Shown here piece by piece: positions 1 to 33,214 of a DNA stretch of 33,214 nucleotides; within the stretch, counting starts at the first letter, position 1, and every line of letters begins with the position of its first letter. Location of the stretch: contig CANCHK010000020.1 of assembly GCA_947377865.1 (NCBI GenBank), positions 1 to 33,214 on the forward strand, in the 5' to 3' direction. The notes beneath the pieces were generated by a model. The model worked only from the letters and a program-made list of their open reading frames with translations. It ran no database searches and was not told the DNA's origin. The position numbers and the translations under genes were made by a program. Source of the stretch: Opitutia bacterium (lineage in GTDB: Bacteria; Verrucomicrobiota; Verrucomicrobiia; Opitutales; UBA953).

Positions 1-14
1 GGCGTGCCTTCCCC

Positions 15-317
15 ATGTCGACCCCCCAACCCCATCCCGGCGCCCCCGCCCGCACCCGCGAGCAGGTGGCCGACCTGCATTTCATGGACGCGCGGTATAA
101 GCTGCTCGACCTGGCCGCCTTCCTCGACCGCCTCGACCGCGCCGCCGGGGGCGACGACCACCGCGTCCGTGGCCTCCGCGCCGCTCTCCCGCTCCTCCTG
201 GAAAAAGACGAAGGCCGCGTCGCCCGCATCCTGACCCTTTGGAGCGACCCCTCCGTCGCCCCGATCGAAAAGGCCGACACCAAGGCCGCCTCGGGCGTCT
301 GGCCTGGTCTCAAGTAA
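15..317 (+). CDS. Small helical protein at the head of the ebo cluster
   Basis: A 100-residue protein with no signal peptide or membrane segment, predicted by eye to be mostly alpha-helical. Readable blocks are an N-terminal helix starting at LHFMDARYKLLDLAAF (about residues 21-36), a second helix around the RGLRAALPLLLEKDEG stretch, and a Gly/Trp C-terminus ending VWPGLK. I do not recognise a named domain. It is much shorter than the EboA proteins I know of, so I do not call it EboA. The ATG at 15 is preceded by CCCC, as at many starts in this window, but the frame is open to the window edge and the real start could lie upstream. It ends 9 nt before the TatD-like gene, so it is probably co-transcribed and may be a partner or chaperone of that enzyme. 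That role is inference. Confidence 0.7.
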   Translation: MSTPQPHPGAPARTREQVADLHFMDARYKLLDLAAFLDRLDRAAGGDDHRVRGLRAALPLLLEKDEGRVARILTLWSDPSVAPIEKADTKAASGVWPGLK

Positions 318-326
318 GCCACGACC

Positions 327-1142
327 ATGCGCTATATCGAACCGCACGGCCACATGGTGAGCCGCACCACCGACGACTATCAGGCCATGGTCCTCGCCGG
401 CTGCGCCGCGATTTGCGAGCCCGCCTTCTGGGCCGGCTTCGACCGCAAGTCCGCCGACGGTTTCTACGACTACTTCTGTCAGCTCACCCAGCATGAGCCC
501 AAGCGCGCCGCCAAGTACGGCCTGCCGCACTACTCCTGGTTGTGCATCAACCCGAAGGAATCCGAAGACATGGCGCTCGCCGCCGACGTCCTCGCGCTCA
601 TCCCAGAATTCCTGAAGGCCCCGACGGTGCTCGGCATCGGCGAGATCGGCCTGAATAAGAACACGCGCAACGAGATGAAGGTGCTTGAGCAGCACATCGC
701 CCTCGCGGTGCAGTACGACCAGATGATCCTCGTGCATACGCCCCACCTCGAGGACAAGCGCAAGGGCACGCGCCTGATCATGGATTGCCTCAAGGCCAAC
801 GGCGTCGTGAAGCCCGAGCGCGTGATCATCGACCACGTCGAGGAACATACCATCCACGAAGTCCTCGACCAAGGCTTCTGGGCCGGCATCACGCTCTATC
901 CCGAATCGAAGGCCACGCCGGTGCGCGCCATCGACATGATCGAATCCGTCTCCGCCCAGCGCGTCTGGCTCAACAGCGCGTGCGATTGGGGCCACAGCGA
1001 TCCGCTGTCCGTGCCCAAGGCCGCGCAGGAAATGCGTCGCCGCGGCCACTCTGCCGCCGCCATCGACCGACTCGTCTACGGCAACCCGGTGAAGTTCCTC
1101 TCGCAGTCGCCGCGTTTCAAGGACCCCGCCGCCCAGGCCTGA
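327..1142 (+). CDS. eboB: TatD-like metal-dependent hydrolase, EboB type
   Basis: A 271-residue TIM-barrel amidohydrolase of the TatD superfamily, the family assigned to EboB. Expected metal-binding positions are visible: the HxH of EPHGHM near the N-terminus, GEIGLN after the middle strands (Glu), HTPH, DHVEEHT and a late Asp in SACDWG. Length is normal for the family. The substrate is unknown; TatD proteins include DNases, but EboB-type members sit in metabolite clusters and need not act on DNA. The ATG is preceded by ACGACC with no Shine-Dalgarno. The next gene starts 5 nt downstream, so the two are probably translated from one message. Confidence is high for the fold and good for the ebo assignment, which rests on the neighbours. 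Confidence 0.88.
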   Translation: MRYIEPHGHMVSRTTDDYQAMVLAGCAAICEPAFWAGFDRKSADGFYDYFCQLTQHEPKRAAKYGLPHYSWLCINPKESEDMALAADVLALIPEFLKAPTVLGIGEIGLNKNTRNEMKVLEQHIALAVQYDQMILVHTPHLEDKRKGTRLIMDCLKANGVVKPERVIIDHVEEHTIHEVLDQGFWAGITLYPESKATPVRAIDMIESVSAQRVWLNSACDWGHSDPLSVPKAAQEMRRRGHSAAAIDRLVYGNPVKFLSQSPRFKDPAAQA

Positions 1143-1147
1143 TCCGC

Positions 1148-2320
1148 GTGAAGCTCACGTCCGGACTTTCCCTCGCCTACTGCACCAACGTCCATCGCGG
1201 CGAAGGGTGGGTCGAGACGTTCGCCGGCCTGCGCGACCACGCGCTCCGCGTGCGCGACCGCGTCTGCCCCGGCAAGATGTACGTCCTCGGTCTACGCCTC
1301 GGCGACCTCGCAGCGAAGGAACTCGCTGTCCCCGCCACGCTCACGGCTTTCCGCGCTTGGCTCGATAAGGAGAATTGCGTCGTCGCCGGCATCAACGGCT
1401 TCCCGTTCGGCCCGTTTCATGGCCAGGCCGTAAAGGATAACGTCTTCGCGCCAGACTGGTGCGAAGCCCCGCGGCTCGAATACACCAACCGCCTCTTCGA
1501 CCTCCTCGCCGCGTTCGGTCCGCCCGATAAGGTCGGCACCGTCAGCACGCTGCCAGGTTCGTTCAAAGGCTTCGGCCGCAACGCCGACGAGCTCAAGGTC
1601 ATGCGTCGCAATCTGCTCGCGTGCGCCGAGCACCTCGCCCGCCTGCGCGACCGCACCGGTACGCATCTCCGCCTTGCGCTCGAGCCTGAGCCCCTCGGCC
1701 ACGCCGAGAATACCCCCGAAGCGCTGCGTCTGTTCGAACAGCTCCGCGCCGAAGAGCCCGCTAAGGGCCTCGTCGACGCGCACCTCGGCATCGCTTACGA
1801 CACCTGTCACTTCGCGCTGCAATACGAAGAAGCCCATGAGGCCATCGCGCGGCTCAACGCCGGCGGCGCGCCCGTGCTCAAGTTCCACCTCAGCTCCGCG
1901 TTGAAGCTCAAGCCCACCGAGGTCGCCCTCGCGCGCCTCGCGAAGATGCACGAGCCCACGTACCTGCACCAGACCATGGGTCGGGCCAAGGATGGCTCCA
2001 TTGTGCGCTTCAAGGACATCCCGTTCGCCATGGCCGCGATCGATCAGCTCCGCGCACTCGAGGAGCTCCGCGTTCACTTCCACGTGCCGGTCAACGCTGA
2101 CCGCCTCTCCGACGAACTCTCCACGACGAACGATCACCTCAAGGCTGCGCTCGACGTCATCGCCAAGGCGCCCGGCGCCTGCCGCGAGCTCGAGATCGAG
2201 ACATACACCTGGGAAGTCCTGCCACCGGAAGTCCGCGCGTCTGATGTCGCCGATATGATTGCCGAAGAATATCGCTGGACGCTCGCCGAGCTCGCGCGGC
2301 GCGGCGTGAAGCCCCTCTGA
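1148..2320 (+). CDS. eboE: Xylose-isomerase-like TIM-barrel protein, EboE type
   Basis: A 390-residue protein of the xylose isomerase-like TIM-barrel superfamily, matching EboE ('metabolite traffic protein EboE'). Recognisable parts are the N-terminal strand LSLAYCTNVHRGEGW, a segment with NGFPFGPFHG, the carboxylate strand LALEPEPLGH (about residues 177-186), GIAYDTCHFALQYEE, and KFHLSSALKL. The Glu, Asp and His residues sit where this superfamily binds a divalent metal. The GTG at 1148 is chosen because it follows the eboB stop by 5 nt and gives the N-terminal beta strand expected for the family; an open frame continues upstream inside eboB but would add a non-homologous extension. Substrate and reaction are unknown. 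It is separated by 1 nt from eboC. Confidence 0.87.
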   Translation: MKLTSGLSLAYCTNVHRGEGWVETFAGLRDHALRVRDRVCPGKMYVLGLRLGDLAAKELAVPATLTAFRAWLDKENCVVAGINGFPFGPFHGQAVKDNVFAPDWCEAPRLEYTNRLFDLLAAFGPPDKVGTVSTLPGSFKGFGRNADELKVMRRNLLACAEHLARLRDRTGTHLRLALEPEPLGHAENTPEALRLFEQLRAEEPAKGLVDAHLGIAYDTCHFALQYEEAHEAIARLNAGGAPVLKFHLSSALKLKPTEVALARLAKMHEPTYLHQTMGRAKDGSIVRFKDIPFAMAAIDQLRALEELRVHFHVPVNADRLSDELSTTNDHLKAALDVIAKAPGACRELEIETYTWEVLPPEVRASDVADMIAEEYRWTLAELARRGVKPL

Positions 2321-2321
2321 G

Positions 2322-3320
2322 ATGGTCGCGAAGCTCCGCGCCTGGCTAATCCTTACCCGCGGCTCGAACTTGCCGACGGTCTGGAGCAACCTCGTCGCCG
2401 GCTGGCTGCTCGGCTACGTCTACACCGATCGTTTCCCGTGGGCCATGGGCCTGCTCCTGTCGCTCTTCGGTCTGCTCCTCGGCGTCTCGCTCATCTACGT
2501 CGGCGGCATGATCCTCAACGACGCGTTCGACGCGCGCTGGGACACCGAACGCCGCTCCACGCGCCCGATACCGGCCGGGGTCGTCTCGGCCCGGTCCGCC
2601 TTCGTGGTTGGCGGCCTCGCGCTGTTCTTCGGAGCGTGGTTCACCATCGCTGCCTCGCTGGGCGGCCATCGCGGCATCACCTTCGTGCTCGTCGCGCTGC
2701 TGGTCGGCGGCGTGCTCGTCTATGATCGCTGGCACAAGGGCGTCAGCTGGGCCCCGGCCGTGATGGGGCTATGCCGCGCGCTCCTGCCGCTCATCGGGTT
2801 CTTCGCCGTCGGCGGACTCATCGACGGACCGCATTTTCGCGGCGGGAACCTCGTCGCGCTGCTTGCGCACCCGTGCGTGCTCTGGTTGCTGACGTTCTCA
2901 ATCACGCTCGTCGCGCGTCATGAGGCCGGGCCGGGAACGCCGCCGAAGTGGGCCGAGTGGCTGCTTTACCTCGTGCCCGTCCCGCTCCTGCTGGTCCTGT
3001 TCCTGCCGGACGTGAACGCCAACCCTAAGGCCGCGCTCATCGGCTGCCTGCTGTTCTGGGCTTGGATCTATCGCTCGAATCGTCGTCACGCGCTTCCCGC
3101 CGGCGTCGGCCGCCGCGTCGCCGACCGTCTCGCTGCGTTCCCGTTGGTCGACTTCGCCGCCGCTGGTCTCTTCTTTTACAACGTCGGCTACATGCGTTCC
3201 GCGACCGAAGGCTCGATCGAGGTCGGCTGGGCCGTCTTCGCGGCGGGGCTCGTCTGGATCATGCCCTTCGGCGCGTTCGGACTGACCCTGCTGCTGCGCC
3301 GTTGGATCCCGACCACCTGA
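2322..3320 (+). CDS. eboC: UbiA-like prenyltransferase EboC
   Basis: A 332-residue integral membrane protein with about eight to nine hydrophobic segments, of the UbiA superfamily. The first Asp-rich motif is clear: N66-D67-x-x-D70-x-x-x-D74 within NDAFDARWD, which in the family binds the Mg-diphosphate of a prenyl donor. A second motif, YDRWHKG (about 134-140), is the form I associate with EboC rather than the DxxxD of ubiquinone-type enzymes. It would sit in the cytoplasmic membrane and either prenylate a small molecule or support its handling; the acceptor is unknown. ATG follows the eboE TGA by one base, so translation is probably coupled. It ends 94 nt before eboD, the only sizeable gap in the cluster. 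Confidence 0.9.
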   Translation: MVAKLRAWLILTRGSNLPTVWSNLVAGWLLGYVYTDRFPWAMGLLLSLFGLLLGVSLIYVGGMILNDAFDARWDTERRSTRPIPAGVVSARSAFVVGGLALFFGAWFTIAASLGGHRGITFVLVALLVGGVLVYDRWHKGVSWAPAVMGLCRALLPLIGFFAVGGLIDGPHFRGGNLVALLAHPCVLWLLTFSITLVARHEAGPGTPPKWAEWLLYLVPVPLLLVLFLPDVNANPKAALIGCLLFWAWIYRSNRRHALPAGVGRRVADRLAAFPLVDFAAAGLFFYNVGYMRSATEGSIEVGWAVFAAGLVWIMPFGAFGLTLLLRRWIPTT

Positions 3321-3367
3321 ACGGGCTGGTTTAGGGCCTTTCCGACGGCTGAAGTTGGGAACTTGGC

Positions 3368-3396
3368 TTGTCCTTAGGCGTCTATCCTCTTCTGAT
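3368..3396 (+). promoter_or_regulatory. Possible internal promoter before eboD
   Basis: The 94-nt gap between eboC and eboD holds TTGTCC (3368-3373) and TCTGAT (3391-3396) separated by 17 nt, a fair match in spacing and a partial match in sequence to a sigma-70 promoter. A start site near 3403 would leave a leader of about 12 nt before the eboD ATG. This may be chance; no experimental or comparative support is available. Confidence 0.22.
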
Positions 3397-3414
3397 AAAC
3401 CCTCCCCCAGGGCT

Positions 3415-4566
3415 ATGGACGACTCCCTTGACCTCGAATTCGCGGTAACCTACCGCCACCGCATCTTCTTCACCGAAGGTGCGTTCGCTTCGGGCAACCG
3501 TGTCCTCGCAGACCTCTTTGCCGGCGCCAAGGTCATCCCAATTGTCGATGCGGGCCTAGCGAACTCTCGTCCGGGTTTCGCCGCCGAGGTCGCCGCCTAC
3601 GGTAAGGCCATGGGTGTACACTTCACCCGCCAGCCTCTCGTGCTCACCGGCGGTGAGGCCGCCAAGAAAGACTCCGCCGTCGTCAAGGCCGCCCTCGCCG
3701 CGATCGAAGCCGACAAGATCTGCCGCCACTCCTACGTCCTCGCCATCGGCGGCGGCGCCTTTCTCGACGCTGTCGGCTTCGCCGCCGCCACCGCCCACCG
3801 CGGTGTGCGTCTCGTGCGTATGCCCACCACGACCCTCGGCCAGGGCGATGCCGGCGTCGGCGTGAAGAACGGCATCAACACCTTTGGTAAGAAGAATTTC
3901 ACCGGCGCCTTCGCCGTGCCCGCCGCCGTGGTCAACGACCTCGCACTGCTCGCCTCGCTCGACGCCCGTGGCCTGCGTGACGGACTCGTCGAAGCCGTGA
4001 AGGTCTCGCTGCTCAAGGACCCGGTCTTCTTCGCGAACCTCGAGAAGGAGTCTGCGCTGCTTGCCGCCGGGAACATCCCTGCCATCGGCCGCGCTGTCCG
4101 CCGCTCCGCCGAACTGCACGCCAAGCATATCGCCGGTAATGGCGACCCCTTCGAACTCGGCAGCGCCCGTCCGCTCGACCTCGGGCATTGGGCCGCACAT
4201 AAGCTCGAATCGATGACGAACCATCGCCTGACGCACGGCGAGGCCGTGGCCGTCGGCCTAGCGCTCGACCTGATCTGCGCCCGCGAGCTCGGCCTCTTCG
4301 GCAAGGCAGAGACCGAGCGCTCGCTCAACCTGCTCGTCGCCCTCGGCTTCCGGATCTACGCGCCCGAGATGCATCTCGACGGCGGCGCCCCGATGCTCGC
4401 CGGCCTCGAAGAATTCCGCGAACACCTCGGCGGCCAGCTCACGCTCGTCCTGCCGACCGCCATCGGCAAGTCCACGCAGGTCCACGAGATGGCTTCCGCC
4501 GTCGTCCGTAAGGCCGCCGACGAACTGCGGGCGCGGGATCAGCAGCCATGCGTCGCGCGGTCCTGA
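3415..4566 (+). CDS. eboD: Dehydroquinate-synthase-like sugar phosphate cyclase, EboD type
   Basis: A 383-residue NAD- and metal-dependent cyclase of the AroB superfamily. The dinucleotide-binding region AIGGGAFLDAVGF (about 110-122) is present, and the three metal ligands can be placed at Glu193 (GLVEAVKVS), His258 (LDLGHWAAH) and His274 (LTHGEAVAV). The active-site loop reads GQGDAGVGVKNGIN (142-155) rather than the DSSVGGKTGVN form usual in AroB, which places it with the specialised cyclases (EboD, valiolone-type). It probably acts on a heptose- or ketose-phosphate, not DAHP, but the substrate cannot be read from sequence. ATG at 3415 is preceded by GGGCT; a frame opening at 3355 would add 20 non-homologous residues. 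It overlaps eboF by 19 nt. Confidence 0.88.
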   Translation: MDDSLDLEFAVTYRHRIFFTEGAFASGNRVLADLFAGAKVIPIVDAGLANSRPGFAAEVAAYGKAMGVHFTRQPLVLTGGEAAKKDSAVVKAALAAIEADKICRHSYVLAIGGGAFLDAVGFAAATAHRGVRLVRMPTTTLGQGDAGVGVKNGINTFGKKNFTGAFAVPAAVVNDLALLASLDARGLRDGLVEAVKVSLLKDPVFFANLEKESALLAAGNIPAIGRAVRRSAELHAKHIAGNGDPFELGSARPLDLGHWAAHKLESMTNHRLTHGEAVAVGLALDLICARELGLFGKAETERSLNLLVALGFRIYAPEMHLDGGAPMLAGLEEFREHLGGQLTLVLPTAIGKSTQVHEMASAVVRKAADELRARDQQPCVARS

Positions 4567-5912
4567 ACGTTGTCGGGCTTTCCGCCCGGGACCTGAGTTC
4601 CGGCGTCATGCCGCGTCTCGCCGCGCGCGCCGCCCAGGGCAGCGTCGCGAAGGTCCGCCCCGCGTTCCCGGCCGTCACCTGCACCGCGCAGTCAGATTAC
4701 CTCACGGGCAAGCAGCCGTGCGTGCATGGCATTGTCGGTAACGGGTGGTATGACCGCACGCTCAGCGAGGTGCAGTTCTGGAAGCAGTCGAACCGCGTCG
4801 TGCTCGCCCCTAAGGTCTGGGACGAACTGCACGCCAAGAATCCTAAGCTCAAGGTCGCGAACCTTTTCTGGTGGTACAACATGGGCACCGCGGCCGATAT
4901 CTCCGTCACGCCGCGTCCGGTCTACAAGGCCGACGGCGGCAAGATTTTCGACATCGCGAGCTACCCGCAGCGTTACAAGGAACTGCTCAAGCGCGACCTC
5001 GGCGATTTTCCGTTCCATTCGTTCTGGGGTCCGCGCGCCGGCCTGCCGTCTTCGCAGTGGATTGCCGACAGCGCCCGCTGGATTGAAGAGCAGGAGCAGC
5101 CCGACCTCAGCCTGGTCTACCTGCCACACCTCGATTACGACCTCCAGCGCTTCGGCCCGGCCGATCCACGTTGTGATGGCGCGCGACGTGACGTGGACAA
5201 TCTCGTCGGCGACCTCGCCGAATTCCTCGAATCCCGCGGCGTCGAAGTCCTCATCGTCTCCGAATACGCTATCACCGCCGTTGATCGTGCCGTCCCGCTG
5301 AACAAGGTCCTCCGCGCGCACGACTGGCTCGAGCTCAAGCCCGAGGATGGTAGCCTCACGCTCGATACCTTTAACTCCAAGGCCTTCGCCGTCGTCGACC
5401 ACCAGGTCGCCCATGTCGTTGTCCTTGATCCTTCGATCCGCGAAGAAGTCCGCAAGGTCCTGCTCGCCACGCCCGGCGTCGCCCAGGTGCTCGACGCCGC
5501 CGGCCAGGCTGCCGCCGGCATCCAGCACGTGCGCAGCGGCGACTTCGTGGTCATCGCCGACGGACACAGCTGGTTCTCGTATTACTGGTGGGAAGAAGGA
5601 CAGGGTGAGCCCGACTTCGCGCGCTGCGTGGATATCCATCGCAAGCCAGGGTACGACCCCGTCGAACTGTTCATCGACCCCCAGATCCGTTTCCCGATGC
5701 TCTCGGTCGCCTGGTTCCTGCTGAAGAAGAAGCTCGGCTTCAAGGCGCTCATGAAAGTCATTTCGCAAGACGCCTCGCTCGTGAAGGGCTCGCACGGTCG
5801 CATCCCGGAAGACCCGCTCGACTGGCCGGTGCTCATCGCGCCGTCGTCGGCCGCCTTGCCTACGCAGATCGCCTCGACGGATGTCTACGGCCAGATCGCG
5901 AAGGGCTTCTGA
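4548..5912 (+). CDS. eboF: Nucleotide pyrophosphatase/alkaline phosphatase-fold protein EboF
   Basis: A 454-residue protein with the type I phosphodiesterase/nucleotide pyrophosphatase fold, as in EboF. The nucleophile loop PAVTCTAQSDYLTG (41-54) keeps a Thr at the usual place (Thr44). The C-terminal part carries DIHRKPGYDPVELF, KKKLGF and VKGSHGRIPEDP, hallmarks of this subfamily. Several canonical zinc ligands appear changed: EPDxxGH is represented by PHLDYDLQR, SDHG by SEYAI, and the first-strand Asp is missing in VLNVVGL. I believe the first two changes are typical of EboF relatives, so the protein may have lost or altered phosphodiesterase activity. There is no signal peptide. ATG at 4548 lies inside the end of eboD, preceded by CAGCC. 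Confidence 0.87.
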   Translation: MRRAVLNVVGLSARDLSSGVMPRLAARAAQGSVAKVRPAFPAVTCTAQSDYLTGKQPCVHGIVGNGWYDRTLSEVQFWKQSNRVVLAPKVWDELHAKNPKLKVANLFWWYNMGTAADISVTPRPVYKADGGKIFDIASYPQRYKELLKRDLGDFPFHSFWGPRAGLPSSQWIADSARWIEEQEQPDLSLVYLPHLDYDLQRFGPADPRCDGARRDVDNLVGDLAEFLESRGVEVLIVSEYAITAVDRAVPLNKVLRAHDWLELKPEDGSLTLDTFNSKAFAVVDHQVAHVVVLDPSIREEVRKVLLATPGVAQVLDAAGQAAAGIQHVRSGDFVVIADGHSWFSYYWWEEGQGEPDFARCVDIHRKPGYDPVELFIDPQIRFPMLSVAWFLLKKKLGFKALMKVISQDASLVKGSHGRIPEDPLDWPVLIAPSSAALPTQIASTDVYGQIAKGF

Positions 5913-5915
5913 GGG

Positions 5916-6371
5916 TCAGGCTGCTGTCTCCTTATGCCTGAAGGCGAGGCGCAGTGCCCAGATTTGTCCAATCACCAGGAATAGGCCGAGCCCGGATGGG
6001 GCGAAGTAACTCGGAAGCAGGGGCACACGGAGCTTGTAGTGAATAACACGTAATGTCTCGATGCTGGCCTCCAGGTAGCAAAGGGAAATGAAGAGAACTA
6101 ACACCTGCGACCATTTGCTGAACCAAATGACACGCCGCCTAGGATTAAGAAGGAATATCAGATAACCTAAGGAAGCCACCAAAGTGAAAATGCCAGAAAT
6201 CCCAATCCACCGGTGATAATCTTTATGCCAAACCACGACCCCGCCGATGTCTATCGAGGCCAGATGGAACATGGAAGGCACGACGAACGCCGAATGGAGT
6301 ATCGCACTGACAATCACCCAGCTAATCAATGCGTAAGGCCGCTCGGAGACTTGTCCAGTTTGGTGGCTCAT
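5916..6371 (-). CDS. Orphan four-helix membrane protein, unknown function
   Basis: A 151-residue protein with about four transmembrane segments, around ISWVIVSAILHSAFVV, GISGIFTLVASLGYLIFLL, VLVLFISLCYLEAS and GLGLFLVIGQIWALRLAF. No family is recognised. The ATG at 6371 is preceded by ATCCCC, matching the CC-ATG pattern of this window; an ATG at 6410 or TTG at 6413 would add 13 or 14 polar residues and leave under 10 nt to the divergent gene. The coding sequence is visibly less GC-rich and uses more A/T-ending codons than its neighbours, suggesting recent acquisition or weak codon selection. It converges on eboF with a 3-nt gap, so it is not part of the ebo operon. Confidence 0.6.
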   Translation of the reverse strand: MSHQTGQVSERPYALISWVIVSAILHSAFVVPSMFHLASIDIGGVVVWHKDYHRWIGISGIFTLVASLGYLIFLLNPRRRVIWFSKWSQVLVLFISLCYLEASIETLRVIHYKLRVPLLPSYFAPSGLGLFLVIGQIWALRLAFRHKETAA

Positions 6372-6418
6372 GGGGATTGCACGGAACTTAAACGCGCACA
6401 AGTTAGTCATCAATCCCT

Positions 6419-9400
6419 ATGAGTGTCATTAGAGTGTTGTCCCTATGCCTCGGCGCTGCGGCTTTTGCCGCGCCGTTTCCGGAGCCGCATAACAACCAGC
6501 CGGAGACCATCCCTCTGCTCACGCCGGCGGAGGCTCTCACGAAGCTACATCTCCCCGAGGGATTCAAGGCCACGCTCTTCGCCGCCGAGCCGGATGTCCG
6601 CCAACCCATTGCACTCTGTTGGGATGAGCGCGGCCGCCTCTGGATTGCCGAGAACTATACCTATTCCGACGGTAAGGAGCGCTTCGACCTGAATCTCCGC
6701 GACCGGATCCTCATCCTGGAAGACACCGACCATGACGGTAAATTCGATAAGCGCACCGTCTTTACCGATGAGGTGCAGATGCTCACCAGCATCGAGCGTG
6801 GCTTCGGTGGCGTGTACGCGATGTGCCCTCCGAACCTCCTCTTCATCCCCATGGACGGTGATAAGCCTGCCGGCCCGGCCCAGGTCGTCCTCGATGGCTT
6901 CAGCACCACCGCCGCCAGTCGCCATACCTTCGCCAACGGACTCAAGTGGGGACCCGACGGCTGGCTCTACGGCCGCGTCGGCATTTCGAGCACCTCATGG
7001 GTCGACGTCCCTGGCGTGCCCAAGGAAAAGCGCCAGCCCACCGCCGGGGGCCTCTGGCGCTACCATCCAGTCACCAAAGTCTTCGAGCCCTATTGCCACG
7101 GCACCACCAATCCGTGGGGTTCCGATTGGACCAAGGATCACGAGCTGCTTTTCATCAACACCGTCATCGGTCATGCGTGGCAGGGTATCCATGGCGCGCA
7201 CTACAAGCGCATGCATGGCGAAGACCCGTATCCTTTCGTCTACGATCTGCTCGATCAGCATGCGGACCATTATCACTGGGACACCGGCAAAAAGTGGAAC
7301 GACGCCGACGGCGGTCGCGGCGGCGCGGACAGCTTAGGCGGAGGCCATGCGCATGTCGGCATGATGATCTATCAGGGCGATAACTGGCCGTCGCAGTATC
7401 GGGATAAGCTCATGACCCTCAACCTGCACGGCCGACGCACCAACGTCGAAGCCATCGAGCGGCAAGGCAGCGCGCTCATCATGAAGCACCAGCCCGACAT
7501 CCTGAAGTCCGACGACGAATGGTTCCGTGGCATCGAACTGAGCCAAGGCCCAGACGGCGCCGTCACCATCCTCGACTGGAGTGATATCGGCGAGTGCCAC
7601 GACCAAGACGGCATCCACCGCACCACCGGCCGTATCTTCAAGGTCAGCTATGGCGACCCCAAGCAGCCCGGCGTCGACTTCGCTAAGGCCACCCCGACGG
7701 AGCTTGTGCAACTCCAGCGCAGCAAGAACGAGTGGCTCGTTCGCATGGCTCGCTGGGAACTCCGCGAGCGCGCCTGGAAGGGCGTCGACCTCTCGTCCGC
7801 TTCCGTCGCCTGGGAGAAGCTCGCTTCGGAAGAAGACAGCGTCCTCGCGCTCAATGCCCATTCGACCCTACTCGCCCTGCGCACCGTCAAGTCGGGCGTC
7901 CAGCCGTTCGCCGCCCAGCACGCCAAGCATTACGCCACGGCCGCCATCCTCGCCGAGCAGCGTCAGGACGTCCTCGCGCGCCTCATCGAACGCGAGCTCA
8001 CCGATCCGCTCGTGGAACGGAACAACATCTTAGCTAAGTTCGCCGCTGGCATGATTGCGACCTGCGACGAACAGGAAACCGCGCTCCTCAAGCTGGCTGG
8101 CGAGTCTCGTGGCCAGCGCGTGCGCCTCGCCCTCGCTGAAGCCCTACCGCACCTCACGGTCCCTGTTCGCTCGCTTGTCGCCCAGCATCTCCTGCGCAAC
8201 GAACAGGACACGACCGACCACAATCTCCCATTTCTTTATTGGACTGGTATCCGTGAGCTCCCGCTCGCCGAGCTGGTGCAATGCGCGCATGTCAGCCGCA
8301 TTCCTCAGGTCACCCAGCTCATCGCCCGCCGGATTGCCGAGGGCGCAGACAAGCAGCCCGCCACGTTGAACGAACTCCTGGCGAACGCCGCGCAGATGCC
8401 CGAAGGCCAGGCGGAAATCGTCGCCGGAATCGCCGACGCCCTCAAAGGTTGGCGCAAGGCGCCCAAGCCCGCCGCGTGGGACGCATTCGTAGCCACCATT
8501 CCCAAGTCCGCCACCGTCGCGCAGGACCAGGTCCGTGCGCTCAACGTCATCTTCGGCGATGGTCAGGCGCTCGACGAGATCCGCAAGATCGCCCTCGATG
8601 ACAAAGCGCTCATGGATCAACGCCGCGCCGCCTTGCTCTCGCTCATCGAGGCCAAGGACAAGCAGCTCAAGCAGGTCTGTGAAAAGCTGCTCACCGTCCG
8701 CGGCGTGACCATGGAAGCTATCCAGGGACTCACGCAGTTCGACCAAGATGGCGTCGCAAAGCGCATCATCGATCGCTACATGCAGCTCTACCCGCACGAG
8801 CGGCCTCAGGCCATCATGGCTCTCGTCTCGCGCCCACGTTTCGCGACTGACCTCCTCAATGCCGTCGATGCCGGCAAAATCCCCAAGGTTGATTTCGGCC
8901 CGTCGGCCGCGCGTCAGGTGCGCGCATTCAACGACCCCAAGCTCAACGCACTCCTCAGCAAGGTCTGGGGCGAGACGCACGAGACCTCGGCGGACAAGCT
9001 CAAGCTCGTCGCCGAACTCAAGGCGCGGCACACGCCTGAGTCGCTGGCCAAGGGCGACCAGAGTAAGGGCAGGGCGATCTTCGCTGGCGTGTGCGGACAG
9101 TGTCACAAGCTCTACGGCGAAGGCGGCGCGCTCGGACCCGATCTTACCGGCAGTGGTCGTCATGACCTTAACTACCTCGTTGAGAACATCGTCGATCCCA
9201 GCGCCGTCGTGGACGCCGCCTATTATCTCAATAGCATCACCTTGAAGGACGGTCGTGTGCTCAGCGGCATCGTCGGCGCGCAGAGCGAGCGCACGCTCAC
9301 CCTGCGTTTCGTCGGCCAGGAGACCGTGCTCGATAAGCAGGACATCAAGGAGCGCAAGATCATGCCCCTCTCGCTCATGCCGGAAGGACTCCTGCAGGCC

Positions 9401-9472
9401 TTCACGCCCGAGCAGCAGTGCGACCTCCTCGCCTACCTCATGGGCGATTCTCAGGTCCCCTTGGCGAAGTAA
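6419..9472 (+). CDS. PVC-type membrane-bound dehydrogenase with C-terminal heme-binding domain
   Basis: A 1017-residue secreted protein. A signal peptide (residues 1 to about 18, ending AAFAAP) is followed by an N-terminal beta-propeller dehydrogenase domain of the type seen in Planctomycetes and Verrucomicrobia (about 45-415, with ALCWDERGRLWIAENYTY, NGLKWGPDGWLYGR and GTTNPWGSDWT). A helical repeat region (about 430-870) resembles HEAT repeats. The C-terminus holds a c-type heme motif CGQCH (892-896) with GPDLTGSGRHDLNYL and ENIVDPSAVVDAAY, the standard continuation of that heme domain. It probably oxidises a sugar or alcohol in the periplasm and passes electrons to a cytochrome; the substrate is unknown. 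It stands alone as a transcription unit and converges on rsmE with a 9-nt gap. Confidence 0.9.
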   Translation: MSVIRVLSLCLGAAAFAAPFPEPHNNQPETIPLLTPAEALTKLHLPEGFKATLFAAEPDVRQPIALCWDERGRLWIAENYTYSDGKERFDLNLRDRILILEDTDHDGKFDKRTVFTDEVQMLTSIERGFGGVYAMCPPNLLFIPMDGDKPAGPAQVVLDGFSTTAASRHTFANGLKWGPDGWLYGRVGISSTSWVDVPGVPKEKRQPTAGGLWRYHPVTKVFEPYCHGTTNPWGSDWTKDHELLFINTVIGHAWQGIHGAHYKRMHGEDPYPFVYDLLDQHADHYHWDTGKKWNDADGGRGGADSLGGGHAHVGMMIYQGDNWPSQYRDKLMTLNLHGRRTNVEAIERQGSALIMKHQPDILKSDDEWFRGIELSQGPDGAVTILDWSDIGECHDQDGIHRTTGRIFKVSYGDPKQPGVDFAKATPTELVQLQRSKNEWLVRMARWELRERAWKGVDLSSASVAWEKLASEEDSVLALNAHSTLLALRTVKSGVQPFAAQHAKHYATAAILAEQRQDVLARLIERELTDPLVERNNILAKFAAGMIATCDEQETALLKLAGESRGQRVRLALAEALPHLTVPVRSLVAQHLLRNEQDTTDHNLPFLYWTGIRELPLAELVQCAHVSRIPQVTQLIARRIAEGADKQPATLNELLANAAQMPEGQAEIVAGIADALKGWRKAPKPAAWDAFVATIPKSATVAQDQVRALNVIFGDGQALDEIRKIALDDKALMDQRRAALLSLIEAKDKQLKQVCEKLLTVRGVTMEAIQGLTQFDQDGVAKRIIDRYMQLYPHERPQAIMALVSRPRFATDLLNAVDAGKIPKVDFGPSAARQVRAFNDPKLNALLSKVWGETHETSADKLKLVAELKARHTPESLAKGDQSKGRAIFAGVCGQCHKLYGEGGALGPDLTGSGRHDLNYLVENIVDPSAVVDAAYYLNSITLKDGRVLSGIVGAQSERTLTLRFVGQETVLDKQDIKERKIMPLSLMPEGLLQAFTPEQQCDLLAYLMGDSQVPLAK

Positions 9473-9481
9473 GAAGGCCGC

Positions 9482-10234
9482 TCAGCGCTTCGCGAGCGCC
9501 TGCGTGATTGCCACGCAGGCGAGCGCGGCGTTTTCGGCGCGGAGGACCGTCGGGCCGAGGACCACGGGCATGAAGCCCGCGGCGCGGGCGGCGGCGTATT
9601 CTTCGGACGTCAGGTCGCCTTCTGGGCCGATGAGCCAGGTGACCTTCGATGCCTTCGTGAAATCTAGGTGCGCGACCGCTTCGGCGTCGAACTCCAGCGA
9701 ACCCGTGAGGCGCAGTTCGCCTTCGACGGCGGCGGGCAGGCGTTCGATCCATTCGCGGAAACGTATCGGGGCGGCGATCTCCGCGCGCCAGGGATGGCCG
9801 GATTGCTTGCAAGCCTCGACGGCCTGCTGCTGCCAGCGTTCGCGGCGGGTGCGGGCGCGGTCGGCGTCGAGCTTTAGTTCGCAGCGCGTTGTCTCAAGCG
9901 GAATGATCCCGGCGGCGCCGGCTTCGCAGCAGGAGCGGACCAGGTCGTCCATCGTGCCGCCCTTCGGCATCCCTTGGGCGACATAAATAGCGGGGGAAAG
10001 CGTGTCAGCCACGCGGGCACGGACCACTTCGACCACCGCGGCGTCGCCGTCGGCCGAAGCAAGCTTACCTTCGACGACCAAGCCTTCGCCGTCGAGAAGC
10101 ACGACCGCGTCGCCGCGGCGGGCGCGGAGGCTGCGGACCACGTGGGCGGATTCGTCGGCCGAAAGTTTTACAAAGGCACCGGGCTTGCAGGCCGGGGCTT
10201 GTTCGTGATCGATCCAGACTCGAAGAGGGCTCAT
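9482..10234 (-). CDS. rsmE: 16S rRNA m3U1498 methyltransferase RsmE
   Basis: A 250-residue SPOUT-family (trefoil-knot) methyltransferase that methylates U1498 of 16S rRNA with S-adenosylmethionine. The N-terminal PUA-like part contains DESAHVVRSLRARRGD. The middle has AQGMPKGGTMDDLVR and QQAVEACKQSGHPW. The C-terminal knot shows WLIGPEGDLTSEE and LGPTVLRAENAA, where most relatives have GPEGG and LRTETA. Length fits the family. ATG at 10234 shares its A with the stop of thiH (TGATG), so the gene is translationally coupled to it. The open frame continues upstream inside thiH but has no homology there. It is the last gene of a gcvT-gcvH-thiH-rsmE unit. Confidence 0.93.
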   Translation of the reverse strand: MSPLRVWIDHEQAPACKPGAFVKLSADESAHVVRSLRARRGDAVVLLDGEGLVVEGKLASADGDAAVVEVVRARVADTLSPAIYVAQGMPKGGTMDDLVRSCCEAGAAGIIPLETTRCELKLDADRARTRRERWQQQAVEACKQSGHPWRAEIAAPIRFREWIERLPAAVEGELRLTGSLEFDAEAVAHLDFTKASKVTWLIGPEGDLTSEEYAAARAAGFMPVVLGPTVLRAENAALACVAITQALAKR

Positions 10235-11370
10235 CAGGCGAGGGCGACCGGGCGGTCGTAGGAAGGATCCCAGTCTTTCCACACCGGTTCGTAACCGTGG
10301 GCGCGGAGCATCCCGGCCACTTCTTCGGGCGAGCGGTCGTCTTCGATCGCGAATTGCTCGAGCGAGGCTTCGCGGCCTTCGGCGTAGCCGCCCGGATTCG
10401 TGTGCGAGCCTGCGCTCATCGCCGTCACGCCCACGCGGCAGGCGTGGTCGCGGAACTTGCGGCTCTCGCGGGTGCTCAGCGTCAGTTCGACTTCGGAACT
10501 CAGCAGGCGGAAAGCGCAGATCGCTTGGACCAGATCGCGGTCGGTCATCTCGACCTTCGGCTGCAGTTCGCCTTCGTGCGGGCGGATACGCGGGAACGAG
10601 ACGCTGTAGCGGCTCTGCCAGTGTTTGCGTTCGAGCCAGCGGAGGTGGAGGGCCGTGAAGAAACATTCCGCGCGCCAGTCTTCGAGGCCGAAGAGCGCGC
10701 CGAGGCCGATCTTATGGACGCCCGCGGCGCCGACGCGGTCGGGCGCGTCGAGGCGGTAGGCGAAGTCGGATTTGCGGCCCTTCGGATGGTGGACGTTGTA
10801 GGTCTCGCGGTGATACGTCTCCTGGTAGACCAGTACCGCATTGAGGCCGTGGCGGCGGAGTTCGGCGTATTCCGCGGTCTCCATCGGTTGCACTTCCATC
10901 GAGAGCGAGGAGAAGTGCGGGCGGAGCAGGTCGAGGGCTTGGACGAAGTAGGGGACTTCTACCTTGTTGGACTCGCCTGTCAGGATGAGCAGGTGGTCGA
11001 AGCCCAGTTTCTTGAGTGCGCCCGCTTCGCGGAGGATCTCGGCCGGGTTGAGCGTGCGGCGCGGGACCTTGTTGCCGGCCGAGAAGCCGCAGTAGGTGCA
11101 GATGTTCTGGCACTCGTTGGAAAGGTAGGCCGGCGCGAAGAGCTGCATCGTGCGGCCGTAGCGGCGGAGCGTACGCTCATGGCTCAGGCGGGCCATCCGT
11201 TCCAGGTGCGGCGCGGCGGCCGGGGAGATCAGCGCCTTGAAGTCTTCGAGGTCGGCCGTGTCCGCTTCGGCGCGGGCGAGCGCGCGGAGTACGTCGGCAT
11301 CGGTCTTAGCTGCGACGGACCCCAGGACATCGTCCCAGGGATGGGCGGCATGGACTTCGGCGAACGACAT
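10234..11370 (-). CDS. thiH: 2-iminoacetate synthase ThiH (radical SAM)
   Basis: A 378-residue radical SAM enzyme that cleaves tyrosine to 2-iminoacetate (dehydroglycine) and p-cresol for the thiazole half of thiamin. The cluster motif CxxxCxxC is at Cys87, Cys91, Cys94 (CQNICTYCGF), followed by SAGNKVPRRTLN, characteristic of ThiH rather than biotin synthase. LILTGESNKVEVPYF, QETYHRETYNVHH and the C-terminal SAGSHTNPGGY also fit ThiH. The chosen start is the ATG at 11370; a TTG at 11391 would add seven residues. No other thiamin gene and no TPP riboswitch is seen nearby. It lies 51 nt downstream of gcvH in the same direction, an unusual partner. Confidence 0.92.
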   Translation of the reverse strand: MSFAEVHAAHPWDDVLGSVAAKTDADVLRALARAEADTADLEDFKALISPAAAPHLERMARLSHERTLRRYGRTMQLFAPAYLSNECQNICTYCGFSAGNKVPRRTLNPAEILREAGALKKLGFDHLLILTGESNKVEVPYFVQALDLLRPHFSSLSMEVQPMETAEYAELRRHGLNAVLVYQETYHRETYNVHHPKGRKSDFAYRLDAPDRVGAAGVHKIGLGALFGLEDWRAECFFTALHLRWLERKHWQSRYSVSFPRIRPHEGELQPKVEMTDRDLVQAICAFRLLSSEVELTLSTRESRKFRDHACRVGVTAMSAGSHTNPGGYAEGREASLEQFAIEDDRSPEEVAGMLRAHGYEPVWKDWDPSYDRPVALA

Positions 11371-11421
11371 CGGCCCGTCACTGTGGGCCAAAAACCGTGC
11401 AGGGCAAGGGCGGGCGCGCGC

Positions 11422-11802
11422 TCAGAGCGTCGCGGCGTAACCAGCGGCGTCGAGGAGGCTGGCGAGCTCGGCCGGGTTCTTCACCTTCACCTTGATCATC
11501 CAGGCGCCGCCGTAGGGTTCGCGGTTCACTAGGTCAGGGGAGTTGTTCAGGCCCGAGTTGGCTTCGAGGACCTCGCAGGAGATCGGGCTGTAGAGGTCGG
11601 AGGCGGCTTTGACGGATTCCACCGTGCCGAAGACGTCGCCGTGGTTGAACGAAGCGCCGACCTTCGGGAGGTCGACGAACGTCACGTCGCCGAGCGCGGC
11701 CTGCGCGTGGTCGGTGATGCCGATGACCGCGGTACCGTCGGCGGCGACCTTGATCCATTCGTGGTCCTTGGTGTAATGGAGGTCGGCAGGGACGTTGCTC
11801 AT
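11422..11802 (-). CDS. gcvH: Glycine cleavage system H protein
   Basis: A 126-residue lipoyl carrier protein. It shuttles the aminomethyl group between the P and T proteins of the glycine cleavage system in the cytosol. The lipoylation motif VESVKAASDLYSP places the modified lysine at Lys65, and the N-terminal YTKDHEWIKV and GITDHAQAALGDV are standard for the family. Length is normal. After the lipoyl hairpin the sequence reads SPISCEV, with Cys where Gly is usual. ATG is preceded by GAAGCC. It sits 38 nt downstream of gcvT and upstream of thiH; no gcvP is visible in the window. Confidence 0.96.
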   Translation of the reverse strand: MSNVPADLHYTKDHEWIKVAADGTAVIGITDHAQAALGDVTFVDLPKVGASFNHGDVFGTVESVKAASDLYSPISCEVLEANSGLNNSPDLVNREPYGGAWMIKVKVKNPAELASLLDAAGYAATL

Positions 11803-11840
11803 GGCTTCTGGGTAAAGTGGGCGGGGATTATTTCAACCCT

Positions 11841-12932
11841 TCACTTCACGAAAGGCTCGGTCGCGAGCAGGAGCGGGATGCGATTGCCGCGGATGTCGAC
11901 CGTCAGCGTGCCCGAAGCCGCATGGCCGGCGGCGACGAGGGCCGTGCCGATCGGCTTGCCGAGGATCGGGGACTGTGTGCCCGAGAGCACTTCGCCGACG
12001 GGCGTCTCGCCGGAGAAGACTACCGCGCCCTGGCGGGCGATGCGGCGGTCATCGAGCGAGAAGAGCACGACCGAGGAGGACGGGCCGCCTTGGGCTTGGC
12101 GGTGGAGCGCTTCGCGGCCGATGAATTCCGATTTCGCGAACTTCACCGTCCAGCCGAGGCCGGCCTGGATGGGCGAGATGCGTTCTGAGATCTCATGTCC
12201 GTAGAGCGGGTAGTTCGCCTCCAGGCGGAGCGAGTCGCGGGCACCGAGGCCGGCCGGGACGAGCCCGTGCGGCTTGCCGGCGGCGAGGAGCGCGCGGGCG
12301 ACCTTTTCCGCGGAAGCGGCGGGCAGGTAGATTTCAAAGCCCGGCGAGCCCGTGTAGCCCGTGCGGGAAATAATGCAGCCTGCGGCGCCGGCGACTTCGC
12401 CGAGCACGAAGCCGAAGCGCTTGATTGGCGCGAGCGGCGTGGACGTCACGAGCGCGAGAATCTTTTCGGCCAGCGGGCCTTGGAGCGCGAGCTGGGCCCA
12501 GGCGGCGCATTCATCGAGGACTTCGACCTGGTGGGCACCGATGTGGGCGCGCATCCAGGCGATATCCTTCGGCGCATTGGAGGCGTTGAGGCAGATCAGG
12601 AATTCCTCTTCGGCGAGGCGGTAGACGATGAGGTCATCGACGCAGCCGCCGTCAGGCTGGCACATCACCGTGTAACGGGCCATGCCGACCTTGATCGTCG
12701 CCATCTCATTGGTCATGATGCCGTCGAGGAACTTCGCGGCGTCGCGACCGCGGACGCGGGCTTCGCCCATGTGCGAAACGTCGAAGAACCCGGCCGTCTT
12801 GCGGACCGCCATGTGTTCCTCGATGATGCCCGTGTATTGCACCGGCATCTCCCAGCCCGCGAAGGGGACGATGCGGCCGCCGAGTTCAACGTGCAGGGCG
12901 AAGAGAGGCGTGCGGGAGAGCGTGTCCGACAT
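11841..12932 (-). CDS. gcvT: Glycine cleavage system T protein (aminomethyltransferase)
   Basis: A 363-residue tetrahydrofolate-dependent aminomethyltransferase. It releases ammonia from the aminomethyl group on lipoyl-GcvH and forms 5,10-methylene-THF. Family motifs are GFFDVSHMGEARV near the N-terminus, RTGYTGSPGFEIYLP in the middle and LGARDSLRLEANYPLYGHE with SPIQAGLGW after it. The ATG at 12932 (preceded by GGACCT) gives the normal N-terminus SDTLSRTPLFALHVELGG. A GTG at 13001 is in frame, but the extra residues would be encoded across a transcription terminator and have no homology. It is the first gene of gcvT-gcvH-thiH-rsmE. Confidence 0.96.
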   Translation of the reverse strand: MSDTLSRTPLFALHVELGGRIVPFAGWEMPVQYTGIIEEHMAVRKTAGFFDVSHMGEARVRGRDAAKFLDGIMTNEMATIKVGMARYTVMCQPDGGCVDDLIVYRLAEEEFLICLNASNAPKDIAWMRAHIGAHQVEVLDECAAWAQLALQGPLAEKILALVTSTPLAPIKRFGFVLGEVAGAAGCIISRTGYTGSPGFEIYLPAASAEKVARALLAAGKPHGLVPAGLGARDSLRLEANYPLYGHEISERISPIQAGLGWTVKFAKSEFIGREALHRQAQGGPSSSVVLFSLDDRRIARQGAVVFSGETPVGEVLSGTQSPILGKPIGTALVAAGHAASGTLTVDIRGNRIPLLLATEPFVK

Positions 12933-12970
12933 AGGTCCGCTAAGGTGAGGAGCGTGGCATTTCTTCCAAC

Positions 12971-12998
12971 AAAAAAGCCCGGCTTTGCGGCCGGGCTT
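12971..12998 (-). terminator. Rho-independent terminator of the coiled-coil lipoprotein gene
   Basis: On the minus strand, a 9-bp perfect stem AAGCCCGGC / GCCGGGCTT with a 6-nt loop (CGCAAA) runs directly into a T run. It begins 23 nt after the stop of the 13022-14602 gene. It also lies only 38 nt before the gcvT ATG, so gcvT needs either readthrough or a promoter overlapping this element. Confidence 0.85.
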
Positions 12999-13021
12999 CA
13001 CAAGACGAACCGCGGAGCGGC

Positions 13022-14602
13022 TCAGAGACCGAGTTCCTTGCGGAGTTCGGAGAGGGCAGCCTTATAGTCGTCTTCCGAGATCGTCTTCGCGCGACGCTTG
13101 CTTTCCAGCAGCGCGTAGCGGGCGTTGAATTCGGAATACTTGAGGGCTTCGGCCTGGGCCTTGGCGGCGGCGGCGACCTTGTTGGCTTCGGCCACCTTGG
13201 CATTGGCGTCGGCCAGCGCCTTTTCGGCGTCGCGGCGTTCGCTGGCGAGGGTCTTTTCGGCAGCCTTATTGGCTTGGGCGACCTTAGAGTCGGTGTCGGC
13301 TTTTGACTTGGCCAGTGCTTCGTTGGCCTGGGCGACTTTGGCATCGGCGGCACGGCGTTCATCGGCGAGGTTGCGTTCGGCGACCTTATTGGCATCGGCG
13401 ATGCTCTTGGCGGCTTCGGCCTTGGCATCGGCGACCGCCTTTTCGGCGTTCTTGTTGGCTTCGGCGATTTTGGCTTCGCCGGCAGCCTTCTCGGCGGCAG
13501 CGGCCTTCTCGGCGTCTTCGACCTTAGCCTGGAGTGCCTTCAGTTCGGCGTTGGCTTTTGCGACGGCCTTGTCGGCGCTGGCAGAGGACTCCTTGGCGGC
13601 GTCAGCTTTCGCCTTGGCGAGGGCTTCATTTGCCTTGGCGGCAGCAGCCTTCTGTTCTTCAAGCGCCTTCTGCAGGTCGGCAAGACCCTTAGCGGCTTCG
13701 GCCTTGGCGTTGGCGGAGGAAGCGTTGGCGGCGCGGGCGAGTTCGTCGGCGCGGGCGTTGAGGGCCTTGATGGCGTTGGCGGAGTTGGCCTGAGATTCGG
13801 CGAGGCCCTTGATCTCGGCGGCGTAGGATTTTTCGAGTTGCGAGAGACGATTGTCGGAGGTGCTGGCAGCTTCCTTGGCCTTCGCTACGTTGATCTTAGC
13901 GGTGGAGACCTTGGATTCGGAGCCGGCGAGAGCGGCTTGACGGGCCTCGACGGACTTCAGGTTCTTCTCGGCCTGAGCCTTGGCGGCGGCGGCTTCGGCA
14001 TTGGCCTGCTTGAGGGCGAGTTCGGCTTCCGCGAGCTGGGCCTTGGCGGCAGAGTCATTACCCTTCACGTTCTTGGCGGCGGCGACGGCCTTCGTGATTT
14101 CCGCGAGGCGCGCCTTGCTGGCGGCTTCACGGGCGGCGAGTGAGGCCTGAATCTTGGCGGCGGCTTCCTTCGTCGCGGCGATATCGGCCTTCAGGCTTTC
14201 TTTGGAGGCGTCTTCGCCGAGGGCCTTCTTCGCGAGGCGTTTGAATTCCTGATTATCGGCGGCGGGGACGCTAGCTTCGCCGGCGGCCGGCTCTTTAGTC
14301 AGGTTGACCTTTACCGTGGCGGGGAAACCAAACTCGATTCCCTCGCTGGTGGTGATGAGGCGGGGCTTCAGTTCAGAGACCTCGGTGAGGAAGCCGCCCT
14401 TGCCTACCTGCAGTTCGTAATTCTTGGTGCGGTCGAGTTTGATCGTGGCCGGGGTGCGGCCGACGGGGTCGCCGTTCAGGCGGATTGCCGCGGCGGTCGG
14501 GTTCGACGAGACGACGACGTAGTCGACGTTGGCCGAATCGACCGAGGAGTTGCAGCCGGTGAACGCGGCGCAAAGAGCGAGAAGGGAGACGGGGATACGC
14601 AT
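13022..14602 (-). CDS. PEGA-domain lipoprotein with long Ala-rich coiled coil
   Basis: A 526-residue envelope protein. Residues 1-16 form a signal sequence ending at a probable lipobox (AAFTGC, Cys17). A PEGA-like beta domain follows (about 27-101; SSNPTAAAIRLNGDPVGRT). From about 115 to 485 the sequence is almost only Ala, Lys, Glu, Asp, Asn and Gln in heptad-like order, predicting a long rod. Residues 401-427 are nearly repeated at 441-467, a 40-residue period. The C-terminal helix pair (about 490-526; YALLESKRRAKTISEDDYK) resembles a SHOCT-type oligomerisation tail. It may span or space the envelope, but no function is established. ATG is preceded by GTCCCC. The gene is monocistronic with its own terminator. 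Confidence 0.78.
   Translation of the reverse strand: MRIPVSLLALCAAFTGCNSSVDSANVDYVVVSSNPTAAAIRLNGDPVGRTPATIKLDRTKNYELQVGKGGFLTEVSELKPRLITTSEGIEFGFPATVKVNLTKEPAAGEASVPAADNQEFKRLAKKALGEDASKESLKADIAATKEAAAKIQASLAAREAASKARLAEITKAVAAAKNVKGNDSAAKAQLAEAELALKQANAEAAAAKAQAEKNLKSVEARQAALAGSESKVSTAKINVAKAKEAASTSDNRLSQLEKSYAAEIKGLAESQANSANAIKALNARADELARAANASSANAKAEAAKGLADLQKALEEQKAAAAKANEALAKAKADAAKESSASADKAVAKANAELKALQAKVEDAEKAAAAEKAAGEAKIAEANKNAEKAVADAKAEAAKSIADANKVAERNLADERRAADAKVAQANEALAKSKADTDSKVAQANKAAEKTLASERRDAEKALADANAKVAEANKVAAAAKAQAEALKYSEFNARYALLESKRRAKTISEDDYKAALSELRKELGL
13169..13402 (-). repeat. Internal tandem duplication in the coiled-coil gene
   Basis: Codons for residues 401-440 and 441-478 encode two related copies: IADANKVAERNLADERR and VAQANKAAEKTLASERR lie exactly 40 residues apart, each continuing in a similar Ala/Lys/Asn pattern. 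A shorter related piece (IAEANKNAEKAV) starts at residue 379. This suggests the rod grew by in-frame duplication. Confidence 0.7.
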
Positions 14603-14681
14603 GGGGACAGGGCTTGGGGTGTTAGAATTGCGTTCAAAACCAAATCCGTTTCAACCCCTAATCGCCTTATTTCCCTAAGGG

Positions 14682-14687
14682 TTGACA
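14682..14687 (+). promoter_or_regulatory. Possible -35 element for tRNA-Thr
   Basis: A perfect TTGACA stands 38 nt before the tRNA 5' end. No good TATAAT match lies 16-18 nt downstream (the sequence there is about ACCCTG), so the -10 box is uncertain. The position suits a tRNA promoter with a short leader. Confidence 0.3.
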
Positions 14688-14725
14688 CCGTGCGACTGTG
14701 AACAACCCTGTGAATAGGGAAGTTG

Positions 14726-14801
14726 GCCAGCATAGCTCAGTTGGTAGAGCAGCCGCCTTGTAAGCGGCAGGTCGTCGGTTCAAGTCCGACTGCTGGCTCC
14801 A
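14726..14801 (+). tRNA. tRNA-Thr (anticodon UGU)
   Basis: A complete cloverleaf can be drawn. The acceptor stem is GCCAGCA/TGCTGGC, the D stem GCTC/GAGC around AGTTGGTA, the anticodon stem GCCGC/GCGGC with loop CTTGTAA (anticodon TGT), and the T stem GTCGG/CCGAC with loop TTCAAGT. The discriminator is T and the 3' CCA is encoded (14799-14801). It reads ACA and probably other ACN codons by wobble. It stands as a single tRNA, converging on folP. Confidence 0.97.
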
Positions 14802-14840
14802 TTCCCTGCTTTTTCGAGGTGGAACCGTCCGTGAGATGGC

Positions 14841-15704
14841 TCAGCGGGCTTCTGGTTCCCAGTGTGGGCCGTGCCGAAGCGCATCGGCCATGCGGATGAC
14901 CGGGCGGAGTGTGGCCACGTCGTGGGCTCGAATCATCGCAGCCCCTTGGGCGATGCCCCATGCGGCCGTGACTTCATTGCCGACGCCACGTCGAAGGGAA
15001 TCGGGTTCGCCAAGCACCAGTCCGAGGGTCGACTTACGGCTCGTGCCGAGCAGGACCGGGAAGCCTAGTGCGGCGACCTTCGATAGGTCGCGCACCAGCA
15101 TGAGATTCTGCGCGGGCGTCTTACCGAAGCCGAAGCCCGGATCCGTCCAGAGCTGCTCTTTCGGCATACCCGCGGCCTGTGCGCAGCGGAGTGACATGCG
15201 GAGATCCTCTAGGACTTCCGTCCAGAAATCTTCGTAATCCACCTTTGCGCGGCGGTGCATCAGAATGAGGGGGCAACGAAGCGCGGCGCAGGCCGACCCC
15301 ATCGGCGACTCGTCTGGGCGGGCTCCGAAGCGACCTCCCTCGACGTCGTTCACCAAGTCGACGCCGGCTTCGATGCAGGCACGGGCCACCTGAGGTTTAT
15401 ACGTATCGACGGAAATGGCCGCCTTCGGAAAGCGTCTCCGCAACGCCTTCACGATGGGAATCAGGCGCGCAAGTTCGGTGGCTGCGTCGACCGGAGTCGC
15501 GCCTGGCCGGGTCGACTCCGCGCCGAGGTCGAGGATATCAGCGCCTTCGGCGAGAAGGGTATCCGCCCGTGTGAGGGCTGAGGTTTCATTGCTGAGCTGA
15601 CCTCCGTCGGAAAAGGAATCCGGCGTCAGGTTCATGATGCCCATGATCAGGGTACGCTTCCGCCAGTCGGGCAGAGGGGTGCCATGTGGGCTGGTCCAGG
15701 ACAT
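14841..15704 (-). CDS. folP: Dihydropteroate synthase
   Basis: A 287-residue TIM-barrel enzyme that condenses 6-hydroxymethyl-dihydropterin diphosphate with p-aminobenzoate to dihydropteroate, the sulfonamide target of folate synthesis. The first signature, MGIMNLTPDSFSDGG (21-35), is complete. LDLGAESTRPGA, ISVDTYK, NDVEGG, WTDPGFGFGKT and LLGTSRKS follow in the expected order. The mid-protein MH motif continues MHRRAKVDYEDF rather than the more common MHMRGTP. ATG at 15704 is preceded by CAAGCC; an upstream in-frame start at 15746 would add 14 residues without homology. No folK or folB neighbour is seen. Confidence 0.95.
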   Translation of the reverse strand: MSWTSPHGTPLPDWRKRTLIMGIMNLTPDSFSDGGQLSNETSALTRADTLLAEGADILDLGAESTRPGATPVDAATELARLIPIVKALRRRFPKAAISVDTYKPQVARACIEAGVDLVNDVEGGRFGARPDESPMGSACAALRCPLILMHRRAKVDYEDFWTEVLEDLRMSLRCAQAAGMPKEQLWTDPGFGFGKTPAQNLMLVRDLSKVAALGFPVLLGTSRKSTLGLVLGEPDSLRRGVGNEVTAAWGIAQGAAMIRAHDVATLRPVIRMADALRHGPHWEPEAR

Positions 15705-15955
15705 GGCTTGGGGGTTAAAGACGCCGTCGGATGGTGCAACCCCCAAGGCGGGCTAGGGGTAGAAGGGAAGTGAAGGCAGACTTATTAGACAGGTTGATGG
15801 GGGCTAATCTATGTTAAATACTTAATTAACAATAACTTACATAAACATTGAACTTGTGGCCTCTGATGAGAGGCATTCTATGACCATTTTGCCCTGCTGG
15901 GGCTTGCAAATTACAACCTTTTTACGGAGTTTTCGGCGTCCGAAACTCATCCTTT
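15705..15955. other. AT-rich divergent intergenic region between folP and coxB
   Basis: About 250 nt without a gene, clearly richer in A/T than its surroundings, especially at 15800-15850. It must contain the promoters for folP (-) and the cox operon (+), but I find no convincing -35/-10 pair. It holds short perfect hairpins GCCTCT-GATG-AGAGGC (15859-15874) and GCCC/GGGC (15891-15903), and a longer one next to coxB, listed separately. Confidence 0.5.
15927..15948 (+). promoter_or_regulatory. Hairpin in the coxB leader, close to the start codon
   Basis: GAGTTTTCGG and CCGAAACTC pair around a CGT loop with one bulged T. The hairpin ends 7 nt before the coxB ATG. The only purine-rich, Shine-Dalgarno-like bases in the leader (CGGAG, 15925-15929) overlap its left arm. 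It could modulate ribosome access; this is inference. Confidence 0.4.
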
Positions 15956-17239
15956 ATGTTTTCTCGCTTCTTTAGTCGGGTAGGTCTGCTGGCCGCCCCC
16001 CTCCTGGCTATGATCATGGCCGGTTGCTCGAAGGCCGACATGACTGTCCGCCAATCGACCTTGGACCCTAAGGGCCCGGTCGCCCAGGTTCAGTACGACC
16101 TCTTCATGGCGACGGTCTGGCTGGTTGTCATTCTCTTCGCGCTCGTCGGCGGCCTGCTTGTCTACGCCGTCATCAAGTTCCGCTTCCGTGCTGGCGACGA
16201 AAACAAGCCCGCGATCGTCGAAGACGGTCACGGCAATCCGCTCATCGAAATCGGACTCATCACCGCCTCCATCGGTGCGCTCGTCATCATCGCCATCCCG
16301 ACACTTAGCGCTATCTGGTACACTGATGACGTTCCGGCTGAATCCGTCCCGACGTCAAAGCTGTCCGTCTGGTATCCTCGCATCGAAGGCACCCGCGAGA
16401 ACTACGCCAAGGCCGTCGAGGAGCAGGTGCTCGAAGTTGACGCCATCGGAAAGCAGTGGTGGTTCCGGTTCGAATACCCGCAGCTCGGCCTCACCAATGA
16501 CGCCAAGCATTCTATCCCGAACGAGATGGTGATTCCCAAGGGCGTCGCCGTCCGCATCAACCTCCGCTCAGAAGACGTCATCCACTCCTTCTGGGTGCCC
16601 AAGCTCGCCGGCAAGGTCGACCTCATGCCTGGCCGCAAGAACCATATGTGGCTGCAGGCTAGCGAGACCGGCCACTATTACGGACAGTGCGCCGAGTTCT
16701 GCGGCGACTCGCATGCCTACATGCTCTTCCGCGTCGAAGTCGTTGAGCCTGCCGAATTCGCCAAGTGGGTGCAGAAGCAGAAGGCTGATGCCGCTCCCGT
16801 TGCTGCCGACACCAAGGCCGACAAGGGTAAGGCCCTCTTCGCCGCCAAGAGCTGCGTGATGTGCCACAATATCGGAGGCCACTACGGTGCAGGCGCCTTC
16901 GCTCCGGATCTCACGCACGTCGCCTCGCGTAAGTCGCTCGCCGGTGCGTGGCTCGACAACCGCGACCCCAAGGCACAGCTCGCGCTCGAGCAGAAGACGA
17001 ACAACACCGAGTCCTCCGTCGAGGTCGACCCCGCGACCCTCAAGGCCAACCTCATCAAGTGGATCGGTTCGTCTGGCGTCTCCCATGGCACCGATGGCAA
17101 GCCGACCAAGGACGTCAAGCCCGGCAACCGCATGCATTACTACAAGATGTTCAACGTGGCTGGACTCAACGAGACCAACCAGAAATTCACCGCCGAGGAG
17201 CTCGACTGCCTCGCCGAATACCTCCTCACCCTGAAGTAA
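15956..17239 (+). CDS. coxB: Cytochrome c oxidase subunit II with fused cytochrome c (caa3 type)
   Basis: A 427-residue lipoprotein. The signal sequence ends in the lipobox IMAGC (Cys24). Two transmembrane helices follow (about 51-73 and 98-121). The cupredoxin domain has the full CuA set: His210 (VIHSFWVP), Cys245, Cys249, His253 and Met256 (CAEFCGDSHAYM). A C-terminal cytochrome c domain has CVMCH at 300-304, making this a caa3-type subunit that takes electrons from a cytochrome and feeds CuA. A sequence of about 25 residues rich in Ala, Asp and Lys links the two. It is the first gene of coxBACD, 22 nt before coxA. ATG is preceded by CCTTT. Confidence 0.96.
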   Translation: MFSRFFSRVGLLAAPLLAMIMAGCSKADMTVRQSTLDPKGPVAQVQYDLFMATVWLVVILFALVGGLLVYAVIKFRFRAGDENKPAIVEDGHGNPLIEIGLITASIGALVIIAIPTLSAIWYTDDVPAESVPTSKLSVWYPRIEGTRENYAKAVEEQVLEVDAIGKQWWFRFEYPQLGLTNDAKHSIPNEMVIPKGVAVRINLRSEDVIHSFWVPKLAGKVDLMPGRKNHMWLQASETGHYYGQCAEFCGDSHAYMLFRVEVVEPAEFAKWVQKQKADAAPVAADTKADKGKALFAAKSCVMCHNIGGHYGAGAFAPDLTHVASRKSLAGAWLDNRDPKAQLALEQKTNNTESSVEVDPATLKANLIKWIGSSGVSHGTDGKPTKDVKPGNRMHYYKMFNVAGLNETNQKFTAEELDCLAEYLLTLK

Positions 17240-17261
17240 GACTTCCCGACTTTTCACACTC

Positions 17262-19289
17262 ATGTCCCACGATTCCCATCACGCTCCGGTCGCCTGCAAG
17301 ACCGAGCTGGCGCCCGAGCGCAGCGACCTCGGCCTGATCCGTCCTGACCGCTCGACCGGCTTGATCGACTGGCTGACGACCGTCGACCATAAGAAGATTG
17401 GCATCCTGTATGGAGCCTTCGCCATGTTCTACTTCCTCGTGGGCGGCGTCGAAGCCCTTGCGATTCGCACCCAGCTGGCCCGCCCGGACAACGACTTCGT
17501 CACGGCGCGCATGTACAACCAGCTGTTCACCATGCACGGCACGACGATGATCTTCCTTGGCGTCATGCCCCTGTCGGCCGCGTTCTTCAACTTCCTCGTG
17601 CCGCTGCAGATCGGCGCGCGTGACGTCGCCTTCCCGCGCCTCAACGCCTTCTCTCTCTGGACCTTCGTGTTCGGTGCCTTCGTGCTGAACGCCTCTTGGT
17701 TCTTCGAGTTCGCGCACCTCGCCGGTTGGTTTAATTCCTTCGAATGGCACAAGGCGCTCGTCTATACCGACTTCGCTCCCGCCAACGGTTGGTTCAGCTA
17801 CGCACCCCTCTCCGGCACCTTCGGCCAAAACGGACAGGCCCTGCGCTTTACTGGCGTCGGCACCGACTTCTGGATCATCGGCATCCAGGTTCTCGGTATC
17901 GCCTCCCTCGCGGCCTCCTTCAACTTCATCTGCACTATCATCAACATGCGCGCCAAGGGCATGACCATGATGCGCCTGCCGGTGTTCACCTGGATGACGC
18001 TTGTCACCGCGGTACTCATCATCCTGGCCTTCCCGGCCATCACCGTCGCGCTGATCGAGCTCATGTTCGACCGCGCCTTCGGAGCTAACTTCTTCAACCC
18101 GTCCTCCGGGGGCCAGCCCGTCCTGTGGCAGCACCTCTTCTGGATCTTCGGTCATCCGGAGGTTTACATCCTCGTGCTGCCTGCGATGGGCATTGTCTCG
18201 GAAGTCCTCCCGACCTTCTCCGGCAAGTCGCTCTTCGGCTACCCGATCATCGTCTTCTCTGGTGCTGTCATCGGCTTCCTCGGCTTCGCCGTCTGGAGCC
18301 ACCACATGTTCACCACTGGCCTCGGCCCCGTGCCGACCGCCGCTTTCTCCCTCCTTACGATGGCCATTGCCGTCCCGACGGGCGTGAAAATCTTCAACTG
18401 GCTCGGCACGATCTGGGGCGGACGCGTCCGCTTCACCCCGCCGATGGTCCTCGCCCTCGGCTTCATCTGGATGTTCATGTGCGGCGGTTTCTCCGGCGTC
18501 ATGCACTCCTCGGCTCCCGCCGACTCCCAGCAGCAGGATAGCTACTTCGTCATCGCGCACTTCCACTACGTGCTCCTCGGTGGCGTGCTCCTCGGCCTGA
18601 TGGCTGGCCTCTACTTCTGGTTCCCGAAGATCTTCGGCCGCATGCCCAACGCCCCCATCGCGTACATCGCCTCGGGCATGGTCATCCTCGGCTTCAATCT
18701 CGCCTTCGGTCCGATGCACTACCTCGGCTTGGCCGGCATGCCGCGCCGTACGCACACCTACCACGCCGGCAACGGCTGGGAGACCTGGAACTTCGTTGCC
18801 ACCATCGGCGCCTACATCCTCGGCCTCGGCGTCTTCCTCGCCTTCGTGAACCTCGTCTGGACCGCCTTCCGCGGCAAGAAGTGCTCCAATGATCCGTGGG
18901 ATGGCCGCACCCTCGAGTGGTCGCTGCCTTCCCCTGTGCCCGAGTACAACTTCGCCCAGGCTCCGATTGTCGCCGCACGTGACGCCTACTTCGAAGACAA
19001 GCATGGCGGTAAGCGCATCGGCACCGAGAACGACGGCGGCGAGGCCGGCGTCCACATGCCCAGCCAGTCTTGGATGCCGCTGCTGGCTTCTGCTGGCTTC
19101 CTTTTCGCTGGCTTCGGCATGCCGATGATGGCCATGGGTATCCCTCATGCCGGCTGGATCGTCATCTCCGGCCTCGGTGTCCTCTTTATCGGTATCTGGC
19201 TCTGGGCCCTCGAAGGTCCAGGCGGCTACATGCTCAAGACTCCCGCCGCTTCCGGCACCCCGGCTCCCACCGAGACCGTTGCCCACTGA
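17262..19289 (+). CDS. coxA: Cytochrome c oxidase subunit I
   Basis: A 675-residue membrane protein that reduces oxygen at the heme a3-CuB centre and pumps protons. By count, heme a ligands are His92 and His435, the heme a3 ligand His433, and CuB ligands His298, His347 and His348. The motif GHPEVY contains Glu300 and the cross-linking Tyr302, Asp121 (ARDVAFPRLN) marks the D channel entry, and Lys376 (TGVKIFNW) the K channel. All type A1 proton-path residues are therefore present. A C-terminal extension of about 100 residues includes two further hydrophobic segments near 600-655. ATG is preceded by CACTC with no Shine-Dalgarno. It is followed 35 nt later by coxC. Confidence 0.97.
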   Translation: MSHDSHHAPVACKTELAPERSDLGLIRPDRSTGLIDWLTTVDHKKIGILYGAFAMFYFLVGGVEALAIRTQLARPDNDFVTARMYNQLFTMHGTTMIFLGVMPLSAAFFNFLVPLQIGARDVAFPRLNAFSLWTFVFGAFVLNASWFFEFAHLAGWFNSFEWHKALVYTDFAPANGWFSYAPLSGTFGQNGQALRFTGVGTDFWIIGIQVLGIASLAASFNFICTIINMRAKGMTMMRLPVFTWMTLVTAVLIILAFPAITVALIELMFDRAFGANFFNPSSGGQPVLWQHLFWIFGHPEVYILVLPAMGIVSEVLPTFSGKSLFGYPIIVFSGAVIGFLGFAVWSHHMFTTGLGPVPTAAFSLLTMAIAVPTGVKIFNWLGTIWGGRVRFTPPMVLALGFIWMFMCGGFSGVMHSSAPADSQQQDSYFVIAHFHYVLLGGVLLGLMAGLYFWFPKIFGRMPNAPIAYIASGMVILGFNLAFGPMHYLGLAGMPRRTHTYHAGNGWETWNFVATIGAYILGLGVFLAFVNLVWTAFRGKKCSNDPWDGRTLEWSLPSPVPEYNFAQAPIVAARDAYFEDKHGGKRIGTENDGGEAGVHMPSQSWMPLLASAGFLFAGFGMPMMAMGIPHAGWIVISGLGVLFIGIWLWALEGPGGYMLKTPAASGTPAPTETVAH

Positions 19290-19324
19290 GCGCCTTCCTC
19301 TCCTCATTCTAAACTCTGACCTCC

Positions 19325-19993
19325 ATGTCTGACACCGCCGCCGCGCACGAAGCGCCCACGTCCACCGGGATCGACCACAAGAAGCTCATCATGTGGCTCT
19401 TCCTGGCTTCGGACTGCATGTTCTTCGGGACGCTGATCTCGACGCACCTGCTTTACCGCAAGCTCTACCCCGCCGGCTTCACCGACGCCGAAGGCCACCA
19501 GCGCTTCATCCAGAACCTGTTCAATATCGAACTGACGTCCTTCTCGACGTTCATCCTGCTCATGTCCTCGTTCCTGATGGCACTTGCGGTCTCCGCGATG
19601 CACAAAGGCCAGATCAAGTCCTTCCGTCGTAACGTCCTCGGCGTGATCTTCTTCGGCCTGATCTTCCTAGGCTGTCAGGTCTTTGAGTTCACGCACTTCT
19701 ACCATCAGGGCCTGACTATCCAGAACAGCGTGCTCGGTTCGACGTTCTACGTCCTCACCGGCACGCACGGTACACACGTCGCCATCGGCGTACTCTGGCT
19801 CATCCTGATGTATTTCTACAGCTTCACCGGCAAGCTCGGCGGCCATATGGGTGCCCTCGACGTCGAAGTCGCGGGTCTCTACTGGCACTTCGTCGACATC
19901 GTCTGGATCATCATCTTCACGGCGGTCTACCTCGTCGAGTACCTCGGTCCTAACGGCATCTGGGGCTCGGGCCTCCCGGCCGTCGCCAAATAA
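19325..19993 (+). CDS. coxC: Cytochrome c oxidase subunit III
   Basis: A 222-residue heme-copper oxidase subunit III with about five transmembrane helices. Family positions include KLIMWLFLASDCMFFGTL near the N-terminus, FEFTHFYHQGLT, LTGTHGTHVAIGVLWL and a C-terminal GLYWHFVDIVWIIIFTAVYL. It supports stability and proton uptake of the oxidase. It is the shorter, roughly five-helix form common in caa3 oxidases. ATG is preceded by ACCTCC. It is placed between coxA and coxD in the same operon. Confidence 0.94.
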   Translation: MSDTAAAHEAPTSTGIDHKKLIMWLFLASDCMFFGTLISTHLLYRKLYPAGFTDAEGHQRFIQNLFNIELTSFSTFILLMSSFLMALAVSAMHKGQIKSFRRNVLGVIFFGLIFLGCQVFEFTHFYHQGLTIQNSVLGSTFYVLTGTHGTHVAIGVLWLILMYFYSFTGKLGGHMGALDVEVAGLYWHFVDIVWIIIFTAVYLVEYLGPNGIWGSGLPAVAK

Positions 19994-20008
19994 CCCACCT
20001 TTCCGACC

Positions 20009-20350
20009 ATGTCCTCTTCTCACGAAGCCGCTCCCAGCCCTGATTTCCTCGCCGAGGAAGTCCGCCGCTACCACCACTTCATCGTGCTGGCCCTTTGGCT
20101 GGCTGTCGTCACCGGCGCCGAAATCGTGCTGATCTTCCTGCCGCTCCCGGTCGCTGTCGTCCTGACCATCCTGACCCTGATGTCCGCGGGCAAGTTCTTC
20201 GCGGTCATCCTGTGGTTCATGCACCTGATCTACGATAAGCGCCTGCTCTTCTGGTGCTTCTTTGCTGGGCTGGCGCTCGCCTTCGCGACCTACACCGCGT
20301 TGCTCTGCCTGTTCTCCGCTGACCGCATTGATACGCGTTGGTTCAGCTAA
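20009..20350 (+). CDS. coxD: Cytochrome c oxidase subunit IV (prokaryotic type)
   Basis: A 113-residue membrane protein with three hydrophobic helices (around IVLALWLAVVTGAEIVLIFL, AVVLTILTLMSAGKFFAVIL and LLFWCFFAGLALAFATY). Size, helix pattern and position after coxC match the small subunit IV of bacterial caa3/aa3 oxidases. The W-F-M-H-L-I-Y-D-K segment after helix 2 is typical. ATG is preceded by CCGACC. A strong terminator follows 22 nt after its stop, closing the operon. Confidence 0.88.
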   Translation: MSSSHEAAPSPDFLAEEVRRYHHFIVLALWLAVVTGAEIVLIFLPLPVAVVLTILTLMSAGKFFAVILWFMHLIYDKRLLFWCFFAGLALAFATYTALLCLFSADRIDTRWFS

Positions 20351-20372
20351 AGGCTGAGCCCATCGCCTGACG

Positions 20373-20401
20373 AAGGCCTCCGCCCTGGCGGAGGCCTTTT
20401 T
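20373..20401 (+). terminator. Rho-independent terminator of the cox operon
   Basis: AAGGCCTCCGCC pairs with GGCGGAGGCCTT around a very short CT loop (in practice CCGC-CCTG-GCGG), followed by TTTTT on the plus strand. Position 22 nt after coxD fits the end of coxBACD. The stem also has A residues on its 5' side, so weak bidirectional action is possible. Confidence 0.88.
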
Positions 20402-20442
20402 CGTGCCCACGCTTGCGAGTCCGGCGGCGGCGGCTTCATATC

Positions 20443-21231
20443 ATGATGATGAAAATCCCTCTCCACTGGCATACGGAGCCGCTGCTGCTGCTCCTGGTGG
20501 TCGGGGCTTGCTGGGCGCACGCGATGATTTGCGGGCCGTATCGCGCGCGCTGCCTGCCGGGGAGGACGGCGTATCCTGTGTGGTACGCGGTCCGATTTCA
20601 TTTGGGCGTGCTCGTTGCCTATGTCGCCGTCGGCTCCCCGATCGACCAGTTAGGCGAAGGCTTCCTGTTCTGGGCGCACATGCTTCAGCACATGTTGCTC
20701 ATCTACATCTCCGCGCCCCTTATTGTCACAGGGCTGCCGCCGGAATTCATCGACGGCTTTCTACTCGAAGGGCGACCGCGCCTCGCGCGTGTTCTCCGCG
20801 TGCTCACACACCCCCTCGCCGGCGGTCTGCTCTTCACGCTCTTTTTCTCAATCTGGCACTTCCCTGAGCTCTATGAGGCAGCGTTGCGCAGCCGACCGCT
20901 CCACGTGATCGAGCACTGGTCGATGTTCCTGCCGGCAATCCTCATGGTGTGGCCGCTGTTCTCGATGTCGGCGAGGTTACCGCGCATCGGCTACGGTCAG
21001 GCGATGTTCTATTGCTTCGCCCTGATGATTGCCGACCTGCCGCTTTGGGCGGTGCTCATCTTTGGCGAACACCCGATTTACGAGACCTATCGTCTGGCGC
21101 CCCGTGTGAGCGGCCTCACGGCTTCTTCTGACATGATCATGGGCGCGGTGGTGATGAAAGGGTTCAACGAGGTCTTCGCCCTAGCTTGTATGGGCTACGC
21201 GTTCTTCGCGTGGTACCAGCGCGACCGCTGA
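20443..21231 (+). CDS. ctaG: Cytochrome c oxidase assembly factor, CtaG (caa3) family
   Basis: A 262-residue polytopic membrane protein with about seven helices, of the caa3-type CtaG family needed for oxidase maturation. Recognisable segments are WHTEPLLLLLVVGACW at the N-terminus, HMLQHMLLIYISAPLIVTGLP, FSIWHFPELYEAALRS, EHWSMFLPAILMVWPLFS and a C-terminal MGYAFFAWYQRDR. Conserved His residues could bind copper, but that is not proven for this family. Three consecutive ATGs (20443, 20446, 20449) are possible starts; a TTG at 20413 would extend over the region just after the terminator. It lies outside the cox transcript, 41 nt past the terminator, and converges on the LptF/G gene with a 6-nt gap. 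Confidence 0.88.
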   Translation: MMMKIPLHWHTEPLLLLLVVGACWAHAMICGPYRARCLPGRTAYPVWYAVRFHLGVLVAYVAVGSPIDQLGEGFLFWAHMLQHMLLIYISAPLIVTGLPPEFIDGFLLEGRPRLARVLRVLTHPLAGGLLFTLFFSIWHFPELYEAALRSRPLHVIEHWSMFLPAILMVWPLFSMSARLPRIGYGQAMFYCFALMIADLPLWAVLIFGEHPIYETYRLAPRVSGLTASSDMIMGAVVMKGFNEVFALACMGYAFFAWYQRDR

Positions 21232-21237
21232 GCGCGC

Positions 21238-22395
21238 TCAGTGCCGCGAGGCGCGCCGGAGCAGGAACCAAGAGAGGACGAGCACGACCAGGTTGGGCAG
21301 CCAGATCAGCAGGTCTGGCCGGAGGCCCGGGTCCTTCACGAAGGCGGCCATCGAGGTCAGTAGGTAATACGATAGCGCCACGCCCAAGGCCACGGCCGCG
21401 TTGACGAACGTCTCGGAGCGACCGACCCGGACAGCGAGTGGCACCGCTAGAAAGGCAAGGGAGAAGACCGACAGCGCTCCAGCGAGGTGCGACATGAGTT
21501 GCGTCTTCGCGAGCATCTGGCTGCGCTCCTTCTCCTTGGGCGTGGCGTTCGGGGCCAGCTGCCAGCCTTTGTCGATTGCTTCGAGCAGTTCGGCGGTCGT
21601 GAGCCAGCGTAGCTTGCGCTGGAAATTGCCGCCGTCCTTGAAGATGCCCGACGCTGGGAACTCGAGGCTCGTGATAGCCGCCGTGGTGAAGGAGGAGGGG
21701 CGGGCAAAGTTCTCATCGCCGACCTGTCGACGTTCCATGCGAGCATCGGTCAGGGTCACACGTAGGATGCCTTCCCCGGCCTTATCAACGTCGGGGGCCA
21801 GCCGGGCTTCGCGCGCGTGGATGGTCTGTGTTAGCCGGCCACGATTGTCGACGCTCCAGAGCCAGAAGTCGCGAAGGACCTCGCCGTCGCGTTCGGTCGC
21901 GCGGATGACCATGCCTGGGAACTGGCGGTTGAGTTTGCCGGGAACGATGACCGAAGCCGGATTGTCTTTGGCCGAGCCGACGAGCATCCGGCGGTATTCC
22001 GTGTTCGCGACGGGTGCGACCTCTAGATTGAGCCAGGCCGAGAGCAGGGCCAGCCCGCCGGCGAAGAATAGGGCGGGCCGGGCGATGCGCCCGAGGCTGC
22101 GGCCGCTCGCTTTCATAGCGGTGAGTTCCTGTTGTGAGCTCATGCGCCCAAACGCGATGAGCACGCCGGTCAGCAGCCCCAGTGGCAGCGCATAAGGCAA
22201 GACGCCTGGAATAAGTAGGCCGATCAGCTCGAGGCCTTCCCAGCCGCTAACACGGCCACTGGCAATCGCACCAGAGACCTGCGTCAGGACGTTGCCGGCG
22301 ACCATCACGAAGACGAACGCACCCGTGGCGCCTCCGCCGGCGACGGCGGTTTCGGTCAGGACGTGGCGGTCAAGGAGGCGCACGTAAGTATCCAA
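21238..22395 (-). CDS. LptF/LptG-type permease (YjgP/YjgQ family)
   Basis: A 385-residue inner-membrane permease of the LptF/LptG family, which with LptB drives lipopolysaccharide export. The N-terminal LLDRHVLTETAV, the helix pair around LIPGVLPYALPLGLLTGVLIAFGR and the coupling segment SSQQELTAMKASGRSLGRI are typical. A beta-jellyroll-like periplasmic domain (about 130-260) and three C-terminal helices follow. The family partner is not in the window, so I cannot decide between LptF and LptG. The start is uncertain: TTG at 22395 or GTG at 22383, neither with a Shine-Dalgarno. It follows batE by 33 nt and may be the last gene of the Bat transcript. No terminator is seen before ctaG. Confidence 0.87.
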   Translation of the reverse strand: MDTYVRLLDRHVLTETAVAGGGATGAFVFVMVAGNVLTQVSGAIASGRVSGWEGLELIGLLIPGVLPYALPLGLLTGVLIAFGRMSSQQELTAMKASGRSLGRIARPALFFAGGLALLSAWLNLEVAPVANTEYRRMLVGSAKDNPASVIVPGKLNRQFPGMVIRATERDGEVLRDFWLWSVDNRGRLTQTIHAREARLAPDVDKAGEGILRVTLTDARMERRQVGDENFARPSSFTTAAITSLEFPASGIFKDGGNFQRKLRWLTTAELLEAIDKGWQLAPNATPKEKERSQMLAKTQLMSHLAGALSVFSLAFLAVPLAVRVGRSETFVNAAVALGVALSYYLLTSMAAFVKDPGLRPDLLIWLPNLVVLVLSWFLLRRASRH

Positions 22396-22428
22396 GCCGA
22401 GCTGGCCCGTCTCTCCAAGGCGAAAGGC

Positions 22429-23187
22429 TCAGGGCGCCGCCTTCTGGTCTAGGTCGGCGGGGAGGCCGGCACCGCGGACGGATTCGATCTCTCCCGTGCG
22501 GAGCCAGCCAGTCTTGCCGTCGGCAGTGGTCACGCGGACGTGTCCGTTGAGGGGTCGTCCGGTGCGGACAACATCGCCTTCCGCGACGCCATGCAGCGGC
22601 TCACCGAACTGGGTTGGGGTCAGGCGCAGGGAGACTTCGGTCCGACGTACCACCGCCCGGGCGGAAAGCGAACGGCTACCCCAAAGCCCCGGGCCACATA
22701 GCGCCAGCAAGGTCAGTGCAATCACCCGGGTCCGATGATTACCTTCTCCGGCGGCACGACGCCGGAGTCGCGGGATGACGATGCACAGGAAAGCGACCCA
22801 GAACGCCGCGGTCGCCAGGAGGAGCCACGCATCGGCAGTCAGGAAGGAGGCGTAGTTTTCGGACCACGTGAGCGTAGGCCGTTCCGTGCCGCCCGCATCT
22901 AAAGCGTGCCGGATGCCGGCGAGCGCGACTGGGTCTCGCGGGTCGAGGAGAAGCGCTCGCTCCCAGCAGACCATCGCGCGACCCTTCCGTCCGAGACGCC
23001 ATTCGGCGTTGCCGAGTGCAGAAAGCAGGCCGGCGCTCACGCCCTCTTCACGTGCCTCGTCGGACCACTTTTCGACGGCGGTAGCGTAGTCGCCCTTTGC
23101 ATAGGCGGCCTCGGCTGGGGATGGTATGGGTGCGGCGGCCCTCAGCGAGGCCGCCCAGCAGAGAAGAAGGCAGGCGAGGAACCTCAT
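22429..23187 (-). CDS. batE: BatE-like TPR and SH3-domain membrane protein
   Basis: A 252-residue protein with a signal peptide (1 to about 18). Two TPR-like helices pairs follow (about 25-95; AYAKGDYATAVEKW and LGNAEWRLGRKGRAMVCWERALLLDP), then two transmembrane segments (about 120-140 and 155-170), then a bacterial SH3-like C-terminal domain (TPTQFGEPLHGVAEGDVV, GKTGWLRTGEIE). This architecture and place at the 3' end of a Bat operon match BatE. Its role in the envelope-associated Bat complex is not known in detail. ATG overlaps the batD stop by 4 nt (ATGA), so translation is coupled. Confidence 0.82.
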   Translation of the reverse strand: MRFLACLLLCWAASLRAAAPIPSPAEAAYAKGDYATAVEKWSDEAREEGVSAGLLSALGNAEWRLGRKGRAMVCWERALLLDPRDPVALAGIRHALDAGGTERPTLTWSENYASFLTADAWLLLATAAFWVAFLCIVIPRLRRRAAGEGNHRTRVIALTLLALCGPGLWGSRSLSARAVVRRTEVSLRLTPTQFGEPLHGVAEGDVVRTGRPLNGHVRVTTADGKTGWLRTGEIESVRGAGLPADLDQKAAP

Positions 23188-24860
23188 AGCAGGGCGAGCA
23201 GTCGACGGACGAGCGCCAGTGCGGCGTCATCGTTGAGGGAGTCGGCGCCGGGTGAGGCCGCAGTGAAGCGTTCGCCATAGGCGCGGACGAATAGCTGATC
23301 GAGCAAGGTGCGGTTGGCGCCAGGAAGAGCTCTCTCGATGTCGCTCTGAATCATCGCCGCTTCTTCGGCGCCGAGCAGAGCGGCGCTACCGACCTGCAGG
23401 GCACGGATGACAGTTGTAGCGAAGGCACGCTGGTCACCTTGGTGACGTGCGGTTTCAGCCGCGGCGAGTGAGGCGCGAAGGATCGTGCGGGCCCGGCGGC
23501 GAATGCGGATTTCCGGATGCGTTGCGAGGTAGCCGAGATAAAGTGCGGAGGCGGTGAGGATGAGCAGCAGGGCTACCAAGATTCCGTTTCCAGACCAGAA
23601 GGCCGTCGATGCTGCGAGAGGCGACGACGGCGTGCCGCGGAAGAGCGCCGACCTGCGGCCAGGTTCTGGCTGCGCGAGGCCGGCCAGCTCCTTCGTCTTC
23701 GCGGCGGCGGGCGTAGCAGGGTCCGCCGTGATGAGGTCTACTTTCGACGGCGCGCTGCCAGTGACGACCACTTCGATGGGCTTAAATTCGACCCGCGTAT
23801 AGCGCTTGGTCGCGGGGTCGAAGGTCGAGAATCCGATCGCGGGCGTGAGCAACTTGCCAGGCAGGCGCGGGATGAGAGTATAGACAAAGAAGCGCTGTTC
23901 GTCGGCATGGCGTCGACGTTCCGCCGCCGGCAGGACGTCCCAGCTTTCACTGCTGGGGAGCTCGGGCGTGAGCAGTCGGTCGAGGTTGCCGGCCCCGGTC
24001 AGGGTCGCGCGCAAACGAATCGGCTCGCCGACTTCGGGTTGATCCTTGGACACTTGGACGGCCTCAGTGACGAAGGTGCCGATCGCGCCCGACCAGTCTG
24101 CGGGGCGTCCGCGTTCCGGCACGTGTTCGACGGTGAGCTTGCGGCGGAAGGCGAAGGGGCGGTCCCGACCGCTATTACTGAATGCGTTGAGTTGAGCGCC
24201 TTGGATGAGCATCGTGCCGTTGAGGGCGAGTTCACTCATGCCTTCGCGGATGGGGGTGAGATCAAAGGTCGTCTGCATCCCTTGACCTAGCTCATCGGGC
24301 AAAGGTTGCCGGTCCGCCGTCACGGAGAGGGTGAAGCCTTCGGCGACGGATTCCAGGCCGAAGCTGGCCACGACGGTTTCCTCGTCGCCGCCTCGCATAC
24401 GGATTGCCCCGCGGATGAGTTCGCCGACGTAGAAGGTGCGGTCAGGGATAACGAGCTCAGCTCGCGCCTGAGCCGTACGGCGGTAGGCCACGGCGTCACT
24501 GACAATGAGTTTAATCTCCGGCACGGCGATGAGCTTACGTGCGAAGCGCAGGTTGAACGACGGGATCACGTATTCGCCCACCTGTTCCGGCGCGACGCCG
24601 GAGTAGTTGATCGTCGCCTCGTTGGAATCAGAACGGACAATCTGTCCAGATAGGCGCAGTGCCATGCCGCGTGGTGGCCGAATCTCTTTGCCGGCCTGTT
24701 GCGCGCCACCGAGGGCGATGTCCGATTCGACTAAGATTTGAAGGCGGAAGGGCTGACCTGGAGCGGTGACACGGGGGGTGATCTCCCAGCTGACGCGATC
24801 CTCCGCCCCGGCGGTGAGGCCGAGGAGCAGGGCGAAGCAGAGGAAGGCCAGGCGACACAT
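23184..24860 (-). CDS. batD: BatD-like aerotolerance protein
   Basis: A 558-residue membrane-anchored protein. The signal peptide (residues 1-18, ending LTAGA) precedes several beta-sandwich repeats (about 20-400) typical of the BatD oxygen-tolerance family, with VSWEITPRVTAPGQPFRLQI and the motif SKDQPEVGEPIRLRATLTGAGNL. One transmembrane segment (about 445-465; GILVALLLILTASALYLGYL) is followed by a basic and then helical cytoplasmic tail. ATG at 24860 starts the signal peptide; an in-frame start at 24953 would add 31 non-homologous residues. There is 1 nt between the batC stop and this start, and a 4-nt overlap with batE. Confidence 0.86.
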   Translation of the reverse strand: MCRLAFLCFALLLGLTAGAEDRVSWEITPRVTAPGQPFRLQILVESDIALGGAQQAGKEIRPPRGMALRLSGQIVRSDSNEATINYSGVAPEQVGEYVIPSFNLRFARKLIAVPEIKLIVSDAVAYRRTAQARAELVIPDRTFYVGELIRGAIRMRGGDEETVVASFGLESVAEGFTLSVTADRQPLPDELGQGMQTTFDLTPIREGMSELALNGTMLIQGAQLNAFSNSGRDRPFAFRRKLTVEHVPERGRPADWSGAIGTFVTEAVQVSKDQPEVGEPIRLRATLTGAGNLDRLLTPELPSSESWDVLPAAERRRHADEQRFFVYTLIPRLPGKLLTPAIGFSTFDPATKRYTRVEFKPIEVVVTGSAPSKVDLITADPATPAAAKTKELAGLAQPEPGRRSALFRGTPSSPLAASTAFWSGNGILVALLLILTASALYLGYLATHPEIRIRRRARTILRASLAAAETARHQGDQRAFATTVIRALQVGSAALLGAEEAAMIQSDIERALPGANRTLLDQLFVRAYGERFTAASPGADSLNDDAALALVRRLLALL

Positions 24861-24861
24861 C

Positions 24862-25833
24862 TCAGTAATCCTTGCCTTTCTTGGCGTCAGGTTTGCCGCC
24901 GCTGCCGCCCTTGCCGTCCTGTCCGCCGGCGGGCATCTTGCGGCCGAATTCACTCTTGAGGCCTTCGAGCGAGCCGCGGGCTTCCTGCTCGGTCATCTTC
25001 TGTTCCTCTCCCGGCTTGCCCTTCTTCGGGTCGCCCGCGCCGGGTTTGGGTTTCTGCCGTTCCGGCGGAAGGAAATTCTCATCGTCATCGCCTTCGCCTT
25101 CCGTGTTCTGCGGGAGCTTGTCATCAGGGATGCGCTTCACGATTTCTTGGATCACGGCGCGGAGCTCCTCGAGTTTCTTACGCTGGGCCTCGATGGCTTC
25201 CTCAAGGGCACCCGTCTCACGGCGGAGGGTGCGTAGGAGTTCCTCAATCGCGTCGGCGTTCGCCTTCGCCTGGGCATCGGTTGCGTTGAGCTCGTGTGCA
25301 CCGCGGAAGTCACCGACCGAGCGGGTCCAGACGGCGACGACGCCCGCGCGTTTGGCCACCATAGTCTCTTCTTTTGGGATGAGCTTCTTGATTGTACGGA
25401 AGGTGTTGATGCCTCCGCCGAGTGCGGTCGTGGCGGGGACGTAGTCGGGCTCACGTCCATCAGCCTTGGCTTTATCGAGCAGTTCGATCTGGTCCTTCAT
25501 GTCCGAGATATCGGCATCCGCGGCCTCGAGATAGGAACGGGCGATGGAAAGTTCCGTCACGTCGCCAGAGGTCTTACCGCCGAGCGTGGCCTTGCCTTTG
25601 CCGAAGCGCACGTGGCCGAGGTTATGGAGGGCCGGCGGCCGTAGGGTGTCGTCATCTCGCCCCAAGGAGGCGCGTAGAGCCTCTTCGGCGCCGGCGAGGT
25701 CGCCGTCGGCAAGCCTTTGCGTGCCGCGGTTATGGAGCTCACGCGCATCGAGTTTGGCGAGTTCGTCACTGGCGCCCTTCTCAGCCGCGAGGCTGGCTGA
25801 CATTAGGAAGAGCAGCGGAAGCAGGGTTCTCAT
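24862..25833 (-). CDS. batC: BatC-like TPR protein with charged low-complexity tail
   Basis: A 323-residue exported protein. A signal peptide (1 to about 17, ending ASLAAE) leads into TPR-like helices (about 29-75; ELHNRGTQRLADGDLAGAEE and ALHNLGHVRFGKGK). A helical part with coiled-coil character (about 170-225) follows. The last 90 residues or so are Gly-, Lys-, Glu- and Pro-rich and disordered, ending GGKPDAKKGKDY. The TPR part and operon position match BatC; the tail is longer and more charged than I would expect. ATG at 25833 is preceded by CTGACC; the frame opening at 25908 lacks homology. It starts 2 nt after the batB stop. Confidence 0.82.
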   Translation of the reverse strand: MRTLLPLLFLMSASLAAEKGASDELAKLDARELHNRGTQRLADGDLAGAEEALRASLGRDDDTLRPPALHNLGHVRFGKGKATLGGKTSGDVTELSIARSYLEAADADISDMKDQIELLDKAKADGREPDYVPATTALGGGINTFRTIKKLIPKEETMVAKRAGVVAVWTRSVGDFRGAHELNATDAQAKANADAIEELLRTLRRETGALEEAIEAQRKKLEELRAVIQEIVKRIPDDKLPQNTEGEGDDDENFLPPERQKPKPGAGDPKKGKPGEEQKMTEQEARGSLEGLKSEFGRKMPAGGQDGKGGSGGKPDAKKGKDY

Positions 25834-25835
25834 GG

Positions 25836-26843
25836 TCAGGAGGTCTTGCGACGGGTGGAGGTGAGTGATTCGAAGACGAGCAGGAGGAGGGCGGCTCCAA
25901 TGAGCCATTCTTCGCGCGGAATACCCCTTCGACCGGCGCCACGTTCATCGGTGCCGGCCTGGATCGCGAGGCGGAGCGCTTCCATGCCCTCGCCGGCCTG
26001 GCCGAGGCGGATGAAACGTCCGGCGGCGGCTTCGGCGATTTCGCTAAGAGTCTTTTCATCAAGGCGGCTTAGCACCTCTTCGCCGTCCTTGTCCTTCAGT
26101 GTTTCTAGCGAGCCGACGGTGCTGATGACACGGATTGGTCCACCGGTAGGCGTGCCGACGCCCACGGTGTGCACCACGAGCCCCTTGCGCTTGAGCTTCT
26201 TCGCCATCTCGATGCCGCCTGCCTCCAGGTCTTCTCCGTCCGTGAGGATGATGAGGAGTTTACGATTTCGATTGGAATAGAAAGCCAGTTCAGATTCCTC
26301 GATTGCTCGGCCGATGTCGGTGCCAGGGACCTGGATACTCCCCGTATCGGTCTCTTCCAGTGTGCGGTAGAAGGCATCATAGTCGCGCGTCAGCGGGCAC
26401 TGGAGGAACGCTTGGCCTGAGAATGCGACGAGCCCGACATTCCCGGTGCCCTTGCGGCGGACGAAGTTCGCGATCGCGCCCTTGGCACGCGAGAGGCGGG
26501 TCGGGCTCATGTCGGCGACTAGCATGGATTTCGAGACGTCGAGCGCGAAGACTACGTCCTCGGTTGCGCCCTTCTGTGACGACTCCTCGACCCCCCAGCG
26601 CGGACCGGCGAAGCTGGCAATGAGCAAGGCGAAGGCGAGCGAGAGGGCGACGTCCTTGGTGCGGCGGCGTGCGGAGGAGTAGCCGGCGGTGAGGCGTTCG
26701 AGCAGGCGGGCGGCGGCAAAGCCGGCGAGCCCGCGACGGCGACGGCGCTCGGCCCAGCACAGTGCGATAAATAGAAGGAGCCCGCCGACGACGGCGACGC
26801 TTAGAAGCCAGGGCTGCTCGAAATGGAAGTCCGCGGTGTCCAT
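25836..26843 (-). CDS. batB: BatB-like VWA-domain membrane protein
   Basis: A 335-residue protein with two N-terminal transmembrane helices (about 12-30 and 63-80), a von Willebrand factor A domain (about 95-290) and a C-terminal helix (about 312-327). The metal-ion-dependent adhesion site is intact: DVSKS (Asp102, Ser104, Ser106), a Thr in PGTDIG, and ILTDGEDLEAGG. The aromatic-basic cytoplasmic stretch WAERRRRRG follows helix 1. VWA proteins of this operon are thought to form a complex with MoxR-family ATPases. ATG is preceded by GAGCC, 3 nt after the batA stop. Confidence 0.92.
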   Translation of the reverse strand: MDTADFHFEQPWLLSVAVVGGLLLFIALCWAERRRRRGLAGFAAARLLERLTAGYSSARRRTKDVALSLAFALLIASFAGPRWGVEESSQKGATEDVVFALDVSKSMLVADMSPTRLSRAKGAIANFVRRKGTGNVGLVAFSGQAFLQCPLTRDYDAFYRTLEETDTGSIQVPGTDIGRAIEESELAFYSNRNRKLLIILTDGEDLEAGGIEMAKKLKRKGLVVHTVGVGTPTGGPIRVISTVGSLETLKDKDGEEVLSRLDEKTLSEIAEAAAGRFIRLGQAGEGMEALRLAIQAGTDERGAGRRGIPREEWLIGAALLLLVFESLTSTRRKTS

Positions 26844-26846
26844 GGC

Positions 26847-27887
26847 TCAGGGTGCGCGCGGGCGGAGGAGGCCCCAGCCAAGTTCAAGGAGGAGTAGCGC
26901 CCCGGCGAGGGCGGCCCAGGTCAGACGGTAGCTTTCGTAGACGATGGATTCGCGGATGCGCACCTCGGTGCGCTCGAGTCGATCGATCTCCTCGTAGACG
27001 CGACCCAGCTGGTTCTGGTCGAGCGCGCGGTAGAAGCGTCCGTTGGCGACCTTGGCCATCTTGCCGAGCATGTCGTAGTTAGCCGGGTTGATGGTCTGCA
27101 TCGGGATCGTCTTCCCAAGGACGTCGCGGTAGAGCTGGCCTGTGCGCGTATCGAAGCGCGGTAAGACGGTGGGCTCATCCTTGCCGAGGCCGATGCAATA
27201 CAGCCGGATGCCAAGGGCAGCGGCGAGCTCGGCCGCCGGTACGGGCAGGATTGCCTTGCTCATATTGTCGTCACCATCGGTAAGCAGGATGATCACCTTA
27301 GAGCCCTTGCCCTTCGTGTTCTTCATGCGGTCGACGGCCATCGCGAGGGCCTCCCCGATGGCGGTGCCGGTCTCTTGGACGATGCCGATGTGCATACGGT
27401 CGATGCCTTTCTCGACCCAGATTTTATTGATCGTGAGCGGGCTCAGTAGGTAGGGCTTGCCGGAGAAGACGACGGCGCCGATGCGGTCGTCCGGACGCTT
27501 CGAGAGGAAGTCATAGATGACGTTCTGACTGGCCTGCCAGCGCGTGACCTCGGCGCGCGGCGTGCTCATGTCTAAAGCCATCATCGACCAGGAAAGGTCG
27601 ACGACCAGCATGATGTCGAGGCCTTCGGTCTCACGCTCGATCTCTTTGTTTGCGGTTCGCGGGCCGGCGAGGGCGATGATGAGCAAGGTGGCGGTGAGTA
27701 GGCGGAGGAAGGCGCGTAGGCGGCCGCTCTGTTCGCGTACTGGCCGGCCGAGACCGTCGAGCAACGAAGTATCGGGGTAAGTCAGGGCTGCGGCCTTGCC
27801 CACGCGTCCCCGTAGCCACGAATATAGCGGAAGCAGTGCGAGCAGGAGCAGCGCCCATGGGTATTGGAATTCGAAGCCGAGGTCCAT
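26847..27887 (-). CDS. batA: BatA-like VWA-domain membrane protein
   Basis: A 346-residue protein with the same plan as BatB: two N-terminal membrane helices (about 10-24 and 58-75), a VWA domain (about 90-300) and a C-terminal helix (about 322-340). The MIDAS reads DLSWS (Asp97, Ser99, Ser101), with GTAIGEALA and LLTDGDDNMS. Gene order and pairing with the second VWA protein support BatA. ATG shares a base with the stop of the preceding gene (TGATG), so it is translationally coupled. Confidence 0.92.
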   Translation of the reverse strand: MDLGFEFQYPWALLLLALLPLYSWLRGRVGKAAALTYPDTSLLDGLGRPVREQSGRLRAFLRLLTATLLIIALAGPRTANKEIERETEGLDIMLVVDLSWSMMALDMSTPRAEVTRWQASQNVIYDFLSKRPDDRIGAVVFSGKPYLLSPLTINKIWVEKGIDRMHIGIVQETGTAIGEALAMAVDRMKNTKGKGSKVIILLTDGDDNMSKAILPVPAAELAAALGIRLYCIGLGKDEPTVLPRFDTRTGQLYRDVLGKTIPMQTINPANYDMLGKMAKVANGRFYRALDQNQLGRVYEEIDRLERTEVRIRESIVYESYRLTWAALAGALLLLELGWGLLRPRAP

Positions 27888-28483
27888 CAGGCGTGATCCC
27901 TCCTTGGCAGCGGGGGCGGGCCCGGCAGCGGGGGCGGCATGGCGGGCGCTTCCGGTCGGGGTTTCGGTGGGATAATTGGCGCGACGACTGGCTTGGCAAA
28001 GGTGCGACGAGCATCCTCGATTCGCTTAGCTGCTTCGCGAAGGGCTGCGACAAGGAGAGGGATCTCGAGTGAGGCGCCCGCGAATTTTGCGGCGTCGGCG
28101 CTACGCAGGGCAGCCAGCAACGGCTGACGTGCAGGCAGGAACAGGGGGACCTCGGCGAGGACACGGACGAGCTCTTCAGTCGAAAGGGAGGCGGCGGCGC
28201 GAGGTTCGACCGCGGCGAGGTAGCCGCGGAATGCCTGGGTGGCCTGCGTAATCGCCTCAGGCGCAGGCAGCGATTCGGCGAGACGCAAGGCGAGTTCGAG
28301 TCGCTCGAGCGAGGTGAGCGGCTTCGCGCCCATGCGGAGGAAACGGCGGACGGCAAAGACGGAGAGTGCGGTCAGGCCGAGCGCGACTAGGCCAAGGGCC
28401 CAATTGGATTCCCATAAGCCCGGCGGGATCGTCGGCTTCGGTCCTTGGAGGAGGAACGGGGTTTCTTCGAGGGCTAGAATCAT
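27887..28483 (-). CDS. Single-pass membrane protein of the Bat operon (DUF4381-like)
   Basis: A 198-residue protein between the DUF58 and batA genes. One transmembrane helix (about 28-47; NWALGLVALGLTALSVFAV) separates a short N-terminal region containing TIPPGLW from a cytoplasmic helical domain (about 55-155), and the last 40 residues or so are Pro-rich (PPKPRPEAPAMPPPLPGPPP). Size, topology and position resemble DUF4381-type proteins of such operons, but similarity by eye is weak. The Pro-rich tail could bind an SH3-like domain, such as that in BatE; this is speculation. It shares one base with the neighbours at each end. Confidence 0.7.
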   Translation of the reverse strand: MILALEETPFLLQGPKPTIPPGLWESNWALGLVALGLTALSVFAVRRFLRMGAKPLTSLERLELALRLAESLPAPEAITQATQAFRGYLAAVEPRAAASLSTEELVRVLAEVPLFLPARQPLLAALRSADAAKFAGASLEIPLLVAALREAAKRIEDARRTFAKPVVAPIIPPKPRPEAPAMPPPLPGPPPLPRRDHA

Positions 28484-29391
28484 CAGCGACGGCGCCGGCG
28501 GCGTTCGAAGAAGCGGGAGAGCGTGGGAGCTACGGTATCACCTGCATCGAGGCGGGCGACGTCCATACCGGCGCGGGCGAGTCCGGCGGCGGTCTCGGCA
28601 AGCCGAGCTTCGGCGTTCGTGGCGAAGGCGCGGCGCACGCGCTCAGAGCCCGTATCGACCTCCCGGATCTCACCGGTCTCGGCGTCCTGCAGGGCGACCA
28701 CGCCGACGTTGGGTAGCTCTCGTTCGCGTGCGTCGACCAACTGGACGCAGGCGGTGTCATGGCGTGCATTGAGTTCGCCGAGCGCGGCCGCCATGGCATC
28801 GGCACCTTCGGGGCCGGCGAGGAAATCGGAGACCACGAAGACCATCGAGCGGCGCTTGAGCGCACGGCCTAGGCGCCGCATCGGCTGTGCAAAGGACGTG
28901 CGGCGCGAGACGGGATGGAACTCGAGGACGTCCCGGATGACGCGGAGGACGTGGCGTCGGCCCTTCTTCGGGCTCACCCAGAGTTCTTCCCGGTCGGTGA
29001 AGAGGAGCAGGCCAACCTTGTCGCCCGCCTTGAGCGCGGAGACGGCGAGGCAGGCCGCGACGTCGGCCGCGCGTTCGCGGATGGTCGCATCGCCTGAGCC
29101 GAACGAAGAAGAGCCGGAGATATCTACGGCGATTACCATCGTGAGCTCGCGCTCCTCGCGGTGGAGCCGGATGAACGGCTTGCCCGTGCGCGCCGTCACA
29201 TTCCAATCCATCGAGCGCACGTCGTCGCCCGGGACGTATTCGCGCAGCTCTTCGAAGTCGGTGCCGCGGCCCTTAAAGCGCGAGAGGTAGGCGCCGACCA
29301 TCGCGTCGTTGACCGCGCGCGTGGCGACGATCTCGACGCGCTGCGCGCGGCGGAGAGTCTCCTGCGGGTTGGTCGGGACGGGCTGGGCCAC
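28483..29391 (-). CDS. DUF58 protein (VWA-like partner of MoxR)
   Basis: A 302-residue soluble protein of the DUF58 family. The signature EYVPGDDVRSMDWNVTARTG is at 51-70, followed by a VWA-like fold with a MIDAS, DISGSS (Asp90, Ser92, Ser94). FVVSDFLAG and the C-terminal DTVAPTLSRFF are typical. Such proteins almost always sit next to moxR and are thought to be its client or adaptor. The start is GTG at 29391, 15 nt after the moxR stop; no ATG alternative exists before the conserved region. The C-terminus is very basic (RRRRRR). Confidence 0.92.
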   Translation of the reverse strand: MAQPVPTNPQETLRRAQRVEIVATRAVNDAMVGAYLSRFKGRGTDFEELREYVPGDDVRSMDWNVTARTGKPFIRLHREERELTMVIAVDISGSSSFGSGDATIRERAADVAACLAVSALKAGDKVGLLLFTDREELWVSPKKGRRHVLRVIRDVLEFHPVSRRTSFAQPMRRLGRALKRRSMVFVVSDFLAGPEGADAMAAALGELNARHDTACVQLVDARERELPNVGVVALQDAETGEIREVDTGSERVRRAFATNAEARLAETAAGLARAGMDVARLDAGDTVAPTLSRFFERRRRRR

Positions 29392-29406
29392 GGTCGCCGG
29401 GGTCGC

Positions 29407-30375
29407 TTAGGGGACGCTGACGGCGTCGAGCACGCGGCGCACGATGGCGTCGGCGTCGACCCCTTCGGCGTCGGCTTCGTAGGTGAGGATGAGGCGGTGG
29501 CGGAGGACGTCGGGTGCGATGTCCTTCACGTCCTGTGGGGTCACGTGGTCGCGGCCCTGCAGGAAGGCCCAGGCCTTGGCAGCGAGGGTGAGGTTGATGG
29601 TCGCGCGCGGTGAGGCGCCGAACTGGAGGAACTTCGCGAGGTCAGGGCCGCCCGGGTGCTGGCCGCGGGTGGCGAGCACGAGTGAGACGATGTAGTCGCG
29701 GATCGGGTCGGCGACGTGGATGGCGTCGACGGCCTTGCGGGCCTCTAGGATTTCTTCTTTTGAGATGACCGCTTCGACGTCGAGCTTCGGCGAAGTCGTG
29801 GCCATCGCGTCGAGGATCTTGCGCTCTTCTTCGCGCGTGGGGTAACCGATGTTGAGCTTCAGCATGAAGCGGTCGACCTGAGCTTCGGGAAGCGGGTAAG
29901 TGCCTTCCTGGTCGATCGGGTTCTGCGTCGCGAGGACGAGGAAGGGGGTCGGCAGCTTATGCGTCTCGCCACCGAGCGTGACCTGGCGTTCCTGCATCGC
30001 TTCGAGGAGCGCAGACTGCACCTTGGCCGGAGCGCGGTTGATTTCGTCGGCGAGGACGAAGTTCGCGAAGATTGGCCCGCGCTTGGCGTTATATTCGCCG
30101 GTCTTCGGGTCGTAGATGAGTGTGCCGACGATGTCGGCCGGCAGTAGGTCGGGTGTGAACTGGATGCGCGAGAAGTCGGCGTGGACGGTCTGCGCGAGGG
30201 TGCGCACGGAGAGCGTCTTCGCGAGGCCCGGGACGCCCTCGAGGAGGACGTGTCCGTTGGCGAGGAGGCCAATCAGCAGGCGGTCGACGAGGTATTGCTG
30301 GCCGACGACGACACGGGCGACCTGTTCGCGAAGGCGCGGCACCCAAGTGCCGGCGGCGTTGATGTTGGTGGACAT
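29407..30375 (-). CDS. MoxR-family AAA+ ATPase
   Basis: A 322-residue AAA+ ATPase of the MoxR family, likely a chaperone for the VWA proteins encoded downstream. Walker A is GVPGLAKT (47-54), Walker B LADE (Asp110, Glu111), and the sensor 1 region ATQNPIDQEGTYPLPEAQ with Asn152. The family motif GASPRATINL lies in the C-terminal lid domain. ATG at 30375 is preceded by ACCCCC; an in-frame opening at 30426 adds 17 Pro-rich residues without homology. It is the first gene of a unit that may extend to 21238, 87 nt downstream of pyrG. No terminator is seen in that gap. Confidence 0.94.
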   Translation of the reverse strand: MSTNINAAGTWVPRLREQVARVVVGQQYLVDRLLIGLLANGHVLLEGVPGLAKTLSVRTLAQTVHADFSRIQFTPDLLPADIVGTLIYDPKTGEYNAKRGPIFANFVLADEINRAPAKVQSALLEAMQERQVTLGGETHKLPTPFLVLATQNPIDQEGTYPLPEAQVDRFMLKLNIGYPTREEERKILDAMATTSPKLDVEAVISKEEILEARKAVDAIHVADPIRDYIVSLVLATRGQHPGGPDLAKFLQFGASPRATINLTLAAKAWAFLQGRDHVTPQDVKDIAPDVLRHRLILTYEADAEGVDADAIVRRVLDAVSVP

Positions 30376-30462
30376 GGGGGTGGGAAGGGGCGCGCGGGGT
30401 GGCGCGTTCGGCGGATCTCCGCCCACTTGTCAGCGTCCGGCAGGGCCGGTTTCGTCTCTGAA

Positions 30463-32250
<1,788 letters not shown>

Positions 32251-32371
32251 CTATGAGGGTTTTTCACACCCCGGGGCTTTCCCGCTAATACCTCCCCTTT
32301 TGCCTGCCTCCGTGGTGGGAAGGGGGCCGAGTCCCTATTTGATGACTTTTGCATCCCGTCCCCGCTCCGCC

Positions 32372-33046
32372 ATGTCCGCAAGCTCCTGTTGTTCCTCCTG
32401 CCGCCCCTCTTCCATCGGGAAGAAGGTCATCATGGCCCTCACCGGCCTCGTCCTCGCCGGCTTCGTGCTCGGTCACATGACGGGCAACCTGCTGATGTTC
32501 AAGGGCCCGGAGGCCATCAACGCCTACGCTGCCTGGTTGCATGCTAATAAGGGCCTCCTTTGGGGCGCCCGTACGGTCCTAGCCATCAGCACGTTCGCCC
32601 ATATCTGGGTCGGCATCCAGCTCGCCTTAGAAAATCGTGCCTCTCGTGATGGTGGTCCGGCCGACGACGCCACCCGCCGCGCAACCATCGCCTCTCGCAC
32701 GATGCCCTACTCGGGCGTGGTCATCCTGGGCTTCGCGATCTTCCACCTCCTGCATTACACCTTCCGTACGATTGCCCTCGGTGGCGCCACCTTCGCCGAT
32801 GGTGACGTCTATAAGATGCTGATCGCCGGGTTCTCTAACAAGCCGGTCTCCTATTTCTACATCGTCAGCATGCTGCTCCTTTGCCTGCACCTTAGCCACG
32901 GCGTGAGCAGCGTCTTCCAGACCCTCGGCCTGCGTAACGAGCGCTGGCGCTCCCGCCTCGACGGCTTGGCCCTGGCCTACGCCTGGATCATCGCCCTCGG
33001 CTTCATCTCCATCCCTCTCGCCGTGCTCACCGGCTGCCTGAAGTAA
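32372..33046 (+). CDS. sdhC: Succinate dehydrogenase cytochrome b subunit (b558 family)
   Basis: A 224-residue membrane protein with five transmembrane helices, of the b558-type SdhC/FrdC family that anchors succinate dehydrogenase and carries heme b. Candidate heme ligands are His35 (VLGHMTGNLLMF), His77 (FAHIWVG), the His of IFHLLHYTFR and the His pair of LHLSHGVSS. LGLRNERW is also typical. ATG at 32372 is preceded by TCCGCC; an ATG at 32342 would add ten residues and is preceded by ATTTG, so it is less likely. It lies 21 nt upstream of sdhA. The Cys-rich start (SSCCSSC) is unusual. Confidence 0.93.
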   Translation: MSASSCCSSCRPSSIGKKVIMALTGLVLAGFVLGHMTGNLLMFKGPEAINAYAAWLHANKGLLWGARTVLAISTFAHIWVGIQLALENRASRDGGPADDATRRATIASRTMPYSGVVILGFAIFHLLHYTFRTIALGGATFADGDVYKMLIAGFSNKPVSYFYIVSMLLLCLHLSHGVSSVFQTLGLRNERWRSRLDGLALAYAWIIALGFISIPLAVLTGCLK

Positions 33047-33067
33047 TCCCCAGCGCCTGCTACGACC

Positions 33068-33214
33068 ATGAATCTCGACTCGAAGATCCCCGCCGGCCCG
33101 CTGGCCGATAAGTGGAATAATCATAAGGCGAAGCTCCGCCTGGTGAACCCGGCCAACCGCCGCAAGTACCACGTCATCGTCGTCGGCTCCGGCCTCGCCG
33201 GTTCCGCCGCCGCC
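33068..33214 (+). CDS. sdhA: Succinate dehydrogenase flavoprotein subunit, 5' end only
   Basis: The first 49 codons of a gene that runs off the window. The frame encodes an N-terminal leader ([18 protein letters not shown]) followed by the FAD-binding Rossmann start [14 protein letters not shown] with GxGxxG. Such an N-terminus directly after a b558-type sdhC is characteristic of SdhA in Bacteroidota- and Verrucomicrobiota-type complexes. ATG is preceded by ACGACC, with no Shine-Dalgarno. It oxidises succinate to fumarate and would pass electrons through SdhB to SdhC; sdhB is expected just beyond the window. Confidence 0.88.

Follow-up and report, generated by a model that had tools for sequence, protein, structure and literature searches.

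The ebo-like genes at the start of the window (by which we mean the whole 33,214-nucleotide stretch of DNA analyzed here) raise the question of whether they form a rearranged ebo cluster deprived of EboA, as an earlier note had proposed, or a complete system of a recognized type. By their ORF coordinates, six ebo genes lie on one strand between positions 15 and 5912, in the order G-B-E-C-D-F. The first, eboG (15..317, + strand), is a complete ORF of 100 aa whose product is homologous to a Deinococcus protein preceding eboB. It is followed by eboB (327..1142, +), encoding a TatD/amidohydrolase-type metallohydrolase (PF01026, 3e-10); eboE (about 1139..2320, +; model match 1172–2281), encoding a TIM barrel of the xylose-isomerase/ketose-3-epimerase fold; eboC (2322..3320, +), encoding a UbiA-superfamily membrane prenyltransferase (PF01040, 2e-14); eboD (3355..4566, +), encoding a sugar phosphate cyclase (PF01761, 8e-31; PF24621, 6e-26); and eboF (4548..5912, +), encoding a protein of the type I phosphodiesterase/nucleotide-pyrophosphatase fold (PF01663, 1e-53). 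The matches to PF01026, PF01761/PF24621, and PF01663 were all above the gathering scores. EboE reached 400 bits against the curated model NF035939 (cut-off 250), which marks an ebo operon of any type, and EboB, EboD, and EboF share one same-strand unit with it, as defines an ebo operon. This score and the Pfam folds of B, C, D, E, and F bear out the earlier claim that an ebo cluster is present, and the coordinates and Pfam matches agree with its description as a tight unit of TatD-like, TIM-barrel, UbiA, cyclase-like, and phosphodiesterase-fold genes ordered B-E-C-D-F. We consider it highly probable (about 0.95) that the cluster is a complete eboG-type ebo operon of a verrucomicrobial MAG of the Opitutae lineage, conserved within its genus. 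The gene identities, completeness, order, and conservation, the EboG–EboB linkage, and the conserved catalytic positions are established by the present analysis. The operon is a further case of a published variant and is ordinary for its lineage, since the replacement of EboA by EboG was already described in 2016 as a variant consistently devoid of eboA, with carriers including Deinococcus and many further species (data not shown there; Yurchenko et al. 2016, PMC5133447).

The identity of the first gene carries much of this reading. EboG was 38–40% identical to the short protein encoded before eboB on two Deinococcus plasmids, its profile matched the Deinococcus/Gemmatirosa rows with an hhalign probability of 99.8%, and its alignment exhibited 16 invariant columns across 13 rows. 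The ORF at 15–317 therefore encodes a short protein clustered with ebo genes and homologous to the one lying between eboD and eboB in Deinococcus. It is very probably the EboG of 2016, a match made by taxon, by position, and by its being the sole short gene inside the Deinococcus clusters, not by accession; in Deinococcus QL22, two further short genes lie immediately before eboD. Among the best 80 of the 339 EboG relatives listed, EboG preceded eboB on the same strand within 3 kb in 76 of the 80 named loci and within 100 bases in 64 of those. EboG thus fills the slot directly before eboB that EboA occupies in A-type clusters. Near-identical EboG loci within these best 80 of 339 carry the titles Opitutae or Verrucomicrobia(ota) bacterium, in agreement with the verrucomicrobial genome suggested earlier.

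The shared slot, together with the small size and predicted helical character of both proteins (for EboA according to PMC6282210, for EboG from our own model, a predicted three-helix protein with pLDDT 80.8 and pTM 0.60), might indicate that EboG is not an unrelated replacement but a strongly diverged or shortened form of EboA. We regard this as quite improbable. The hhalign probability between EboG (107 rows) and EboA (7 rows) was 0.3%, within the range of four unrelated controls (0.1–0.6%) and against 99.8% for the positive control, which lends the idea no support; with only 7 EboA rows compared, this result still allows a very distant link. The authors of the 2016 study, in the passages treating the variant, likewise saw no relation between the two proteins (PMC5133447). 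A fold search of the PDB returned no match to EboG (best E 2.5), and a sequence-profile search returned nothing meaningful (best E 0.038).

Consistent with an eboG-type cluster, searches for EboA here gave nothing. The EboA model NF035938 had no match in the window's own genome (75.7% complete; no control genome matched in that search). It had none in congener G102 either, which is 99% complete, while the same scan picked up four of 240 genomes of the phylum. The possibility of an eboA just upstream of the window found no support either. The last 142 bases of contig C115 are identical with window positions 1–142, and its genes, read by eye, comprise a cytochrome c gene (L004 2934–3398, +), an AraC-type regulator, and an MFS transporter, with no eboA among them. 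This contig aligns in one piece over approximately 3.6 kb, at 80–87% identity, to the sequence preceding eboG in the congeneric loci L162, L166, and L158, each on a single contig, and the region is thus collinear in these congeners. The earlier statement that no EboA is recognizable therefore stands as an observation and falls as a sign of a missing part, the first gene being a complete eboG of the published variant.

Gene order was equally regular. G-B-E-C-D-F was observed in all 18 congener loci mapped, which were drawn from the 41 genomes of the genus in which EboE was matched (the window's own included) by taking the loci on longer contigs and leaving out the shorter ones. The same order was also found in four loci from two other families (L069, L074, L075, and L079, the first two with longer gaps), and Deinococcus, with D-G-B-E-C-F, differs only in the position of D. 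The order therefore cannot be called rearranged: close relatives have the same one, an outcome that the earlier note had itself set against its reading, and there it is G-first, not A-first. The proposal of a truly rearranged, EboA-less cluster peculiar to this genome, opened by an unrelated gene, draws on the failed EboA searches in the own genome and in G102 and on an order unlike ABCDEF; it is hardly credible and is refuted by the congener order, by the relatives of EboG, and by the linkage of this conserved family to eboB, in a variant that was already in print (PMC5133447). No gene is missing and nothing has been rearranged, which removes a false lead.

EboE was detected in 41 of the 55 genus genomes (19 of the 22 more complete ones) and in 92 of 240 sampled Verrucomicrobiota genomes. 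EboG was found in 43 of the 240, 42 of them EboE-positive; in ten of the 43, the matches were weak and shorter, four of these with an internal stop. These counts make visible the spread of the eboG variant through a phylum for which the main text of PMC5133447 contains no word starting with Verrucomicrob-. Half of the EboE genomes (46/92) had neither an EboG nor an EboA match in these searches. For loci of the order B-C-F-D-E (L088, L092, L093, and L113), inspection by eye of the region upstream of eboB revealed no obvious same-strand candidate for yet another small gene standing in for EboA or EboG. None of the four EboA genomes of the phylum, all of one family, had EboG (p about 0.08), a value too weak to serve as evidence that the two proteins exclude each other inside the phylum. 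In an EboB tree built from 40 chosen rows, a branch with 100/100 support separated 27 EboG rows, the window included, and one row whose locus lacks EboG from seven EboA rows and five rows with neither. The EboB of the window is thereby placed on the eboG side; it was 57–60% identical to the Deinococcus/Gemmatirosa EboB and no more than 44.3% to any of the other 37 records (40 listed of 51).

Comparison with known ebo systems leads to the same placement. The Deinococcus variant likewise has six genes, EboG, and no annotated EboA; the plasmids of Deinococcus sp. AB2017081 and QL22 carry EboG directly before eboB in a run G-B-E-C, with an EboB 57% identical to that of the window, and differ in that eboD precedes eboG instead of lying between eboC and eboF. 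The ABCDEF type of Bacteroidota, Cyanobacteria, and eustigmatophyte plastids shares the families B, C, D, E, and F and a small protein directly before eboB, whereas that protein is EboA, the order is another, and its EboB rows fall across the 100/100 branch; the window cluster, having neither EboA nor the order ABCDEF, is not a member. The scytonemin-linked ebo genes of Nostoc punctiforme (PMC6282210) are homologous but A-type, with eboD outside the cluster proper, and no scytonemin genes were recognized by eye among the listed ORFs of the window. Plasmids of Streptomyces and Gemmatirosa kalamazoonensis carry EboB, EboE, EboF, and a UbiA prenyltransferase, with EboA in the former and EboG in the latter, where eboE is divergent; they differ in that the stretch read shows no EboD and encodes an inositol-3-phosphate synthase plus one more TIM-barrel protein. 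In some clusters elsewhere (Streptomyces, Gemmatirosa, haloarchaeal), inositol-3-phosphate synthase stands in for EboD, as emerged when the EboB plasmid records (40 listed of 51) were compared by eye with the synthase records (60 listed of 79).

Conserved positions of the enzymes were counted in rows above a set score threshold. EboB keeps the candidate metal ligands H7, H9, E106, H137, H170, and D220 (ligand columns in 109–110 of 110 rows). A sequence search of the PDB with EboE gave nothing significant (best E 0.3), and its matches, by fold only, pointed to ketose 3-epimerases. The EboC motif NDxxDxxxD (N66–D74) has N66, D70, and D74 in 68 of 68 rows and D67 in 67. Here the assignment to family models, which EboE had passed, did not extend to EboC: the UbiA fold is present, but the protein scored 103 bits against NCBIfam NF035940 (cut-off 250). 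The eboC counterparts of G-type Deinococcus and A-type Azospirillum clusters are annotated merely as 'UbiA family prenyltransferase', that of A-type Aureibacter being named EboC, so this cut-off is narrower than the 2016 definition, in whose wording it forms no part (PMC5133447).

EboD requires closer attention, because it scores above the cut-off of NCBIfam PRK06203, a model named 3-dehydroquinate synthase (476 bits against 333). On that ground the cluster might belong to primary metabolism, with EboD as the 3-dehydroquinate synthase of the organism and the other genes serving sugar-phosphate salvage, which we judge very improbable. Such names were judged unfounded by the 2016 paper (PMC5133447), and against the aroB model TIGR01357 EboD reached only 193.7 bits (cut-off 305). 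Aligned to 4p53 and three synthases, it has Asp275 at a position held by Asn in the dehydroquinate synthases, a feature shared with ValA, a sedoheptulose-7-phosphate cyclase, and this Asp was conserved in 83 of 83 EboD-type rows, as were E213, H278, and H294. The gene is moreover linked with those of EboE, EboC, and EboG, and two genomes of the same family, G149 and G175 (98% complete), lack eboE. An inositol-3-phosphate synthase had no match in G000, and of 372 genomes searched two matched, neither in the genus; EboD is therefore taken as the cyclase of the window cluster.

For the function of the operon we tentatively propose a route ending in a prenylated cyclitol lipid, of which we infer the substrates, step order, product, EboG–EboB complex, and export. 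EboD would convert a C7 sugar phosphate, probably sedoheptulose 7-phosphate, into a cyclitol; the ring or its adduct may be tailored by EboE, a putative metal-dependent enzyme resembling ketose epimerases, and by the metallohydrolase EboB, to which EboG would be a small helical partner; EboC would attach a prenyl chain to the ring in the membrane; and EboF may work on a phosphate-bearing intermediate. The lipid could then help a small molecule cross the inner membrane, as ebo genes do for the scytonemin monomer in Nostoc, in whose ebo mutants it stays trapped inside the cytoplasm (PMC6282210). Quinoline substrates are farnesylated in vitro by a homologue of EboC, whose accepted acceptors were aromatic and not cyclitols (PMC9235831), and a different product for the eboG variant was raised and left undecided in 2016 (PMC5133447). 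Overall, the explanation as an eboG-type operon is held with high confidence, the proposed route as a whole being less likely than not.

The same enzymology may be read otherwise, and it is possible, if somewhat unlikely, that the cluster yields no transport lipid but a small prenylated molecule of aromatic or quinone-like character, either a secondary metabolite or a redox lipid. In that case EboD and EboE/EboB would turn a sugar phosphate into a ring, dehydrated or aromatic, to which EboC adds the prenyl group. The acids farnesylated in vitro by EboC homologues, 8-hydroxyquinoline-2-carboxylic and quinaldic acid, point in this direction (PMC9235831), as does the xylose-isomerase-like fold that EboE shares with the dehydratase AsbF (3dx5) and with IolI (1i60); transposon mutants in the edb cluster of Pseudomonas fluorescens NZ17 turned edible to C. 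elegans, which led to the conjecture of a repellent (according to PMC6282210). Phenols and catechols, in contrast, were not prenylated by the EboC homologue in the assays of PMC9235831, the Nostoc ebo mutants studied are all blocked at one and the same scytonemin precursor, no intermediates specific to single genes having been detected in the account of PMC6282210, and no tailoring genes were recognized by eye beside the operon among the listed ORFs of the window. Returning to the prenylated cyclitol, the exchange of EboD for inositol-3-phosphate synthase elsewhere suggests that a cyclitol-forming enzyme is retained. An extended version, which we rate as unlikely, would derive the ring from either of two unrelated cyclases, EboD (C7) or inositol-3-phosphate synthase, treat EboG and EboA as unrelated, interchangeable partners of EboB, and assign EboF a one-metal or non-hydrolytic role; if true, it would imply a common chemistry across all ebo systems. 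The EboG–eboB linkage and the replacement of EboD by inositol-phosphate synthase make the question of the ebo product concrete.

EboF itself lacks most of the canonical ligands of two-metal phosphodiesterases/nucleotide pyrophosphatases, the ligand list used being that of the Xanthomonas enzyme. Aligned to 2gsn, it keeps Thr44, at the nucleophile position, and Asp196, and has Val9 for Asp, Gln200 for His, and Glu239-Tyr240 for Asp-His; His416 pairs with the last ligand His in a sub-threshold stretch of the alignment. A metal site changed in this way speaks against EboF acting simply as a phosphodiesterase. T44, D196, Q200, and Y240 were each present in 56 of 56 rows, and position 239 is Asp in 13 of the 56.

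The ebo cluster that the earlier note had placed at 15-5912 is borne out by six tightly packed genes on the same strand of the contig, which is C20 of the 128 contigs in a 2.32 Mb genome that is 75.7% complete. Pfam matches were obtained for eboB (327-1142; TatD, 3e-10), eboE (about 1139-2320; AP_endonuc_2, 3e-8), eboC (2322-3320; UbiA, 2e-14), eboD (3355-4566; DHQ synthase N, 8e-31, and C, 6e-26) and eboF (4548-5912; type I phosphodiesterase, 1e-53). Against the NCBIfam models, both with a cut-off of 250 bits, EboE scored 400 bits and EboC 103 bits, the latter below the cut-off. Gaps of 9, 1 and 34 bases precede eboB, eboC and eboD, respectively, and the two remaining joints are small overlaps.

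Gene one (15-317), for which Pfam returned no match, is predicted by sequence comparison to encode EboG, and the cluster is a newly found verrucomicrobial (Verrucomicrobiota) case of the published eboG variant; our literature search found no earlier paper on ebo in Verrucomicrobia. As described by Yurchenko et al. (2016, PMC5133447), this variant consistently lacks eboA and carries the short gene eboG, its carriers being Deinococcus, Truepera, Herpetosiphon, Thermithiobacillus and an acidobacterium; many further species are mentioned, for which data are not given. Their HHalign comparison of EboG with EboA was negative, and in their EboB tree the eboG and eboA types separate. Two Deinococcus plasmids exhibit the order D-G-B-E-C-F. 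In each, eboD and eboB are separated by a single short hypothetical gene, whose product shares 40% and 38% identity, respectively, with the gene-one protein. An EboG profile built from verrucomicrobial and other scanned rows matched the Deinococcus and Gemmatirosa rows with an HHalign probability of 99.8%; EboG compared with EboA gave 0.3%, comparable to four unrelated controls (0.1-0.6%). A second EboG-like match, shorter and more diverged, was observed in G023, G189 and genomes of family f20, both kinds being present in two genomes.

The EboB sequences followed the same division. Identity to Deinococcus and Gemmatirosa EboB was 57-60%, against at most 44.3% for the other 37 of the 40 listed plasmid records (51 in all). 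In a 40-row EboB tree, a 100/100 branch placed the window on the eboG side, along with locus L095, though that locus is without EboG (its genome, G237, carries EboG elsewhere); the opposite side holds seven EboA rows and five with neither EboA nor EboG in the stretch read. Scanning named genomes with the EboG profile recovered at least 339 relatives, and among the best 80 of these 339, eboB lay downstream on the same strand, at most 3 kb away in 76 loci and at most 100 bases away in 64; one of the four exceptions ends 122 bases past eboG. The slot before eboB is occupied by EboA in Azospirillum, Aureibacter and Streptomyces, and in all four EboA genomes of the phylum. We infer that EboB has either EboG or EboA as its partner.

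The suggestion of a missing gene, raised by the absence of a recognisable EboA, does not hold, gene one being the predicted EboG and the upstream region showing no eboA. The final 142 bases of contig C115 of the same genome are identical to window positions 1-142, and the translations upstream of gene one on C115 read as a cytochrome c, an AraC-type regulator and an MFS transporter, with no eboA seen among them. All of C115 aligns unbroken (80-87% identity) to the region upstream of eboG on one contig in three congeners (L162, L166 and L158), and in pieces to other congeners. The EboA model found no match in the window's genome or in a 99%-complete congener (G102); since it matched 4 of 240 phylum genomes, all in one family, the search itself works.

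Nor is the order rearranged, as had been proposed: G-B-E-C-D-F was found in all 18 mapped congener loci and in L069, L074, L075 and L079 from two other families, although the gaps are longer in L074 and in L069, where 3.6 kb separates B from E. The order is thus common to the lineage rather than rearranged locally. EboE is present in 92 of the 240 phylum genomes and 41 of 55 genus genomes, and EboG in 43 of 240, ten of these being weak, shorter matches, four with an internal stop. EboE accompanies EboG in 42 of the 43 (Fisher p 6e-20, kinship ignored); the 92 EboE genomes comprise 42 with EboG, 4 with EboA and 46 with neither found by these searches. The operon is dispersed in genomes of genus g27 (e.g., G021, G033, G113), where eboE and eboG share a contig but are separated by over 1 Mb. 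A third arrangement, B-C-F-D-E, occurs in L088, L092, L093 and L113, from four other families of the phylum; neither EboA nor EboG was found beside eboB in these loci, and their EboB sequences fall on the A side of the tree.

In the EboA-bearing cluster of Streptomyces (L175, NZ_CP108294.1 27238-40047) and the EboG-bearing cluster of Gemmatirosa (L171, NZ_CP007130.1 71053-85853), the place of EboD is taken by inositol-3-phosphate synthase, no EboD being found within the stretch read. The synthase (Pfam PF07994/PF01658) lies beside a UbiA prenyltransferase and a second TIM-barrel protein. By eye, it is within 5 kb of EboB in 29 of the 40 listed plasmid records (51 in all), two haloarchaea included, many of the 29 being near-identical Streptomyces and EboD absence having been examined at two loci. 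The main text of PMC5133447 nowhere uses the word "inositol", and none of the four papers that matched our literature search mentions the synthase; in the window's lineage the enzyme is rare (2 of 372 genomes). A protein annotated as ScyD/ScyE family adjoins the ebo genes of the Streptomyces plasmid (L175 880-2079), recalling the scytonemin link.

Across 56 EboF rows, the Thr nucleophile position is kept, most of the two-metal ligands canonical for the pyrophosphatase fold are absent, and Gln200 and Tyr240 occur in all 56. A second Asp-rich motif of UbiA type was not seen among the conserved columns of EboC; within residues 197-202, A198 and E201 are each conserved in 66 of 68 rows.
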